From positions 1 to 64,000 of the forward strand of contig NZ_OMKA01000016.1 in assembly GCF_900299525.1 (NCBI RefSeq): DNA of 64,000 bases. Direction: 5' to 3'. The first letter of the stretch is position 1, and the number at the start of each line of letters is the position of its first letter. The notes below the pieces were generated by a model. That model worked only from the letters and a program-made list of their open reading frames with translations. It was not told where the DNA came from and ran no database searches. This stretch comes from Aquimarina sp. Aq78 (GTDB lineage Bacteria > Bacteroidota > Bacteroidia > Flavobacteriales > Flavobacteriaceae). The translations under genes were made by a program, and so were the position numbers. Of this stretch, positions 1 through 64,000 are shown piece by piece.

Positions 1-43
1 TGACATACTTAGTTACAAGAGTAGAATTAATAAAATAAAAGTA

Positions 44-110
44 GTTAACAATGTGTATAGTGCATAGCACCCTTCGGGATGCTACGACACCATACACGAA
101 ACGTTAGCAT
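44..110 (+). repeat. attC-like palindrome R0 (short class)
   Basis: A 67-bp imperfect palindrome. The left arm AACAATGTGTAT pairs with the right arm ATACACGAAACGTT, and an inner stem TGCATAGCA/TGCTACGACA has unpaired bases on one side, as attC hairpins do. It ends in GTTAGCAT, the outer tag of the gene that follows. The 43 bases to its left are the tail of an earlier cassette whose gene lies outside the window. Confidence 0.65.
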
Positions 111-126
111 TAATAAAAACAAAAAT

Positions 127-561
127 ATGTCATTTGATTGGCCATATCATCCTTTGTATGATAAGCTTTCTGAAAAAGCATCTTTACTTTTACCCAAAAT
201 AGGTTTTGAAAAGATTAAATCCAGGGACGGACAGATGTTATTTATATCTAAAGAAAAGGTATTAATCACAATTCAACACGGAGGATATGATATGCCTTAT
301 ATTTATATTGGTAATAAAAAGAACACGAAATTATTAAGTCCTAATTGTATCTTGGAATATTACTTAAATAAATCTACTCCAATTTTCAGAAAGTATTCTG
401 AATTGAAATCCTTCTATGATTTTGAATATGAATATGAATTTTTAAAAGAATATGTTGATGAGATTTTAAATATTCTCGAATTTCCAAAGTCATACTTGGA
501 ATGGGAAAAAACAAGGGATTACGAAACAATATTGGAATTAATAAGAAACCAAAACAACTAA
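127..561 (+). CDS. Hypothetical cassette protein, 144 aa
   Basis: I do not recognise this protein. It is soluble, rich in aromatic and charged residues, with no signal peptide or membrane segment; the size and acidic Tyr/Glu-rich composition recall small immunity-type proteins, but that is only an impression. The frame is open from 79, but that start lies inside palindrome R0, so the ATG at 127 (MSFDWPYHP) just after the palindrome is the likely start. The TAA stop shares its last base with the tag ATGCTAAC, which is the reverse complement of GTTAGCAT at 103-110. This makes it a one-gene cassette with almost no spare DNA. Confidence 0.7.
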   Translation: MSFDWPYHPLYDKLSEKASLLLPKIGFEKIKSRDGQMLFISKEKVLITIQHGGYDMPYIYIGNKKNTKLLSPNCILEYYLNKSTPIFRKYSELKSFYDFEYEYEFLKEYVDEILNILEFPKSYLEWEKTRDYETILELIRNQNN

Positions 562-734
562 TGCTAACAACATATATGTGATCATAGCAGCTAAGTGGTC
601 AATCGAATGGTTGTTGTATTTTTGGTAAGGCGCAATGCTTGCAGAAAGTAAAAGTTAGCAACCAATGCGTAGTTTTTGTCGAAATTAGGGTAACATTTTG
701 CCCTGCTACGACACATATATTAAACGTTATGTGC
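561..734 (+). repeat. attC-like palindrome R1 (long class A)
   Basis: Starts ATGCTAACAACATATATGTG and ends ACATATATTAAACGTTATGTGC. The terminal arms CATATATGTG and ACATATAT pair. An internal part (ATCATAGCAGC...CCCTGCTACGAC) is shared with the copies at 4,564 and 14,219. The left tag matches the gene before it and the right tag (GTTATGTG) the gene after it. Confidence 0.65.
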
Positions 735-814
735 AATCCTCAAAATTACAAACGAATTAATTCCTTAGAACAAGGAGTTAAAAGAAACTGAAAAATAAAA
801 ATATAATTGGCTTA

Positions 815-1261
815 ATGTTTATCAAGACACAAAAACTGTATTATGAAATATGCTTCGTTGACTGTATAGAAAGGTCTAGGGGGTTTACTATACCTAAGAA
901 TGGTTGTTTCTATGTTTTTGATTTCCATGCAATAGTTTATTTTGAAATAGATACTGGAAAAGTTATAGAAATAGAAGATGAATGGGAGTATGATTTAGAA
1001 AAATCAGTTATTATTTTAAACGGAGTAAAAATACCATTCATTGGATTTGAAGGAACTCCAATTTTGGAGAAACAAGGTGTTGGAAAATTAGAATTAAAAA
1101 ATAGTTCTATCAAGCTAATAAAAGAAGATGGTAATGTTGAAGTATGGAACTTAGAGAACTTTTCAGGAGACTGGGAACAAGTGACTTTTGATAGTTCAAG
1201 AAATGCATTTTTATTTGGGGCACCTTATGACTTTGACTATAGATATATTACTATTCCTTAG
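815..1261 (+). CDS. Hypothetical cassette protein, 148 aa
   Basis: No family recognised. It is an acidic, probably all-beta soluble protein (alternating hydrophobic strands, many Gly, aromatic C-terminus) without signal peptide or membrane segment. It begins about 80 bp after the right edge of R1 and ends about 50 bp before R2. The flanking tags GTTATGTG (726-733) and CACATAAC (1310-1317) are perfect reverse complements, so the gene and its spacers behave as one unit. Confidence 0.65.
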   Translation: MFIKTQKLYYEICFVDCIERSRGFTIPKNGCFYVFDFHAIVYFEIDTGKVIEIEDEWEYDLEKSVIILNGVKIPFIGFEGTPILEKQGVGKLELKNSSIKLIKEDGNVEVWNLENFSGDWEQVTFDSSRNAFLFGAPYDFDYRYITIP

Positions 1262-1309
1262 GGAAATAAGAAAAAACGACTTATCATATCAAACCCGTTA
1301 AATAGAAAA

Positions 1310-1507
1310 CACATAACAATGTATAAAAAAACATAGGGCTTTTGTGCTTAATCGAAAGGTCTGTGTTTATTTACAAGGTCGCCAAATATAAAATTTGGCA
1401 TTTATGAGAAAAAAATAAAAGCAAAATATTTATATCTGACTAAGTACCAATTCGAAACGTATCGCTTATCACCTGCCCTACGTTTCTTATACGAGACGTT
1501 AGCACCA
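1310..1507 (+). repeat. attC-like palindrome R2 (class B)
   Basis: Left edge CACATAACAATGTATAAA, right edge TTATACGAGACGTTAGCACC. It carries an inner hairpin GCCAAAT...ATTTGGC (1381-1400) that also occurs in R5, R8 and R9. Outer arms GTATAA/TTATAC pair. Confidence 0.65.
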
Positions 1508-1528
1508 ATTTGAAAACCGCACTCTGAA

Positions 1529-2389
1529 TTGATAAGACTTTCAACATTTGAGAATAGAAAATTTGACACTATTAAAAATATAAGTCAAGAAACTTTTGAC
1601 GAGATTCAACTCGATTCTGAAATAATAAAAGTTGCTTATACACAATTTGTTATTTTCAAAAACCTTCAAATGAACGGAAATGAATATTCGGAATTTTTAG
1701 AAAAAATATCGGATTTACATATTGGAACTGTTGATATTAAAAAAGCACATAGTCAAGAATTATTATTCCAAGGAAATAGAGTGATTCTGAATTTGCTATC
1801 TTCATTTAAGTTTTTTCTCGATAATGGAGAAGCACATCTAAAAAGAAAATACGGAAAAGACTCTGAAGAATCTAAAGAGTTTAGAGAACTTACAAGTAAT
1901 GAATTTGATAACGTTTTTGCATATCGCTTTTTAATAAAATTGAGGAATTATTCTCTTCATTTAGGTTTTCCGCTTCAAGGGTTAGAACTAAAAGCCGAAA
2001 AGAATATTGAAACACCAGTAAAAACGACTGGAAGTTTACAATTATCGATTGACCTCGATTTAATAAAGAAAGAGAAAAGTCTTTTAGGAAAAATTGTTTA
2101 TGATGATATAAAGAATCTAGAAGTAGATATTGATTTAAAACCTCTAATTGTGGATTTATCTACGTCTATACTAAAAATTCAAAAATTTATTTTCACTAAA
2201 CAAAAAGAAGAAATTGAAAATGCTATTTCTAATTTAGAAACTTTTGCTGGAAAATATAAGACCAAAACTAATGACATAAAAGTGTTTAACAATTTGGAGA
2301 GAAATGGAAATGAAGTAACTTTTAATGCTTACCATATTCCATTTGAAATAATAACTGAATTTAAACGATATATAAAAAACTGGTGCTAA
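1529..2389 (+). CDS. Hypothetical protein with possible HEPN-like Rx4H motif, 286 aa
   Basis: A mostly helical soluble protein of unknown family. At residues 139-144 it has R-N-Y-S-L-H followed by a Gly-Phe-Pro, an Rx4H arrangement like the catalytic motif of HEPN nucleases; a long charged helical stretch precedes it. HEPN membership is a suggestion from this motif only. No ATG fits the N-terminus: TTG at 1529 is the best start, and the first internal Met is residue 48. The last codons TGG TGC TAA lie in the left tag of R3, and GTTAGCACC (1498-1506) matches GGTGCTAAC (2382-2390) perfectly. Confidence 0.65.
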   Translation: MIRLSTFENRKFDTIKNISQETFDEIQLDSEIIKVAYTQFVIFKNLQMNGNEYSEFLEKISDLHIGTVDIKKAHSQELLFQGNRVILNLLSSFKFFLDNGEAHLKRKYGKDSEESKEFRELTSNEFDNVFAYRFLIKLRNYSLHLGFPLQGLELKAEKNIETPVKTTGSLQLSIDLDLIKKEKSLLGKIVYDDIKNLEVDIDLKPLIVDLSTSILKIQKFIFTKQKEEIENAISNLETFAGKYKTKTNDIKVFNNLERNGNEVTFNAYHIPFEIITEFKRYIKNWC

Positions 2390-2518
2390 CAACGTGTATA
2401 ATTCATTTGCTTAAGGATTTATTCCTTCGGAAAAATCTCGCAGACAATTAACTTCAAGTATTTTAATTATTTTTACGCTAAAATTACGCAACTAACCATA
2501 CACAAATACGTTAGCCAC
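2382..2518 (+). repeat. attC-like palindrome R3 (class C)
   Basis: Left edge GGTGCTAACAACGTGTATAA, right edge ACCATACACAAATACGTTAGCCAC. Arms GTGTAT/ATACAC pair. The interior resembles R7 (ATTCATT...GCAACNAACCATACAC). The element contains the stop codon of the upstream gene. Confidence 0.65.
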
Positions 2519-2533
2519 AATGTAGACCAATCA

Positions 2534-3187
2534 ATGAGCAAAAGAATAATAACGATAATGATTTTGACTTCAATATTAAATTTCTTTGGTTGTAAAGGAA
2601 AGAATGAACCTGAACCTAAAAAAGATGCTGAGTTTGAGCAGTTTCTTGAACAGTCCAAAAACAGTATTGATGAATTCAAAAATCGGAAAATCTATAAGGA
2701 ATTGACAGATGAAATTTTGGACTCAATTTCTGATGACAAGCTTGAACAAGCAATTTTTGACAACATTTATGAGATTATCGGAGACGACTATGAAAACGAA
2801 TTAAATAATGTGAAAAAACTTTCGAAAGGACAGCAAGCCTTCTTCTCGACTTGGATAATCGAAGGAGAAGTCAATAATGGTGGATTTAACCAATTCTATT
2901 TTAATTCGAGCGGACAATATGCGGAAATGGCGGAAGTCGGATTCATGACAATTGGAGCAGAAAAGTTTTCAGAATTAACTAAACGAGCGAATAAAATTTA
3001 TTCGGAAAATAAGGAACGACTTGAGGAATTTGACGATGGAACAATGGAAAGTTTTAGCGAATCTTATAAAGACAATCCACTAAATGATTTGGACACTGAA
3101 TTTTATAACCTTTATGATACCGAGAAAATTGGAGAACTAAGAATAAAGTACATTAGAGAAAACAAAAACGAATTTATAACAGAATAA
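2534..3187 (+). CDS. DUF4375 (DMP19-like) lipoprotein, 217 aa
   Basis: The N-terminus is a lipoprotein signal with the modified Cys at residue 20 (LNFFGC). A charged linker follows, then a helical domain at about residues 92-200 with the DUF4375 hallmark N-G-G-F-N-Q-F-Y-x-N-S-x-G (115-127). The family includes the Neisseria DNA-mimic DMP19, but most members have no known function, and an exported lipoprotein cannot act on cytoplasmic DNA. The flanking tags GTTAGCCAC (2510-2518) and GTGGCTAAC (3196-3204) match perfectly, making it a single-gene cassette. Confidence 0.75.
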   Translation: MSKRIITIMILTSILNFFGCKGKNEPEPKKDAEFEQFLEQSKNSIDEFKNRKIYKELTDEILDSISDDKLEQAIFDNIYEIIGDDYENELNNVKKLSKGQQAFFSTWIIEGEVNNGGFNQFYFNSSGQYAEMAEVGFMTIGAEKFSELTKRANKIYSENKERLEEFDDGTMESFSESYKDNPLNDLDTEFYNLYDTEKIGELRIKYIRENKNEFITE

Positions 3188-3195
3188 AAAACAAA

Positions 3196-3265
3196 GTGGC
3201 TAACAATGGGTATAGTTCATAGCGGCTTTCAGCGCGCTACGCACCATACCCGAGACGTTGTGTGT
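3196..3265 (+). repeat. attC-like palindrome R4 (short class)
   Basis: A 70-bp palindrome, GTGGCTAACAATGGGTATAG ... CACCATACCCGAGACGTTGTGTGT. Arms GGGTAT/ATACCC pair where R0 has GTGTAT/ATACAC, a compensatory difference. The inner TTCATAGCGGC/GCGCGCTACG stem resembles R0. Confidence 0.7.
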
Positions 3266-3297
3266 AATGCGAAACAAACCTTTGAACTTAAAATTAA

Positions 3298-3834
3298 TTG
3301 AAGAACAGAATTTATAATTTAGGAAAGAAAGCCCTAACTATTTGGGGAGGAATATCATTAATTGGACTAATTCTGATTTTATGTTATTTCGCTTATTCAT
3401 CATCATTCGGAAATAAAACTATTGAAAACAAAGCAACGAAATCTGATGTTAGATTTGTATTAAATTGGTGCGGACTTGGAGACGAAAGAATCGAAAAAGT
3501 AACGAATAGTTATGAATCTGGTCGCTCCTTTACTGGTGATTATCTTGATGCATATGGAATTGACATATCGAAAGTGACAATTGACGAGCTGAAAAATAAA
3601 AAAGGATTTTATAGATTAGATAGTTTGCCAGAAGTTTTGGATGATGCAGTAAAAATGATAAGCGGATGGCAATATGAAATTCCTTGGTTTCCGAAATTAG
3701 AAAATTTACAAAAAGAAGATGTTTATGTCTATCCTTGGAGTATTTATTGCAATGGAATTGACCCAACTGGAGCGGAATTAATTTTTGTAGTGCCGAAAGA
3801 TAAAAAAGTATATTACATCGGAACAAAAATGTGA
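3298..3834 (+). CDS. Hypothetical single-pass membrane protein, 178 aa
   Basis: One hydrophobic segment at about residues 14-34 (WGGISLIGLILILCYFAY) anchors a soluble C-terminal domain of about 140 residues, probably periplasmic. No family recognised. The start is TTG at 3298; the ATG at 3267 is in another frame and soon stops. The tags GTTGTGTGT (3257-3265) and ACACACAAC (3844-3852) match perfectly. Confidence 0.65.
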   Translation: MKNRIYNLGKKALTIWGGISLIGLILILCYFAYSSSFGNKTIENKATKSDVRFVLNWCGLGDERIEKVTNSYESGRSFTGDYLDAYGIDISKVTIDELKNKKGFYRLDSLPEVLDDAVKMISGWQYEIPWFPKLENLQKEDVYVYPWSIYCNGIDPTGAELIFVVPKDKKVYYIGTKM

Positions 3835-3843
3835 GAAAGCACT

Positions 3844-4049
3844 ACACACAACAATGTATAAAAAAAATAGGACAATAAGTGCCTAACCGAAAGGTCTTTA
3901 TCTATTTGCCAAGTCACCAAATTTTTAAATTTGGTATATTTAAAATGAGAAAAAAATAAATAACAAAATTTAAAATTCGGCTCTGTGTTAAACTGAAAAG
4001 TTAGTGTCTTTTTGCATGCTACATTTCATACACAATACCGTTGTACAAC
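3844..4049 (+). repeat. attC-like palindrome R5 (class B)
   Basis: Left edge ACACACAACAATGTATAAA, right edge CATACACAATACCGTTGTACAAC. It shares the CCAAAT...ATTTGG inner hairpin and the GAGAAAAAAATAA stretch with R2, but its right third is diverged. The right tag GTTGTACAAC is itself palindromic. Confidence 0.6.
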
Positions 4050-4051
4050 AT

Positions 4052-4561
4052 ATGAAAAAAGTATTGACTACAATATTATTCATTTTCCTTTCTTTATCGT
4101 TAAAAGCGCAAGAAAATCCTTTGCTTAAGCAATTATCTGAACTAGAAGGATCGGAAAAACAAGTAAATCATATCCTAAATCTAAAAGTTGCGGAATTAAA
4201 AGAAAATAAAGTAATAGTTGAACTTAAAGAGAAATTAAATTCTGACCTTAATTCTGTCATTTCTTGCGTAATACCTTATAAATTAAGCGAAAGTTTAAAT
4301 TTGACGGATATGGAAAAGCAAGAATTGAAAAAACGCATAGCAAAAATAGCCGACAAGTTTTCTGAATCTGAATACTACATGTTTTTTGAATTTTCTGGTG
4401 GATATGCTCCAATTTTTGGAGTTAACGTAAAAACTGTTAATAACAAAGAAACAGTAATTGTAATGCTTGGTGGAGATTGTACAAAAGACAAAACCGAATT
4501 AAAAGCAGAAGAAATTTATACTGTATTTAATGACAGAATGGATGAATTAATGAACAAGTAA
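4052..4561 (+). CDS. Hypothetical secreted protein, 169 aa
   Basis: Signal peptide at residues 1-20 (LSLSLKAQ, cleavage before Glu), then a Lys/Glu-rich helical segment and a C-terminal domain with a Gly-rich stretch. Family unknown. The frame is open from 4004, but that start lies in R5; the ATG at 4052 directly after the tag restores a normal signal peptide. The gene is flanked on both sides by GTTGTACAAC (4040-4049, 4564-4573), consistent with the tag rule because this tag is its own reverse complement. Confidence 0.65.
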   Translation: MKKVLTTILFIFLSLSLKAQENPLLKQLSELEGSEKQVNHILNLKVAELKENKVIVELKEKLNSDLNSVISCVIPYKLSESLNLTDMEKQELKKRIAKIADKFSESEYYMFFEFSGGYAPIFGVNVKTVNNKETVIVMLGGDCTKDKTELKAEEIYTVFNDRMDELMNK

Positions 4562-4563
4562 AC

Positions 4564-4737
4564 GTTGTACAACAACATATATGTGATCATAGCAGCTAAG
4601 TCATGAATCGATTGGTTCTTGTATATTTATGATGGCGCAATGCTTGCTGAAAGTAAAAGTTAACAATCAATGCGCAGAAAAGCCAAAAGCAAGGTAACAT
4701 TTTACCCTGCTACGACACATATATTAAACGTTGGTAT
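4564..4737 (+). repeat. attC-like palindrome R6 (long class A)
   Basis: Closely similar to R1: CAACATATATGTGATCATAG at the left and GCTACGACACATATATTAAA at the right, then CGTTGGTATT. The conserved middle includes GGCGCAATGCTTGC and GTAACATTTTACCCTGC. The two copies 4 kb apart differ mainly in the loop and outer tags. Confidence 0.65.
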
Positions 4738-4824
4738 TCATTTACAAATCCCAGTCTAAAGTCAAAATTATGAGAATATTACAGAAAGATAATTCAAAAA
4801 AAACTTTAAAACCGCAATGCGATA

Positions 4825-5952
4825 ATGACATTTAATACTATTGAATTATTAAGCATTTTTTCTGTCTTTTTGTTCTTATTTTTTGCAGGATATTTACTCT
4901 CTCTAAAAACAAATAAAAAGCTGAGTAATTTACTATTTGCAGTTTATTTAATTGTTATTGCTTTAGATCTAACTGCATTTTTTTATCCGAAATTCATAAC
5001 ACTATCTTATACTGCTGAAATGCTTAGAATGGAAGTATTAGCCGGTTTAAAATCCCCTATACTGTACCTATATATACTTTCAGTATTATATGATAATTTT
5101 AAACTTAAAACCAAATATATACTGTTTTTCGTACCCCTTTTTATTAATTTAGTGGTATTATTTCCTGCTTTTTTTAATATTAATATACATCAACAAAAAT
5201 TATTTTTTGAAAATTACTCTGACCAACCAGCAGTACTTTTTACTACTTTTTTTGGCTACGCAGTGGGTTATACTTTTTTATTTCTTGAAGTATATCAAGT
5301 TATACGCTATCGCAACATTGTAAAACAAAATTACTCTAACTCGAACGCTCTAATAAATTATACATGGTTAAAACAATTTTTAATTATTGATATTATTATA
5401 GCAACTATAACATTCGCAAAAAGTATTCAACGACATACTTACAATAACATTGACACAATGGACAATTTGCGTATTATAATGTTGCTTTTAAGTGTAGCTT
5501 TTATTTCATGGTTATTTAGCAAAGCGCTTTTTGCTCCTAAAATATTTCAAGGCATAGAAGCAAGTCTATTTCCAATTAAAGAAAAAATAAACAGAATTGA
5601 AGATCCACGTATTGAAAAAATAAATCAATTTATGCAAGATGAAGAGCCATATTTAGATGCGTCCTTAACACTTCAAAAATTAGCAAATCATTTAAATATT
5701 CCTTCACGAGAATTATCTGTTTTAATAAATCAACATATGAGTAAACATTTTTTTGATTTTGTAAATGAATATAGAATAAAAAAGGCGATGAAAATATTAA
5801 GAGATACATCATTTAAAAAAAATACAATTCAAGAAATCATGTATGATGTAGGCTTCAATTCAAAAACTCCCTTTAATACTGCGTTCAAAAAGCAGACAAA
5901 CTTAACACCTTCCCAATACAGAAAAACAGCTAAAAATCAGTTACTTGCATAA
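4825..5952 (+). CDS. Membrane-anchored AraC-family transcriptional regulator, 375 aa
   Basis: The first ~240 residues hold six or seven hydrophobic segments, and the last ~100 form an AraC-type double helix-turn-helix (LQKLANHLNIPSRELS, then the QEIMYDVGFNSKTPFNTAFK signature and a terminal SQYRK). This 7TM-AraC architecture is common in Bacteroidota and is thought to sense envelope or extracellular signals. It lies directly upstream of, and co-oriented with, two serine beta-lactamase-like genes that share an upstream motif, so it is a likely regulator of them. With those two genes it occupies an unusually long (4.5 kb) stretch between R6 and R7. Confidence 0.8.
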   Translation: MTFNTIELLSIFSVFLFLFFAGYLLSLKTNKKLSNLLFAVYLIVIALDLTAFFYPKFITLSYTAEMLRMEVLAGLKSPILYLYILSVLYDNFKLKTKYILFFVPLFINLVVLFPAFFNINIHQQKLFFENYSDQPAVLFTTFFGYAVGYTFLFLEVYQVIRYRNIVKQNYSNSNALINYTWLKQFLIIDIIIATITFAKSIQRHTYNNIDTMDNLRIIMLLLSVAFISWLFSKALFAPKIFQGIEASLFPIKEKINRIEDPRIEKINQFMQDEEPYLDASLTLQKLANHLNIPSRELSVLINQHMSKHFFDFVNEYRIKKAMKILRDTSFKKNTIQEIMYDVGFNSKTPFNTAFKKQTNLTPSQYRKTAKNQLLA

Positions 5953-5968
5953 AGCAGTGCTAATTCCT

Positions 5969-5989
5969 ACTAAAGTAGAACGTTCTTTT
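5969..5989 (+). promoter_or_regulatory. Shared upstream motif 1 (putative AraC site)
   Basis: The 21 bp starting ACTAAAGTAGAACGTTCTTT recur with two differences at 7603-7623. Each copy lies 50-70 bp upstream of a beta-lactamase-like start codon, followed by a similar TAnCACYTTTGTA block that may be the promoter -7 region. A CTACT/AGTAG inverted repeat is embedded. Likely a binding site for the adjacent AraC regulator (inference). Confidence 0.45.
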
Positions 5990-6038
5990 TCACCCTAAAT
6001 AGCACTTTTGTATATCAAAATATAAAAATTCGGAATTC

Positions 6039-7523
6039 ATGAAAAAATGCTTTATGCTCTTAATATTCTTAACTCAAATAGCAGTATTTGGGCAATCAGT
6101 TAAAAACACTACAAAAAGGACAATAGATCAAAAATTAGATTACTTTTTAAAATTAGCTGATTCACTTCGCATTAAGACAAATACTCAAGGAGTTGGAATG
6201 GCAATCGTTTATGATGGCAAAATAATCTATCAAGGTGGTATTGGCTATCGTGATGCTGTTGAAAAAAAACCAGTTACAAAAAACACTTTATTTGCTATTG
6301 GTTCTGTAACAAAACCTATGACAGGAATTATTGCCTCTAAATTAGTTGAAAAAGGATTACTTGACTGGAATACCCCAATTAAAAAGTATTACCCTGAGTT
6401 TGCAGTGGCAGACAGTTATGTAACAAAGAATGCTACAATGATAGATTTATTTACACATACAACAGGTGTAGGTAGGTATGAATTGATGTATTATCAAAAC
6501 TCATTAATTACAAGAGATGAAATATTGTCGAAACTTCCACTCTTAGAATCAAAATCCTCATTTAGACAACAATATGGTTATAATAATTTTATGTATTTAG
6601 TTGCAGGCGTTGTAGAAGAAAAAGTGAGTGGAAAAAAATGGGAGAATCTTGTAAAAGAAGAACTCTTCAATCCCTTAAAAATGGAAACATCATTTACTGG
6701 ATTTAAAGATTTTATGGAATATAAAGAAAGGTCTAATGGCTATAAGCCAGATGGAATAACAGAAGTAGATTATCAAAATATTGACATCATTGCTCCAGCA
6801 GGTTCAATTTCATCTACACCTCATGATATGGCATTATGGATAAAAATGCTAGCAAATAAAGGTGCCGTTGATAATACTGATTTTTTAAATGAAAATCAAT
6901 TCAACTATGTAACAGGTCCTCACGCACCTTTTAAACCAACTCACTCTATATCAACATCTATTGGTTGGATAATGGGCTTTCAAAATGGTAAAAAATGGAT
7001 ACAAAAAGAGGGTGCAATAGATGGATTTAGAAGCAAAGTTACCATAGTGCCTGAAAAAAAGTTTGGTATTGTAATAATGACTAATAATTGGTCTAATTAT
7101 ATTTCATTAATTAATGATTATGCTACTGAAATTTTTGATGAAGATAATCACGTAAGAAATTATGAATTGGAAAAATCATTAGAATATAAAGAAGAGAAAA
7201 AGAAGAGAATTATTAGTAAAAAACAAATACCATTGCTACATGAAACCGATGAATATATAGGAAAATACCAAGATAAAACATATGGAAATATCACTATTTC
7301 AAAAAAGAACAAGAAACTACATTTTGAATTCAATGACTTTGAAAGTAAAATGGAACATATTGGGTTTAATAACTTCAAAGTAAAGCTTAAAATAAGTGGT
7401 TATAACGAAGTATATAAATTACATTTTCATACAGCAATAAATGGAGAAATTGATGCTATAGAAATTAATTTAGAGTCGAAAATGCCAATTTCTATCTTCA
7501 AGAAAATTAAAAAACCTCATTAG
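6039..7523 (+). CDS. Serine hydrolase, beta-lactamase/DD-peptidase-like, secreted, 494 aa
   Basis: Signal peptide 1-19 (IAVFGQ). The beta-lactamase (class C/penicillin-binding) fold covers about residues 35-370, with the nucleophile motif S89-V-T-K92, the Y181-N-N183 motif, and EGAIDGF at the position of the third (KTG/HxG) motif. A C-terminal ~100-residue domain with short beta strands resembles the DUF3471-type extension of such proteins. Members act on peptides, esters or peptidoglycan; true beta-lactamase activity cannot be read from sequence. It shares its upstream motif with the following paralog. Confidence 0.8.
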   Translation: MKKCFMLLIFLTQIAVFGQSVKNTTKRTIDQKLDYFLKLADSLRIKTNTQGVGMAIVYDGKIIYQGGIGYRDAVEKKPVTKNTLFAIGSVTKPMTGIIASKLVEKGLLDWNTPIKKYYPEFAVADSYVTKNATMIDLFTHTTGVGRYELMYYQNSLITRDEILSKLPLLESKSSFRQQYGYNNFMYLVAGVVEEKVSGKKWENLVKEELFNPLKMETSFTGFKDFMEYKERSNGYKPDGITEVDYQNIDIIAPAGSISSTPHDMALWIKMLANKGAVDNTDFLNENQFNYVTGPHAPFKPTHSISTSIGWIMGFQNGKKWIQKEGAIDGFRSKVTIVPEKKFGIVIMTNNWSNYISLINDYATEIFDEDNHVRNYELEKSLEYKEEKKKRIISKKQIPLLHETDEYIGKYQDKTYGNITISKKNKKLHFEFNDFESKMEHIGFNNFKVKLKISGYNEVYKLHFHTAINGEIDAIEINLESKMPISIFKKIKKPH

Positions 7524-7602
7524 ACTATGTAAATAGTTTCCTATCACCCAAAATCACGAATAACTGATAATCTAAAACTTGCACAAAGAAGTACCAATAC
7601 TT

Positions 7603-7623
7603 ACTAAAGTAGGACATTCTTTT
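7603..7623 (+). promoter_or_regulatory. Shared upstream motif 2 (putative AraC site)
   Basis: ACTAAAGTAGGACATTCTTT, the partner of 5969-5989. Similarity extends on both sides, including a downstream ACCACCTTTGTAG at 7634-7646. Conservation in otherwise diverged spacers suggests co-regulation of the two hydrolases. Confidence 0.45.
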
Positions 7624-7674
7624 GTATTCTAATTACCACCTTTGTAGTTCAATAAATCAAAAAACTTAAAACTC

Positions 7675-9135
7675 ATGAAAAAATATTTCATTGCTTTATT
7701 AATTTTTTCTCAAATAGTATTCTCTGGATGTCAAACTCAAAACAACATTATTTCTGAAGAAGTAAAGGAAAACATCAAATCTCGTGTTGATAATAGCGAA
7801 AATACAGGAATAGTTGTTGGAGTAATTAATTCTAAAGGGGTAACTTATTATAACTATGGTGTAAAATCATTAAAGACTAATTCTCCTGTTGATGAAAATA
7901 CTGTTTTTGAAATTGGTTCTGTTTCAAAGACATTTACGGGAATTTTATTAGCAGATAGAGTAGTAAATAGGGAGTTAAGTTTAGATACTCCTTTACAACA
8001 GCTTTTGCCAAAAGGTATTACAGCACCAAAAAGAAACGGAAAATCAATCAAATTGTATCATTTATCAAATCACACTTCTTCATTCCCTGGGATGCCAAAT
8101 AATTTTACCCCTGCTAATTCTGAAAACCCTTATGCAGACTATTCTATAGAGCAGTTATATAATTTCTTGAATGATTATGAACTTCCTCGAGACATTGGTT
8201 CAAAATACGAATACTCTAATTACTCACAGGGTTTGTTAGGTCATCTATTGGCGTATAAAAAACAAATGAGTTATGAAGAGTTAGTAAATGAGGTTATTAC
8301 AAATCCTTTAAAATTAGAAAATACTCGTATTACTTTAAATCCAAAAATGAAAGAAAATTTAGCTATAGGGCATAACAGTTTTGGATTTGAAGTGGAAAAT
8401 TGGGACATTCCAACTTTAGCAGGTGCTGGAGCTATTCGTTCTACGGCAGTAGATATGCTTAATTATTTAGCACATAATATGGGTTTAAAAAAGAATGATT
8501 TATATCCTGCTATGAAGCTGTCGCATACTAAAACAGCAACTGTGCATAATAGTTTAAAAGTTGGCTTGGGGTGGCACATTCTATTACGTGATAGATTAGA
8601 AATTGTATGGCACAATGGAGGAACAGGAGGTTATCGAACATTTATAGGTTTTATAAAAGGTGGAGATAAAGGTGTAGTGGTATTAACAAATTCAAAAAAT
8701 GCTGTAGGTATCGATGATATTGGATTTCATTTATTAGATGCAACATCACCTTTAACTGAACCAAAAAAACCTTCTATTGCTAACCTTATTAATATAAAGA
8801 TTAGAAATGAAGGAATGGAAGTTGCTACCGAAATCTATTGGAAACTAAAGGAAAGTCAATCTGACAAATATGATTTTGGAGAAAATCAATTGAATGATTT
8901 GGGGTATTTCTACCTTTCAAAAGGGGAACTTGAAAACGCAATTGCGGTATTTCATCTAAACGTAAAAATATTTCCTAATTCTTCAAATGTATATAATAGT
9001 TATGCTGAGGCATTAATGAAAAACAATGAGAAAGAAAAAGCTATTATTAACTATAAAAAATCTGTTGAAATTAATCCTGATAACATTAATAGTATTGCAA
9101 TGCTAAAAAAATTAGGAATGAATGATGGAGATTAG
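7675..9135 (+). CDS. Beta-lactamase-like serine hydrolase lipoprotein with C-terminal TPR, 486 aa
   Basis: Lipoprotein signal with Cys19 (VFSGC). The catalytic domain (about 30-360) has S82-V-S-K85, Y180-S-N182 and H313-N-G-G as the three active-site motifs of class C beta-lactamase-like hydrolases. Residues about 400-480 form tetratricopeptide repeats (the NSSNVYNSYAEALM and INPDNINSIAML units). This AmpC-like plus TPR layout is frequent in Bacteroidota, where substrates are mostly unknown. Paralog of the preceding gene, probably both under the upstream membrane AraC regulator. Confidence 0.8.
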   Translation: MKKYFIALLIFSQIVFSGCQTQNNIISEEVKENIKSRVDNSENTGIVVGVINSKGVTYYNYGVKSLKTNSPVDENTVFEIGSVSKTFTGILLADRVVNRELSLDTPLQQLLPKGITAPKRNGKSIKLYHLSNHTSSFPGMPNNFTPANSENPYADYSIEQLYNFLNDYELPRDIGSKYEYSNYSQGLLGHLLAYKKQMSYEELVNEVITNPLKLENTRITLNPKMKENLAIGHNSFGFEVENWDIPTLAGAGAIRSTAVDMLNYLAHNMGLKKNDLYPAMKLSHTKTATVHNSLKVGLGWHILLRDRLEIVWHNGGTGGYRTFIGFIKGGDKGVVVLTNSKNAVGIDDIGFHLLDATSPLTEPKKPSIANLINIKIRNEGMEVATEIYWKLKESQSDKYDFGENQLNDLGYFYLSKGELENAIAVFHLNVKIFPNSSNVYNSYAEALMKNNEKEKAIINYKKSVEINPDNINSIAMLKKLGMNDGD

Positions 9136-9218
9136 ATAAAGAAAAATCAGAATTGAATGTATTCTCCATAAATTCATATTGCTTATTAATATAGATACAA
9201 GAAGTAAAAAAACGAAAT

Positions 9219-9350
9219 GCCAGCACAGTGTATAATTCATTGCTAGTACTCGCCTACTTACGAAAATCCTCACGGATTTTCTATTCGGTTTGTATTTGCT
9301 AATTTAGTTGCTGAAAGACGCAACGAAACCATACACAAACACTTTACCCA
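9219..9350 (+). repeat. attC-like palindrome R7 (class C, degenerate left tag)
   Basis: GCCAGCACAGTGTATAATTC at the left, AACCATACACAAACACTTTACCCA at the right. Arms GTGTAT/ATACAC pair. The conserved GTT of the right edge has become TTT, and the left AAC has become AGC. The left tag does not convincingly match GTTGGTATT at 4730, unlike every other segment. Confidence 0.55.
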
Positions 9351-9358
9351 CAATTAAA

Positions 9359-9790
9359 ATGAGAACGAAAAAAGCAAAAAGATATGACGAACAAATTGAT
9401 CGAGAGATTGAAAAATCTGTTGCTCGTTTCTCTGAACATCTAATGTCAAACTCAAAATGGGCTCGTTTGATAGATAAACTTGTAGGTGACTCAGGCAAAA
9501 TTGAAAAAATCGAATTCAAGAAGGTCCAAAGTGAAGGGATAGGTGAATTATATCTCACTGAGGACACCACTTAAGGATTTGACTATTGGCAAAACGGCTT
9601 TGAAGGACACAATTCGCTTGGCGGTTGGTTGACCTTCAAAGAAATAGAATTCCTAATTTTTCCGAAGACAGTTAAAGCAGAACCCATAAAGGAACAAAAT
9701 CTATCAATGATTACTGAATTAATAGAAAGTGTGGGGCAATTTGCTCTTGAAGTAACAGATGACTACGTCAAACTGATATGTTATAAATAA
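9359..9790 (+). pseudogene. Hypothetical gene interrupted by an in-frame TAA
   Basis: The ATG at 9359 (MRTKKAKRYDEQ) opens 71 codons ending LYLTEDTT-stop at 9572-9574. The same frame then continues without interruption for 71 more codons (GFDYWQNGFEGHNSLGGWLT ... VTDDYVKLICYK) to a TAA at 9788-9790. The two halves read as one ~143-residue soluble protein, so a single nonsense mutation is the simplest view. A sequencing error, or two separate short genes, remains possible. Family not recognised; the composition resembles small immunity-type proteins. Confidence 0.55.
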
Positions 9791-9798
9791 AATTGGGG

Positions 9799-10191
9799 AT
9801 GCACGAATCATACGAAAACCGACTAGGTCATAAGGCAGATTTTCGAGTCAGATATAAATTCAGAAATCCAGAAAATGGAGGGAGGATATCTGGTGAGCCT
9901 TTTCAAGGAATACGTTCAGATTTTTCAATTGAAGGTGAGGGAGATAAAATGTATATGATATGGCCTGAATTTGAAGATGAATGTGGCAATGTTCTTCTTG
10001 ATAACGACAAGCAAGTGCCAAATTCTGGAACGGCTCGAATGTGGATTATTAATAATGAAATGAGACCATATCATTACGGCAAAATAAAAATTGGAATGAA
10101 GGGCTATTTCAGAGAAGGTGCAACACATTCAGCAGAATGTGTGGTGATCGAAATTTTAGATTTGAAAACGAACCCGATTAAGAACAAATAA
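9799..10191 (+). CDS. EF-Tu C-terminal-barrel-like hypothetical protein, 130 aa
   Basis: A small all-beta protein: an R-V-R-Y-K-F-R-N-P-E-N-G-G-R strand turn, then G-I-R-S-D-F, and near the end S-G-T-A-R-M-W and K-I-G-M-K-G-Y-F-R-E-G. This strand order resembles the C-terminal beta-barrel of elongation factor Tu (the EEGGR and REGG turns), without the GTPase. Stand-alone EF-Tu-barrel-like proteins are known as hypothetical genes; their function is unknown. Start is ATG at 9799, or TTG at 9793 just after the interrupted gene. Tags TTTACCCA (9343-9350) and TGGGTAAC (10196-10203) put both genes in one cassette. Confidence 0.6.
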   Translation: MHESYENRLGHKADFRVRYKFRNPENGGRISGEPFQGIRSDFSIEGEGDKMYMIWPEFEDECGNVLLDNDKQVPNSGTARMWIINNEMRPYHYGKIKIGMKGYFREGATHSAECVVIEILDLKTNPIKNK

Positions 10192-10195
10192 AAAA

Positions 10196-10391
10196 TGGGT
10201 AACACTGTATATAGCAAATAAGGCGTTCAGTGGTTGACGAAAGTTCAGTGCTATTTACAAACACCGCCAAATCGTTGATTTGGCTTTTAAAAATGAATAA
10301 ATTAAAAACAAAACATAAACTTTGGCTAAGTGCTTGCTCGAAAACCTGTAATTTTCTGCTCCCGCACTACGCATAGCTAAACGTTAGCAGC
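10196..10391 (+). repeat. attC-like palindrome R8 (class B)
   Basis: TGGGTAACACTGTATATAGC at the left, ACGCATAGCTAAACGTTAGCAGC at the right. The inner hairpin CGCCAAATCG...GATTTGGC and the following AAAATGAATAAATTAAAAAC are nearly identical to R9, 1.2 kb away. Confidence 0.65.
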
Positions 10392-10402
10392 AAATTGAAA
10401 AA

Positions 10403-11431
10403 ATGAATATCAGAATAATTACCTCAATATTTTTATTTACACTTTCTACATCTCTATTTAGTCAAAATAGTAGAATTATTCTTGGCTCTTGGATTAAAAC
10501 AAAAATGGAGGCATTTGATAAAAAAAGCGACCCATTTATTGAAAAAAGAGATGAAAAATTTATCAAGTATACTTTTGAAAATAATGGTCAAATGTATATT
10601 TCCTCAGTTTACAATGAAAAGGGCAATGAAATTAAATACACCATTCAGAATAATATTGTCGATTTACTATTCAACAAGTTTAAGATTGAAAAAATAGATA
10701 ATAAACAACTCATTTTAATTGAGTTAAATAATAATAAAATTAGCCCTAGTTCTACTAGGATATTTTTTAATAGAGAGCAAGTTTATTTGGATGGATTAAC
10801 TCTTGATGAAAAGGATATTATTAAAGAAGAACAAGACTATTTATATATTGAAAATCAAAAAGTTTACCCAAAATTCAGGAATAAAGACAACGCTGATGTG
10901 AAGAGTTTTATTCAACCATTTGTAGAAGAACGTTCAAATGGGAAAGAGCATTTGTCTTACTCTACATTTGTGATAAACACCGATGGAAAAGTTAGTGATA
11001 TAAAAATCCATCATCACATTAATAAATCATATGATAAAAATTTGAAAAAGGCGATTTCGAAAACTAATGGAATGTGGATTTCTCCAATCGTAAATGGAAA
11101 AAAAGTTAAAGTTCTTAAAGAAATTTCATTTCATTATATCGTGTTTCCAGATTTAAAAAATGTAAATGGAAAAATAGAAGTCAACAAAAAAACAAGTGAT
11201 ATTACAAAATCTTACGAGTCACTGTTTAAACAGGCAACAAAGGAATATCTTAGAGGGAATTTAGAATCTGCATTGAAAACATATTCTAAGAGTATAGATT
11301 TAACTTCCAACAATATCAATATTAGTATTCAAAAAAACATAATTTATAAAAAACTGAATGACTCATTGAATTTTGATAAAACCAAAGAAAAGATTCAAAG
11401 TTCAAAGTTTAATTATGTTTTGAAAAAATAA
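10403..11431 (+). CDS. Secreted TonB-C-like and TPR protein, 342 aa
   Basis: Signal peptide 1-20 (STSLFSQ). Residues about 20-130 look like a lipocalin-type beta domain (LGSWIKT start). Residues about 185-255 resemble a TonB C-terminal domain (STFVINTDGKVSDIKI ... MWISPIVNGKKVKV), and 275-325 form a tetratricopeptide pair. TonB-C-like domains of this kind occur in many Bacteroidota secreted proteins unrelated to transport. Tags GTTAGCAG (10383-10390) and CTGCTAAC (11439-11446) match perfectly. Confidence 0.65.
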   Translation: MNIRIITSIFLFTLSTSLFSQNSRIILGSWIKTKMEAFDKKSDPFIEKRDEKFIKYTFENNGQMYISSVYNEKGNEIKYTIQNNIVDLLFNKFKIEKIDNKQLILIELNNNKISPSSTRIFFNREQVYLDGLTLDEKDIIKEEQDYLYIENQKVYPKFRNKDNADVKSFIQPFVEERSNGKEHLSYSTFVINTDGKVSDIKIHHHINKSYDKNLKKAISKTNGMWISPIVNGKKVKVLKEISFHYIVFPDLKNVNGKIEVNKKTSDITKSYESLFKQATKEYLRGNLESALKTYSKSIDLTSNNINISIQKNIIYKKLNDSLNFDKTKEKIQSSKFNYVLKK

Positions 11432-11438
11432 AAACCAA

Positions 11439-11636
11439 CTGCTAACAATGGCTATAATTAATACCGGTTTTGGTGCTTAACCCAAAGTTTAGTGCTATTT
11501 ACAAACACCACCAAATCGTTGATTTGGCTTTTAAAATGAATAAATTAAAAACAAAATACAACGCTTTGGCTCAGAGCAATCCCGAAAGTTTATCGCTTTC
11601 TACTGCCCTACTTGCCATATACTAAACGTTAACTGT
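11439..11636 (+). repeat. attC-like palindrome R9 (class B)
   Basis: CTGCTAACAATGGCTATAAT at the left, TTGCCATATACTAAACGTTAACTG at the right. Arms ATGGC/GCCAT pair, differing in step from R8. The interior repeats R8 almost verbatim (11,489-11,555). The 130 bp after it (11,640-11,772) hold no gene I can see. Confidence 0.65.
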
Positions 11637-11772
11637 AATTTGAAAAAACTAGTATTTAAACCTACGGTAGAAGGTCTTAGGTGATTTCAATCTAAATCTA
11701 TATAAATTTGACACTAAATTAACTGGGACTGCTTATTTATGGTATTTGAATCCTTGACAAATATTAAGAATC

Positions 11773-12111
11773 CTACTTAGTATTTCTTTCATTGACAAAA
11801 GCTCCCCAGTCAGCAATAAGTTGAATTAAAGGAATCAATGTTTTACCAAAATCAGTCAAAGAATACTCAACTTTAAGTGGTGGTTTTGAATAAAAAACCT
11901 TCCTTTTGATTATTCCATCTTCGGCTAATGATTTCAATTGCAAACTTAGCGTACGATCGGTAACAACAGTTGACATTTTCTTTCTTAGCTCATTGTATCG
12001 CAATGTTTCATTCATCAAATTATACAAGATGGCTGTTTTCCACTTCCCTCCAATAATACCCATCGTTAAACTTGAACAACAGGGGTATTCTCTCCCGTTA
12101 AAATTGTACAT
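11773..12111 (-). CDS. HxlR-family transcriptional regulator, 112 aa
   Basis: A typical full-length HxlR winged helix: YPCCSSL at the N-terminus (Cys11 and Cys12 could be redox-active), IIGGKWKTAILYNL, a recognition region (RYNELRKKMSTVVTDRTLSL), then the wing and LTDFGKTLIPLI. Homologs control divergently transcribed genes in response to aldehydes, quinones or oxidants. It is one of the few minus-strand genes in the array and faces the gene at 12279 across a 167-bp spacer with ACTATA repeats, so that gene is its probable target. Confidence 0.85.
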   Translation of the reverse strand: MYNFNGREYPCCSSLTMGIIGGKWKTAILYNLMNETLRYNELRKKMSTVVTDRTLSLQLKSLAEDGIIKRKVFYSKPPLKVEYSLTDFGKTLIPLIQLIADWGAFVNERNTK

Positions 12112-12164
12112 ATTTCTAATATATAATTAAACTATCCTTTTTGACCGTTATTGCAAAAGTAAAA

Positions 12165-12206
12165 TACTATAATTAGTTTTGCAACTATACTTTTTATAGT
12201 ATAACT
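12165..12206 (+). promoter_or_regulatory. Putative HxlR operator region
   Basis: Three ACTATA-type half-sites (ACTATAATTAG, CAACTATACTT, TATAGTATAAC) lie in 42 bp, with the inverted pair CTATAC...TATAG at the right. The position midway between the HxlR gene and its divergent neighbour fits a shared operator. Confidence 0.4.
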
Positions 12207-12278
12207 TTTTTATCATGAAATATGATTTAAAATCACATATGAGAGATTAAAAAAATTCAATCTTAAGAAAAATAAAAT

Positions 12279-12749
12279 ATGGAACAATTTAAAAAAAGAG
12301 CAACTAGTTATTCAGGATTATACGAGTTTAATGATTGGAAATTCAAGGTATATCGCATAAAGTATGATGAAACAAGAGTAATTCCAGATGTAGAAAAAAT
12401 TATCAAATCTAAATTACCCAACTTGATTAAAGAAAAAACCAAGATAAATGCATATCCGAATTATAAGATAGGAACTGTTATCATTCACGAAGCAAAAGAT
12501 TGCGTGTTCACATTAGTAAATTGGTGGATTTATGAAAATGTAATGCAGCATCATGTTTATTTTTCAGAATTAGACTCTCCAAATGAAATAATAGACTACT
12601 CTGACAAAGGAATACAATTTTGTGTTTGGGATTTGGGTATACTGTGGTACGAAAGAAATTTATGGGTAGAGACTATTTTAAAGAATTCAAAAAAACCAAA
12701 TTGGGATTCTTATCTTAAGAATTATTATCAACCGAATTACATAGAATAA
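12279..12749 (+). CDS. Hypothetical protein, probable HxlR target, 156 aa
   Basis: A soluble alpha/beta protein rich in Trp and Tyr, with no signal peptide. Motifs include IIHEAKD, LVNWWIYENVMQHHVYFS and CVWDLGILWYERNLW. I have seen similar uncharacterised bacterial proteins but cannot name the family. The divergent HxlR regulator suggests a stress- or aldehyde-linked role. Both genes lie between the tags GTTAACTGTA (11628-11637) and TACAGCTAAC (12901-12910), which match at 9 of 10 positions. Confidence 0.65.
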   Translation: MEQFKKRATSYSGLYEFNDWKFKVYRIKYDETRVIPDVEKIIKSKLPNLIKEKTKINAYPNYKIGTVIIHEAKDCVFTLVNWWIYENVMQHHVYFSELDSPNEIIDYSDKGIQFCVWDLGILWYERNLWVETILKNSKKPNWDSYLKNYYQPNYIE

Positions 12750-12754
12750 TGAAA

Positions 12755-12847
12755 TGCAATAATTATTGAAAATGGCTTTGTTTGATTCGAGTTAGATAGA
12801 TATTTGTCTCTAAATCCCAAAAAGCCCATATCCAAAACGTTAAGGGT
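12755..12847 (+). repeat. Degenerate attC-like palindrome R10a
   Basis: The right edge AAGCCCATATCCAAAACGTTAAGGG is intact. The left arm is recognisable only by AATGGCTTT pairing with AAAGCCCAT; the AAC triplet and tag are lost. It is followed by a 53-bp stretch with no gene before R10b, so it looks like a decayed site or an emptied cassette. Confidence 0.45.
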
Positions 12848-12900
12848 AATTAGAGTTCTAAAAAAATTATTTGATGAATTATTAAGCTTAGTAAAGTAAC

Positions 12901-13035
12901 TACAGCTAACAACGTATAAAAGCAATAGCGGTATGGATGAGAACTCAAACCGTTTTTGTCTTTAATTGAGTATATTGCTATCTGAAAGTAAGAGCAATTT
13001 ATCAGCTACTGCTCTTATACAAACACGTTGTATGT
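12901..13035 (+). repeat. attC-like palindrome R10b
   Basis: TACAGCTAACAACGTATAAA at the left, CTCTTATACAAACACGTTGTATGT at the right. Arms GTATAA/TTATAC and AAGCAATAGCGG/TCAGCTACTGCTC form the stem. The interior is unlike the other classes. Confidence 0.6.
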
Positions 13036-13046
13036 AATTTAGTAAA

Positions 13047-13424
13047 ATGCTCAAAATGAAAATAGAAGGAAAATCCATTAGGCCTTTTATTGGTTCTAAA
13101 AACTATACTATTTCTCGAGATTTTTATACTGATTTGGGATTTGAGGAAATAATTACCTCTAAAAAAATGTCTTATTTCTATATTGGAAACTTCGGATTTT
13201 ATCTACAAGACGCTTTTGTAAAAGATTGGATTGATAACTCAATGATTTTCTTCGAAGTAGATAATTTGGAAAATACTTTAAAAACTATACAGAATCTAAA
13301 ATTGACTAAAAAGTATAAGAATGTACGATTATCTGAAATTGTATATAAAGAATGGGGAAACGAGTTTTTCCTTCACGACCCTTGTGGAATATTATGGCAT
13401 TTTGGGGAATTTAATTCCAAATAA
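13047..13424 (+). CDS. VOC (glyoxalase/bleomycin-resistance) family protein, 125 aa
   Basis: A single vicinal-oxygen-chelate unit pair: an N-terminal beta-alpha-beta (RPFIGSKNYTISRDFYTDLGFEE) and a C-terminal FFLHDPCGILWHFGEF that matches the usual DPxGxxW/F end. Length is typical of bleomycin-resistance-like proteins. The substrate cannot be deduced; the metal-ligand pattern is incomplete, so it may bind rather than transform its ligand. ATG at 13047 or 13056 could start it. It shares a cassette with the following membrane protein. Confidence 0.75.
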   Translation: MLKMKIEGKSIRPFIGSKNYTISRDFYTDLGFEEIITSKKMSYFYIGNFGFYLQDAFVKDWIDNSMIFFEVDNLENTLKTIQNLKLTKKYKNVRLSEIVYKEWGNEFFLHDPCGILWHFGEFNSK

Positions 13425-13539
13425 TAATAAGATTGAAAAACTACTTACCTGGGCAATAAAGAGAATTTTGACACGAATTATGAAAGTAATTGGCATTACT
13501 ATTACAAATAAAAAACAGCATACAAAATAAGCGCAATCA

Positions 13540-14211
13540 ATGAAAATTAATCAGTTTTGGATTAGAGTCTTTGGAATATTCGGAATAATTGGTGGACTAA
13601 TTCTATTTGCCGGAGATATGCTTTTTTACTATGACTCAAGTAATACCAATTTAAGAGAAAATATGGGGAAGGCATCGGACTTAAGAATTATTACAAGTGG
13701 CGTTACCGCTCTGTTAGCTGCTTGGTTTTATATGCTTGGAGTGGTTCAAGTATATCATGCGTTCAAACCAAGTAAACCTGTTTTAAGGAATACCATATTA
13801 TTTTGCTTTGGAGCTATTGTAATAGCATATGGAGTTATCCATGGTGTGTATGTTTCTATTGCAACATCAGCAAAATTGGCTACTCAAAATAATCTTGATA
13901 TGAATGAGGCCGTCTCACTTGCTGTAGAAACAAATAATGTTTTAAGGTTATTTGTTTATCCTATTTTTGGGCTTTTATCAATTTTATTTATCGTTCAAGT
14001 TTGGAAAAGAAAAACTTTATATCCGAGATGGATTATTCTTTTTTTTCCACTTATACCTTTTTTGATTCAAGGTTTTATTTGTAAAAATTTGTCAGGCAGT
14101 ACTTGGATTATAGTATGTGGAGGGTACTTAAATATAATCTTAATTATCTTTTTTATCGCATCTACGATTGCTTTGTGGAATATCAAACGAAGTGAATCAA
14201 ATAGTGAATGA
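13540..14211 (+). CDS. DUF6796-like integral membrane protein, 223 aa
   Basis: Six hydrophobic segments spread over the whole length, starting with the FGIFGIIGGLILFAGDMLFYY signature typical of this family of uncharacterised bacterial membrane proteins. A short charged tail ends the protein. It starts 115 bp after the VOC gene with no palindrome between them. The outer tags GTTGTATG (13027-13034) and CATACAAC (14219-14226) enclose both genes. Confidence 0.7.
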   Translation: MKINQFWIRVFGIFGIIGGLILFAGDMLFYYDSSNTNLRENMGKASDLRIITSGVTALLAAWFYMLGVVQVYHAFKPSKPVLRNTILFCFGAIVIAYGVIHGVYVSIATSAKLATQNNLDMNEAVSLAVETNNVLRLFVYPIFGLLSILFIVQVWKRKTLYPRWIILFFPLIPFLIQGFICKNLSGSTWIIVCGGYLNIILIIFFIASTIALWNIKRSESNSE

Positions 14212-14218
14212 AGCACTG

Positions 14219-14390
14219 CATACAACACCAAATATAAGTCATAGCAGGTTTTATTGATGGATTCAATGGTTCTTGTATATTTGCTAAGACATAAAGACTA
14301 TATGTAGGGAAAGTTATAAAATCAGCGCAGATTTGTCGATCGCAACATAACATTTTGCCCTGCTACGACACATATATTTAACGTTAGCAT
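14219..14390 (+). repeat. attC-like palindrome R11 (long class A)
   Basis: CATACAACACCAAATATAAG at the left, CTACGACACATATATTTAACGTTAGCAT at the right. It shares GTTCTTGTATATTTGC and AACATTTTGCCCTGCTACGA with R1 and R6. The left arm has drifted, so the outermost stem is weak. Confidence 0.6.
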
Positions 14391-14398
14391 TTATTTTA

Positions 14399-14896
14399 AT
14401 GAAATACCTTGTCGAAAATATTATTCAACAATTAGTAGAAGTCCAAAATGGAAAATTATGGATATGTAGTACTTTTACCAGCAAATTGAATCAGGTAAAC
14501 GAAAATGCAGTTTTCTTTAGACCGATTGAAAACTTACACAGTATCGCTGAAATAATTTCTCATTTGACATTGTGGAGAAAAGAGACAATCTTAAAAATCC
14601 AGACAGGTAAAGGAAGTAAAACAGATGATTGCGAGGAAAACTGGTTGACTAATGACAAATTGAAATTAATCGGTTGGCAATATATCAAATCGGAATATGA
14701 TAAAACCCTGACCGAATTAATTAACTTATTAAAATCAAAAGATGATGAATTTCTGAATGAAGAATATTATGATACAGATTTTAAAGGTAATTATAAATAT
14801 AGTTTTGTAATTAACGGAATGCTACATCACGATATTTACCATTTAGGGCAACTTGGAATAATCATTAAATATTTGAAAGAAAATAACAAATGCTAA
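14399..14896 (+). CDS. DinB-like superfamily protein, 165 aa
   Basis: A four-helix DinB fold with the three expected metal-ligand histidines: one in the HSIAEIISHLTLW helix and two in the GMLHHDIYHLGQLG helix near the C-terminus. DinB/YfiT-like proteins are putative metal-dependent thiol transferases; the role here is unknown. The reading frame ends AAA TGC TAA inside the sequence matching its start tag (GTTAGCATTT, 14383-14392). It is the last segment of the array. Confidence 0.8.
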   Translation: MKYLVENIIQQLVEVQNGKLWICSTFTSKLNQVNENAVFFRPIENLHSIAEIISHLTLWRKETILKIQTGKGSKTDDCEENWLTNDKLKLIGWQYIKSEYDKTLTELINLLKSKDDEFLNEEYYDTDFKGNYKYSFVINGMLHHDIYHLGQLGIIIKYLKENNKC

Positions 14897-14909
14897 TAAT
14901 AGCTATAAG
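14888..14909 (+). repeat. Left half of attC-like site (array end)
   Basis: AAATGCTAATAATAGCTATAAG has the tag and left arm, with AAC changed to AAT. No right arm ending in ACGTT follows before the next gene at 15019. This marks the right-hand end of the recognisable array. Confidence 0.45.
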
Positions 14910-15018
14910 TAATTGTTTGTCCTACCATTCATATATAAACCATCGATAGTAATTTAAAGAAATACTGTAACATTTTTTTTTTTCGTTTGTCTATAAATTT
15001 TAACTGACAAACTAATAA

Positions 15019-16056
15019 ATGAAAAACACGTTAATAATTTTAACAGCAATCACCCTATTTCTTTCTTGTGCCCAGCAAAAAGAAAAAACGTTTAGAATAG
15101 GACAAAAATCAGTAACGTTTGTAGATGAATCAAGAAATCGACCATTACTTACTGAAATTTGGTACCCTACTTTAGATAATTTGACAAAAAAAGAGTCGAA
15201 AGAAAACCAAAAGGAACTTTTCAAGACCATCGAAACAATTCCGAATGCAACTATTCCGAATGAAAAATTTCCGCTGATATTAATCTCGCACGGAACAGGA
15301 GGCAATAGGTTTTCATTGACTTGGTTTATTGAAAAAATGGTAAAAGAAGGGTATGTTGTTGTTTCATTAGATCACTATGGGAATTCCACTTTTAATAAAA
15401 TACCGAGGGAATTCGTAAAATGGTGGGAAAGAGCAATTGATGTTCAATACGTACTTACAAATATCCTTAACAATACTGAAATTGGGACAAAAATAGACAC
15501 GTCAAGAATTGGTGGAGTTGGTTTTTCTTTGGGAGGTTATACAAATATCGCATTGGCAGGTGGTTATGTAGATAGAACAATTAGAGAAAATGAAAAACCA
15601 GAAGGTAGAGAAATGCCCGCCGAATTTCCCAAAACGGATGAAATTATAGATTTTGAAAATGACAGCCTTATCGTTTCATCCTATAATAAGTACAAAGATC
15701 ATGTAAAAGATGATAGAATCAAGGCATTTTTTGTGATGGCGCCAGCAATTGGATTTGGATTCCATGCCAAAGAACAAACAAGCAAAATTACCGCACCTGT
15801 TTTTATTGTAGCCGGAAAAGGTGACACAAATACACCTATAAAAAACAATGCGGAAAATTACCATCATTTAATCAAGACCAGCCAAATACACTTGTTTGAT
15901 AAAAATGTTGGACATTATGTGTTTTTGAATGAACCCACAGAATTCGGAAAAGAAGTCGCACCTAACATAACAATAGACAAACCAACAGTTGACAGAAAGG
16001 AAATACACGAAAAAACATTGAGATTGGCATTGGATTTTTTTAAAAAAACGTTGTAA
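15019..16056 (+). CDS. PAF-acetylhydrolase-like alpha/beta hydrolase lipoprotein, 345 aa
   Basis: Lipoprotein signal with Cys17 (LFLSC). The alpha/beta-hydrolase core has ILISHGTGGN (oxyanion loop, about 88-97), the nucleophile elbow G168-F-S170-L-G-G, an acid in IVAGKGDTNTP and the His in NVGHYVF. The TEIWYP start of the domain is typical of the platelet-activating-factor acetylhydrolase/dienelactone hydrolase group. It probably hydrolyses esters at the outer face of a membrane; the substrate is unknown. Confidence 0.8.
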   Translation: MKNTLIILTAITLFLSCAQQKEKTFRIGQKSVTFVDESRNRPLLTEIWYPTLDNLTKKESKENQKELFKTIETIPNATIPNEKFPLILISHGTGGNRFSLTWFIEKMVKEGYVVVSLDHYGNSTFNKIPREFVKWWERAIDVQYVLTNILNNTEIGTKIDTSRIGGVGFSLGGYTNIALAGGYVDRTIRENEKPEGREMPAEFPKTDEIIDFENDSLIVSSYNKYKDHVKDDRIKAFFVMAPAIGFGFHAKEQTSKITAPVFIVAGKGDTNTPIKNNAENYHHLIKTSQIHLFDKNVGHYVFLNEPTEFGKEVAPNITIDKPTVDRKEIHEKTLRLALDFFKKTL

Positions 16057-16083
16057 ACCATTAGACCTTATTATAACGAAAGA

Positions 16084-16692
16084 TTACCCTAAATAAGACT
16101 TATACTTCTCCATACCTTTTGTAGTAAGGTATGGAAAGATTAAGTTATTTACATAAACTACATATTTATCTTTTAAATCAACATCTAAAAAATTCTTGGG
16201 ATGAAGATTTATAAAGAAAAAAGTACGCATTGCTCCACTTAAATCCATTAAATAATCTAAATCTTTATCGATTAACTCACCTCGCAATAATTCTTGAAGC
16301 TGTAACCTTTGTAAAATTTGCAAATATCCTTTTTTTCTATCTGCATTATCTTGTTCTAATTTTAAAGAAATATCTGTATAACTTCTCTTAATTTCTATAA
16401 AATCGACATAAAAAAACAAGTACTTTATTGAGATTTCAAAAGTAAATTTAGGAGCCTCTAATATGCCTTTTAATAAATTTTCATAATCAAATGTTTTTAA
16501 AATTTCTAAGATCTCGTTTTGCATATCTTCATATAAATTAAGAATCAATTGATTCTTTGTTTTAAAATGATATGTAACATTACCATAGCTAATACAAAGC
16601 TCTTTAGCAACCTCTCTTAACGTAACATTTCTAAACCCCTTATTATTAAAAAGCTCTCTAGCTGTATTTTTAATCTTGTCTTTTGTTTTCAT
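16084..16692 (-). CDS. TetR-family transcriptional regulator, 202 aa
   Basis: N-terminal TetR helix-turn-helix (TARELFNNKGFRNVTLREVA, then CISYGNVTYHFKTKNQLI) and a helical C-terminal ligand domain. It is divergent from the hydrolase at 16766 with 73 bp between them, and is a paralog of the TetR at 17935. The standard inference is that it represses the divergent hydrolase and itself. Confidence 0.85.
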   Translation of the reverse strand: MKTKDKIKNTARELFNNKGFRNVTLREVAKELCISYGNVTYHFKTKNQLILNLYEDMQNEILEILKTFDYENLLKGILEAPKFTFEISIKYLFFYVDFIEIKRSYTDISLKLEQDNADRKKGYLQILQRLQLQELLRGELIDKDLDYLMDLSGAMRTFFFINLHPKNFLDVDLKDKYVVYVNNLIFPYLTTKGMEKYKSYLG

Positions 16693-16710
16693 TATTTCAC
16701 AAAAATAGGC

Positions 16711-16727
16711 TATTTGGACTAATTTTG
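16711..16727 (+). promoter_or_regulatory. Putative TetR operator, module 1
   Basis: TATTTGGACTAATTTTG in the short divergent spacer resembles, in reverse orientation, the repeated TTTGTCCTAA-type sites of the second TetR/hydrolase module (TTnGGACnAATTT in both). Similarity is partial, so the call is tentative. Confidence 0.35.
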
Positions 16728-16765
16728 ATATATTTTAAATATCTTTGTTTTAAATTAAATTTACT

Positions 16766-17629
16766 GTGGCATCAATATACAAGAATAACCAGGCAAAAAC
16801 AGATCTAATGAATCTGTATGATGAAAAATTAAAAGATTTACAAATTGACTATACCAATATAGATGTTGACACAAAATTTGGAAGAACCAGAGTTGTAAAA
16901 ACAGGCAATTCTAAAGGAAAAAAAATTGTAATGTTTCACGGTTATAATGCTGGCGCACCAATTACGTTAGAGGCCATCAAAGGGATTTTAGACAAGTATT
17001 GTTTTTATGTTATTGAAACCATAGGACAAGCAACTAAGAGCGAAGAAACAATAATGAATATTAAAGATAATTCTTTTGCGCTATGGGTAGATGAAGTTTT
17101 GGAAAAATTAGAGATAAAAAAAGTAAATGTTGTTGGAATATCTTATGGTGCGTTTATCGTTGAAAAGCTAATAACTTATAAACCACAACGTATAGAAAAA
17201 TGTATTTTGGTAGTACCAAGCGGTATTGTAAATGGAAATATTTGGAAGTCCACAAAAAAACTTACTTTTCCGTTAATTAGATGGAGTATTACTAAAAAAG
17301 AAAAACATCTAAAATCTTTTTTAAGTGCATTTGTTCCTACTGAAGATGATTTTTTGTTCCAAATGTTAAGCCTAATAATGAAAGGTGTAAAATTAGACAC
17401 AAGAATACCTAAGTTATTAAAACCAAAAGAGGTTGAAAATTTTAAAGCTCCAGTATATGTAATTGCTGCTAAAGATGATATCTATTTTCCTGGAGAAAAA
17501 ATTGCTCAAAGAAGTAAAGAGTTATTTTCAAATTTAAAAGAAGTCCATCTTTTAGAAAACTCAAAACATATGCCTTCTAAAAATTCATACCCAATTATTC
17601 AAAAAAAAATAGTGGAATGGATAAACTAG
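16766..17629 (+). CDS. Alpha/beta hydrolase, 287 aa (module 1)
   Basis: Alpha/beta-hydrolase fold with VMFHGYNAG (oxyanion region), nucleophile elbow G124-I-S126-Y-G-A, acid in IAAKDDIYFPG and His in LENSKHMP. No signal peptide, so cytoplasmic. The GTG start at 16766 is supported by end-to-end alignment with the paralog at 18619 (ASIYKNNQ versus KSLYKSEF, and the elbow at identical residue numbers). Substrate unknown; the divergent TetR suggests induction by a small hydrophobic compound. Confidence 0.8.
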   Translation: MASIYKNNQAKTDLMNLYDEKLKDLQIDYTNIDVDTKFGRTRVVKTGNSKGKKIVMFHGYNAGAPITLEAIKGILDKYCFYVIETIGQATKSEETIMNIKDNSFALWVDEVLEKLEIKKVNVVGISYGAFIVEKLITYKPQRIEKCILVVPSGIVNGNIWKSTKKLTFPLIRWSITKKEKHLKSFLSAFVPTEDDFLFQMLSLIMKGVKLDTRIPKLLKPKEVENFKAPVYVIAAKDDIYFPGEKIAQRSKELFSNLKEVHLLENSKHMPSKNSYPIIQKKIVEWIN

Positions 17630-17860
17630 ACATTAAGAACTATAGATATTACAAACTGGTTTGCAATAATCTAAAAAATTAATTACTAAATCTATACGTA
17701 CTAGGAAAATCCTACAAATTCTCCCTTTGGTTTCTTTTCTTTTATTAATTTAGTTCCTAGCCAATCAAACTCTACACCAACCATGAGTTACACGTGAAAA
17801 AAATGAATTCTGAATGAAAAATGAGGAGATTATAGAACTATTAAAAAAATAAAAAGTCTA
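17630..17860. other. Intergenic stretch without a recognisable gene
   Basis: No coding frame longer than a few dozen codons and no convincing RNA or terminator is visible here. It is followed by a degenerate attC-like element, so it may be the remains of a decayed cassette. Confidence 0.4.
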
Positions 17861-17934
17861 TAGCAATTTATATGGTGTATGTGCCCTTATGGATGGATGC
17901 AAACAAACCATACTACAAAAGACGTTGTAACACC
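17861..17934 (+). repeat. Solitary attC-like remnant
   Basis: TATGGTGTATGTGCCCTTAT ... AACAAACCATACTACAAAAG, then GACGTTGTAACACC. The TATGGT/ACCATA arms pair and the right edge ends in ACGTT as in the array. The left AAC triplet is missing. It abuts the stop codon of the minus-strand TetR gene. Confidence 0.4.
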
Positions 17935-18564
17935 TCAATCAAAAAGATTTGGTAGTATTTTTTTAAATTCCTTTTGCCCTAGAGACGTAAGAAATGGATA
18001 CAACATACTTAAAAGTGTATTTACCTGATTATCTATATCATTTGAGTTAAATTTATTAAAGTATAACCTCGTAGAATATAGCCATGTGTTCCCATAACTA
18101 ATCATTCTTTCTGCCAAAAAATTATACTCCAATTCAAAAGACGAATCTCTCATTAAATTTTGATTTTTCATTTTTTCAAACAACAAAAAACAACCAGTGA
18201 TTCTGTTTTTATAAACTTCTTGAAAATGTTTTTTTACTTTTTCACTTACGGCTAAAAGATTGTATAAATCTGTCCAGAAGAATTTATAATCAATCATTCT
18301 TATCATACTTTGTTCAATATCATTCCTAATTTGTGTTACTGAGACTTCTGCATTTTTTAAGTTCTTTATTCTCTCATCAAATTCTGAAACCATCTCAAAA
18401 TATAAAGCTTCAAAAATATCCTCTCGCTTTTTATAATGGTAATTTAGATTTCCTGAACTCATGTCTAGTTTTAAAGCAATCATTCTTATGGTTACTTGAC
18501 TGTAACCCTTTTCATTAAATAAAGTTCTAGCAACTTCTAAAATTAATTTCTTCTTTTTGCTCAT
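17935..18564 (-). CDS. TetR-family transcriptional regulator, 209 aa
   Basis: TetR helix-turn-helix at the N-terminus (ARTLFNEKGYSQVTIRMIA, LDMSSGNLNYHYKKREDI) and a helical ligand-binding domain. Clearly homologous to the TetR at 16084, sharing the divergent arrangement with an alpha/beta hydrolase. Its start codon overlaps the first of two direct repeats, which suits autorepression. Confidence 0.85.
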   Translation of the reverse strand: MSKKKKLILEVARTLFNEKGYSQVTIRMIALKLDMSSGNLNYHYKKREDIFEALYFEMVSEFDERIKNLKNAEVSVTQIRNDIEQSMIRMIDYKFFWTDLYNLLAVSEKVKKHFQEVYKNRITGCFLLFEKMKNQNLMRDSSFELEYNFLAERMISYGNTWLYSTRLYFNKFNSNDIDNQVNTLLSMLYPFLTSLGQKEFKKILPNLFD

Positions 18565-18611
18565 TAGTAAACTTGTCCTAAAAAATTAATATTAGTAAAT
18601 TTGTCCTAAAA
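18563..18611 (+). promoter_or_regulatory. Tandem operator, TetR/hydrolase module 2
   Basis: Two 21-bp direct repeats, ATTAGTAAACTTGTCCTAAA(A) at 18563-18583 and ATTAGTAAATTTGTCCTAAA(A) at 18591-18611, differ at one base and start 28 bp apart. Each has TTAG...CTAA ends. Together they fill the 54-bp spacer between the divergent start codons, as expected for an operator bound by two TetR dimers. Confidence 0.6.
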
Positions 18612-18618
18612 TTACAAA

Positions 18619-19476
18619 ATGAAATCATTATACAAATCAGAATTTGGAAGAAATGAAATACTAAATCTTTATAATGAAAAATTAAATGATTTAGAAATAG
18701 AATTTGAAAACAAGGTTATTGACACCAATTTCGGAAAAACCAATATCATTATAGTCGGTAATTCTATAAAGCCACCTTTACTTTTAGTTCATGGGTCTAA
18801 TGGTTGCGCTCCCATCGCTTTAGAAACCTACCCTACTCTTTATAAAGAGTATCAGGTATTTGCTATAGATGTACTGGCACAACCTAATAAAAGTGCTGAA
18901 ATCAGATTAAATATGAAAGATGAAAGTTATGGTTTATGGATAAACGATATTATCAATAAATTAGAGTTGAAAAATGTAACTATGGTTGGTTTCTCTTTCG
19001 GGGGGCTAATAATTCTCAAAACTTTGATTCAAAATCAAAGCAATATAAAAGAGGTATTCTTATCTGCACCCGCATTTATTGTAAATGGAAATCCTCTTAT
19101 TGCTCTATTCAAGGTATTCGTTCCTATGAAACGATATATAAAAACTAAAAACACAAAATATCTGGAAAAATTCTTGGAAGTCCTTTTTTCTGAAAGAGAT
19201 GAATTTGCTCTTAACTACTTATCGAAAGTTTTTTTACATTTTAAAATGGACTTTACTCCTGTTCCAACAATAAAAAAAGAAGAAGCTCAATCAATAAAAA
19301 CTCCAATTACTATAATCGCTGCAAAAAAAGATATTATGTTTCCTGGTAAAAAAATGATAAAACGAGCAAACAAAATTTTCCCTACTTTGAAGAAAACCAT
19401 TTTACTGGAAAATTCGAAACACGTCCAAAATAGAATCGATAATAGGAAAATAGAAAAATTGATATTAAAAGAATAA
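18619..19476 (+). CDS. Alpha/beta hydrolase, 285 aa (module 2)
   Basis: Paralog of the hydrolase at 16766: LLVHGSNG, nucleophile elbow G124-F-S126-F-G-G, acid region IAAKKDIMFPG and terminal LENSKHVQ. Cytoplasmic, no signal peptide. It begins 8 bp after the second operator repeat, so repression by the divergent TetR would be tight. The two modules look like a local duplication that has diverged well past DNA-level identity. Confidence 0.8.
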   Translation: MKSLYKSEFGRNEILNLYNEKLNDLEIEFENKVIDTNFGKTNIIIVGNSIKPPLLLVHGSNGCAPIALETYPTLYKEYQVFAIDVLAQPNKSAEIRLNMKDESYGLWINDIINKLELKNVTMVGFSFGGLIILKTLIQNQSNIKEVFLSAPAFIVNGNPLIALFKVFVPMKRYIKTKNTKYLEKFLEVLFSERDEFALNYLSKVFLHFKMDFTPVPTIKKEEAQSIKTPITIIAAKKDIMFPGKKMIKRANKIFPTLKKTILLENSKHVQNRIDNRKIEKLILKE

Positions 19477-19517
19477 GATGTAATAATAATATGCAAAATC
19501 AATTGCATAGATGTAGT

Positions 19518-20195
19518 TTAAAAAATTTTATAAAACGTAGTTACTATAACCCCTTTATAATCATGTAAAGCAATAGACAATAATTGTTTTTCTTCTGTTA
19601 CTTTAAAATTAAATGGTGGAGCTAATATGTTTAGACCGCTTTGTTTTTTTAGTCTAATTCCTTGCCCTGAAACAATCTCTTTATTAGGTATAAAATCTCC
19701 TTCAGGTATATGTTCTGTTAAAATAACATATTTAAAACCTGTTAGTTTACTTACTATACTCTGTACTTCAGCATTTGATAAATGTTGTAATACTTGTCTT
19801 AATAAAACACAATCTCCAGAAGGTAAATCATCTACTGCGATATCCAAACAATGGAATTCTAAATTTTCTTCTTTATATATTTTTTTATTACGTGCTATAA
19901 GATCTGTTACTATATCAACAGCAACATATTTCTTAGTATGCTTCACCAATTCTTTTCCTACATTAAAATCTCCACAACCTAAATCACATACCGTAAGAGG
20001 GTTTTTAAAAGAGGTCAAAAATGAAGTTAAAACATCTATATATGGATTTATTATATCTGGATGATGTGATCCCTCACCAGAATAAAAATCAGATTTATTA
20101 CCACCCCAAAGTTTCATTTCATAAACCTGTTCCATAGCATCTTTAGTTGGCCAAGGCTTCTTTATTCTTTTAGTTCCATTTTCTTTCTTCTTCAT
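19518..20195 (-). CDS. Class I SAM-dependent methyltransferase, 225 aa
   Basis: The SAM-binding motif I is LTVCDLGCGDFNVG (67-80). It is followed by an acidic motif II (YVAVDIVTDLI) and a post-motif DLPSGDCVLLRQVLQHLSN typical of class I small-molecule methyltransferases. The N-terminal ~60 residues contain LWGGNKSDFYSGEGSHHP, seen in a group of uncharacterised bacterial methyltransferases. Substrate unknown. It converges with the hydrolase upstream. Confidence 0.8.
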   Translation of the reverse strand: MKKKENGTKRIKKPWPTKDAMEQVYEMKLWGGNKSDFYSGEGSHHPDIINPYIDVLTSFLTSFKNPLTVCDLGCGDFNVGKELVKHTKKYVAVDIVTDLIARNKKIYKEENLEFHCLDIAVDDLPSGDCVLLRQVLQHLSNAEVQSIVSKLTGFKYVILTEHIPEGDFIPNKEIVSGQGIRLKKQSGLNILAPPFNFKVTEEKQLLSIALHDYKGVIVTTFYKIF

Positions 20196-20318
20196 AAATA
20201 CTCTATTGATCTATACAAACTATAAAAGTATAATTATATATATTCAAATGTAATATTAAAACAAACGTACAAATTATGTGTAATAACATATATTTGGTGA
20301 TAACAAAATCCCATATAA

Positions 20319-20750
20319 GTGAAAAATACAATTACCGAAATTAAACAAATTACTTCTTCCGAGACTTTACCGATTCGACACAAAGTTATGTGGCCAAATA
20401 AACCGATAGAATATGTTGAATTGCCAAACGATGAAAATGCGAGACATTTTGGTTTATTTGTAAATGGAGAGATCACTTCTATAATATCCTTATTTGTAGA
20501 GAATAATGAGGCACAATTCAGAAAATTTGCAACATTAATTGAATTTCAGGGATTAGGGTACGGGACAATTCTATTAAAAAATATAATCGATTTAATAGAG
20601 AAAGAAGGGATTAAAAAATTATGGTGTAATGCTCGAGTGGAGAAATCAAAATTCTATGAGAGATTCGATTTAAAACCTACAGATAAAAAATTTGAAAAAG
20701 GTGGAATTGAATATATAATTATGGAAAAAACTTTTGCTAACAACGTATAA
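20319..20750 (+). CDS. GNAT-family N-acetyltransferase, 143 aa
   Basis: GNAT fold: N-terminal strand and helix (IRHKVMWPNKPIEYVELP), a beta-hairpin (FGLFVNGEITSIISLF), the acetyl-CoA motif A (FRKFATLIEFQGLGYGTILL) and the C-terminal strand pair. Translation appears to start at GTG 20319. The last five codons GCT AAC AAC GTA TAA are the left arm of an attC-like element (tag plus AACAACGTATAA), so the protein end (ANNV) is contributed by the repeat. It is probably a stranded cassette. Confidence 0.75.
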   Translation: MKNTITEIKQITSSETLPIRHKVMWPNKPIEYVELPNDENARHFGLFVNGEITSIISLFVENNEAQFRKFATLIEFQGLGYGTILLKNIIDLIEKEGIKKLWCNARVEKSKFYERFDLKPTDKKFEKGGIEYIIMEKTFANNV

Positions 20751-20752
20751 AC
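20733..20752 (+). repeat. attC-like left arm fused to GNAT gene end
   Basis: TTTGCTAACAACGTATAAAC is identical in form to the left arms of R3 and R10b. No right arm follows. Upstream of the gene, at 20,278-20,300, only a vague GTGTAATAACATATAT remains, so the mate tag is lost. Confidence 0.5.
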
Positions 20753-20918
20753 TATATTAAAATGAAATTTACTAAATATTCCTTATAAAAGTAGTAAAGA
20801 GATTACCGTATATGTACGTATATATTAAGGTACTTATACTAATATGAGATTGATTTGGGGTTAGTATATTGGTTATTGCGCTTATTTATAAGTACAAACC
20901 AATATTAAAACCAAAACT

Positions 20919-22316
20919 ATGACACAAAGTATTAATTCATCCAACATTAAGCCAATTACCATCTCCAATAATTTGTTTATGTGCGGTACAGATCAGTGGG
21001 CTCCAAAAGGAGTATGTTATCAACCTACAGATTTTGTAGACCCAATTTCAGACAATAATCTAACTACTATTCAAGACTTATTGAAAACAACAACAACTTA
21101 CGGGTTCACAAACATGAAAATAAACGCCATTCGTGTTTATCAAGTTGATCCAACAAAAGATCACACAAAAGTCATGAATGCTTTGGCTGCTGCAGGAATT
21201 TATGTTTTAGTAGGTGCTGTGGATCACACAACAGTACATGACGGTCCTACAGTGTATAACGCCCGATTGAAAGCTATTGCTGATGAATTCTGTAAATACC
21301 AGAATGTTCTGGGATTTTCAATAGGAAACGAAACAATTGATCCTGGTAAAGAAGGACAAAATCCAGGTTACGATATTCCAAATAAAATTAAAGCCGGGGC
21401 CAAATACTTGAAAGCCTATATGGCAAAAAATTGTGCTCGTACTGTTCCCGTTACTGCAGCACTTCGTGATGATCCTGATTTCACTATACCTGCAGCTAAA
21501 GCGTACATGTGTGGGGACGCATCAGAACGTCTTGATTTCTTAGGCTACAATTGTGAGCGTTGGGCTGGAGGAACACTCGCAGCAAAAGTTGGCGCTTATT
21601 ATACATTAACAAAAGCATTTGAAGGCTCTAACCCAGTGCCGATAACTTTTACTGAAATGGGTTCGAATCCAAGAGCTGTCTCTCCAAGAACTTGGCAACA
21701 AGTTGACTATTTGTATGGAGGTACGAAACTCACGCCACAATCAGGATCAGGCTCGCCAATAAATATGGCAGATGTCGTTTCGGGTGGCTTTGCTTTTAGA
21801 TATTATGAGCGAAATGCTGGATGGGGTATGCTCACAACAAGCGGTGACGAAATTCCTGATCACGGCGCAAAATCAATCATTACAGAATATTCTAAAATAA
21901 CATCCTTTAGCAGTACAGGAAATACAATGGGGACTGCTCCTTGTGATAAAAATAACCCATATGTAAAAGGATCTGCTATTCCATCATCAGGATTACCAAC
22001 GGCTGTAAAAGTAACATTAACAAATTCTATTACAACACCTGCTACAGGAAGAAATATCAAATTTAATTATACATCAAATGTAAATGCTGCTAACCCAACT
22101 TGGCTTGAAGCGGTTGCTATCAAAGCAAATGGTCCCAAAACAACATTCACCTTTCCTGCAGGTACAAATGGGATTTCAATGATTTATGAAGTTGATTCTA
22201 AGTGGGATCAAGGCTGTCAATTAAAGGGTCAAGCTTTACTCCAACTCGCAGATGGAGATACTATCCAAGGTAATTGGATGAGCCCAAATGGTAATGGAAG
22301 TTGTGCGATTAGCTAA
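20919..22316 (+). CDS. GH72-type beta-1,3-glucanosyltransferase-like protein, 465 aa
   Basis: Residues about 10-335 match the GH72 (Gas/Gel/Phr) TIM barrel: KGVCYQP, a DPTKDH preceded by IRVYQV, AAAGIYVLVGAV, the acid/base E138 in FSIGNETI and the nucleophile E246 in ITFTEMGSNPR, with SGGFAFRYYE near the barrel end. GH72 enzymes cut and rejoin beta-1,3-glucan and are mainly fungal. Residues 350-465 form a separate beta-rich domain with Cys residues. I see no signal peptide at this ATG. G+C is visibly higher than in the neighbours, which suggests transfer, possibly from a eukaryote. Confidence 0.75.
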   Translation: MTQSINSSNIKPITISNNLFMCGTDQWAPKGVCYQPTDFVDPISDNNLTTIQDLLKTTTTYGFTNMKINAIRVYQVDPTKDHTKVMNALAAAGIYVLVGAVDHTTVHDGPTVYNARLKAIADEFCKYQNVLGFSIGNETIDPGKEGQNPGYDIPNKIKAGAKYLKAYMAKNCARTVPVTAALRDDPDFTIPAAKAYMCGDASERLDFLGYNCERWAGGTLAAKVGAYYTLTKAFEGSNPVPITFTEMGSNPRAVSPRTWQQVDYLYGGTKLTPQSGSGSPINMADVVSGGFAFRYYERNAGWGMLTTSGDEIPDHGAKSIITEYSKITSFSSTGNTMGTAPCDKNNPYVKGSAIPSSGLPTAVKVTLTNSITTPATGRNIKFNYTSNVNAANPTWLEAVAIKANGPKTTFTFPAGTNGISMIYEVDSKWDQGCQLKGQALLQLADGDTIQGNWMSPNGNGSCAIS

Positions 22317-22362
22317 AACTTAATATTCATACTCTATAAAAGTATAGTAAAGGATATCATTC

Positions 22363-22402
22363 AAAAACATAAACATCATTAATCTAGGTGTTTATGTTTT
22401 TT
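22363..22402 (+). terminator. Rho-independent terminator
   Basis: AAAACATAAACA pairs with TGTTTATGTTTT around a short loop, followed by a T run. It lies about 50 bp after the GH72-like gene. Confidence 0.65.
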
Positions 22403-22440
22403 AAACTCTCGAACATATCTCCAATCAATGCTATGAACAG

Positions 22441-22524
22441 CACCTTCCCTCCTTCGGTATCTAATTTGCTTTAATTTGTTATCTTAGTTCTAACGCAACA
22501 AACCATACATAAACACCTTATCGT
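22441..22524 (+). repeat. attC-like remnant, right half of class C
   Basis: CAACAAACCATACATAAACA followed by CCTTATCG matches the right half of R3/R7, and the CTTCGGTATCTAATTTGCTTT upstream resembles their interior. No matching left arm is seen and the GTT has decayed. Confidence 0.4.
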
Positions 22525-22606
22525 CATTTGGAAAGAGTTATATCTTTTACAATTAAAAGAGGCGACTATTATATCATTGATTGACAAGTAATCATCGTAG
22601 TAAAAT

Positions 22607-23098
22607 ATGAAATATACACCCGAAGATGGATTCCCATATTATTATGACTTTGTAAAGAATATGAATTATCAATCACTCTTTTCTTCGTCATCAACGATAG
22701 AATTTCTAAATTCTATTGGTGAGGAAAAAGCTATTTATCGTTATGCACCCACTAAATGGAATATTAAACAAATTGTAGGTCATATAACAGATCACGAAAG
22801 AATAAAAATATTTCGAGCATTTTTAATGAGTAGAAACGAATCAATAGAACTATGGGGCTATGACCAAAATTTATTAGTGAAAAATAGTCGTTTTGAAGAA
22901 TTAACACTCAAACAATTAATAGCAGATTTTGTAAATGTAAGAAAGGCATCTACTAGTTTTATTGAGACATTATCTAAAAGTCAATTAAAGATAAAAGGTA
23001 TGGCCCAACAATATGAAATTACTCTTGAAGATTTTCTAAAGTCTATAATTGGTCATGAAAAACATCATATTACTATTATTAAAGAAAGATACATTTAA
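22607..23098 (+). CDS. DinB-like superfamily protein, 163 aa
   Basis: A DinB_2-type four-helix protein with metal-ligand histidines in KQIVGHITDHERI (about residues 59-71) and in SIIGHEKHHITII near the C-terminus. The RYAPTKWNIKQIVGH signature is characteristic of this subgroup of putative metal-dependent hydrolases/thiol transferases. It stands alone between a repeat remnant and an AraC gene; no target pathway is evident. Confidence 0.85.
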   Translation: MKYTPEDGFPYYYDFVKNMNYQSLFSSSSTIEFLNSIGEEKAIYRYAPTKWNIKQIVGHITDHERIKIFRAFLMSRNESIELWGYDQNLLVKNSRFEELTLKQLIADFVNVRKASTSFIETLSKSQLKIKGMAQQYEITLEDFLKSIIGHEKHHITIIKERYI

Positions 23099-23236
23099 TA
23101 AAAGCTGTGACTACACGTTTCTCTATTATGAAGGAAGCAACATAGAAAATGTAAATATTCGTAGCTCAAAAAAATATTTTTTTTGAGATCTTAGCATCGT
23201 AAAAATCTTGTTACCAGGAAGAGGCCGAATTATAAG

Positions 23237-24097
23237 ATGACTTTGAAATACCACCATATGCCAATAGACAATATACCAGAATTATATATTAATAACCCTA
23301 AACTTAAACCTGATCTTTTTGTCTACGATTTTAAAATGACCGAGGACATCATTAAAACTAAGGTCAACCTAAATATGCATATGTTTAGCTTTTTACAAGT
23401 CGGAAAAAAGCAAGTACACTTTGCAGGAACATCGGTTACTGTAAATAAAGATCAATCGTTACTTCTTAAAAAAGGAAATTGGCTTTGGACAGAATTACTG
23501 GATACAGATGCTATTTATTACTGTAAGCTCTTATTTTTTTCTGAAAAAATACTCAAAGATTTTTTAGATAAACACATACAAAATCAACAAATAACAAAGG
23601 AAGAAGTGCCTTATTTTGCAATTAGAAATGATGCTTACATAACTTCTTATTTAAATTCATTATCAACAATTAGTGATGCGCCAACTGTTTTTATAGAAAA
23701 CTTACTTTCTGTAAAATTTGAAGAAATTATGCTTTACCTTATTCATAAATATGGAAAAAAGTTTGAATTATATTTAAGATCATTAATCGTTGAAGAAACC
23801 TCTCCTTTCAAAAAAATTATCGAGAGTAAAATACATTCCAATCTAAAATTAGAGGAAATTGCATTTTTATGTAATATGAGTTTATCTACTTTTAAACGTC
23901 ATTTTATTAATGAGTATAAAGCATCTCCAGGAAAATGGTTACAAGACAAGCGACTTCAAAAAGCAAAAGAAGCATTAGAACTAGGAAAATTAACACCATC
24001 AGATATATACTTGGATTTTGGTTATAATAACCTTTCAAACTTCAGCACAGCTTTTAAAAATAAATTTGGGTTTAGTCCCAAAGAAATTTCCAGATGA
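23237..24097 (+). CDS. AraC-family transcriptional regulator, 286 aa
   Basis: An N-terminal cupin-like sensor (about 20-110) and a C-terminal double helix-turn-helix: KLEEIAFLCNMSLSTFKRHF and the LDFGYNNLSNFSTAFKNKFG signature, ending GFSPKEIS. It reads towards the HbpS/GlcG-like gene at 24231, which has its own promoter, so it is a candidate activator of that gene. Confidence 0.85.
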   Translation: MTLKYHHMPIDNIPELYINNPKLKPDLFVYDFKMTEDIIKTKVNLNMHMFSFLQVGKKQVHFAGTSVTVNKDQSLLLKKGNWLWTELLDTDAIYYCKLLFFSEKILKDFLDKHIQNQQITKEEVPYFAIRNDAYITSYLNSLSTISDAPTVFIENLLSVKFEEIMLYLIHKYGKKFELYLRSLIVEETSPFKKIIESKIHSNLKLEEIAFLCNMSLSTFKRHFINEYKASPGKWLQDKRLQKAKEALELGKLTPSDIYLDFGYNNLSNFSTAFKNKFGFSPKEISR

Positions 24098-24187
24098 CAT
24101 TTCATCTTTTTAATTTCATTTTTATACTTGACCTTTTTTCATAAGTTATTGAACTGTTTTAGTAATTGAATAATATTATCTACACTG

Positions 24188-24195
24188 TAAATTTG
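24188..24195 (+). promoter_or_regulatory. Bacteroidota -7 promoter element
   Basis: TAAATTTG matches the TAnnTTTG -7 consensus and lies 36 bp before the start codon at 24231. A clear -33 TTG box is not distinguishable. Confidence 0.45.
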
Positions 24196-24230
24196 TACTC
24201 AAATTATAACAAAAATTAAAACATAAAATA

Positions 24231-24632
24231 ATGAATATTACATTAGCACAAGCTGAAAAAATTATTTCGGCAGCAAAAGAAAAATCTATAGCGATCGATA
24301 CAAAAATGAATATTGCAATTGTAGATGCAGGAGCTAACTTAGTAGCATTTGGACGTATGGATGGAGCTTGGTTAGGTTCTTTAGATATATCAATTAAAAA
24401 AGCTAAAACGGCTCGTTATTTTGATATGAATACAGGCATTATTGGCGAATTGTCTCAACCAGGAGGTGCTTTGTACAACATCGAGCACTCAAATAATGGT
24501 CTAATTACTTTTCCTGGTGGTGTACCAATTAAGAACATAGCAGGTGAAATCATTGGCGCTATTGGAGTAAGTGGAAGTTCTGTTGAAAATGACCATGCAG
24601 TGGCAGAAGCTGGTGCATCAGCAGCAATCTAA
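24231..24632 (+). CDS. HbpS/GlcG-like (DUF336) protein, 133 aa
   Basis: A full-length member of the heme-binding/GlcG family: [15 protein letters not shown] helix, [20 protein letters not shown], then [12 protein letters not shown], and the terminal GGVPIK ... [20 protein letters not shown]. Streptomyces HbpS binds heme and senses redox stress; GlcG homologs are accessory proteins of glycolate or diol catabolism. The role here is not evident. A terminator directly follows, so it is transcribed alone. Confidence 0.85.
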
Positions 24633-24647
24633 GACTTAATATATTAC

Positions 24648-24690
24648 TAAAAAGAGGGTAACTAGCATGCTAATTACCCTCTTTTCTTTT
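24648..24690 (+). terminator. Rho-independent terminator
   Basis: AAAAAGAGGGTAACTAG...TAATTACCCTCTTTTC forms a stem closed by GAGGGTAA/TTACCCTC, followed by T-rich sequence. Confidence 0.75.
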
Positions 24691-24700
24691 TAAGAATAAT

Positions 24701-25342
24701 ATGAAAAAATATATTGCCGAATTTATTGGCACCTTTGCTTTAGTTTTTTGTGGTACAGGAGCAATAATAGTAAACCAACAAACCAGTGGAAATTTAGGTT
24801 TAATAGGAATCGCTTTAGCGTTCGGAATAATAATTAGTGCTATGATTTATATTTTCGGAAATATTTCTGGTGCACACATGAATCCATCTGTTACTATAGC
24901 ATTAACAATAGGAAAGCTAACTACAAAAAAAGAAGCTTCATTTTATATTTCTGCTCAAATCATTGGAGCTGTTTCCGCAAGCGGATTACTCAAATTTGTA
25001 TTCCCTGAAAACTTAACATTAGGAACTACAACTCCTTCTGGAGAATTATTGCAATCTTTCTTTTTAGAATCAGTATTGACTTTCTTTTTAATGCTTACAA
25101 TTTTGGGAGTAACATCCAAAAAAGAATTTTCTAATATAGCAGGGCTTATAATTGGACTATTCGTTACTGGAATTATTTTATTTGCAGGACCAATCTCTGG
25201 TGGTTCATTTAATCCAGCGAGAAGTTTTGCACCAGCAATTGTTTCTGGAAACTTAACAGCACTTTGGATTTATATTACTGCCCCAACATTAGTCGCAGTA
25301 GTTGCAATGCAAGTTTGGAAAACATTTACCAAAACAAAATAA
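24701..25342 (+). CDS. MIP-family aquaporin/glycerol channel, 213 aa
   Basis: Six membrane helices and the two half-helix signatures. The second is canonical, GGSFNPARSFAPA (NPA at 171-173); the first is SGAHMNPSVTIA, with NPS instead of NPA at 61-63. The AEFIGTFALVFCGTGAI start and the short loops resemble AqpZ-type water channels more than GlpF. It follows a terminator 11 bp upstream, so its promoter must lie in or before that hairpin. Confidence 0.85.
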   Translation: MKKYIAEFIGTFALVFCGTGAIIVNQQTSGNLGLIGIALAFGIIISAMIYIFGNISGAHMNPSVTIALTIGKLTTKKEASFYISAQIIGAVSASGLLKFVFPENLTLGTTTPSGELLQSFFLESVLTFFLMLTILGVTSKKEFSNIAGLIIGLFVTGIILFAGPISGGSFNPARSFAPAIVSGNLTALWIYITAPTLVAVVAMQVWKTFTKTK

Positions 25343-25632
25343 AAACCATCAGACAGTAATTATTTTTAGAAAATAAAATAGTTAATGTTTAATCAAAAAA
25401 TTATCTAAATCTATATATACATATCATATTCTAGTTTAATCAAATTGGATCCTGAATATTATTTTCACACATTGATTTGATCGATAAAAGAAAGCCTATT
25501 ATCAACACTATATAAAATTAATTGTTAAATTAGGTGTTTAACCTTGCAACTAATTTATAGAAACACATTATCACACACAATCTGAAAAAATGAAGTTTGT
25601 GTTTGAAGTTTGGCAATCATAAAAAAACAACT
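25343..25632. other. AT-rich intergenic stretch
   Basis: About 290 bp without a coding frame, clear terminator or repeat that I can recognise. Any promoter of the following membrane protein gene would lie here. Confidence 0.4.
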
Positions 25633-26064
25633 ATGAATTCAATTCTAAAAAATATTTTAGCTGTTATTGCTGGATGGTTAGGTGGTAGTATTATCAATAT
25701 AACACTCATCCAAGTTGGTCATAAGTTAATTCCTATAAAGGGTATTGATCCAAATGATATGGACGCTTTGGCAGCTGTTATGCCAACTTTAGGATTCGAA
25801 CATTTTATTTTTCCTTTTTTGGCACATGCATTAGGTACTCTTGCCGGTGCAACGATTGCTGGTTTAATAGCTGCCAGTCACAAAATGAAATTCTCATTGG
25901 GTATTGGTGGATTGTTCCTGTTGGGTGGAATCATGGTTAACTATATGCTACCAGGACCAACCTGGTTTGCAGTAGCAGATATCGTTATCGCTTATATTCC
26001 TATGGCATGGATTGGTGGAAAAATAGCTATGAAGATATTAGAAAATAAAAAAAGTGGTGAATAG
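25633..26064 (+). CDS. Hypothetical integral membrane protein, 143 aa
   Basis: Four hydrophobic helices: ILAVIAGWLGGSIINITLI, a second in HFIFPFLAHALGTLAGATIAG, then LGIGGLFLLGGIMVNYM, and FAVADIVIAYIPMAWIGG. A conserved-looking loop (GIDPNDMDALAAVMP) lies between helices 1 and 2. Similar proteins are widespread in Bacteroidota without known function. The frame is open from a TTG at 25597, but the ATG at 25633 gives a normal N-terminus. Confidence 0.65.
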   Translation: MNSILKNILAVIAGWLGGSIINITLIQVGHKLIPIKGIDPNDMDALAAVMPTLGFEHFIFPFLAHALGTLAGATIAGLIAASHKMKFSLGIGGLFLLGGIMVNYMLPGPTWFAVADIVIAYIPMAWIGGKIAMKILENKKSGE

Positions 26065-26145
26065 AAAACTGTACCTAGCATAAAATTAAACACAATTAAA
26101 ACAGGTGTTTCTTTAAATAGTTAGACAACATTGATAAACTAAAGA

Positions 26146-26919
26146 ATGATATTAGATAACTTAGAATATATAAATGTACAAAAGCAAGTAACCGATTTTC
26201 CTAAGCATTATCATGAAACGTTTTGCATTTCACTTATTCACAAGGGTATTGAGCAAATTGAGCTAGAAAGTCAAAGCATTTTTAGTGAAAAAGGTTGTAT
26301 AACAATTACAAATCCATATGAAATACATTCTAACCCATTAATTGATAGCACTTCTCAAGTTGAATTCGATACCATATATATTTCTAAAGATGTAATGAAA
26401 TACCTTTTTAATGGAAAAAATATAACTTTTGTTAATCGGAAAATAAATAATAAAAATGCTAACCAGCTCTTTAGGTTATTGAAAAATGCAATTATTATAA
26501 ATGACATTCCAACTATTGAAAATTTGTTGTTTCAATTTGTGGCAACTTTAAAACACTATTCTCAAGAAAAAAAAGAAGAATATTCCGAATTAAATTTCAA
26601 TTCACTCCATAACGTTAGCTCATATATTGATAACAACATTTCAAGTAAGTTTTGTTTAGATAAGCTCTCTAAGATTGCTAATCTAAATAAATACGGGTTT
26701 GCAAAAAAGTTTAAAGCCTCAACAGGAATGACTCCGATGAATTATATTTTAATGAAAAAAATATTTTCGAGTAAACAGTTAATTACAAAGAACACTGACT
26801 TAACTCAGATTGCATTTGATTATGAGTTTTCAGATTTGGCGCATTTTTCTAATACTTTTAAGCGTTATGTTGGTATTTCACCTAAAATGTATCAAAAAAG
26901 TATTTCATCTATCTTATAA
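26146..26919 (+). CDS. AraC-family transcriptional regulator, 257 aa
   Basis: N-terminal cupin sensor with the typical FPKHYHETFCISLIHKG start and TITNPYEIHSN, then a C-terminal AraC double helix-turn-helix (LDKLSKIANLNKYGFAKKFK; IAFDYEFSDLAHFSNTFKRY; ISPKMYQ). The layout matches AraC activators of transporters such as LysE-type exporters. It lies 61 bp before the S41 peptidase gene, but no target can be assigned with confidence. Confidence 0.85.
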   Translation: MILDNLEYINVQKQVTDFPKHYHETFCISLIHKGIEQIELESQSIFSEKGCITITNPYEIHSNPLIDSTSQVEFDTIYISKDVMKYLFNGKNITFVNRKINNKNANQLFRLLKNAIIINDIPTIENLLFQFVATLKHYSQEKKEEYSELNFNSLHNVSSYIDNNISSKFCLDKLSKIANLNKYGFAKKFKASTGMTPMNYILMKKIFSSKQLITKNTDLTQIAFDYEFSDLAHFSNTFKRYVGISPKMYQKSISSIL

Positions 26920-26980
26920 TTGCCAAGATTCTACAAGTTAGCGTATCTGTATAAATATATTTTTGAAAAAAAATTACTTT

Positions 26981-28495
26981 ATGAAATACAGAATATCCTT
27001 ACTTACCTGTTTTTTAATATGCTATACCTCTACCCTATTTGCTCAATCTTTAGATGAAAAATTTTCTATTGATAAGATGACAAAAGATCTACAGATTTTT
27101 AAAGATATACGAATTAAAGCAAATTCTGGTCTCTATAAATATCGCACTAAAAAACAAATAGATAGTATATATCAATGGGCATTTAAAGAAGTTAAAAAAT
27201 CAAAATCATATAGAGATTTTTATAATATAATTTATCAATTAACTGATTTTGAAGGCAGTTTACATAATGATATTTCATTACCAAAAAAAGTGTTCAAGTC
27301 AATGAAAAATGAAGAGCAAGGATATTTCCCTTTGCCGATAAAATTAATTCAAGACAAAGTAATAGTAAATATTGTTAACAAGGAAATTCCTTTAGGTGCT
27401 GAAATAGTTTCGATAAATAATTTAAAAATTAATGAAATACTACAAAGTTTATACAAATATTATACAACAGATGGTGTAAATATTACAGGAAAATCAATTG
27501 GAATTCATTATAATTTTAGCAGATATTATAGGTTACACTATGGTCTTAAAAGCGCTTTTAAAGTTAAATATCGAGTTCATGATTCAGATAAAATTCAGCA
27601 AAAGGTCTTACATAGTATAAGTTTTAACGCTTATTATAAAAATATAAAGAATAGATATTCGAAACCATTTGATGAAGTTAATTATAAGGATTGGAAGGAA
27701 AATGAAATTTACAGTTACAAATCTATTGACCGTGAAACCGGAATTTTAACAATAAATGATTTTGGAATGGGAAATGAGAAAAATCCAATGCATTTACGAT
27801 ATGTTTCTTTTTTAGATAGTGTTTTTACTGGTATAAAAAACAACAATATTAAAAACTTAATTGTTGATATTCGTTATAATGGTGGGGGAACAGACCCTAA
27901 CGATTTGGTTACATATTCTTATTTAACGCAACGTAATTTTTCAGAGAACAAACAAGCGTGGATAAGTTTCAACAAAATTCCCTATCTAAAATATGCATAC
28001 ACCAAAATTCCTAGATTTCTAAGACCTCTTGGAGTTGGCAAATACAATAAAAGCTTTCAAAATCAATTCCCAAAAGAAGAAAATGGGAAATTTTATCAAG
28101 ATTCGACTAGTGCCGATCATAAAATTAGAACACCAAATAAAAATGCCTTTACAGGAAATATATACCTATTGATTAGTCCGCGAGTGGCTTCTGCTGGTAG
28201 TTTATTTGCAGCAATGGTTGCTGGAAACAGTAATGCAATCACTATAGGAGAAGAAACAATGGGTGGCTATTATGGACATAACGGGCATAATGCTTTGGGT
28301 TATATTTTACCAAAATCCAAAATTGAACTATTCTTTTCTGTAGTAAATTTAGAACAAGATGTTGTTAAAAAAGAAAATCAAATTTACAATAGAGGAATTA
28401 TACCAGATCATAACGTATCACAAACATATACCGATTATATCAACCAAGTTGACACACAACTAAATTTTGTAATAGATCTAATACAACAAGAATAG
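26981..28495 (+). CDS. S41-family (C-terminal processing-like) peptidase, secreted, 504 aa
   Basis: Signal peptide 1-21 (TSTLFAQ). The S41 core shows LIVDIRYNGGGTDPND, then LLISPRVASAGSLFAAMV, whose Ser-Ala-Gly region holds the nucleophile, and ITIGEETMGG, the usual Lys-dyad/strand region (here GEETMGG). A PDZ-like segment (ISINNLKINEIL) precedes it. Such exported proteases of Bacteroidota have mostly unknown substrates. The frame is open from TTG 26963, but ATG 26981 gives a proper signal peptide. Confidence 0.75.
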   Translation: MKYRISLLTCFLICYTSTLFAQSLDEKFSIDKMTKDLQIFKDIRIKANSGLYKYRTKKQIDSIYQWAFKEVKKSKSYRDFYNIIYQLTDFEGSLHNDISLPKKVFKSMKNEEQGYFPLPIKLIQDKVIVNIVNKEIPLGAEIVSINNLKINEILQSLYKYYTTDGVNITGKSIGIHYNFSRYYRLHYGLKSAFKVKYRVHDSDKIQQKVLHSISFNAYYKNIKNRYSKPFDEVNYKDWKENEIYSYKSIDRETGILTINDFGMGNEKNPMHLRYVSFLDSVFTGIKNNNIKNLIVDIRYNGGGTDPNDLVTYSYLTQRNFSENKQAWISFNKIPYLKYAYTKIPRFLRPLGVGKYNKSFQNQFPKEENGKFYQDSTSADHKIRTPNKNAFTGNIYLLISPRVASAGSLFAAMVAGNSNAITIGEETMGGYYGHNGHNALGYILPKSKIELFFSVVNLEQDVVKKENQIYNRGIIPDHNVSQTYTDYINQVDTQLNFVIDLIQQE

Positions 28496-28527
28496 TGTTA
28501 CGATAAGATACATTAAAACAGCTAATT

Positions 28528-28558
28528 AAGCGCAAGTCATCAAAGCTTGCGCTTTTTT
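28528..28558 (+). terminator. Rho-independent terminator
   Basis: AAGCGCAAG...CTTGCGCTT with a short loop and a TTTTTT tail, 30 bp after the S41 peptidase gene. Confidence 0.8.
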
Positions 28559-28626
28559 AATACATTTATGGTAAAAAGATCACAATTATCAAGATTCTAT
28601 TTTCATATATAACGCCACTAACAATT

Positions 28627-29154
28627 ATGAAAAAAACTATAATTATATTGACTCTTTTGTTTTTTGGATTAGAACCAATCTCGGCGCAATCGAAAGAAAC
28701 AACCTTGAAAGAAATTAGATCTGAGTATAAGACGATAAGAAACAATATGGATTTTTATATAAAAAGATCCTCAGAAATTGAATTAAATACTACCGAAGGA
28801 GGCCATGTAACTGCATATTTCGATAATGATGATTTAAAATTAATCGAAATAATTGAATTTGGAGAAACCGGAAAAAACATAACTCAGTATTATTTCAAAA
28901 ACAAAAAGTTATTTTTTGCATTTGACCAGCAATATCGTTACAACATACCAATCTACAATGAAGAATTTGATTCAAATAAAACCACAATAATTGAAGATCG
29001 ATATTATTTTCACAAAGAGAAACTCTTTCTTTGGTTAGATAATGATAAAAATAAAGTCGATTTGACTTTAAAAGCAAATAAGATGATTGGAAAAAAGTTT
29101 GTTGATTACACAAAAAAACTAAAACATGAATTAAAAAAAGAAGAAAAACACTAA
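28627..29154 (+). CDS. Hypothetical secreted protein, 175 aa
   Basis: Signal peptide 1-20 (EPISAQ), then a charged domain with alternating strands (GGHVTAYFDNDDLKLIEI, YYFKNKKLFFAF) and a Lys-rich C-terminus. It resembles small periplasmic Bacteroidota proteins with no assigned function. The next gene starts 16 bp downstream, so the two are probably cotranscribed. Confidence 0.65.
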   Translation: MKKTIIILTLLFFGLEPISAQSKETTLKEIRSEYKTIRNNMDFYIKRSSEIELNTTEGGHVTAYFDNDDLKLIEIIEFGETGKNITQYYFKNKKLFFAFDQQYRYNIPIYNEEFDSNKTTIIEDRYYFHKEKLFLWLDNDKNKVDLTLKANKMIGKKFVDYTKKLKHELKKEEKH

Positions 29155-29170
29155 AATAAAATTTAAAGAA

Positions 29171-29719
29171 ATGAGTAAATATGTTGCTTTACTGCGAGGA
29201 ATTAATGTGAGTGGTCATCACAAGGTTCCTATGGCCGAACTTCGTAAAGAAATGGAAAATTTGAATTTCGAAAAAGTAATTACAATTCTTAATTCGGGAA
29301 ATATAATATTTGACTCAACAAAAGGTGATGCAAAGAGTCTCGAAAAAATGATTTCTGATCATTTAGCAAAGACCTTTGGTTTTCCTATCCCAACCATCAT
29401 AAGAAAATCTGAAATGATGTATGATTTGTTGGATCGAGATCCATTTAAAGACATCCTGGTAACAAAAGATATTCGATTGTATGTTTCATTTTTGAAGGAA
29501 GATGTTGAAACCGATTTACAATTACCATGGACAAGTGATAATAATGCTTTTAAAATTATCGATAAGATCGACAAAACTATTGTAAGTGTCTTAGACCTTT
29601 CTATAACTAAGACCCCAAAAGGAATGGAAGTTCTAGAACGATATTTTGGTAAGCATATCACAACTCGTAACTGGAATACCATTAAACGAATAGAAAAGAA
29701 ACTTGAAGCCAACTCATAA
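29171..29719 (+). CDS. DUF1697 family protein, 182 aa
   Basis: Complete DUF1697 protein: the hallmark YVALLRGINVSGHHKVPMAEL start, VITILNSGNIIFDS, and the terminal TKTPKGMEVLERYFGKHITTRNWNTI. The family is widespread and structurally characterised but has no established function. Length is typical. Confidence 0.9.
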   Translation: MSKYVALLRGINVSGHHKVPMAELRKEMENLNFEKVITILNSGNIIFDSTKGDAKSLEKMISDHLAKTFGFPIPTIIRKSEMMYDLLDRDPFKDILVTKDIRLYVSFLKEDVETDLQLPWTSDNNAFKIIDKIDKTIVSVLDLSITKTPKGMEVLERYFGKHITTRNWNTIKRIEKKLEANS

Positions 29720-29780
29720 ATCATGAATTAAAGTAAAATAAATCGGAATGTAATTTGTAACCATTTAAAACTAAATTCTT

Positions 29781-30221
29781 ATGAAACATAAAGGTTATAT
29801 CGAGATTGATCAATCATTAGATAAAGTGGCAGAGCTGTTTGCAAACCCCGATAATCTTAAGGAATATCAAGATGGGTTTATTAAAAAAGAATTGATCAGT
29901 GGAGAAAAGGGTAAAGTAGGTACTGTTTCCAAAATGTTTTATAAACACGGAAAACATGATATGGAATTAATTGAAACAATAACTAAAAATGAACTTCCAC
30001 ATTCTTTTGAAGCTAGTTATCACCATAAACATATGGACAATACCATGAAATGTAATTTTATTGCATTAAGCGAAAACAAAACAAAGTATGAATTCGAATA
30101 CGAGTACACTCGTATAAACTGGATTATGCCAAAATTGATGGCGATTTTATTTCCGAGTATGTATCGAAAACCAGCAGAAAAATGGCTCAGACAATTTAAA
30201 GAATTTGCTGAACGACAATAG
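29781..30221 (+). CDS. SRPBCC (START/polyketide-cyclase-like) protein, 146 aa
   Basis: A single SRPBCC fold: N-terminal strand and helix (GYIEIDQSLDKVAELFANPDN), central strands (TVSKMFYKHGKHDMELIETI, YEFEYEYTRI) and the long C-terminal helix (KPAEKWLRQFKEFAE). Such proteins bind hydrophobic ligands; no specific role is visible. It ends an accessory stretch and converges with ackA. Confidence 0.8.
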   Translation: MKHKGYIEIDQSLDKVAELFANPDNLKEYQDGFIKKELISGEKGKVGTVSKMFYKHGKHDMELIETITKNELPHSFEASYHHKHMDNTMKCNFIALSENKTKYEFEYEYTRINWIMPKLMAILFPSMYRKPAEKWLRQFKEFAERQ

Positions 30222-30307
30222 CGTTTAACCATAAAAGAATATGTCTCTTTTCGGGATGCACATGCATTACTGCAGGGATTCTCTAGTTTTCTTTTTTTAT
30301 AATGCCT

Positions 30308-31498
30308 TTATGCTAATAATTCGAACGATTGCTTGGCAATCTCTAATTCTTCATTAGTAGGAATAACTAATATTTTCACTTTTGAAGAAGGTAAACTTAT
30401 ATCTCTTATTTCTTTAGATCGAATACTGTTCTTTTCGTCATCTAATTGAATACCAAAAAATTCTTGATCTTTACATACCAAACTTCTAATCATATCAGAG
30501 TTCTCACCTATTCCGGCAGTAAATACAATAGCATCCAAACCATTCATAATCGAAGCATATGCTCCAATAAATTTTTTGATACGATATGCATTCATTTGCA
30601 GAGCTAACTGGCAGTCCTTATTTCCTTTTTCTGCTTCAGATTCAATATCCCGTAAATCGCTATACCCTGTTAACCCCAACATTCCGCTTTCTTTTTGTAA
30701 AAGATCGTTTACTTCTTTTAGTGAATACCCTAAGGAATTAACCATATAAAAGATCACTGCAGGGTCAATATCTCCGGATCGAGTTCCCATGATCAATCCA
30801 TTCATGGGTGCAAATCCTAAAGTATGATCAATACTTTTACCATCCCGAACCGCGGTCATACTACATCCATTTCCTAAGTGAATTGTAATTATCTTGGACT
30901 TTGATTTCTCTTTCCCTAAAAATTCTATAGCTTTTTCTGAAACGTATTTATGACTAGTACCATGAAAACCATATACTCTGATATTATGCTCATCCAAAAA
31001 CGTATTCGGAATAGCATATTTATAGGCTTCCACAGGAATAGTTTGATGAAAAGCTGTATCAAATACAGCTACTTGTTGTGCATCAGAAAAAATTTCTTCG
31101 GCAACCAAAATTCCTTCCAAATTTGCAGGATTATGTAATGGTGCTAACGCAGAAAGTTTCTTGATTTTTTGTTTTACTTCTTCTGTAATTTCAACTGTTT
31201 CTGCAAAAGTGCTTCCTCCATGCACTACTCTATGGCCAACGGTATGAATTTCTGATGCAAATCGGATCACTCCTACTTCATCATCCATCAAATAACTGGC
31301 TATTAATTGTAATCCATCTTTGTGAGTATTTACATTTACCGTTTTTTCAATTTTATTTATTTCTGACGCATAAGAGATTTTAGCATTTTCTAAACCAATA
31401 CGTTCTACCAAGCCCGAACAAATTACCTTTGCGTTGGGCATAGTAAATAGTTGAAATTTTATAGATGAACTTCCAGAATTTAGTACAAGTATTTGCAT
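30308..31498 (-). CDS. ackA: Acetate kinase
   Basis: Interconverts acetate + ATP and acetyl phosphate + ADP. Full-length (396 aa) with the family signatures: LVLNSGSSSIKFQLF at the start, the catalytic-Arg region TVGHRVVHGG, YGFHGTSHKYVSE, IHLGNGCSMTAV, GLIMGTRSGDIDP and VFTAGIGENS. Located 51 bp after pta on the same strand, forming the usual overflow acetate operon. Confidence 0.97.
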   Translation of the reverse strand: MQILVLNSGSSSIKFQLFTMPNAKVICSGLVERIGLENAKISYASEINKIEKTVNVNTHKDGLQLIASYLMDDEVGVIRFASEIHTVGHRVVHGGSTFAETVEITEEVKQKIKKLSALAPLHNPANLEGILVAEEIFSDAQQVAVFDTAFHQTIPVEAYKYAIPNTFLDEHNIRVYGFHGTSHKYVSEKAIEFLGKEKSKSKIITIHLGNGCSMTAVRDGKSIDHTLGFAPMNGLIMGTRSGDIDPAVIFYMVNSLGYSLKEVNDLLQKESGMLGLTGYSDLRDIESEAEKGNKDCQLALQMNAYRIKKFIGAYASIMNGLDAIVFTAGIGENSDMIRSLVCKDQEFFGIQLDDEKNSIRSKEIRDISLPSSKVKILVIPTNEELEIAKQSFELLA

Positions 31499-31549
31499 AT
31501 TTTTTTAAGAGTTTAGAGTATTAAAATCAGGCATTTCTTCACTCTGTTT

Positions 31550-33643
31550 TTATAATCCCTGAGCCTGAATTGCTGTTATAATTACAGTATTATATACATC
31601 ATCAACAGTACATCCTCTGCTCAAATCATTAACTGGTTTATTTAATCCCTGTAGCATTGGACCAATGGCTAATGCTCCTGTTTCTCGTTGAATAGCTTTA
31701 TAGGTATTATTACCTGTATTTAAATCAGGAAATATTAAAACACTTGCCTGGCCTGCTACCTCAGAATTCGGTAATTTACTTTGCGCCACTTCTAAATCTA
31801 CTGCCGCATCATATTGTATTGGTCCTTCAATTTTTAGATCAGGATGTTTTTCTTTTACAATAGCAGTTGCTTCTCTAACAATTTCTACATCTTCTCCTTT
31901 ACCAGAGGTTCCTGACGAATATGATAACATTGCTACTTTTGGTTCAATCCCAAATGCTGCTGCAGATTCTGAAGAAGAAATTGCTATTTCTGCCAATTGT
32001 TCTGCATTAGGATTGGGGTTAATTGCACAATCACCAAAAACTGATACTCGATCTTCTAAACACATAAAAAATACCGAAGAAACAACTTTTACTCCTGGTT
32101 TGGTCTTTATAAACTGCAAAGCTGGTCTTATTGTATGTTGTGTAGTATGCACTGCTCCTGAGACCATTCCGTCGGCGTGACCTTTGTATATCATCATCGT
32201 ACCAAAATAAGATACGTCTGCCATCATATCTTTGGCCATGTCCAGGTTTACATTTTTGTGCTTTCTTAGCTCATAAAATGTTTGCACATAATCATCATAA
32301 TAAGGAGATTCTGTAGGGAAAACAACCTGTATTTTATCAAAATCTATTGGAATATCAAGTTTTGTAGCTTTACTCTTTATTTTCTTTTCGTTTCCGATTA
32401 AAGTAATATCCACAACTCCCGAAGCTAATAATCTGGATGTAGCTCTTAGGATTCTTTCATCTGATCCTTCTGGAAGAACAATATGTTTTTTATGTTTTAA
32501 AGCACGTCTTAATAAATTATATTGAAACATTCGTGGCGTTAACCCTTCTGATTTAAATGTAATCAGTTTATCCGCTAGTTGATCTTCATTAACATATTTT
32601 TCGAATATACTAATCGACGTGTTTATCTTTTGTAGATTATCTAGGTAAATTTTAGATTTAATGGCCCCTATTTTATTGGTAATAGAAAATGTACCACTAG
32701 GTACTGATATAATAGGAAAAGATAAAGAAACTCCTTCTATTAATTTAAGTATTGATGATTCAGGAATAATTCCTCCAGTAAGTATAATTCCAGAAATCTT
32801 TGGATAGTTATCAGAAATATTTGCTTGCAATACTCCCAAAATGATATCAGCACGATCTCCAGGGGTAATTACAAGGCTATTATCCTTAAGATGTGTAAGG
32901 TAGTTACGCAATTGCATTGCTCCTACTCCAAAACTACCAGCTTGATTATTGAGGTATTCTTTACCAAACAACACATTGCCTTCTAATTCGTTTACAATCT
33001 CTTTGATAGTAGGATTAATCAAAGAGTTAATTTTTGGAATAATAATACGATCGACATCATTCCCAAAATCTTTTTCAAAACTATTTTCTAATTGTTTTTC
33101 ACAACCTTGGGTAACCTTATTTGCTACCATAGCCAATACCTCTACGTCTTTACTATTAAAAGTATCATATGCTAGTTTTAGATTACTAACAATTTCATCG
33201 TTTTGTTTATCAATTCCACTTGCAACAATGACAGCTGGGATACCCAGGTTTTTGGCAATAATAACATTAATATCAAACTCAATGATATTACCTTCATCAG
33301 AAAAATCAGTACCTTCTACTAATATGAAATCGAATCTTTCTTCAAGATTTTTGTATTTCTTGATAATCTCATCTATAATCTCTCCTGATTTACCCTGATT
33401 GTATTTTTGAAGTACTTCACTTCTTGTATACGCATAGGCTTTTTTGAAGTTAATATCTAATTCGAAATGCGATATTACAGTATTGATATGATTATCAACT
33501 TCTCCTTCTTTAGGATCGTCAATAATTGGTCTAAAATACCCTACTCTGGCTACTTTACCCAGAAGCATACGCATCATACCCAAAACAACAATAGATTTAC
33601 CACTATTAGGTTCTATAGTAGCAATATAAACGGCTTTACTCAT
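31550..33643 (-). CDS. pta: Phosphate acetyltransferase (long form)
   Basis: Transfers acetyl between CoA and phosphate, upstream of AckA. The 697-residue form has three parts: an N-terminal P-loop/BioD-like domain (AVYIATIEPNSGKSIVVLGM), a central DRTGG domain, and the C-terminal catalytic PTA domain from about residue 375 (PEGSDERILRA, SYSSGTSGKGEDVE, GPIQYDAAVDLEVA, VLIFPDLNTGN). The frame is open three codons further, but MSKAVYIA at 33643 is the natural start. It precedes ackA in one operon. Confidence 0.96.
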   Translation of the reverse strand: MSKAVYIATIEPNSGKSIVVLGMMRMLLGKVARVGYFRPIIDDPKEGEVDNHINTVISHFELDINFKKAYAYTRSEVLQKYNQGKSGEIIDEIIKKYKNLEERFDFILVEGTDFSDEGNIIEFDINVIIAKNLGIPAVIVASGIDKQNDEIVSNLKLAYDTFNSKDVEVLAMVANKVTQGCEKQLENSFEKDFGNDVDRIIIPKINSLINPTIKEIVNELEGNVLFGKEYLNNQAGSFGVGAMQLRNYLTHLKDNSLVITPGDRADIILGVLQANISDNYPKISGIILTGGIIPESSILKLIEGVSLSFPIISVPSGTFSITNKIGAIKSKIYLDNLQKINTSISIFEKYVNEDQLADKLITFKSEGLTPRMFQYNLLRRALKHKKHIVLPEGSDERILRATSRLLASGVVDITLIGNEKKIKSKATKLDIPIDFDKIQVVFPTESPYYDDYVQTFYELRKHKNVNLDMAKDMMADVSYFGTMMIYKGHADGMVSGAVHTTQHTIRPALQFIKTKPGVKVVSSVFFMCLEDRVSVFGDCAINPNPNAEQLAEIAISSSESAAAFGIEPKVAMLSYSSGTSGKGEDVEIVREATAIVKEKHPDLKIEGPIQYDAAVDLEVAQSKLPNSEVAGQASVLIFPDLNTGNNTYKAIQRETGALAIGPMLQGLNKPVNDLSRGCTVDDVYNTVIITAIQAQGL

Positions 33644-33764
33644 GTATAACAATTTGGTAGTACAAAGATACGCTAATACCGTAATTTAACATAAGATCAA
33701 TGCATAATAAAACTTCTTTCTATCATAGTCATATAATATTAACAATTCGGTTTTCATTTCAGCA

Positions 33765-33794
33765 AAAAAGGTTTAGAAATACTCTAAACCTTTT
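33765..33794 (-). terminator. Rho-independent terminator
   Basis: AAAAGGTTTAG...CTAAACCTTTT is a strong stem. On the minus strand it is followed by a T run, so it can end the three-gene operon that stops at 33914; its symmetry also allows plus-strand use. Confidence 0.7.
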
Positions 33795-33913
33795 ATCATA
33801 TCAGATAACTTTTTGACATCTTACTTCCTGTCTTTTCTGCTTTTAAATTCTTTATACAATAAATGATATAATCTGTTCTACTGCTAATTTGATCAACACA
33901 ATCATTATAAATA

Positions 33914-34471
33914 TTATAATTTATAAGCTAAACCGGCTTGAAATACTGAATTTTTAAGTGATGTAGTACTCGCTTTAGTAATATCAACTAGCCCCAGGTT
34001 ATATCTAATTCCAACTTCTAAATTATCAGTTAATGAGTATCCTATACCCAAAGCTACTCCGTAATCGATTTTCTTAAAATTACTCTTTACAAAACCTGCT
34101 CCTTTACCACTTAACAGGTATCCTACATGAGGTCCGGCTTCGAGGCTTAATTTATTAATAGGGTAGAATTTTATGATCGCCGGTAATATATTGATGTAGT
34201 TTAATTTTATTTTACCAGAACTAATCTTTGATTTTGCTCCTTGGGCAGAATAAAGTATTTCGGATCGAATTGCTAATTTTTCGGATAGCCTATATTGAGA
34301 AAAGACTCCTCCCATTATTCCTATTTTAAATTTAGAAGATGTATTCCTAAATTCGGTTAGGTTAGCCCCTGCTTTAATTCCAAATTCTATCCCTTTTTGT
34401 TTTTCTTGTGCACTTATAGTTATTATCCCCAATAACACTGTACATAACATTAATTTAATTGTTTTCTTCAT
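33914..34471 (-). CDS. PorT-like outer-membrane beta-barrel protein, 185 aa
   Basis: Signal peptide 1-21 (TISAQ) then an eight-stranded-type small barrel (outer membrane protein beta-barrel/PorT family): GIEFGIKAGANLTEFRN, GIMGGVFSQYRLSEKLAIRSEI, GVALGIGYSLTDNLEVGIRY, ending FQAGLAYKL. Function unknown; the family is common in Bacteroidota. Last gene of a probable three-gene minus-strand operon. Confidence 0.85.
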   Translation of the reverse strand: MKKTIKLMLCTVLLGIITISAQEKQKGIEFGIKAGANLTEFRNTSSKFKIGIMGGVFSQYRLSEKLAIRSEILYSAQGAKSKISSGKIKLNYINILPAIIKFYPINKLSLEAGPHVGYLLSGKGAGFVKSNFKKIDYGVALGIGYSLTDNLEVGIRYNLGLVDITKASTTSLKNSVFQAGLAYKL

Positions 34472-34529
34472 TTTGATTTATTTGTTTCTTTTAATTGAAT
34501 ACATTACTGTTCTGAAAGCGGTTTTCAGA

Positions 34530-35612
34530 TTAAAAATTAACCCCTAGTTCGAGCTCAAATCCGAAGTTTTTTGTATACACTTTAGAAGTTTGTATTTGTT
34601 GAAAAACACCAGCTCCAATCACAATACCATAATCTTTCCATGGGATAATTTTTATTCCCTGCCTAGAGCTTATCCCGATAAGAAAATTGTGTTGCTTTTT
34701 ACCTTCTATTTTTTTTGCGATTTCAAGCCCCAAAGGTACTTCTAGGCTTATATTAGCATATAATCCAGGTACTATTTTTAAATACCCATCAAAACCACCA
34801 CCAATACTAAAAGCATCTACAGACGTATAGCTTTTATTGAGCAATGAACTTCGTTTTATACTATATCTATCATAAGATATTACAAAGGGCATGATGAAGT
34901 TTTTATCACTATCAGCAAATCCTATATAACTAATCTTCCATCCCTCTTTATACTTGCTATATATTTTTTTATATGTCAACATGTTAAACCATTTTCCTAA
35001 TCGTTCTGCATGTTTCGATTTGGATTTTTCATAAAAAACATCCTCTACGTTTGTTTGTATACCTCTTGATGTAGATTCTGGTCTGTTCCTTTTTTTATAA
35101 TGATTCATAAAACTTAGGGTACAATATTCTAATGCAGCTCTGATTCTTTTTTCATAGGTTTCAAATATTTTTGATTCATCAGATATAGAAAAAGTTTCTT
35201 CTTCATAATGCCGTACAGCATGAAGTTCTTTCAGTTTATCATTTTCTTTTTCATAAAAAACCAAGTTTATATACACCCTGGTCGTTATATGACTTATACT
35301 ACTCTGAGATTGTTGAATTTCTAAATCCTCGACTTTTATATATATTGGTTTTGCATCCTTAGCATGCAAAAAAGAAGTTTTCATAAAATCCAGAATAGCC
35401 CTTGGTGCATTTGGGTGTAATTGAAAAATGACTTTTTCTCCAAATCTATTAGTTCCTAGTCCTAAGGTTTTCTCTTTTCTAATATCGAAAACCTGTTCTA
35501 TGTATATTGATGAGTTTTCTGTATGAAAAGGAACAGTTTTTAAGGTTATGTTTTCTTGAGATAATACTATAGAAGACAAGAAAAATATTGATACATACCA
35601 GATAAGCTTCAT
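34530..35612 (-). CDS. Hypothetical exported outer-membrane-associated protein, 360 aa
   Basis: Signal peptide at the MKLIWYVSIFFLSS start (cleavage after VLSQ). Residues about 20-150 are a mixed alpha/beta domain, and the last ~110 residues alternate short hydrophobic strands with Gly (YDRYSIKRSS, FSIGGGFDGYLKIVPGLYAN, VIGAGVFQQIQ) and end in ELGVNF, with a terminal aromatic as in outer-membrane barrels. The frame extends 10 codons upstream, but ATG 35612 yields the signal peptide and removes an overlap with the preceding gene. Confidence 0.6.
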   Translation of the reverse strand: MKLIWYVSIFFLSSIVLSQENITLKTVPFHTENSSIYIEQVFDIRKEKTLGLGTNRFGEKVIFQLHPNAPRAILDFMKTSFLHAKDAKPIYIKVEDLEIQQSQSSISHITTRVYINLVFYEKENDKLKELHAVRHYEEETFSISDESKIFETYEKRIRAALEYCTLSFMNHYKKRNRPESTSRGIQTNVEDVFYEKSKSKHAERLGKWFNMLTYKKIYSKYKEGWKISYIGFADSDKNFIMPFVISYDRYSIKRSSLLNKSYTSVDAFSIGGGFDGYLKIVPGLYANISLEVPLGLEIAKKIEGKKQHNFLIGISSRQGIKIIPWKDYGIVIGAGVFQQIQTSKVYTKNFGFELELGVNF

Positions 35613-35625
35613 TATAAATTTGATT

Positions 35626-36021
35626 TTATAAATTAAACCCATAATGAACCTCTATCTCTCTAATCTCTTTAATATCAAAACGCAACACCAAATTCGTAGA
35701 TGTTAAAACGAGGATGTGTGCCTTTACCTTTTCTTTTTTATCATCAGTCATCATTATATAACTACCATTAGTGTTTAACATCCAGGCACCATTCTCCTTT
35801 TTCCCTTCAGACATAGAGATAAAGGTCATGTCCTTTTTAAAAAGGATATAGTCATTTTTTTCTTTTTTAGATGGCGGATATTTCTTAACTCCAATCTTAT
35901 AGGTATGCAGATCCCATTTTTTTAAGAGGTTATTCTTATCTATAGTTTGTGCTTTGACATTATAGATTGAAAAAATGAATAATATTACCATTAAAGCTTT
36001 TATACTTGTTTTATTGTTCAT
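35626..36021 (-). CDS. Small secreted lipocalin-like protein, 131 aa
   Basis: Signal peptide 1-24 (YNVKAQ) and a short beta-rich domain starting LLKKWDLHTYKIG with an internal GAWMLNTNGSYIM, resembling the lipocalin-like domains of Bacteroidota secreted proteins. No function is known. First gene of the minus-strand operon, facing the AraC-GyrI regulator across two operator-like palindromes. Confidence 0.65.
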   Translation of the reverse strand: MNNKTSIKALMVILFIFSIYNVKAQTIDKNNLLKKWDLHTYKIGVKKYPPSKKEKNDYILFKKDMTFISMSEGKKENGAWMLNTNGSYIMMTDDKKEKVKAHILVLTSTNLVLRFDIKEIREIEVHYGFNL

Positions 36022-36072
36022 GTTCTACTATTAAATTTTAACCAAAATTAGTAAGCATGAATACTATGTCGT

Positions 36073-36089
36073 TTGTCCTATTAAGACAA
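36073..36089. promoter_or_regulatory. Operator-like palindrome 1
   Basis: TTGTCCTATTAAGACAA is a near-perfect inverted repeat (TTGTC/GACAA). It recurs with two central differences at 36151-36167, in the divergent spacer between the secreted-protein operon and the AraC-GyrI gene. Confidence 0.6.
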
Positions 36090-36150
36090 AAAAGTATAAT
36101 CTCTATATTGCATTAAAATTCTTATTTTACGCTATGAATAACATATCTAA

Positions 36151-36167
36151 TTGTCCTAAAAAGACAA
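36151..36167. promoter_or_regulatory. Operator-like palindrome 2
   Basis: TTGTCCTAAAAAGACAA, the second copy, 78 bp from the first and 48 bp before the regulator's start codon. Two spaced copies fit an AraC-type looping or autoregulatory arrangement. Confidence 0.6.
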
Positions 36168-36214
36168 CTCTGATACTACTATTTCGCAGTACCTTTCCTT
36201 TAAAATGATAAAAC

Positions 36215-37084
36215 ATGGGAAATCCAACACAACTGGAACGTTATAAAAAATTAATTCTCTTTATAGAAGAGAAATTTAAAAATGAGATCAGTAAAAAAGA
36301 TATAGAAGACATATCGTTTTATTCTTATCGAAATATAAACAGAATATTTCTTGCACTACATCACGAAACTATAGGTCAATATATAAAAAGAATAAAATTA
36401 GAAAAGGCCGCAGAATACCTGAAATTTTCATCTGAAAACATCTCAGATATTGCCCATGAAATTGGATATAGTGACATTGCCGCTTTTAGTAAAGCTTTTA
36501 AAAAACAATTTAAATGTTCTCCTTCTTCTTTTCGAAATTCGAACAAAATCAAACAATACATTACCCAAAAAGCCATCTTCTCATTAGAAAACAATAAGGA
36601 ACAAATTCTTACTTATGAACTCGAAGAAATTCCTGGTTTTGATATTTTATATTTAACCTATCAAGGATCTTATGAAAATATCAATGGTATAGAAAAAACC
36701 TGGAAACAATTGATCTCATATGCCTCAAAACATGATTTATTAAAAGACGAAACAATTATATTGGGTGAAATATTAGATGATGATGCAATCACAGACACTT
36801 TACATTGTAGATATAATGCTGGGATTGTTCTAGAAAAAGAAATAGACTTTCCTTTAAAAGGATTATTTAAAACCAAACATATAGCTCAACAAAAATATGC
36901 CAAGTTCTTACACAAAGGTAGTCACGAGAGCTCTACAGACACCTACAATTTAATCTATGGGTACTGGATAACCGAAGTGCAATTAGAATTTGAAGACAAA
37001 CCTACTTTAGAGTTTTATCTTAATGATGAAACTGATACTCCAGAAAAAGAACTCCTTACCGAGATTTATATTCCTGTAAAATAA
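36215..37084 (+). CDS. AraC-family regulator with GyrI-like effector domain, 289 aa
   Basis: Here the AraC double helix-turn-helix is at the N-terminus (about 5-105: ISKKDIEDISFYSYRNINRIF, IAHEIGYSDIAAFSKAFKKQ, CSPSSFRN). It is followed by a GyrI-like small-molecule-binding domain (130-289: IPGFDILYLTYQGSYENI, YNAGIVLEKEI, LEFYLNDETDTPEKE). This is the Rob/SoxS-plus-GyrI layout of drug-responsive regulators. Probable targets are its own gene and the divergent operon, via the paired palindromes. Confidence 0.88.
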   Translation: MGNPTQLERYKKLILFIEEKFKNEISKKDIEDISFYSYRNINRIFLALHHETIGQYIKRIKLEKAAEYLKFSSENISDIAHEIGYSDIAAFSKAFKKQFKCSPSSFRNSNKIKQYITQKAIFSLENNKEQILTYELEEIPGFDILYLTYQGSYENINGIEKTWKQLISYASKHDLLKDETIILGEILDDDAITDTLHCRYNAGIVLEKEIDFPLKGLFKTKHIAQQKYAKFLHKGSHESSTDTYNLIYGYWITEVQLEFEDKPTLEFYLNDETDTPEKELLTEIYIPVK

Positions 37085-37152
37085 TAATTGTCTGTATTGA
37101 ACAATAACGCTTCTAATTTGCTCATCTATATTTGTTTGCAAAAAAGAGCTCT

Positions 37153-38229
37153 ATGCAAAAAAGAATTATTGGAATTGATGTTGCACGATCACTGGCAATT
37201 TTTGGAATGATTATAGTTAATTTTAAAATGGTATTTGGAAATCATGACAATCCATTCTTGACTACTATTTTAGGATTATTAGATGGTAAAGCAGCTGCAA
37301 CCTTTGTTGTTCTGGCAGGTGTAGGATTTTCATTAATGACAAAAGGTGCAGCATATCGTAATAATGCAGATGAACTAAACCGAAACAAATACAAACTTCT
37401 CAAAAGAGCTCTATTTCTTTTTTTAATTGGCATATCCTATTCCACAATCTGGCAAGCGGATATTTTACACTTTTATGGGATATATATACTGCTGGCAATA
37501 TTTTTAATAAAAAGTAAGCCAGAAACACTATTATTTATTGCGATAGGAATGATTATAGTATATCCTATACTTATGATATTATGGGATTATGATAATGGAT
37601 GGGACTATGCAAAAATGAACTATATAAACCTATGGACTGTAAAAGGTTTTTTAAAAAACCTTTTTTTTAATGGTTTCCATCCTGTAATCCCCTGGAGTGC
37701 ATTTATGATTATAGGAATGTGGTTTGGTAAAATGGAATTAGATAATACTAGAGTAGTTACACAAGCATTATGGATCAGTCTTACTGTATTTGTAGTTGTA
37801 CAGATAATATCATATTTCTCAATTGCATTCTTTTCTATGGGAAACCAAGAAATGATCACAGAATTAACTCCAATTCTTGGAACAGATCCTATGCCACCAT
37901 TACCACTATACATGATTTCTGGAAGTAGTGTAGCCATACTTCTTATTTCATTTTGTATTCTAATTTCAAAGAAATATGAGAATACCACTTTCATACATAT
38001 ATTAAAAAATACGGGACAACTTGCCTTAACGTTTTATATTGCACATGTTATAATAGGAATGGGATTTATAGAAATGGTTAGCTCTATAAAAATGGGAGAG
38101 TATACAGTAAACTTTTCCTTTTTATACGCCATGTTCTTTATTATAGTATGTCTTATCTTTTCTATGATTAATAAAAAGCATTCAAAATATGGTCCTATTG
38201 AATGGGTAATGAGAAAATTCACCGACTAA
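37153..38229 (+). CDS. DUF418/HGSNAT-like membrane protein, 358 aa
   Basis: Eight to ten hydrophobic helices. The RIIGIDVARSLAIFGMIIVNF start is the signature shared by YeiB/DUF418 proteins and heparan-alpha-glucosaminide N-acetyltransferase-like proteins; the C-terminal KNTGQLALTFYIAHVII matches the DUF418 end. These are putative membrane acyltransferases or transporters of unknown substrate. The frame is open from TTG 37132, but ATG 37153 is the natural start. It follows the AraC-GyrI gene by 68 bp and may be cotranscribed with it. Confidence 0.8.
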   Translation: MQKRIIGIDVARSLAIFGMIIVNFKMVFGNHDNPFLTTILGLLDGKAAATFVVLAGVGFSLMTKGAAYRNNADELNRNKYKLLKRALFLFLIGISYSTIWQADILHFYGIYILLAIFLIKSKPETLLFIAIGMIIVYPILMILWDYDNGWDYAKMNYINLWTVKGFLKNLFFNGFHPVIPWSAFMIIGMWFGKMELDNTRVVTQALWISLTVFVVVQIISYFSIAFFSMGNQEMITELTPILGTDPMPPLPLYMISGSSVAILLISFCILISKKYENTTFIHILKNTGQLALTFYIAHVIIGMGFIEMVSSIKMGEYTVNFSFLYAMFFIIVCLIFSMINKKHSKYGPIEWVMRKFTD

Positions 38230-38249
38230 GTTATACATAAAATAAAACA

Positions 38250-38284
38250 CAAAGACCGTTTAATAAAATTTAAACGGTCTTTCA
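38250..38284. terminator. Bidirectional terminator
   Basis: AAAGACCGTTTA...TAAACGGTCTTT, a 12-bp perfect stem, sits between two convergent genes and has A/T runs on both sides. Confidence 0.85.
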
Positions 38285-38305
38285 TTATTGTTATAGATTA
38301 CTCCT

Positions 38306-39406
38306 TTAATTTATATCTTTTCCATTTTTAAGTTTTTCTAAATCACCATTAAGTCTTCCTTTAAATCGATCAGGAGCATTGCCTAATGATGTATTTATCG
38401 CTTTTATAGCATTTTTATAATCCCCGGTTGCCGAATATGCTTTTGCTAATCCATAATTAGATGGCCATGCACCTTTACTGTTTTTTACGTTATCCTTTAA
38501 AACAAGGAGAGCTTTATCTTTTTGACCTAATCTTATTAAACCTGTTCCTAATCTAAAAACCTGAGAAGTACTTCCTAGTTTAGCTGCTTTATCTACAAAA
38601 GTCATAGCTTCACTTGTTTTCCCTTGCTTAGCCAAAATTTGTGATTTAAGAGATAGGTTAGCAAAAGTTTCTTTACTAAAAAAGCTACCGGATATAGATG
38701 CATCAACCCATTCTAGTGCCTGATCTAACTCACCTGCATTAAAAGCATAATTTGCAGCATTATCCCAGTTTGTCTGAGTAAAACCTGCAGAATTGCGAAG
38801 ATCATTCTTAATGTCTTTCATTACAACATTTTTTACATCCACTTCGATCTTGAAAGGAATTTCTTTTTTCTCCCATCTCAATGCTGCTATCGTACTATTA
38901 GCTTCTACTTCAGGAAATAAAAAAGTTAGCATTTCGGTATGTGCTGCCTCTTTGGTTTTAACATCTACTCGCAAAGCATCTTCCTTTTCATCATAAAAAT
39001 AACTTCCCCAAGAGGTAGAATTATTAGAAAATATAACCGTAGCTCCACCATCTTCTTTTAGTGCAATATGGAGGCCATAAGTACCTGCTTTAATATCTTT
39101 TCCTTCGATTTTCACATCGTGAGTAAACTCTATAGTCGAATTGCTATTAGCTCCTGCTCTCCAGGGTGCCGCTGTAGATGTTCCAAAACCCAGATTATTA
39201 TATCCATAAGGAACTAGTTTCCCCCAGATTTCACGTTCTTTTACACTTGGTCTCCCATAATCAATTGTGATGTTGGTAGTTCCCACACGCTGCATTACTT
39301 GGGCACGTTGGCTTCCTTCAGGCGTGGTAAGTTGCGCATTTGTTTGAATTGAGAGCAGCATCATTGCGCTCACAATACAAGTTGTAATTAAGTTGAATTG
39401 TTTCAT
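38306..39406 (-). CDS. DUF2911 and TPR exported protein, 366 aa
   Basis: Signal peptide 1-24 (QTNAQ). Residues about 25-185 are a DUF2911 domain with its hallmarks (YGRPSVKEREIWGKLVPYG, WRAGANSNSTIEF, AGTYGLHI). Residues 210-366 hold tetratricopeptide-like repeats (AANYAFNAGELDQALEWVDA, GLAKAYSATGDYKNAIKAIN). The combination is typical of Flavobacteriia; its role is unknown. The ATG at 39406 gives the signal peptide. Confidence 0.85.
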   Translation of the reverse strand: MKQFNLITTCIVSAMMLLSIQTNAQLTTPEGSQRAQVMQRVGTTNITIDYGRPSVKEREIWGKLVPYGYNNLGFGTSTAAPWRAGANSNSTIEFTHDVKIEGKDIKAGTYGLHIALKEDGGATVIFSNNSTSWGSYFYDEKEDALRVDVKTKEAAHTEMLTFLFPEVEANSTIAALRWEKKEIPFKIEVDVKNVVMKDIKNDLRNSAGFTQTNWDNAANYAFNAGELDQALEWVDASISGSFFSKETFANLSLKSQILAKQGKTSEAMTFVDKAAKLGSTSQVFRLGTGLIRLGQKDKALLVLKDNVKNSKGAWPSNYGLAKAYSATGDYKNAIKAINTSLGNAPDRFKGRLNGDLEKLKNGKDIN

Positions 39407-39542
39407 GACTTTTTTTTGATTAATTATTATCACTTAGAGAAATCTAATTTCTGACCTAAACAATGTAAGAGGTATATCTCAATCCTAATGTTACGGTAGT
39501 GTTAAACTCAAAAAGAAAGTCATAATTGATTGTTAAACCATA

Positions 39543-40772
39543 CTATTCTTTTAACAACTGATTAACAAAACCTTCAAAATCCTTTTTAAAATCTACGTAT
39601 TTTTGACCTGTAGCCGGGCCATTGAAACCTGTGTGTATTTTACGTACTTGTCCTTTTTTATCAATAAAAATGGTAGTTGGATATGACAATACATGGTTTA
39701 GCATTGGTAGTTTTTCTTGTGCTTTCTGCTTATCTGAAGTTCCATATTGAGCTAAAAGAACAGGATATGTTACTTTTAATTTTTGCTGTAATCGTTTTAT
39801 AGATTTAAATGCTTTTTCTTCGGTCTTTGCATATTCAAAAGCTAATGCAACAAATTCGGCTCCATTGTTTTTATGCTTATTCTGATATTCTACATAATAT
39901 TTGGTTTCATCCATACAGTTTGGACACCAGGTCCCCATAATTTGTACGATTACCACTTTATCTTTAAACTGATCATCTTTAAGCGAAATTTGATTTCCTT
40001 CAACATCAGGGAAATTAAATTCTAATGTATCATATCCTTCTTTCAGAAAAGTTAGTGAATCTTCAGAAGGTAATTTAAAGTTCTCATTTCTTTTTGCTAC
40101 AAAAGGCTCTTTCCAGTGATTACCCGAATAAAAATGACCACTTAATGTACTATCTGTAACTTGTGCAGTAAATAAGAAAGCATGAGCTCCATCAAAAGTT
40201 GATAATTGTAATTGATCATTATTTAAAACGCCTTCTAAATAACGATAGTCTCCTGTAGTTGTTCTAAATGTACCCGTAACCATATTTCCATTTTGTTTAA
40301 AAGTACCTTTGGCTATATATCTATCTTCTTCATTGTCTTTACTAAAAATTGTCTCCCAATTTCCTGTAATATCATGATTTGATTTTGAAACAATTTCAAA
40401 TCGATCCTGTTCTCCATAATTTGCCGTAAAAGGCACCACTCTATCCAGGCTTTTTTTAATAAAACTTCCAGAAATTGTCATCGAATCTACAAATCGACCA
40501 GCGATATACCCTTCAAAAACAGGAAGCTTAATTCGTATAGAATCTTTATTGATTATAACTTCATCTACATCGATTGTTTCTTCGGCATTAAAAATCCTTA
40601 AGGTTTGATCCTCCATTACTTCAATCAAAAAAGGAAGTTTTTTATTATCCTGAACTTCTAAAGTTGCTTTCCAGGGTCCACTTTTAAACTCAATCAAATC
40701 AGATGGTTTTTCTTTCTTACAGGAAGAAAAAATAGTGGTTACAAGTAGAATAAATACGGCTGTTTTTTTCAT
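39543..40772 (-). CDS. TlpA-like thioredoxin lipoprotein, 409 aa
   Basis: Lipoprotein signal with Cys18 (IFSSC). Residues about 25-235 form beta-rich repeats resembling a DUF4369-type region. The C-terminal redoxin domain (about 250-409) has the active site W282-C283-P-N-C286, the Bacteroidota form of CxxC, and a cis-Pro region VLSYPTTIFIDKKG. It probably acts as a periplasmic thiol-disulfide reductase, as in cytochrome maturation or disulfide repair. Confidence 0.88.
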   Translation of the reverse strand: MKKTAVFILLVTTIFSSCKKEKPSDLIEFKSGPWKATLEVQDNKKLPFLIEVMEDQTLRIFNAEETIDVDEVIINKDSIRIKLPVFEGYIAGRFVDSMTISGSFIKKSLDRVVPFTANYGEQDRFEIVSKSNHDITGNWETIFSKDNEEDRYIAKGTFKQNGNMVTGTFRTTTGDYRYLEGVLNNDQLQLSTFDGAHAFLFTAQVTDSTLSGHFYSGNHWKEPFVAKRNENFKLPSEDSLTFLKEGYDTLEFNFPDVEGNQISLKDDQFKDKVVIVQIMGTWCPNCMDETKYYVEYQNKHKNNGAEFVALAFEYAKTEEKAFKSIKRLQQKLKVTYPVLLAQYGTSDKQKAQEKLPMLNHVLSYPTTIFIDKKGQVRKIHTGFNGPATGQKYVDFKKDFEGFVNQLLKE

Positions 40773-40786
40773 TATTTTTATTGTAT

Positions 40787-40826
40787 AAAAAGTCCGGAAA
40801 GTTACTCAAAACTTACCGGACGATTC
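40787..40826 (-). terminator. Rho-independent terminator
   Basis: GTCCGGAAAGTT...AACTTACCGGAC folds into a stem with one bulged position. On the minus strand it is followed by TTTTTATA, ending the Lys/Glu-rich gene transcript. Confidence 0.75.
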
Positions 40827-40850
40827 TCTTTTTATAATTTTATTAGGTTT

Positions 40851-41513
40851 TTATTGCTCCTTCGCATATAATTTGTCTAATTTTTCTTTTCCTTCTTTCA
40901 TCTTTTCTTTTCCTTTTTTAATTGATTCTTTTAAGGCTTTTAGTTTTTCTTCGGCTTTAGTGATTTTGGCTTCTTTTTCTGCTATTTCTTCAGGAGTTAG
41001 AGCTTCTTCTCCTTCCTTTTCCTTTGCTTTTGCCAGGCGTTCTTTTGCTGCTTCAATTTTTTCTTTACCTCTAGTTATCCTTTCTTCATTCTTTTTCAAC
41101 ACCTCATTACGTTCTTTCACCATATTCTTAGCTTCTTCAGCTCTAGCCATTCCAAATTCCTTACCAGTTAATCCTTCTTTATTTTCACCATAGACCTTCT
41201 TATTAATCTTCTCTTCAGCTTTTTCTAAAGCTTTTTCGGCTTTTTCTTCAGCTTTTTCAGCCTTTTCAATAGCTTTATCCTTAGCTTCTTCTACTTTCTC
41301 TTCTAGTTTTTCAACTTTTTTTTCTGCTTTTTCTCTAGCTTTCTTTGCCTTCTCCTGAGCTTTTTTAGCTTTTTTTTCTGTCTTCTCCTGAGCTTTTTCT
41401 TTTTTCTCAGCTATTTTTTCTTTTGCTTCTTGAGATTTTCCCTGAGCAATTGTTACCTGATTCCCTAAAGTAAAAATCAAAACAAATACGAATACTAGTT
41501 TTATAAATTTCAT
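40851..41513 (-). CDS. Secreted Lys/Glu/Ala-rich helical protein, 220 aa
   Basis: Signal peptide 1-23 (NQVTIAQ). The rest is almost all K, E and A in i,i+4 patterns (KEKAQEKTEKKAKKAQEKAK), predicting a long single helix or coiled coil. It is broken by one complex segment near residues 107-127 (NKKVYGENKEGLTGKEFGMA). Such helices are periplasmic or surface spacers. The opposite strand has long open frames caused only by this composition. A tiny acidic lipoprotein lies just upstream. Confidence 0.7.
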   Translation of the reverse strand: MKFIKLVFVFVLIFTLGNQVTIAQGKSQEAKEKIAEKKEKAQEKTEKKAKKAQEKAKKAREKAEKKVEKLEEKVEEAKDKAIEKAEKAEEKAEKALEKAEEKINKKVYGENKEGLTGKEFGMARAEEAKNMVKERNEVLKKNEERITRGKEKIEAAKERLAKAKEKEGEEALTPEEIAEKEAKITKAEEKLKALKESIKKGKEKMKEGKEKLDKLYAKEQ

Positions 41514-41580
41514 GTTAGTTTTTTTAGTTAATGTTAGTAATAATTAAGAAGGTATGATGGTTTATTACAAAATGTTTTTT

Positions 41581-41784
41581 TTAGATATTATCCAAATCTT
41601 CTAACGATTCTTCTAATTCTTCTACTTTGGTTTCTACTTCTTCTGAGATTTGATCTAATTCAGATTCAACCGCTTCTATTTTTTCTACGGCTGCTTTGGT
41701 TTCTTCCTCTTCTTTTTTCTTATCTGTACAAGAAATTATTCCGAAAAGAAACATAATAGTAAATAACTTAATTCCTGTTTTCAT
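41581..41784 (-). CDS. Small acidic lipoprotein, 67 aa
   Basis: Lipoprotein signal with Cys19 (FGIISC) followed by about 45 residues, nearly all E, K, V and L (VEKIEAVESELDQISEEVE), predicting one acidic amphipathic helix. It resembles a Lpp-like helical lipoprotein in layout only. It precedes the Lys/Glu-rich secreted protein by 67 bp on the same strand; the two helices could associate. Confidence 0.65.
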   Translation of the reverse strand: MKTGIKLFTIMFLFGIISCTDKKKEEEETKAAVEKIEAVESELDQISEEVETKVEELEESLEDLDNI

Positions 41785-41857
41785 AATATTAAAATTTGGT
41801 TAGAATAAAACTATTCTAAATATACCATAATTTTATTTATAGATATACTTACAACTA

Positions 41858-41888
41858 TTTGTATCCTCTGCCCAATATATTATCTTTA
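41858..41888 (+). promoter_or_regulatory. Promoter of pheT
   Basis: TTTG at 41858-41861, a 19-nt spacer, and TATCTTTA at 41881-41888 fit the Bacteroidota -33/-7 consensus. The start codon is at 41914. Confidence 0.6.
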
Positions 41889-41913
41889 CCACCTGAATTT
41901 AGAAAGATCACAA

Positions 41914-44340
41914 ATGAAGATTTCGTATAACTGGCTGAAGCAATTTATTAATATCGATTGGGATGCAGAAAAAACCGGAGAACTCCTTACCGATTTAGGA
42001 TTGGAGGTAGAAGGAATAGAGTCCTATCAAAGTGTAAAAGGTGGACTAGAAGGTGTTATTATAGGGCAAGTTCTTAATTGCGAAAAACATCCAAATGCAG
42101 ATAAGCTTAAAATTACCAAAGTAGATTTAGGTAGTGGTGAACCAGTTCAGATTGTTTGTGGTGCTCCTAATGTTGCTGCTGGACAAAAAGTTCCTGTTGC
42201 AACTATTGGCACAAAACTTTACAATGATAAAGGTGAAGAATGGGTCATAAAAAAAGGAAAAATAAGAGGCGAAGAAAGCCATGGTATGATCTGCGCCGAG
42301 GATGAATTAGGGTTAGGAAAAAGTCATGATGGGATTATGGTTTTAAATACTGATATCACTGTAGGAACTAAAGCTGCAGAGATATTTGATATTGAAAATG
42401 ATTCTGTGTTTGAAATTGGATTAACTCCTAATCGTGCAGATGCAATGAGTCATTGGGGTACTGCACGTGATCTCAAAGCAGGATTACTACAAAAAGATCT
42501 TAATCTAGAACTCATTACTCCATCGGTGAGTAATTTTAGAGTAGAAAACAGGTTAAACAAAATCGACATAGAGGTCAAAAATACAGAACTGGCGCCTAGA
42601 TATTGTGGTGTAACAATTTCTGATATTAAAGTAAGTGAGTCTCCTGCCTGGTTGCAACATAGATTGAAAGCGATTGGAATTACTCCAAAAAACAATGTAG
42701 TAGATGTTACTAATTATGTTTTACATGAGCTAGGACAACCATTACACGCATTTGACGCACATTATATTGAAGGAAATAAAATTGAAGTAAAAACATTAGA
42801 TGCCGGTACTAAATTTATAACTCTAGATGAAGTAGAAAGAGAATTGCATCAGGAAGATCTTATGATCTGTGATGCTGTAAAACCTCTTTGCATTGCTGGT
42901 GTATTTGGAGGAGTAAACTCGGGAGTAACAGAAAGAACAACTTCGATTTTCTTAGAAAGTGCATATTTTGATCCTATTAGTATTCGTAAAACAGCAAAAC
43001 GACATGGTCTAAATACAGATGCTTCTTTTAGGTTTGAACGAGGTATTGATCCAAATATCACCGAATATGCTCTTAAAAGAGCTGCTCTATTGATACAGGA
43101 ACTTGCAGGAGGAAATATTTCTAGTGAAATCATGGATTTGTATCCAAAAAAAATTGAAGATTTTCAGGTAATTTTATCTTTTGAAAATGCTACAAAATTA
43201 ATTGGTGAAGAAGTACCTCAAGATACTATTAAAAGAATTCTCACTTCGTTAGACATTAAAATCAATAGTGTAACTGAGACAGGTATAGGCCTTACGATTC
43301 CTGCATATAGAAATGATGTACAAAGAGAAGTTGATGTTATAGAAGAAATTCTTAGAGTATACGGGTATAACACTATAGGTTTTACTCAAAAATTAAATGC
43401 TTCTATATCAAATATTGATAAGTTCTCTGATCATAATGTGCAAAATACGATATCAAATCAACTCGTTGGTCAGGGATTTTATGAGATGTTAGCCAACTCG
43501 CTTACCTCTCCTGATTATATTGCCTTAAGTGAACAACTTAAAGATGAAAATAATGTCGAGATGCTAAATCCACTTAGTAATGATTTGGCAGTAATGAGAC
43601 AATCTATGTTATTTTCAGGATTAGAAGCTGTGTCATATAACAGCAATAGAAAGCGATCAGATCTTAAATTATTTGAGTTTGGAAAAACATATCATAATTA
43701 CGAAGATAAAAGAATAGAAAATAAACATTTAAGCATTATTATTTCTGGAGATAGATCCAAAGAAACCTGGACCATGAGTTCGCAAACTAGTGATTTCTTT
43801 TACCTAAAAGGAATAGTATACTCTGTTTTAGAGCGCTTAGGGTTAACAAGGTTAAAAACTTCTCCTATAAAGAATGATGTTTTTGCAGAAGGTCTTTCTT
43901 TAAGTATTGGCAAAGCACAATTAGTTGATTTTGGGATACTAAAAAAATCTATACTAAAACATTTTTCTATTTCTCAGGAAGTATTGTATGCCGATTTTAA
44001 CTGGGATGTTATCTTGGAATATGCAAAACACAACAAAATAAAGTACACAGGTATCCCAAAGTTTCCTGAAGTACGTCGTGATTTTGCTTTGCTATTGGAT
44101 GATTCTATAAAGTTTGAAGAAATTCACACTATCGCCAAGCAAACCGAAAAACAAATTTTAAAAGATGTAAACTTATTCGATGTGTACCAAGGTAAAAACC
44201 TGCCTAAAGGGAAAAAATCGTATGCTGTAAGCTTCATTTTGCAAGACGATAATAAAACACTTACCGATAAACAAATTGATAAGATCATGAACAAGTTACA
44301 GTATAATTTTGAAAATAAATTAGGAGCTGAACTTAGATAA
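41914..44340 (+). CDS. pheT: Phenylalanyl-tRNA synthetase beta subunit
   Basis: Charges tRNA-Phe as part of the alpha2beta2 enzyme. Full length (808 aa), with the ISYNWLKQFI start, an EMAP/tRNA-binding OB domain (about 40-150: VIIGQVLNCEKHPNADKLKI, EESHGMICAEDELGLG), B3/B4, the B5 domain, the catalytic-like core and the C-terminal ferredoxin-fold anticodon-binding domain (FPEVRRDFALLLDD ... LPKGKKSYAVSFILQ). pheS is not adjacent, as is common in Bacteroidota. Confidence 0.97.
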   Translation: MKISYNWLKQFINIDWDAEKTGELLTDLGLEVEGIESYQSVKGGLEGVIIGQVLNCEKHPNADKLKITKVDLGSGEPVQIVCGAPNVAAGQKVPVATIGTKLYNDKGEEWVIKKGKIRGEESHGMICAEDELGLGKSHDGIMVLNTDITVGTKAAEIFDIENDSVFEIGLTPNRADAMSHWGTARDLKAGLLQKDLNLELITPSVSNFRVENRLNKIDIEVKNTELAPRYCGVTISDIKVSESPAWLQHRLKAIGITPKNNVVDVTNYVLHELGQPLHAFDAHYIEGNKIEVKTLDAGTKFITLDEVERELHQEDLMICDAVKPLCIAGVFGGVNSGVTERTTSIFLESAYFDPISIRKTAKRHGLNTDASFRFERGIDPNITEYALKRAALLIQELAGGNISSEIMDLYPKKIEDFQVILSFENATKLIGEEVPQDTIKRILTSLDIKINSVTETGIGLTIPAYRNDVQREVDVIEEILRVYGYNTIGFTQKLNASISNIDKFSDHNVQNTISNQLVGQGFYEMLANSLTSPDYIALSEQLKDENNVEMLNPLSNDLAVMRQSMLFSGLEAVSYNSNRKRSDLKLFEFGKTYHNYEDKRIENKHLSIIISGDRSKETWTMSSQTSDFFYLKGIVYSVLERLGLTRLKTSPIKNDVFAEGLSLSIGKAQLVDFGILKKSILKHFSISQEVLYADFNWDVILEYAKHNKIKYTGIPKFPEVRRDFALLLDDSIKFEEIHTIAKQTEKQILKDVNLFDVYQGKNLPKGKKSYAVSFILQDDNKTLTDKQIDKIMNKLQYNFENKLGAELR

Positions 44341-44390
44341 ATAACAGTATTCAATCTAGGATACTATTCTATAAGTGCTCAAATAGATCA

Positions 44391-44426
44391 TAAAAAAAAC
44401 CGGAATGTATATTCCGGTTTTTTTTA
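44391..44426. terminator. Bidirectional terminator
   Basis: AAAAAAACCGGAAT...ATTCCGGTTTTTTT, a long perfect stem flanked by A and T runs between the convergent pheT and TPR genes. Confidence 0.9.
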
Positions 44427-44449
44427 TGACTTATTAAAAGGATCTACTA

Positions 44450-45724
44450 TTAGTTACCTCCTTCTAAAGCTTTAAGTTTATCTTTCATTTCACCAGCTTT
44501 AGGATCATCCAACTGATAAAATATATTCATCAATGTACGAATAGCTTCTACATTGTCAGGATTACTTTTTAGAGCTCCTTCAAGATAAGGAACAGCTGTT
44601 TTATATAATTCTGATCTCTTTTTTGTTAGTTCTTCATATTTTCTATTATCACTTGAAGATGTTCCTAAACCATTCATCTCGTCTACAATCTTAGTTTCTC
44701 CACTTAAAATTATAGAAGCAATATTAATTTGAGCAGCAGTATAATCTGGCTTTAGCTCTAAAGCCTTCTTATAGTATCCCATTGCCTGATCATTGTCACC
44801 AAGACGAGATGCACTAACTCCTAAATTATATAGTAAATCTGGGTTTTCAGGGTCGTTAGCTACGATCTGTTCCATAATCTCCTTATACTTAGCAATATTA
44901 CCTAACTTATAATATACGTCGGCTTCTGCCTGCATTAATGCAGAATCCTCAGGGTTTTCTTTTTTAGCCTCTTCAATAGCAGCTACAGCTTCTTCATCTT
45001 TTCCTTGGCTCATATAAATCAAGGCAATATTTTTAGCAATCTCTCCTTTTTTGGATTCAGAAGTTTTAGTTTCTGGTTTAATATACTCTCCAGATTTTAC
45101 AGAAAGATCTCTTATTTGTTTAGATTCGAAAACATCAAGCTTACCAGTTTCTTTATGCGTTGCTACAAATTCCTTTTTTTCTCCGCTAAAACCAAGGTCT
45201 TTTAATTCCTTGTAATATTTTAGAGCAGTATCATAGTCTTTATCATTAACAGCGTTACCCGCTGCATAATATAAATATGTAGTATCAGCTTTATTAGTTG
45301 TATATCCTAAATAAAGTTTTTCTGATGCTCCTTTATAATTTTTTGCATTCTGATCTTTAATTGCATTTTCGATTAAAGATTGACGCAATAATTGTAATTT
45401 TTGTGATGCATCAGCAGTATATTTAGATGCTCCTGCTGCTGCTTCAATTTCGATTGTTTTATTATAAGCACTTGCTGCACTTTCGATTTTATCTAAAGAT
45501 TCACCTGCAGAAGCAGCTATAACCTGACCTTTAAGAAAATAATAGTTTGCCTTCATTTTATCATCGGCAGCATCCAACTGTCCTTCTGCAGCTTGTAATG
45601 CTTCTGCTGCTACATCCATATCGCCAGATTTTAAAGCTTTGGCGGCTGATTTTATTGCTTGTTTTTGGGAAAATCCAAAAGCACTAACAGCTAGAAATAG
45701 TACTACGAAAAATTTAGTCTTCAT
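44450..45724 (-). CDS. Exported TPR-repeat protein, 424 aa
   Basis: Signal peptide 1-19 (SAFGFSQ). Several tetratricopeptide units run through the protein, clearest at LLYNLGVSASRLGDNDQAMG / YYKKALELKPDYTAAQINIA and in the earlier KGEIAKNIALIYMSQGKDEE. A periplasmic scaffold role is likely but unproven. It lies 30 bp downstream of gyrA on the same strand and is probably cotranscribed with it. Confidence 0.85.
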   Translation of the reverse strand: MKTKFFVVLFLAVSAFGFSQKQAIKSAAKALKSGDMDVAAEALQAAEGQLDAADDKMKANYYFLKGQVIAASAGESLDKIESAASAYNKTIEIEAAAGASKYTADASQKLQLLRQSLIENAIKDQNAKNYKGASEKLYLGYTTNKADTTYLYYAAGNAVNDKDYDTALKYYKELKDLGFSGEKKEFVATHKETGKLDVFESKQIRDLSVKSGEYIKPETKTSESKKGEIAKNIALIYMSQGKDEEAVAAIEEAKKENPEDSALMQAEADVYYKLGNIAKYKEIMEQIVANDPENPDLLYNLGVSASRLGDNDQAMGYYKKALELKPDYTAAQINIASIILSGETKIVDEMNGLGTSSSDNRKYEELTKKRSELYKTAVPYLEGALKSNPDNVEAIRTLMNIFYQLDDPKAGEMKDKLKALEGGN

Positions 45725-45754
45725 TACTTGAGTTTTTTTTAAAATGGGATTTAA

Positions 45755-48298
45755 TTATTGTTTTGTTTCATTATCAATATTCGTGCCATCTGAAGCATTA
45801 TCAGTATCTGTCTCAGAAGAATCAACATCTTCTATATCTTCATCCTGATCTATATCGTCTTCGTCATGCATAACTTTTGCTACTGCAGCAATAGAATCTT
45901 TACCTTTTAAATTAATAAGACGTACACCTTGTGTTGCGCGTCCCATTACACGTAAGTCTTCTATTGCAAGTCGAATAGCGATTCCTGATTTATTTATAAT
46001 CATAAGATCATCTAAATCGGTAACGTTCTTAATTGCTACCAGGCTTCCTGTTTTATCTGTAACAGAAATGGTTTTAACACCTTTACCTCCTCTATTCGTT
46101 ATTCTATAATCTTCTAATTTAGAGCGTTTTCCATAACCATTTTCTGAAACTACTAAGATATTACTTTCCATTTCATTAACAGCTACCATACCAATTACTT
46201 CATCTTTATCATCGGCAAGTCGGATTCCTCTTACTCCTGAGGCTCCACGCCCCATTGGTCTAGTCTTTTCTTCTTCAAATCGAATTGCTTTACCCGATTT
46301 TACTGCTAGCATTACCTGACTTTTACCATCGGTTAACTTAGCTTCTAGAAGCTCGTCATTATCTTTAATAGTAATTGCATTAATACCATTTGTTCTCGGT
46401 CTGGAATATTGTTCTAATGATGTCTTTTTGACCTGACCTTTTTTCGTTGCCATAATGACATAATGCGAATTAATATACTCTTCATCTTTAAGATCCTGAG
46501 TACAGATAAAAGCTTTCACTTTATCGTCATTATGTATATTAATTAGATTTTGAATAGCTCTTCCTTTAGAAGTTTTACTTCCTTCTGGAATTTCATATAC
46601 TCTCATCCAGAAACATTTTCCTTTCTGAGTAAAGAACAGCATGTACTGATGATTGGTTCCTACAAATAAATGTTCAAGAAAATCCTCATTACGTGTTGTA
46701 CTTCCTTTTTGTCCTACTCCTCCTCTATTTTGTTTCTTATATTCATTAAGAGAAGTTCTTTTTATATATCCTGCATGTGAAATCGTAATTACTACTTTTT
46801 CATCCGGAATCATATCTTCTATACTCAGATCTCCACCTGCATATTCTATTTGAGAACGACGCTCATCACCATATTTTTCTTTTATTTCTGCCAGCTCGTC
46901 CTTAATGATCTGCATTCTACGCTCCTTCTTTTCCAAAATATCCTTAAGGTCATCAATAGTCTTCATCAACTCATCATACTCTGCACGTAGCTTATCTTGT
47001 TCAAGACCTGTTAATTGACGCAAACGCATCTCTACGATTGCTTTGGCCTGTATTTCAGAAAGTTTGAAACGCTTTATTAATTTTTCGCGTGCCTCATCTG
47101 CATTTGCAGAAGAACGAATTAAAGCAATCACTTCATCAATATTATCAGAGGCTATAATTAACCCTTCAAGAATATGAGCTCTTTCTTCAGCTTTTTTCAA
47201 TTCATATTTTGTACGACGAACAACTACTTCATGTCTGTGTTCGACAAAATGATGAATCATTTCTTTTACATTCAACAGCTGTGGTCTTCCATTAACCAGT
47301 GCAATATTATTTACACTAAACGAAGATTGTAAGGCTGTATATTTATATAAAAGGTTTAGTACTATATTAGGTATTGCATCACGTTTAAGAACGTATACGA
47401 TACGCATACCGTTTCTATCAGACTCATCACGTATTGTAGAAATCCCTTCAATCTTCTTATCATTAACAAGGTCAGCAGTTTTTTTAATCATATCTGCCTT
47501 ATTCACTTGATAAGGGATCTCGGTAACGATTATACTTTCTCTACCGTTTACTTCTTCAAAACTTGCTTTAGCTCGTATAACGACTCTTCCTCTACCCGTT
47601 TTAAAAGCCTCCCTAACACCATCATAACCATAGATTGTTCCTCCTGTAGGAAAATCCGGGGCTTTAATATATTGTATTAATTCATCAATTTCGATATCGT
47701 TATTCTCAATATAAGCAACTGTACCATCAACAACCTCACTTAGATTATGCGGAGGCATATTTGTTGCCATACCCACTGCAATTCCCGAAGCTCCATTTAT
47801 TAATAATCCCGGAACTCTTGTTGGCAGAACTGTTGGTTCTTGTAAGGTATCATCAAAATTAAATGTATGATCTACAGTGTCTTTTTCGATATCTGCCAGC
47901 ATATCTTCAGATATCTTACGCATTCTTGCTTCTGTATAACGCATAGCCGCGGGACTATCACCATCTACAGAACCAAAGTTACCCTGGCCATCAACTAACA
48001 TATATCTCAAACTCCATTCTTGCGCCATACGAACCATCGTATCATATACAGACGTATCACCATGCGGGTGATATTTACCAAGAACCTCACCTACAATTCT
48101 TGCAGATTTCTTGTGGGCACTACTTGCTTTAACACCCAGTTCATACATACCGTATAAAACACGTCTATGTACGGGCTTAAGACCATCCCTAACATCAGGA
48201 AGTGCACGAGATACTATAACAGACATTGAGTAATCAATGTATGCCGATTTCATCTCATCTTCTATATTGATAGGTATAAGCTTTTCTCCATCAGCCAT
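45755..48298 (-). CDS. gyrA: DNA gyrase subunit A
   Basis: Breaks and reseals DNA in the GyrA2B2 enzyme. Full length at 847 aa: the winged-helix domain with catalytic Tyr121 ([10 protein letters not shown]), the quinolone-region motif [13 protein letters not shown], the tower and coiled coil, and a C-terminal six-bladed pinwheel containing the GyrA box-type [10 protein letters not shown]. The tail is very acidic (D/E-rich). In the quinolone region the residues are Thr82-Ser83, with Asp at 86 kept, so no obvious resistance change is seen. Confidence 0.97.
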
Positions 48299-48500
48299 AA
48301 AAAATTATTTTATTCTAAAAATTGATTAATTAAACGCGCTAATTTAAGTAAATTAAGACGGTTTTAACAGCCAATTACCTATCTAATATACGTAATTTAT
48401 TAACAATAGTAAGGATATAGATAGTTAATAAGTCTACGATCATAGGTTTTGATTATTAAAGCATTTTTTGTCTATTTACCAATAAAAGCAAAAAAACCTT

Positions 48501-48535
48501 AAAAGACACTGTCTCGGAGCTAGTGTTTTTTTTTA
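48501..48535 (+). terminator. Terminator-like hairpin upstream of clpC
   Basis: AAAAGACACT pairs over 10 bp (one G-T) with AGTGTTTTTT, followed by more T. It points in the plus direction although no plus-strand gene precedes it (gyrA is divergent). It may end a short uncharacterised transcript from the gyrA-clpC spacer (48,299-48,500, otherwise featureless). Confidence 0.5.
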
Positions 48536-48608
48536 GAGCTTGAAATTACATGACAAAATACCCTATTGTCAAAATATATATGTTAATGATCGATTAAAAG
48601 GAATAGTT

Positions 48609-48639
48609 TTTGTCAATATAATTCTAAAAATTACTATTT
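48609..48639 (+). promoter_or_regulatory. Candidate clpC promoter
   Basis: TTTG at 48609-48612, a 19-nt spacer, then TACTATTT at 48632-48639, 27 bp before the ATG. The spacing is consensus-like; the -7 box is imperfect. Confidence 0.45.
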
Positions 48640-48665
48640 TAGTTATAAAGAAAGAGAATAATTTT

Positions 48666-51224
48666 ATGGATGATAATTTTTCACCCAGAGTAAAAGATGT
48701 TATTGCATACAGTAAAGAAGAAGCTCTTAGATTAGGGCATGACTTTATCGGTACAGAACACCTTATGCTAGGGTTGCTACGTGACGGAAGTGGTAAAGCT
48801 ATTAATATTCTAGATGCGCTGGATATCGATTTGACCAATCTAAGAAGAAAGGTCGAGATTCTTAGCCCTGCAAATCCAAATATAGCCGTTGCCTCAAACG
48901 AGAAAAAAAATTTACATTTAACCAGACAGGCAGAAAGAGCACTAAAAACTACTTTTTTAGAAGCTAAACTATTTCAAAGTTCTTCTATTAATACTGCTCA
49001 TCTTCTGTTATGTATTCTAAGAAATGAAAACGACCCAACTACAAAACTTTTAAATCGTTTAAAAGTAGATTACGATAATGTTAAAGACCAATTTAAGTTT
49101 ATGATTGCTAACGAAGAAGAATATATAGATAACCCAAAAGCAGAATCTTTCTCTGAAGATGATGATGATTTAACAGGAGATTCATCCAAAGAAAACCCTT
49201 TTAACTCTCCTTCTGGAGGAAGTAAAGCAGGGAAAAAATCTAAAACTCCTGTTTTAGACAACTTTGGCCGTGATTTAACTGCAATGGCAGAAGAAGGAAA
49301 ACTCGATCCGGTAGTAGGACGATCCAAAGAAATAGAGCGCGTATCTCAAATATTAAGTAGACGTAAAAAGAACAACCCTCTCCTTATAGGAGAACCCGGA
49401 GTGGGTAAATCTGCCATTGCAGAAGGACTTGCTCTAAGAATAGTGAAACGAAAAGTTTCTAGAATCTTATTTGACAAAAGAGTGGTTACTCTTGATCTGG
49501 CTAGCTTAGTAGCAGGAACCAAATATCGTGGACAATTCGAAGAACGAATGAAAGCGGTAATGAACGAATTAGAAAAGAACGATGATATCATTCTTTTTAT
49601 AGACGAAATCCATACTATTGTTGGTGCTGGTGGCGCTACAGGAAGTTTAGACGCTTCGAATATGTTTAAACCAGCCTTAGCAAGAGGTGAAATTCAATGT
49701 ATTGGAGCTACAACCTTAGATGAATATCGTCAATATATAGAAAAAGATGGCGCATTAGAAAGACGTTTTCAGAAAGTAATTGTAGAACCTACAAATATTG
49801 AAGAAACCATAGAAATTCTTAATAATATTAAGGAAAAATATGAAGAACATCACAATGTTAGTTATACACCAGAGGCTATCCAAGCTTGTGTAAAACTAAC
49901 TAATAGATATATGACAGATCGCTTTTTACCAGACAAAGCTATCGATGCACTGGACGAAGCTGGTTCTAGAGTACATATTACTAATATTGATGTTCCTAAG
50001 AAAGTACTTGATCTCGAGAAAAAACTTGAAGAAGTAAGAGAACTAAAAAACAGTGTAGTCAAAAAACAAAAATACGAAGAAGCTGCAAAACTTAGAGATG
50101 ACGAAAAGAATCTGGAGAAAGAACTAGGAGTTGCACAAGAACAATGGGAAAAAGAATCTAAATTACATAAAGAAACCGTTGATGAAGAAAACGTAGCAGA
50201 TGTAGTTTCTATGATGACTGGTATCCCCGTTAATCGTATCGCACAGACCGAAAGCAATAAACTTGCCGAATTACCTGATCTAATTATGGGTAAAGTTATT
50301 GGACAGGATGAAGCTGTTACCAAAGTCGTAAAAGCAATACAACGTAACCGTGCCGGATTAAAAGATCCTAACAAACCTATTGGGTCATTTATATTTTTAG
50401 GACAAACAGGAGTTGGTAAAACACAGTTAGCCAAAGTCTTGGCTAGAGAGCTTTTTGATAGTGAAGACACACTTATTCGTATTGATATGAGTGAGTATAT
50501 GGAGAAATTCGCAGTTTCAAGACTTATTGGAGCACCTCCTGGATATGTTGGTTACGAAGAAGGAGGCCAACTTACCGAGAAAGTAAGAAGAAAACCATAT
50601 GCAGTTATTTTATTAGATGAAATCGAAAAGGCACATCCCGATGTATTCAACATGATGCTTCAAGTACTAGATGATGGATACCTTACTGATAGTCTTGGAC
50701 GAAAAATTGATTTCAGAAATGCTATAATCATTATGACTTCTAATATTGGAGCGCGTAAACTGAAAGACTTTGGACAAGGAGTTGGTTTTGGAACTTCTGC
50801 CAAAAAGACTCAAGCAGAAGATTATGCAAAAGGAGTAATAGAAAATGCATTAAAAAAAGCATTTGCTCCTGAGTTTCTGAACCGAGTAGATGATGTTGTT
50901 GTATTTAACGCATTAGAACGAGAGGATATCCATAAAATTATCGATATCGAACTTGATAAACTATATGGACGAATTAAAGATCTCGGATACGACTTATCCT
51001 TAAGTGAAAAAGCTAAGGATTACATTACCGAAAAAGGTTTTGATAGACAGTATGGCGCAAGACCTTTAAAAAGAGCTATTCAAAAATATATAGAAGATGC
51101 TTTAGCAGAAGAGATTATAAACTCTCAGCTTGGAGAAGGAGATAGCATATTCATGGATATGGATGATGATTCTGGTGAATTAACAATTACTATTAAAAAA
51201 GCAGAAGAATCTACTGAATCCTAA
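48666..51224 (+). CDS. clpC: AAA+ protease unfoldase ClpC
   Basis: ATP-dependent unfoldase that feeds ClpP. 852 aa: Clp N-domain repeats (about 5-145), first AAA+ with Walker A GEPGVGKSA at about 242, a UVR-type linker (KKQKYEEAAKLRDDEK, about 465), second AAA+ with GQTGVGKTQ at about 579 and the C-terminal D2-small domain. The UVR linker distinguishes ClpC from ClpA. The frame is open from TTG 48540, but homologous sequence begins at MDDNFSPRVKDVI (48666). Confidence 0.95.
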   Translation: MDDNFSPRVKDVIAYSKEEALRLGHDFIGTEHLMLGLLRDGSGKAINILDALDIDLTNLRRKVEILSPANPNIAVASNEKKNLHLTRQAERALKTTFLEAKLFQSSSINTAHLLLCILRNENDPTTKLLNRLKVDYDNVKDQFKFMIANEEEYIDNPKAESFSEDDDDLTGDSSKENPFNSPSGGSKAGKKSKTPVLDNFGRDLTAMAEEGKLDPVVGRSKEIERVSQILSRRKKNNPLLIGEPGVGKSAIAEGLALRIVKRKVSRILFDKRVVTLDLASLVAGTKYRGQFEERMKAVMNELEKNDDIILFIDEIHTIVGAGGATGSLDASNMFKPALARGEIQCIGATTLDEYRQYIEKDGALERRFQKVIVEPTNIEETIEILNNIKEKYEEHHNVSYTPEAIQACVKLTNRYMTDRFLPDKAIDALDEAGSRVHITNIDVPKKVLDLEKKLEEVRELKNSVVKKQKYEEAAKLRDDEKNLEKELGVAQEQWEKESKLHKETVDEENVADVVSMMTGIPVNRIAQTESNKLAELPDLIMGKVIGQDEAVTKVVKAIQRNRAGLKDPNKPIGSFIFLGQTGVGKTQLAKVLARELFDSEDTLIRIDMSEYMEKFAVSRLIGAPPGYVGYEEGGQLTEKVRRKPYAVILLDEIEKAHPDVFNMMLQVLDDGYLTDSLGRKIDFRNAIIIMTSNIGARKLKDFGQGVGFGTSAKKTQAEDYAKGVIENALKKAFAPEFLNRVDDVVVFNALEREDIHKIIDIELDKLYGRIKDLGYDLSLSEKAKDYITEKGFDRQYGARPLKRAIQKYIEDALAEEIINSQLGEGDSIFMDMDDDSGELTITIKKAEESTES

Positions 51225-51244
51225 TCATCAAAGCATAACAATTA

Positions 51245-51283
51245 CAAAAAAGACTGTTATCTCTAAAATAACAGTCTTTTTTA
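51245..51283 (+). terminator. Rho-independent terminator
   Basis: AAAAAAGACTGTTAT...ATAACAGTCTTTTTT, a strong symmetrical stem 20 bp after clpC. Confidence 0.9.
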
Positions 51284-51510
51284 TAATCCATTAAAGAAAC
51301 TTTATTAAAAGCTGTTGAGCTACTTAACTAAATAATATCAACCCCAAATAAACAGAACGAATATAGCCATGAATTTAACATGAGACATATTTTAGCCTCT
51401 TAATAAATTCATGTTTTTTTCATATATTATACGATAAAATAGCATGAAAAAGTTTTATTTTCACCCTGTTTTTGTATCTAAAACACATGTTAAAAGCTAA
51501 CAAAAACCTA

Positions 51511-51888
51511 ATGATCACTTCATACAATTTTTATTTTTGTCATATAGAAATATATGAAGATTATGTAAAGGCTGTAATGAAAGAAGGAGTCACAGTATCA
51601 CCAGAACATAACGATGTTTTACTACAAATAGTAGAAAAACATTTTAAAAACAAACCCTTCGTTTACATTACTCACCGCATTAATTCTTATGCTGTAAACC
51701 CCACTGTATATCTGGAAACAGCTAAAATCTCTAATATGATTGGTTTTGCTGTAGTATCTACAGATCCTAAACAAAAAATACAAATAAAGCTCGAAAAAAC
51801 TTTCTTCAACAAAGAATTCAAACAATTTGACATCTTAGAATTAGCCCTGGAGTGGAAAGACAACATTATTAAAAAGTATAGAGATTAA
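51511..51888 (+). CDS. Hypothetical STAS/SpoIIAA-like protein, 125 aa
   Basis: A small alpha/beta protein: SYNFYFCHIEIYEDYVKAVM, a helix (VLLQIVEKHFKNKPFVYITH) and a second alpha/beta unit ending DILELALEWKDNIIKKYRD. The pattern resembles the SpoIIAA/STAS-like small proteins common in Flavobacteriia, with no established role. ATG 51511 (MITSYN) fits best; upstream in-frame starts at 51472 and 51487 are possible. Confidence 0.65.
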   Translation: MITSYNFYFCHIEIYEDYVKAVMKEGVTVSPEHNDVLLQIVEKHFKNKPFVYITHRINSYAVNPTVYLETAKISNMIGFAVVSTDPKQKIQIKLEKTFFNKEFKQFDILELALEWKDNIIKKYRD

Positions 51889-51931
51889 TCCTATACTAAA
51901 ATAATTCTCCAAGTAAACTTACCAAAAACAA

Positions 51932-51965
51932 CAAAGCGATATTACCCTTAAGTACTATCGCTTTG
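51932..51965. terminator. Terminator between convergent genes
   Basis: AAAGCGATA...TATCGCTTT, a 9-bp stem with a 14-base loop, between the plus-strand STAS-like gene and rny. T runs are short, so efficiency is uncertain. Confidence 0.55.
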
Positions 51966-51986
51966 CTATACGTATTTCTAAAAATA

Positions 51987-53555
51987 TTATTTAGCAATAT
52001 TTACTGCTCTTGTTTCTCGTATTACGGTCACTTTAACCTGACCTGGATACGTCATATCTGTCTGTACTTTTTGAGAAATTTCAAAAGAAAGGCTAGCTGC
52101 TTTTTCATCATTTACTTTTTCGCTTTCCACAATTACACGAAGCTCTCTACCTGCCTGAATCGCATAAGCTTTTTTGACTCCATCAAACCCAAAAGCAATC
52201 CCTTCTAAATCTTTCAATCTTTGTATATAAGAGTCCAGTACTTGACGTCTGGCACCTGGTCTGGCACCACTAATCGCATCACACACCTGAACGATAGGAG
52301 ATATTAAAGATGTCATCTCTACCTCATCGTGATGGGCTCCTATAGCATTACAAACTTCTTGTTTCTCACCATATTTTTCTGCCCATTGCATTCCCAGAAT
52401 AGCATGTGGCACCTCTGTTTCTGTGTCTGGAACTTTACCAATATCGTGCAACAACCCTGCTCTTTTGGCTAATTTAGGATTCAATCCTAATTCTGAAGCC
52501 ATTACACCACATAATTTAGCAACTTCTCTTGAATGCTGTAGAAGGTTCTGACCATAAGAAGATCTATATTTCATCCTACCTACAGTTTTAATTAGTTCTG
52601 GATGCAATCCATGTATACCGAGATCAATCACAGTACGCTTACCAACTTCGATTATCTCTTCATCAATTTGTTTTCTCGTTTTTCTTACCACTTCTTCTAT
52701 TCGTGCAGGGTGAATTCTTCCATCTGTCACTAATTTATGAAGTGATAATCGGGCAACTTCTCTTCTTACAGAATCAAAACAAGATAAAATTATTGCTTCG
52801 GGGGTATCATCAACTATAATCTCAACTCCTGTAGCAGCTTCAATAGCTCTAATATTCCTACCTTCTCGACCAATAATCCTACCCTTTACATCGTCACTTT
52901 CAATATTAAAAACTGAGACACAATTCTCTATTGCTTCTTCTGTACCTATTCTTTGGATAGTATTTATTATTACTTTCTTAGCTTCCTGCTGTGCTGTAAG
53001 TTTAGCTTCTTCAATAGTATCTTGAATAACCGCCATAGCATCAGTCTTTGCTTGTCCTTTTAGAGATTCTACAAGTTGTTCTTTCGCTTCTTCTGCAGAT
53101 AATCCAGATATAACTTCAAGTTGTTGTACCTGACTTTTATGAAGTTTTTTAAGTTCGCTTTGTTTCTTTTCTAAATAATCTTTGCGCTGCTCTCCTTCTT
53201 TAATCTTTTCTTCTAGCTCTATATTTAGTTTTTTGTTTTTAGATAATTCATTAGAAACCTGAGATTCTTTATCTCTAGTTCGTTTTTCTGCTTCAGCTAT
53301 CTTCTTATCGCGGGATAATATTACCTTTTCATGTTCTGATTTTAATTCAATAAATTTTTCTTTAGCCTGAAGTATCTTGTCTTTTTTAATTGTCTCTCCC
53401 TCACTTTTAGCATCTCTTAAAATGCTTTCGGAAGCTTTTTTAGCATTTTTAATAATTTCTGACGCCTTGCTACGCTCCAGAACTTTGGCAATGATAAACC
53501 CTATCATTAGTCCTGCTACCCCAGCAACTATCAAAAATATAATATTATTATCCAT
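51987..53555 (-). CDS. rny: Ribonuclease Y
   Basis: Membrane-anchored endoribonuclease that starts mRNA decay. 522 aa: N-terminal membrane helix ([19 protein letters not shown]), a long coiled coil (30-190), the KH domain with GREGRN (229-234), and the HD domain with the metal pair in LLHDIGK (His370, Asp371) and [10 protein letters not shown]. The spacer upstream contains the 6S-like RNA on the same strand. Confidence 0.96.
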
Positions 53556-53576
53556 AATTTATGTTAGTATTTATAT

Positions 53577-53741
53577 AAAAAAAGCCTGCACTAGCAAAGG
53601 TTTTGTATAAACTCTGTAAAAACAGGTTTAGGGCTAACAAGTTGCTCAAGAATCCGCTCAAGGCGGCGCGCTTTTACAACTTAAACTCACCCTTTTTAAT
53701 TAATTCTTGTTGAGTTTATCAAAATAACAACTAGTGCAGGC
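53577..53741 (-). ncRNA. ssrS: 6S-like RNA (6S-Flavo candidate)
   Basis: Read on the minus strand, a perfect 11-bp closing stem GCCTGCACTAG (53731-53741) / CTAGTGCAGGC (53584-53594) encloses about 135 nt and is followed directly by seven U residues. A GC-rich internal hairpin (AGCGCGCCGCCTTGAGCGG) and a large unpaired centre match the 6S plan. It lies just after zapA, the classic 6S neighbour in Proteobacteria. I know of a flavobacterial 6S class (6S-Flavo) but cannot run the covariance model. Confidence 0.65.
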
Positions 53742-53767
53742 AGTAACCTTATTTATTTTAAAGAACG

Positions 53768-54058
53768 TTATGATAAATGTTCGTGTAGCAAATTATTTAA
53801 TTCATTTAACCTATTAGCCACATTAACCGTGTCATCATCTTTATCTATAGCTTTTTGTTCTACTTGTGCCGCAAATTGTAAAGCACACATTGCCAATACA
53901 TCTTGCTTATCTCTAACCGCATAACTTTGCTCAAATTGCTTTATCATAGCTTCTATCTTTTTTGCAGCCTTTCGTAAACCTTCTTCCTGATCCGGATTAA
54001 TCGTTAATGGGTATACACGATCTGCAATAGATAATTTAATTTTAAGCTTATCTGCCAT
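53768..54058 (-). CDS. zapA: Cell-division protein ZapA
   Basis: 96-aa ZapA: KIKLSIADRVYPLTINPDQEEGLRKAAKKIEAMI, then the C-terminal helix with DVLAMCALQFAAQVEQK. It bundles FtsZ filaments at midcell. It starts 7 bp after the coiled-coil gene, so the two form an operon, and the 6S-like RNA begins about 27 nt after its stop. Confidence 0.9.
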   Translation of the reverse strand: MADKLKIKLSIADRVYPLTINPDQEEGLRKAAKKIEAMIKQFEQSYAVRDKQDVLAMCALQFAAQVEQKAIDKDDDTVNVANRLNELNNLLHEHLS

Positions 54059-54065
54059 ATTTTAC

Positions 54066-54356
54066 TTATTCAGAAAGTTGTGCTATGCACATATCAATCT
54101 CTCTTATTAAAGCGTTTATTTTGAGCTTGGTTTCCCTTTTATATTCGTCACTGCCTAGTATTGCGTTTGCATTTTTGAGCGCACTGAATTTTTCTTCCCA
54201 CTGCTTTAATTGATCTACCTGAAGTTCTGAATTAGACTCCAAATTCGATATTTTCTCTTTTAGACTTAGGTTTTGTTGCTTAACCAATTCATACTTATGA
54301 AGCAACTTACTTATTCTATTTTCAAGAGAATCAATAATTTCAATTAAATCACTCAT
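54066..54356 (-). CDS. Small coiled-coil protein upstream of zapA, 96 aa
   Basis: One long coiled coil (ISKLLHKYELVKQQNLSLKE, then LKQWEEKFSALKNANAILGS) with a short C-terminal helix. In size and pattern it recalls ZapB-like division coiled coils, and this gene regularly precedes zapA in Flavobacteriia as far as I recall. A partner role with ZapA is inferred from the 7-bp spacing, not from recognised motifs. Confidence 0.75.
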   Translation of the reverse strand: MSDLIEIIDSLENRISKLLHKYELVKQQNLSLKEKISNLESNSELQVDQLKQWEEKFSALKNANAILGSDEYKRETKLKINALIREIDMCIAQLSE

Positions 54357-54445
54357 TGTAAATTTTACACAATACTTCGATACACAAAGTTAACATACCA
54401 ATTGAAAAAACCCAATAGTTTTACAACTAATTTTAAACCCCTACT

Positions 54446-55567
54446 TTATTGTGGTTTAATCCTCGATATTTCTTCTACTTTGGACAAAGAAGATGCGATT
54501 ATCTGGTGCATATCATAATAACGATATTCTGCTAATCTTCCTCCAAAAATCACCCCTTCTAATTCTCGTGATTCTTCTTTATACTTTTTAAAGATTTCTT
54601 GATTTCTATCATTATTAATAGGGTAATATGCCTCTTTACCTCTATCCCAGTTCTCAGGATATTCTTTTGTTATGATTGTTCGGTCTTGCTTTCCGAATTC
54701 AAAATGTTTATGCTCTATAATTCTGGTAAATGCATAACTTGCATCATTATAATTCACTACAGCATTACCTTGGTAATTTTCTATCTTATGAAGCTCGTGT
54801 TCGAATCGCAATGACCTATACTCTAACTGCCCATATTTATAATCAAAAAACTCATCTATCTTACCGGTATACACAATCTTATCTGCTAGAGATTCAAGAT
54901 CTATTCTATCTTTAAAAAAATCTACTCCTGTTTTGGTGTCAATACCATTTAATAAGCCATTAATAATTACATTATAGCCTCCCACAGGGATTCCTTGATA
55001 AATGTCATTAAAATAATTGTTGTTATACGTATATCTAACAGGAAGCCTTTTAATAATGAAAGCAGGAAGTTCTGTAGCTTTTTTCCCCCATTGTTTTTCG
55101 GTATATGCTTTAATAAAAGTTTCATAAATATCCTTACCCACCAAAGATAAAGCCTGTTCTTCTAGATTTTGAGGAGACTTTACTCCATATTGCGCTACTT
55201 GTTTATCAATAATATTTTTTGCTTCCTGCGGTGTCTTGGTTCCCCAAAGTTGATAGAACGTATTCATATTAAAAGGTAAGTTATACAATTTACCCTTTGA
55301 CAATGATAAAGGAGAGTTTATATAATTATTAAAAGTTGCGAACTGATTTACATAATCCCAGATTTTTTTATCATTAGTATGAAAAATGTGAGCTCCATAT
55401 TTATGTACATTAATTCCTTCTTTTTCTTCACAATATACGTTTCCACCTAAATGATCTCGCTTGTCTATCACAAGGCATTTTTTACCCCGATTAGTCATTT
55501 CGTGAGCAAAAACACTCCCAAACAACCCTGCTCCTACAATTAGATAATCATATTTCTTTTCTTTCAC
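54446..55567 (-). CDS. glf: UDP-galactopyranose mutase
   Basis: FAD enzyme that converts UDP-galactopyranose to UDP-galactofuranose. 373 aa with the FAD motif VGAGLFGS (11-18), KRDHLGGNVY, YGAHIFHT, YTEKQWGK, the active-site Arg region RLPVRYTYNNNYF and the terminal GRLAEYRYYDMHQI. Divergent from the glycosyltransferase at 55747, which probably uses its product. Confidence 0.96.
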   Translation of the reverse strand: MKEKKYDYLIVGAGLFGSVFAHEMTNRGKKCLVIDKRDHLGGNVYCEEKEGINVHKYGAHIFHTNDKKIWDYVNQFATFNNYINSPLSLSKGKLYNLPFNMNTFYQLWGTKTPQEAKNIIDKQVAQYGVKSPQNLEEQALSLVGKDIYETFIKAYTEKQWGKKATELPAFIIKRLPVRYTYNNNYFNDIYQGIPVGGYNVIINGLLNGIDTKTGVDFFKDRIDLESLADKIVYTGKIDEFFDYKYGQLEYRSLRFEHELHKIENYQGNAVVNYNDASYAFTRIIEHKHFEFGKQDRTIITKEYPENWDRGKEAYYPINNDRNQEIFKKYKEESRELEGVIFGGRLAEYRYYDMHQIIASSLSKVEEISRIKPQ

Positions 55568-55746
55568 TAGTATACTTTTTTGATTCGAAACGGCTTCTAT
55601 AAAATTCAGTTGTCAAAACTACTATTTTTAAAAGGATTTTATATGTAATAATTATACATCAAAAAATCGCAACTGATAATCTTCTTAAAATAGGGTATAA
55701 AAAATAAAATGTATGTATCTTTCCTGCACTAAATTTATACATTTAT

Positions 55747-56793
55747 ATGAAAGGATATTTCATCTCTAGAAATTACAAATCTCTTTTTAATGCAGCAGGT
55801 AAAGCAAAAACCGATTGTGAGTCTATTTTAACCGAAATGGGGTTTAAAAACCTGGGATTCAAACAATCTTCAATCCCTAATTCTGCTATTGGAGCTCTAA
55901 AAAACTTTTTCGGCATCACCTTTGCCTTAATACGGCTACCTTATAAATCAACATTGTGTACACAATATCCACTAAATAAGTTTAGAAACTATGTCTTGTT
56001 TGTTGCAAAAATAAAAAGATGCAAAATCATTACCATAGTCCATGATGTTCGTTTTTTAAAAGGTAGAACTAGTGATGCAGATAAAGAATTAAAAAAGATA
56101 ACTTCTTCAAACGCCATTATTGTGCACAATGATTCGATGAAAGATTGGTTCTTGGAACAAGGAGTTAAAACTCCAATAATTGTACTTGGAATATTTGACT
56201 ATATATTAAACAAAGGATTGCCCGATCAAAATAATAATGTTACAGGAGAAAAGCTTCACGAAATAGTATATGCCGGAGGATTTGGAGACGGTAAAAATTC
56301 ATACATCTATGATCTTGACCAGCTCGAAAGAAAAAAATTCGGAATGAACCTGTATGGTATGGGATTTGATTATCAAAAACTAAAAACCGAAAAAGAAAAA
56401 TCAATTCTTTCTTATGAAGGAGCATTTCCCTCTGATGTGGTAGCTTATCATATCAAAGGATCTTTTGGATTAGTATGGGATGGTATCTCTACAGAAGAAT
56501 GTAGTGGGCAATATGGACAATATTTAAAATACAACAACCCTCATAAAACTTCATTATATATTTTATGTGGATTACCTGTAATTGTATGGGATAAAGCAGC
56601 CATTAGTACTTTTATAACAGATAACAATATTGGCTTTACAGTTTCTAATTTAGATGAATTAAGTGACAAACTCGAAAGTTTATCTTTAGATGAATATAAA
56701 AAAATGAAAACCAATGTTGACTTGGTTAGAACAAAAATCATTTCTGGTGGATATTTAAATGATGCCATTAATCATGCATTGAAAATAGCATAA
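55747..56793 (+). CDS. Probable galactofuranosyltransferase, 348 aa
   Basis: A GT-B-like glycosyltransferase similar in layout to WbbI-type beta-1,6-galactofuranosyltransferases: an N-terminal YFISRNYKSLFNAAGKAKTD, the middle ITIVHDVRFLKGR and IIVHNDSMKDWFLEQGV, and a C-terminal nucleotide-sugar region GLVWDGISTEECSGQYGQYL ... PHKTSLYILCGLPVIVWDKAA. The divergent UDP-galactopyranose mutase makes a UDP-Galf donor likely. It probably adds galactofuranose to a surface glycan. Confidence 0.78.
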   Translation: MKGYFISRNYKSLFNAAGKAKTDCESILTEMGFKNLGFKQSSIPNSAIGALKNFFGITFALIRLPYKSTLCTQYPLNKFRNYVLFVAKIKRCKIITIVHDVRFLKGRTSDADKELKKITSSNAIIVHNDSMKDWFLEQGVKTPIIVLGIFDYILNKGLPDQNNNVTGEKLHEIVYAGGFGDGKNSYIYDLDQLERKKFGMNLYGMGFDYQKLKTEKEKSILSYEGAFPSDVVAYHIKGSFGLVWDGISTEECSGQYGQYLKYNNPHKTSLYILCGLPVIVWDKAAISTFITDNNIGFTVSNLDELSDKLESLSLDEYKKMKTNVDLVRTKIISGGYLNDAINHALKIA

Positions 56794-56858
56794 CCTACCA
56801 AAAAAATAAGTAGTTTTATAAACACATTTCATAAACATACACATAGATACCCCTTTTT

Positions 56859-58547
56859 ATGAGAAAGATTATAGTTTTTATTTTACTCGGATTTTCTTTT
56901 TGCTATGGACAAAAGGATCTTCCTAAAGACTATTTTATTAACCCTCTTGATATCCCCACTGTAGTTTCTGGGACATTTGGTGAACTGAGATCTAATCATT
57001 TTCATTCTGGATTAGACATGAAAACTAATGGCGAAGAAGGGTTAAATGTATACGCTACTGCATCTGGCAGAATAACTAGAATAAAAATTTCGCATGGCGG
57101 TTACGGTAAGGCATTATACATTGCACATCCCAATGGATATACAAGTGTATACGCACATTTAAAAAAATTCTCTCCAGAAATTGAAGCTTTTGTAAAAGAA
57201 AGACAATATGCAAAAGAATCTTATGAAATAGAGCTTTTTCCAAAATCAGGTTCGTTATTAGTAAAGCAAGGAGATATTATAGCACTTAGTGGTAATACAG
57301 GCGGAAGTTCTGGTCCTCACCTTCATTTTGAAATTAGAGATTCAAGATCCAGACCAATGAACCCAATGAATTTTGGCATGGATGTAAAAGATACCAGAAA
57401 ACCAATCATAAATAGTATTTGGTCATATAGTTTAGGCAAAAACGCACAAATTAATGGTTCGCAAAAACCAGTTAGATTAAAACTTACACTTCTAGAAGAT
57501 GGTAGTTATAAAGCAGAAAACCTGAATGCATATGGAAAAATTGGTTTTGGTGTATCTACCATAGATAAACAAGATTTAGCCGAAAACAATAATGGTGTAT
57601 ATGAAATAACCACCGAAATTAATGGTCAGGAAAATTTAAAAATAGAAATGAATCGTTTTTCTTTTGCAGAAACACGGTATGCAAACAGAATTATTGATTA
57701 CTCCTATTTTAAGGAATATAGAAGCAGGATAACGAAACTCTTTGTTGAAAAAAACAATCCGTTAACCGTTTTCAAAAAGAAAACAAATAATGGCATTGTT
57801 AATATTCAAGATAGCCTTTCTTACAACTACACTATCCACATCAAAGATTTTAAAAACAATACAACTACAATTAATATTCCTATACAAGGGAAATATCTCG
57901 AAACGATTACAAAAACAGATATTCCTAAAACATCAGAGTACGCTAAGGCAACTGAAAATTACACATATAGCTCAGGCTTTTTTGATCTTTTTATTCCTAA
58001 AGGAGCATTGTATGAAAATACTTATTTGGATATATCCGTTAGTGGGGAAAAAATCAAAATTCACAATAACAAGACTCCATTACACAAAAACATGACACTG
58101 GTTTTTGATGTATCCAGATATAAAGAAGAAGATAAGAAAAAACTATACATAGGGCGTATAAATGGATCTAAAACACCATCCTACTCTAGAACCGCAAAAA
58201 AGGGTAATCGATTCTCTACTCGGACACGTACTTTTGGCACATACTCCTTATTTACCGATAATCTGAAACCTACGATAATACCCATTAATGTTTCTAGCAA
58301 AAAATGGATATCAAAGGCCACACATTTAAAAGTAAAAATTAATGATTCTGAATCTGGAATAAAAAGCTATCGAGGGACTATAAATGGAAAATTCATTTTA
58401 TTAGAATATGATTATAAGACCGGAATGTTAATCTATGACTTTAATGATAAAAATCATGTGGACTCAGAAAATAATTTTAAACTTGTTGTGTTAGATAAAG
58501 TAGGTAATCGAGCAACATTCGAAACCACATTTTTTAGAAAACCTTAA
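56859..58547 (+). CDS. M23-family peptidoglycan endopeptidase, exported, 562 aa
   Basis: Signal peptide 1-17 (FSFCYGQ). The LytM domain (about 45-165) has the zinc ligands H49-x3-D53 (HFHSGLDMKT) and H154-L-H156 (GGSSGPHLHFEIRD). The C-terminal ~380 residues are beta-rich, probably Ig-like domains. It is predicted to cut peptide cross-links or to regulate other hydrolases from the periplasm. The TonB-receptor gene starts 13 bp later and is probably cotranscribed. Confidence 0.9.
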   Translation: MRKIIVFILLGFSFCYGQKDLPKDYFINPLDIPTVVSGTFGELRSNHFHSGLDMKTNGEEGLNVYATASGRITRIKISHGGYGKALYIAHPNGYTSVYAHLKKFSPEIEAFVKERQYAKESYEIELFPKSGSLLVKQGDIIALSGNTGGSSGPHLHFEIRDSRSRPMNPMNFGMDVKDTRKPIINSIWSYSLGKNAQINGSQKPVRLKLTLLEDGSYKAENLNAYGKIGFGVSTIDKQDLAENNNGVYEITTEINGQENLKIEMNRFSFAETRYANRIIDYSYFKEYRSRITKLFVEKNNPLTVFKKKTNNGIVNIQDSLSYNYTIHIKDFKNNTTTINIPIQGKYLETITKTDIPKTSEYAKATENYTYSSGFFDLFIPKGALYENTYLDISVSGEKIKIHNNKTPLHKNMTLVFDVSRYKEEDKKKLYIGRINGSKTPSYSRTAKKGNRFSTRTRTFGTYSLFTDNLKPTIIPINVSSKKWISKATHLKVKINDSESGIKSYRGTINGKFILLEYDYKTGMLIYDFNDKNHVDSENNFKLVVLDKVGNRATFETTFFRKP

Positions 58548-58560
58548 ATACTCTTACTTC

Positions 58561-61029
58561 TTGAAACCTAATTTTTTTCCTCTTTTGATTTTACTGATTA
58601 TATTCAGTATCTCTTCTTCGGCTCAGACTGCAACGCTAAAAGGTGTAGTTCTTAATGAAAACAATGTACCCATACAGGGAGCTAACATCTCCTATAACGA
58701 TTCTGGTACTCAATCTGATAAAAATGGCGTATATCAGCTTAGTATTCCTGCTAATCAAGAAATCACAATAAACATATCTCACATTAGTTTAAAAAATGTA
58801 CAGTTTGTTATTAATCTGGAAGAAAATCAAGAATATGAACTCAACCCAGTATTAAAAACAGATATTGAACAGATAGCTGAAGTTATTATATCGGGTAGAG
58901 AACGTAAAATAGTAGAAGGAATTACAACATTAGATCCCGAAACCATTAGAACAACTCCTTCTGCCAATGCTGGTGTAGAAGGGCTTCTCAAAAGTTTACC
59001 CGGGGTGAGTTCTAATAATGAATTAAGCACGCAATACTCTGTTCGTGGAGGAAATTATGATGAAAATTTGGTCTATGTAAATGAGATTGAAGTTTATCGT
59101 CCTTTTTTAGTACGATCCGGACAGCAGGAAGGCTTAAGTTTTGTAAATACAGATATGGTTCGCAATGTAGATTTTTCTGCAGGAGGGTTTCAAGCTAAAT
59201 ACGGAGACAAACTCTCTTCAGTTCTAGACATTACTTACAAAAGACCAACAAGATTAGGAGCAACAGCAGATCTAAGTCTTCTAGGAGGTAGTGTTTCTGC
59301 AGAAGGAATTTCTAAGAACAAAAAACTAGCCGCTATTGTTGGTGTACGATATAGAGATAACAGTTTACTAGTAGATGCTAAGAATACAGAAACCAATTTT
59401 CAACCGAGATTTGCTGATGTACAAACTTATCTTTCTTATAACTTCTCTAGTAAATTTGAATTAGGGTTTTTAAGTAATTTAGCACTTAACACCTATGACT
59501 ATGAGCCATTAACGGAGCAAGTGAATTTTGGAACATTACAAACAGTGCAAGCACTAACTGTTCGTTATGATGGGCAGGAAAAAGATAAATACGAAACCTA
59601 TTTTGGGGCACTTAAGGGAACCTACAGAGCCAATGATAATCTAACCCTAAAATTAATTGCCTCGGGATATCACACCCAAGAACAAGAACATTATGATATT
59701 TTTGCAGCTTATGCACTAGGAACTGTAAATACCGACATTGGTAGTGAGAATTTAGGAGAAGTAGAATTTAGCGAAGGAATAGGCTCTCAATTAACGCATG
59801 CAAGAAATGATCTGGATGCCTTAATATTTAATCTAGAACACAAAGGAACATATATTGCAGATCAACATCAGTTTGATTGGGGTATCAAATTTACCTCAGA
59901 AGATATTAGAGATCGTTTACAAGAATATGAAATCATTGATTCTGCTGGGTTTTCTATCAGACCTCCTGTATTGGATTTTGTAAATGATCAGCCATACACT
60001 CCTTTTGCAAGCCCTATTGTTCCTTTTACCAGTGTAAGAGCTACAAATGACACTAAAATTGACCGTATTTCTGGATATGTACAATATAGCATTCGCTCTA
60101 ATATAAAAGAAAATGAAATTTGGGCAAACGTAGGTGTCAGAGCACATAACTGGAATATCTATGGAAACACAGTTGAGGGTTCTGATTCGCAAATTGTATT
60201 CAGTCCAAGGGCACAAGTTGCTATTAAACCTGACTGGAAATCTGATATGATCTTTAGAGTTTCTGGAGGGCTGTATCATCAACCTCCCTTTTACAGAGAA
60301 TTACGAGATTCATTAGGAGTTGTAAGACCTGATGTTAAAGCGCAACAATCTATACATATCGTACTTGGTAATGACTACAGCTTTTCTATGTGGAAAAGAC
60401 CATTTAAATTAACCACAGAGCTGTATTATAAAAAACTAACCGATGTAAACCCATATACTATTGAAAATGTTAGAATACGATATCGTGCTAGAAATAATGC
60501 GGAAGCGTATGCGCAAGGGATAGACTTAAGACTTAATGGAGAATTTGTTCCTGGTACAGAGAGTTGGGTTAGTTTAGGATATTTAAAAACTGAAGAAAAT
60601 ATTGATAAGCGCGGGTATATATCTCGACCAACTGATCAACGACTAAAAATTGGAGTATTATTTCAGGATTATGTACCTTCAATCCCAAGTTTAAAGATGT
60701 ATTTAAATATGGTCTATCAAACAGGAGTTCCAGGAGGTTCTCCCAGTTATGCAGATCCATATAATTTTCAGACCAGACTACGAGATTATCGAAGAGCTGA
60801 TTTAGGCATATCATATGTCGTGGTTGATCAAAACAAAAGATTAAGAGCAGGTCATTTTCTTAATATGTTTAGAGAACTAAACCTTGGTTTTGAGATCTAC
60901 AATATCTTTGATAATCAAAATACAATCACCAATACTTTTGTTAGAGACGCAGCAAGTCAACGCCAATTTGCTATCCCCAACTATTTAACGCCACGGGTTT
61001 TTAATGTTCGACTAGGAATGAAATTTTAA
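58561..61029 (+). CDS. TonB-dependent receptor, 822 aa
   Basis: Signal peptide 1-21 (SISSSAQ), a carboxypeptidase-D-like regulatory domain (about 23-105: LKGVVLNENNVPIQGANISY), a plug with the TonB-receptor signatures (LLKSLPGVSSNNELSTQYSV, RGGNYDENLVYVNE) and a 22-strand-type barrel ending in LGMKF. The start is TTG at 58561. Substrate unknown; there is no adjacent SusD, so it is unlikely to be a polysaccharide system. Overlaps no gene and follows the M23 peptidase. Confidence 0.93.
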   Translation: MKPNFFPLLILLIIFSISSSAQTATLKGVVLNENNVPIQGANISYNDSGTQSDKNGVYQLSIPANQEITINISHISLKNVQFVINLEENQEYELNPVLKTDIEQIAEVIISGRERKIVEGITTLDPETIRTTPSANAGVEGLLKSLPGVSSNNELSTQYSVRGGNYDENLVYVNEIEVYRPFLVRSGQQEGLSFVNTDMVRNVDFSAGGFQAKYGDKLSSVLDITYKRPTRLGATADLSLLGGSVSAEGISKNKKLAAIVGVRYRDNSLLVDAKNTETNFQPRFADVQTYLSYNFSSKFELGFLSNLALNTYDYEPLTEQVNFGTLQTVQALTVRYDGQEKDKYETYFGALKGTYRANDNLTLKLIASGYHTQEQEHYDIFAAYALGTVNTDIGSENLGEVEFSEGIGSQLTHARNDLDALIFNLEHKGTYIADQHQFDWGIKFTSEDIRDRLQEYEIIDSAGFSIRPPVLDFVNDQPYTPFASPIVPFTSVRATNDTKIDRISGYVQYSIRSNIKENEIWANVGVRAHNWNIYGNTVEGSDSQIVFSPRAQVAIKPDWKSDMIFRVSGGLYHQPPFYRELRDSLGVVRPDVKAQQSIHIVLGNDYSFSMWKRPFKLTTELYYKKLTDVNPYTIENVRIRYRARNNAEAYAQGIDLRLNGEFVPGTESWVSLGYLKTEENIDKRGYISRPTDQRLKIGVLFQDYVPSIPSLKMYLNMVYQTGVPGGSPSYADPYNFQTRLRDYRRADLGISYVVVDQNKRLRAGHFLNMFRELNLGFEIYNIFDNQNTITNTFVRDAASQRQFAIPNYLTPRVFNVRLGMKF

Positions 61030-61042
61030 TTTTAAGAATAGA

Positions 61043-62191
61043 TTATTCTTCTATAAATTTCTTTAGTACATCAACTGTATAATCTATTTCTTCTTTAGTA
61101 TTAAATTTTGAAAGTGAGAAACGTATTGATGGTTTTTGTAAATCCTCATCAGAAAGAATTTCGGTTAACACATGAGACCCTTTACCGCTTCCACTTTGGC
61201 AAGCACTCCCTTTTGAACAGGCAATTCCATTAATATCCAGGTGGAATAACAATATGCCAGCTTTTTCTTCAGAAACAGGTAAACACGTGCTAATTAACGT
61301 GTATGTACTTTTATTAAAATCACAACAACTAGCATTAAACTTTACTCCTTCAATGTTGCTTTTAAGAGTATCAATAAAGTATTGCTTTAGATTTATAATG
61401 TAGTTCTTCTCTTCTTCCAAATTTTCATATGATAATCGTAACGCTTCATCCATGCCTGCTATATTATGCACACTTTCTGTTCCTGCTCGATATCCTCGTT
61501 CCTGCTCTCCTCCAAAAATTAACGGTTTTAAACCTGAGTTTTTGCGAATATATGCAAAACCAACTCCTTTTGGTCCATGAAATTTATGAGCACTTACAGC
61601 TGTAAAATCAATATGCAAATTACTTAAGCTTACATCATAATGACCTATTGATTGAACCATATCACTATGAAAAAGTGCTTTATGTTCATTACACAAGTTT
61701 CCAACACGCTCAATATCTAATATAGTTCCAACTTCATTATTTACGTGCATTAAACTTACCAATGTCTTTTCTGTAGAATCACTAAGAAGTGATTCTAAGT
61801 GTTTATAATCAATAGAGCCATCTGCATTTATAGCAACATAACTTACCGTTATATTTGTACGAGATTCTATTTCCTGTACCGTATGTAATACAGCATGATG
61901 TTCTATTTTAGAGGTGATAATATGGGTAACCCCTAAATCTCTAACAGCACTATTTATTGCCAAATTATCAGCTTCTGTACCTCCAGAAGTAAATATAATT
62001 TCTGAGGCTTTTACTCCTAAATAACCAGCAATATTTTTACGAGTTTGTTCGATATGATTCTTAGCAGATCGACCATAACCATGTATTGATGAAGGATTTC
62101 CATAATCTTCTTTCAATACAGAAACCATTTTAGCAATAACCTCTGGTCTTACCTCTGTGGTAGCCGCACTATCAAAATAAACTTTTTGCAT
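61043..62191 (-). CDS. Cysteine desulfurase (NifS/IscS family)
   Basis: Pyridoxal-phosphate enzyme releasing sulfur from cysteine for Fe-S clusters and tRNA thiolation. 382 aa with VYFDSAATTEVRPEV, EHHAVLHT, HSDMVQSIGHY, the PLP lysine K203 in SAHKFHGPKGVGF, and the active-site loop GSACQSGSGKGSHV with Cys331. No iscU, suf or tusA gene is adjacent, so IscS versus NifS cannot be decided. Confidence 0.93.
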   Translation of the reverse strand: MQKVYFDSAATTEVRPEVIAKMVSVLKEDYGNPSSIHGYGRSAKNHIEQTRKNIAGYLGVKASEIIFTSGGTEADNLAINSAVRDLGVTHIITSKIEHHAVLHTVQEIESRTNITVSYVAINADGSIDYKHLESLLSDSTEKTLVSLMHVNNEVGTILDIERVGNLCNEHKALFHSDMVQSIGHYDVSLSNLHIDFTAVSAHKFHGPKGVGFAYIRKNSGLKPLIFGGEQERGYRAGTESVHNIAGMDEALRLSYENLEEEKNYIINLKQYFIDTLKSNIEGVKFNASCCDFNKSTYTLISTCLPVSEEKAGILLFHLDINGIACSKGSACQSGSGKGSHVLTEILSDEDLQKPSIRFSLSKFNTKEEIDYTVDVLKKFIEE

Positions 62192-62338
62192 AAAACAAAG
62201 TAATTAAGTTGTTGAAATAGATATTTATTTATTTTTTGTAAAAACTTTAATTCTTACAATATTCCCAATTTTCCGACTACAAAACTAATCTAAATAAAAT
62301 TATTTTCGAGTAGACACGTTATAATCTTTCAATTCCTT

Positions 62339-62346
62339 TACTTTTG
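62339..62346 (+). promoter_or_regulatory. Bacteroidota -7 promoter element
   Basis: TACTTTTG matches TAnnTTTG and lies 24 bp before the start codon at 62370. Confidence 0.5.
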
Positions 62347-62369
62347 TCAAAAAAAATACTCATTCTGAC

Positions 62370-63275
62370 ATGAAAAAGTTGTTTTCATTTCTCTTTTTAT
62401 TATTATCTATTACCTCGTGTGATGATGGTGACATAGTGATCACCAGTTTTGAGTTTGATGATGTTGATTTGCAACTTTGCAAAGGTGCAAAAGCAAATGA
62501 ATTTGTTTTTTTCAAGATTAGTAAAACTATAAACGAGGCTATTTCTTACAACTTTATCAACGATACTTTTTCTGACACTATTGCAACACCTACACCTATT
62601 TCTATCAAACTAAGCGAAGGTTCCAATAACTTAATATATAGAAATTTCAATGTACCCGTAACTGTAGATTATTTTTGTTCTAATGTACCCTCTAGTGAAA
62701 TTATAATTGCTGAAGAACTTAATGGTATTACAGGAACATCTGAAATTTTAACCGAAATCATCACAGAAGATGATGATGATGGGATTCCTGCAGAACAAGA
62801 AGATCTTAATGGTAATGGCAACCTTGAGGATGATGATACCGATGGTGATGGAATTCCAAATTATAAAGATCAGGATGACGACAATGATAACATTCTAACT
62901 AGTGTTGAGTTACCAAACGATATTCCTGATAATGATAATCCTCGGGATACAGATGAAGATGGTGTACCTGATTATCTCGAACAAGATGATGATAATGATG
63001 GAATCTTAACCCGTAATGAAGATGCCGATGAGAATGGAAACCCAAGAGATGATAGAGATGCCGTTTCTGGAAAGCTATTTTATCTGGACGCAGCATCAAC
63101 CAATGTAGCAGTTGCAGTAGATCCTGTTCTTGATAATACTATAAAAACCACATTTAGGACCACTGTATCAATAAACGGTCTTGTTTTTGATGGTAACAAT
63201 CAAAATTTTGAAGACAAGAATTTTTCATTTGGTTTTAGAGATGTTACTATCCCTAAGACAACCAAAAAAGAGTAG
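62370..63275 (+). CDS. Lipoprotein with inserted Asp-rich calcium-type repeats, 301 aa
   Basis: Lipoprotein signal with Cys17 (LSITSC). The domain at about 28-130 aligns with the next protein (EFVFFKISKTINEAISYNFI, VDYFCSNVPSSEIIIAEEL). A stretch at 133-235 is built from D-x-D-x-D-G-I/V-P and DQDDDNDNIL units like thrombospondin type 3 repeats. It then returns to a segment (VSINGLVFDGNNQNFEDKNF) matching the paralog's last strands. The D-rich block looks like an insertion into an otherwise continuous fold. Function unknown; cell-surface calcium binding is plausible. Confidence 0.75.
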   Translation: MKKLFSFLFLLLSITSCDDGDIVITSFEFDDVDLQLCKGAKANEFVFFKISKTINEAISYNFINDTFSDTIATPTPISIKLSEGSNNLIYRNFNVPVTVDYFCSNVPSSEIIIAEELNGITGTSEILTEIITEDDDDGIPAEQEDLNGNGNLEDDDTDGDGIPNYKDQDDDNDNILTSVELPNDIPDNDNPRDTDEDGVPDYLEQDDDNDGILTRNEDADENGNPRDDRDAVSGKLFYLDAASTNVAVAVDPVLDNTIKTTFRTTVSINGLVFDGNNQNFEDKNFSFGFRDVTIPKTTKKE

Positions 63276-63291
63276 CTCATATCACATTATT

Positions 63292-63822
63292 ATGAATAAT
63301 TTTTTTTACTATATAATTTTTATTGCAGTATTGGTTAGTTGTAGTGAAGGAGATGTTATTGAAAATGACATCAGTAATTTCACAGCTCCGTTAGAGAATT
63401 GTTCTAATCAAAATGAAAATACTTTTGTTTTTTTCAAAATTGATTCTCAAATTAATCAATCTCTTTCTCTTAGTTTTACAAGTACTACTTTTGAATTAAA
63501 TACAGCTCCAGAGGATCTTACTCAAACCATAGCGCTTAATAACACTACGAATATCTTAGTGTATAGACAGTTTAATGCTCAAATCGATGGCTCAGCATAT
63601 TTTTGTAGCAGCGTTCCTCCCAGTGGTATTACAGTTACTCAAGAGCTAAAAAGCTCTAATGGAAATGCTGTAATAAAATATGTTGTAAAGAGTGACACTG
63701 CCACAGAAACCATCTATACCAGAACAATAACCCTTACCGATATCACTCTGGAAGGAGCTGGGATTTCAATACGACAAGAATTATTAGAACTCGGTGAAGA
63801 CGAGATTACGGTTTTAAAATAA
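63292..63822 (+). CDS. Lipoprotein paralog without repeat block, 176 aa
   Basis: Lipoprotein signal with Cys18 (AVLVSC). The body aligns with the previous protein (TFVFFKIDSQINQSLSLSFT, SAYFCSSVPPSGITVTQEL) and continues straight into YTRTITLTDITLEGAGISI without an Asp-rich block. The frame is open from 63181 inside the previous gene, but ATG 63292 provides the signal. It is 16 bp from its neighbour, so the two form an operon. Its stop codon directly abuts that of the convergent next gene. Confidence 0.75.
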   Translation: MNNFFYYIIFIAVLVSCSEGDVIENDISNFTAPLENCSNQNENTFVFFKIDSQINQSLSLSFTSTTFELNTAPEDLTQTIALNNTTNILVYRQFNAQIDGSAYFCSSVPPSGITVTQELKSSNGNAVIKYVVKSDTATETIYTRTITLTDITLEGAGISIRQELLELGEDEITVLK

Positions 63823-64000
63823 CTATTTTGGATTCTGAACAATATACACCTCCATCGCCCCTAACCCATATTTTTTATAATCACCTTCAGAAATTCTTAT
63901 ATTATCATATCTCCCAAATAGGTATTTGAGTTCTTCTTTTAAAATTCCTTGCCCTACCCCATGAATAAAAATCACATTGGGAATACGTTTACTAATCGCA
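63823..64000 (-). CDS. Smr-domain (MutS2-like) protein, C-terminal end, partial
   Basis: Reading the minus strand from the window edge gives 59 residues: IPNVIFIHGVGQGILKEELK, then LFGRYDNIRISEGDYKKYGL, ending MEVYIVQNPK and TAG at 63823-63825. The HGxGxGxLKxEL motif is the Smr nuclease-like domain. In Flavobacteriia this end belongs to DUF2027/Smr proteins. The start lies outside the window. Confidence 0.85.
   Translation of the reverse strand, partial: AISKRIPNVIFIHGVGQGILKEELKYLFGRYDNIRISEGDYKKYGLGAMEVYIVQNPK

What the first reader, a model, noticed from the sequence alone, without database searches (positions are those of the whole stretch)
20919..22316. GH72 glucanosyltransferase-like enzyme, a mainly fungal family, in a flavobacterium
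Seen: the GH72 signatures KGVCYQP, IRVYQVDPTKDH, GNET with E138 and TEMG with E246, a distinct C-terminal beta domain, no signal peptide, and G+C above the neighbours. Known: GH72 (Gas/Gel/Phr) remodels beta-1,3-glucan in fungal walls. Inference: interdomain transfer, perhaps for attacking or mimicking fungal or algal glucans.
Basis: partly seen in the sequence, partly recalled or inferred. Interest (0 to 1): 0.62.

Follow-up and report, generated by a model that had tools for sequence, protein, structure and literature searches.

The report
Fungal-type glucan enzyme in marine Aquimarina
A small group of marine Aquimarina bacteria carries a relative of the enzymes that fungi use to remodel their cell-wall glucan, altered in its active site, lacking an export signal and joined to a tail domain also found on another odd protein, so it looks like a borrowed and reworked tool for handling glucans of algae or fungi.

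Summary
The ORF at 20919-22316 is real and under strong purifying selection. It matches Pfam GH72 over nearly the whole profile (150 bits) and keeps both catalytic glutamates, E138 and E246. The genome is an Aquimarina.

The gene is rare: 7 of 66 Aquimarina genomes have it full length. In two samples of Bacteroidota (395 and 299 genomes) only the window's own genome gave a near-full-length match. Four weaker GH72 hits that I checked fit GH2 or GH5 better. The raised G+C is no transfer signal, as third-position G+C is ordinary. A decayed GH72 with a signal-peptide-like start on a Thiodictyon plasmid shows that bacterial GH72 is not confined to Aquimarina.

It is not a standard glucanosyltransferase. 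Two of three conserved active-site tyrosines are replaced (E213, F293), CBM43 is absent, and there is no signal peptide. Its C-terminal domain (residues 354-465) recurs at 61% identity in one other Aquimarina, on a ricin-lectin protein that also lacks a signal peptide.

Best reading: a laterally acquired, divergent GH72 enzyme acting on beta-1,3-glucan, as likely a hydrolase as a transferase, exported by a non-Sec route or used inside the cell. Donor and direction of transfer are untested, because no fungal or oomycete collection was available.

The parts
20919..22316 (+). ORF, 465 aa, GH72-domain protein with its own C-terminal domain
   Evidence: orthologues 93-96% identical in 6 further Aquimarina genomes; dN/dS 0.053-0.086
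20934..21851 (+). GH72 domain, residues 6-311
   Evidence: PF03198, 150.1 bits
21330..21332 (+). codon of E138, predicted acid/base
   Evidence: aligned with Gas2 E176; role in PMC5753161
21654..21656 (+). codon of E246, predicted nucleophile
   Evidence: aligned with Gas2 E275; role in PMC5753161
21555..21557 (+). codon of E213, at the place of the conserved tyrosine beside the nucleophile (Gas2 Y244)
   Evidence: Tyr in both Gas2 and the 8pe2 chain; invariant in 6 orthologues
21795..21797 (+). codon of F293, at the place of the third conserved tyrosine (Gas2 Y307)
   Evidence: invariant in 6 orthologues
21978..22313 (+). C-terminal domain, residues 354-465, predicted beta-sandwich, shared with a ricin-lectin protein of Aquimarina G741
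   Evidence: 61% identity, E 4.2e-40 (alignment); model pLDDT 74.5; no Pfam hit
20803..20918 (+). upstream stretch conserved in the six carriers aligned, probable promoter or 5' leader
   Evidence: alignment; inverted repeats; no second copy in the own genome at E<0.05
22360..22404 (+). inverted repeat followed by T run, terminator-like
22607..23098 (+). DinB_2 protein, next gene in all 7 carriers
23237..24632 (+). AraC-type regulator and HbpS-like gene, conserved right flank, also present without GH72 in 7 non-carriers examined

Best explanation
A divergent GH72 enzyme that cuts beta-1,3-glucan by the retaining two-glutamate mechanism of its family, acquired once by the ancestor of a small Aquimarina clade. 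Shown: the GH72 domain, both catalytic glutamates, purifying selection, the restricted distribution, the missing signal peptide, the loss of two active-site tyrosines and of most fungal cysteines, and a C-terminal domain shared with an otherwise unrelated protein. Inferred: the substrate is beta-1,3-glucan (laminarin, chrysolaminarin, fungal or oomycete wall); E246 attacks the chain and E138 gives and takes the proton; because the tyrosine network that tunes transfer in fungal enzymes is broken, hydrolysis is at least as likely as transglycosylation; the C-terminal beta-sandwich is a binding or targeting module; the protein works outside the cell after a route other than Sec, or else on imported oligosaccharides in the cytoplasm.
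For: GH72 profile match; catalytic residues; tyrosines and cysteines (roles in PMC5753161 passages); dN/dS; 7 of 66 Aquimarina carry it full length; near-full-length match only in the own genome among 395 and 299 sampled genomes; 4 of 4 weaker PF03198 hits checked fit GH2 or GH5 better; carriers fall on one side of a branch in a tree of two flanking genes; shared C-terminal domain; PDB matches are fungal-type glucanosyltransferases such as Gas2.
Against: No activity data. The full-length model failed (mean pLDDT 33.2), so the barrel and active site were not modelled. The carrier branch has modest support (79/84) in a two-gene tree with 7 of the 59 other genus genomes. The C-terminal fold matched common beta-sandwiches only, so 'binding module' is a guess. 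No laminarin locus or other glucan gene was seen in the genes checked beside it.
Confidence: 0.6

Rival explanations
1. A canonical glucanosyltransferase (Gas/Gel/Phr type) received from a fungus or oomycete, which elongates beta-1,3-glucan and is used to mimic or rebuild eukaryotic wall glucan.
For: GH72 profile and catalytic glutamates; the PDB matches are glucanosyltransferases, 32% identity over 247 residues to the Gas2 stretch.
Against: Tyr244 and Tyr307 of Gas2 are Glu and Phe here, and PMC5753161 states that replacing such tyrosines affects transglycosylation (passage); three of four Gas2 cysteines in the aligned stretch are lost; no CBM43 hit; no secretion signal; GC3 ordinary, so no sign of recent transfer.
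Confidence: 0.15
2. [quoted passage not shown]
For: No signal peptide in the window protein or in 5 orthologues; cysteines 125 and 172 vary among orthologues.
Against: The gene does not sit in a carbohydrate locus: the neighbours scanned are GNAT, DinB_2, AraC, HbpS and a methyltransferase. The partner protein with the same C-terminal domain has a ricin-type lectin domain, which suggests contact with outside glycans. Two cysteines of the C-terminal domain are kept in the partner, which would suit a disulfide outside the cytoplasm.
Confidence: 0.2
3. A cargo of the contractile injection particles of Aquimarina, which carry the enzyme to a walled eukaryote.
For: The own genome has a locus with Pvc16_N, sheath, tail tube, CIS_tube, baseplate, PAAR and gp25 genes. 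All 7 carriers have a PF04984 match at E<=0.001, 5 of 7 above the cut-off. Two carriers, A. atlantica and Aquimarina sp. AU58, supplied predicted injection-system toxins in PMC11297309, one of them toxic to yeast (passage).
Against: PF04984 matches occur in 49 of 66 Aquimarina genomes, so presence does not discriminate; in G000 the only match lies on another contig than GH72; no DUF4157 or other cargo domain was found.
Confidence: 0.1

Closest known systems
Fungal GH72 beta-1,3-glucanosyltransferases (Gas2 of yeast, PDB 2w62; chain 8pe2)
   Same: GH72 domain, both catalytic glutamates, Asn before the acid/base, first conserved tyrosine (Y74)
   Different: Glu and Phe replace the second and third conserved tyrosines; 3 of 4 Gas2 cysteines in the aligned stretch lost; no CBM43 hit, no signal peptide, a different C-terminal domain
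Decayed GH72 on plasmid pTs485 of Candidatus Thiodictyon syntrophicum
   Same: bacterial GH72, N-terminal 128 residues match PF03198 with 103.8 bits; 31% identity to the window protein over 135 residues
   Different: begins with a signal-peptide-like stretch and its frame is interrupted by stops
Ricin-lectin protein of Aquimarina G741 (L090, 450 aa)
   Same: the C-terminal domain, 61% identity; no N-terminal signal
   Different: N-terminal ricin-type lectin and a middle domain unrelated to GH72, without a Pfam or PDB match

Membership tests
GH72 sequence family (Pfam PF03198) | profile match above the curated cut-off over most of the profile | tested here: met
   150.1 bits, positions 5-296 of 314, cut-off 25.9
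GH72 sequence family (Pfam PF03198) | two catalytic glutamates about 100 residues apart | tested here: met
   E138 and E246 align with Gas2 E176 and E275 (roles)
GH72 sequence family (Pfam PF03198) | (beta/alpha)8 barrel fold | tested here: inconclusive
   model failed, mean pLDDT 33.2
Canonical fungal GH72 glucanosyltransferase (Gas/Gel/Phr) | three conserved tyrosines around the active site | tested here: not met
   Y74 kept; E213 and F293 at the other two places
Canonical fungal GH72 glucanosyltransferase (Gas/Gel/Phr) | conserved cysteine pattern with disulfides | tested here: not met
   of four Gas2 cysteines in the aligned stretch 94-323 only C231 is kept, as C198
Canonical fungal GH72 glucanosyltransferase (Gas/Gel/Phr) | secretion signal | tested here: not met
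Canonical fungal GH72 glucanosyltransferase (Gas/Gel/Phr) | beta-1,3-glucan transfer activity | not testable with these tools
   needs an assay
GH72+ subfamily | CBM43/X8 domain | tested here: not met
   no X8 match at E<=0.01 in the whole protein or at E<=1 in the C-terminal part
Contractile injection system cargo | carrier has the injection system | tested here: met
   locus in G000; PF04984 match in 7 of 7 carriers
Contractile injection system cargo | gene near the injection locus | tested here: not met
   GH72 on contig C25, only sheath match of G000 on C27

The most novel reading that the evidence does not exclude
The C-terminal domain is a delivery or docking tag that sends signal-less enzymes (a GH72 glucanase in one Aquimarina clade, a ricin-lectin protein with a GH16-like ExDxxE motif in another species) out of the cell, perhaps in contractile injection particles, to open beta-glucan walls of algae, fungi or oomycetes.
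Probability: 0.1. Interest if true: 0.75.

Novelty: new variant of a known kind. Interest (0 to 1): 0.42.

Why it matters
GH72 is known as the enzyme family with which fungi lengthen and branch wall beta-1,3-glucan. A conserved, selected bacterial version with two of the three transfer-related tyrosines replaced is a natural test of what makes a GH72 enzyme transfer rather than hydrolyse. The shared C-terminal domain on two unrelated signal-less proteins gives a handle on how Aquimarina, which live among algae and marine animals, deliver such enzymes. It also shows that weak GH72 annotations in bacteria need checking: four of four weaker hits examined here fit GH2 or GH5 better.

Tried and rejected
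Recent transfer by composition: rejected, GC3 ordinary. Broad GH72 presence in Bacteroidota: PF03198 rang at E<=0.001 in 30 of 395 and 54 of 299 genomes, own genome included, but all matches other than the own one were partial and at most 34.2 bits; I checked four proteins and all four fit GH2 or GH5 better. Plasmid and phage origin: no match at E<=1e-5 in plasmids or phages, one plasmid match at E<=10 (Thiodictyon); no relative in viral contigs with the full protein, the Thiodictyon stretch, the C-terminal alignment or the partner's middle domain, none in phages for that middle domain. One weak match in genus genome G761 (25% identity, 85 residues, stops inside) was set aside as chance.

Fold of the C-terminal domain: Foldseek's best rows were domain-4-like parts of cytolysins and the human HGSNAT lumenal domain, TM about 0.4-0.6; VIA-align Z up to 9.3 for HGSNAT, then PepT2, TssJ-type lipoproteins and transthyretin; viral models gave uncharacterised proteins. 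I read this as a common beta-sandwich without functional meaning. Sequence searches of the PDB with the C-terminal alignment gave only E 0.056 or worse.

Middle domain of the partner protein: it holds EVDFIE, which resembles the GH16 ExDxxE motif (recalled, not from a call). Pfam, NCBIfam, PHROGs and PDB searches gave no GH16 match, so it is called GH16-like by motif only. It has a relative, 48% identity, on an Undibacterium plasmid, occurs in 1 of 66 Aquimarina genomes and in 0 of 395 sampled genomes (the tool warns that without a positive control this is weak).

Literature: searches showed no description of this protein; most papers were seen only in listings. Passages were seen in PMC5706468 (lists GH72 for Arcobacter, Vibrio and other marine bacteria by annotation), PMC5753161, PMC4102429 and PMC11297309.

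Not done: a tree with fungal, oomycete and other bacterial GH72, since only Bacteroidota genomes, plasmids, phages, viral contigs and PDB sequences could be reached at that depth; the single genome-contig scan found only close Aquimarina relatives.

Full report
What is there. The ORF at 20919-22316 is intact, 465 codons with an ATG start. Pfam finds one family, PF03198 (GH72), 150.1 bits over residues 6-311. In the PDB the only sequence matches at E<=10 are five glucanosyltransferase sequences, among them yeast Gas2. The own genome has one such gene.

Is it functional? dN/dS is 0.053-0.086 in all ten pairs of five orthologues. The catalytic pair is kept: E138 and E246 align with E176 and E275 of Gas2, the acid/base and nucleophile according to PMC5753161 (passages). 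Of the three conserved tyrosines that this review describes for Phr2p (mapped to Gas2 Y107, Y244 and Y307 by constant offset, my inference), the first is kept as Y74; the second is E213 and the third F293. The 8pe2 chain has tyrosine at both of these places, and E213 and F293 are invariant in six orthologues. The review says the second tyrosine lies within 2 A of the nucleophile in the Phr2p model and that replacing such tyrosines in Gel2p affected transglycosylation. So transfer activity cannot be assumed. Of four Gas2 cysteines in the aligned stretch one is kept, and no CBM43 was found.

Where is the protein? In-frame stops lie 3 to 11 codons upstream of the ATG in six sequences, and the start is not hydrophobic. 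Sec export, and with it the type IX system (recalled: it needs a Sec signal), is therefore unlikely. The own genome has an injection-type locus with Pvc16_N, sheath, tube, CIS_tube, baseplate, PAAR and gp25 genes, but sheath matches occur in 49 of 66 Aquimarina genomes, and in G000 the locus is on another contig, so this is only a possible route.

The C-terminal domain. Residues 354-465 match at 61% identity the C-terminus of a 450-aa protein of Aquimarina G741, which has an N-terminal ricin-type lectin domain and a middle domain with the string EVDFIE, GH16-like by motif only (searches found no GH16). That protein also lacks an N-terminal signal. The domain was found in 8 of 66 Aquimarina genomes (7 with GH72 and G741) and, in a sample of 395 Bacteroidota genomes, only in the own one. 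The model, mean pLDDT 74.5, is a beta-sandwich that resembles many unrelated ones.

How did it get there? Full-length GH72 is in 7 of 66 Aquimarina genomes. All seven share the order GH72, DinB, AraC, HbpS. The left neighbour differs: GNAT in the window and G029, an AraC-type 470-aa gene in G004 and G752, another gene in G002. Seven non-carriers examined have AraC-HbpS without GH72 or DinB beside it; in G020 the alpha/beta-hydrolase gene and AraC are 147 bases apart, where the window has 3,760 bases holding a methyltransferase, GNAT, GH72 and DinB. In a tree of AraC plus HbpS from these 14 genomes the carriers fall on one side of one branch, support 79/84, 81% of bootstrap trees: one gain is favoured but not proven. 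GC3 of the gene is ordinary, so the gain is old or the donor alike in composition.

Outside Aquimarina. The weaker PF03198 hits in Bacteroidota are partial; four of four checked are GH2 or GH5 barrels. The control genomes ring in Thermotoga maritima only, not examined further. On plasmids, Candidatus Thiodictyon has an interrupted GH72 with a signal-peptide-like start. Phyla other than Bacteroidota could not be searched genome-wide, so the donor is open: fungus, oomycete, alga or another bacterium.

Verdict. The most interesting parts are the changed active site and the tail domain shared between two unrelated proteins without signal peptides.

Noticed in passing
L049:2758-3754 (plasmid pTs485 of Candidatus Thiodictyon syntrophicum): An interrupted GH72 gene with a signal-peptide-like start, annotated as hypothetical proteins, beside gas-vesicle and carbonic-anhydrase genes.
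   Followed up: partly
L107:10222-11574 (Aquimarina G741): A signal-less protein of ricin-type lectin, an unknown middle domain with EVDFIE, and the same C-terminal domain as the GH72 protein.
   Followed up: partly
L105:5626-6684 (Undibacterium plasmid pUYM01): A protein with the same middle domain as the G741 protein at 48% identity, near an annotated Avs1c anti-phage gene.
   Followed up: no
G000:C27, locus L117:4689-19776: A contractile injection locus: Pvc16_N, sheath, two tail tubes, CIS_tube, spike base, PAAR, gp25, baseplate J.
   Followed up: partly
window 16084-19476: Two side-by-side pairs of a divergently transcribed TetR-like regulator and an alpha/beta-hydrolase-like gene (names by eye), perhaps a tandem duplication.
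   Followed up: no
window 53609-53715, minus strand: 6S-Flavo RNA, 112.4 bits.
   Followed up: no
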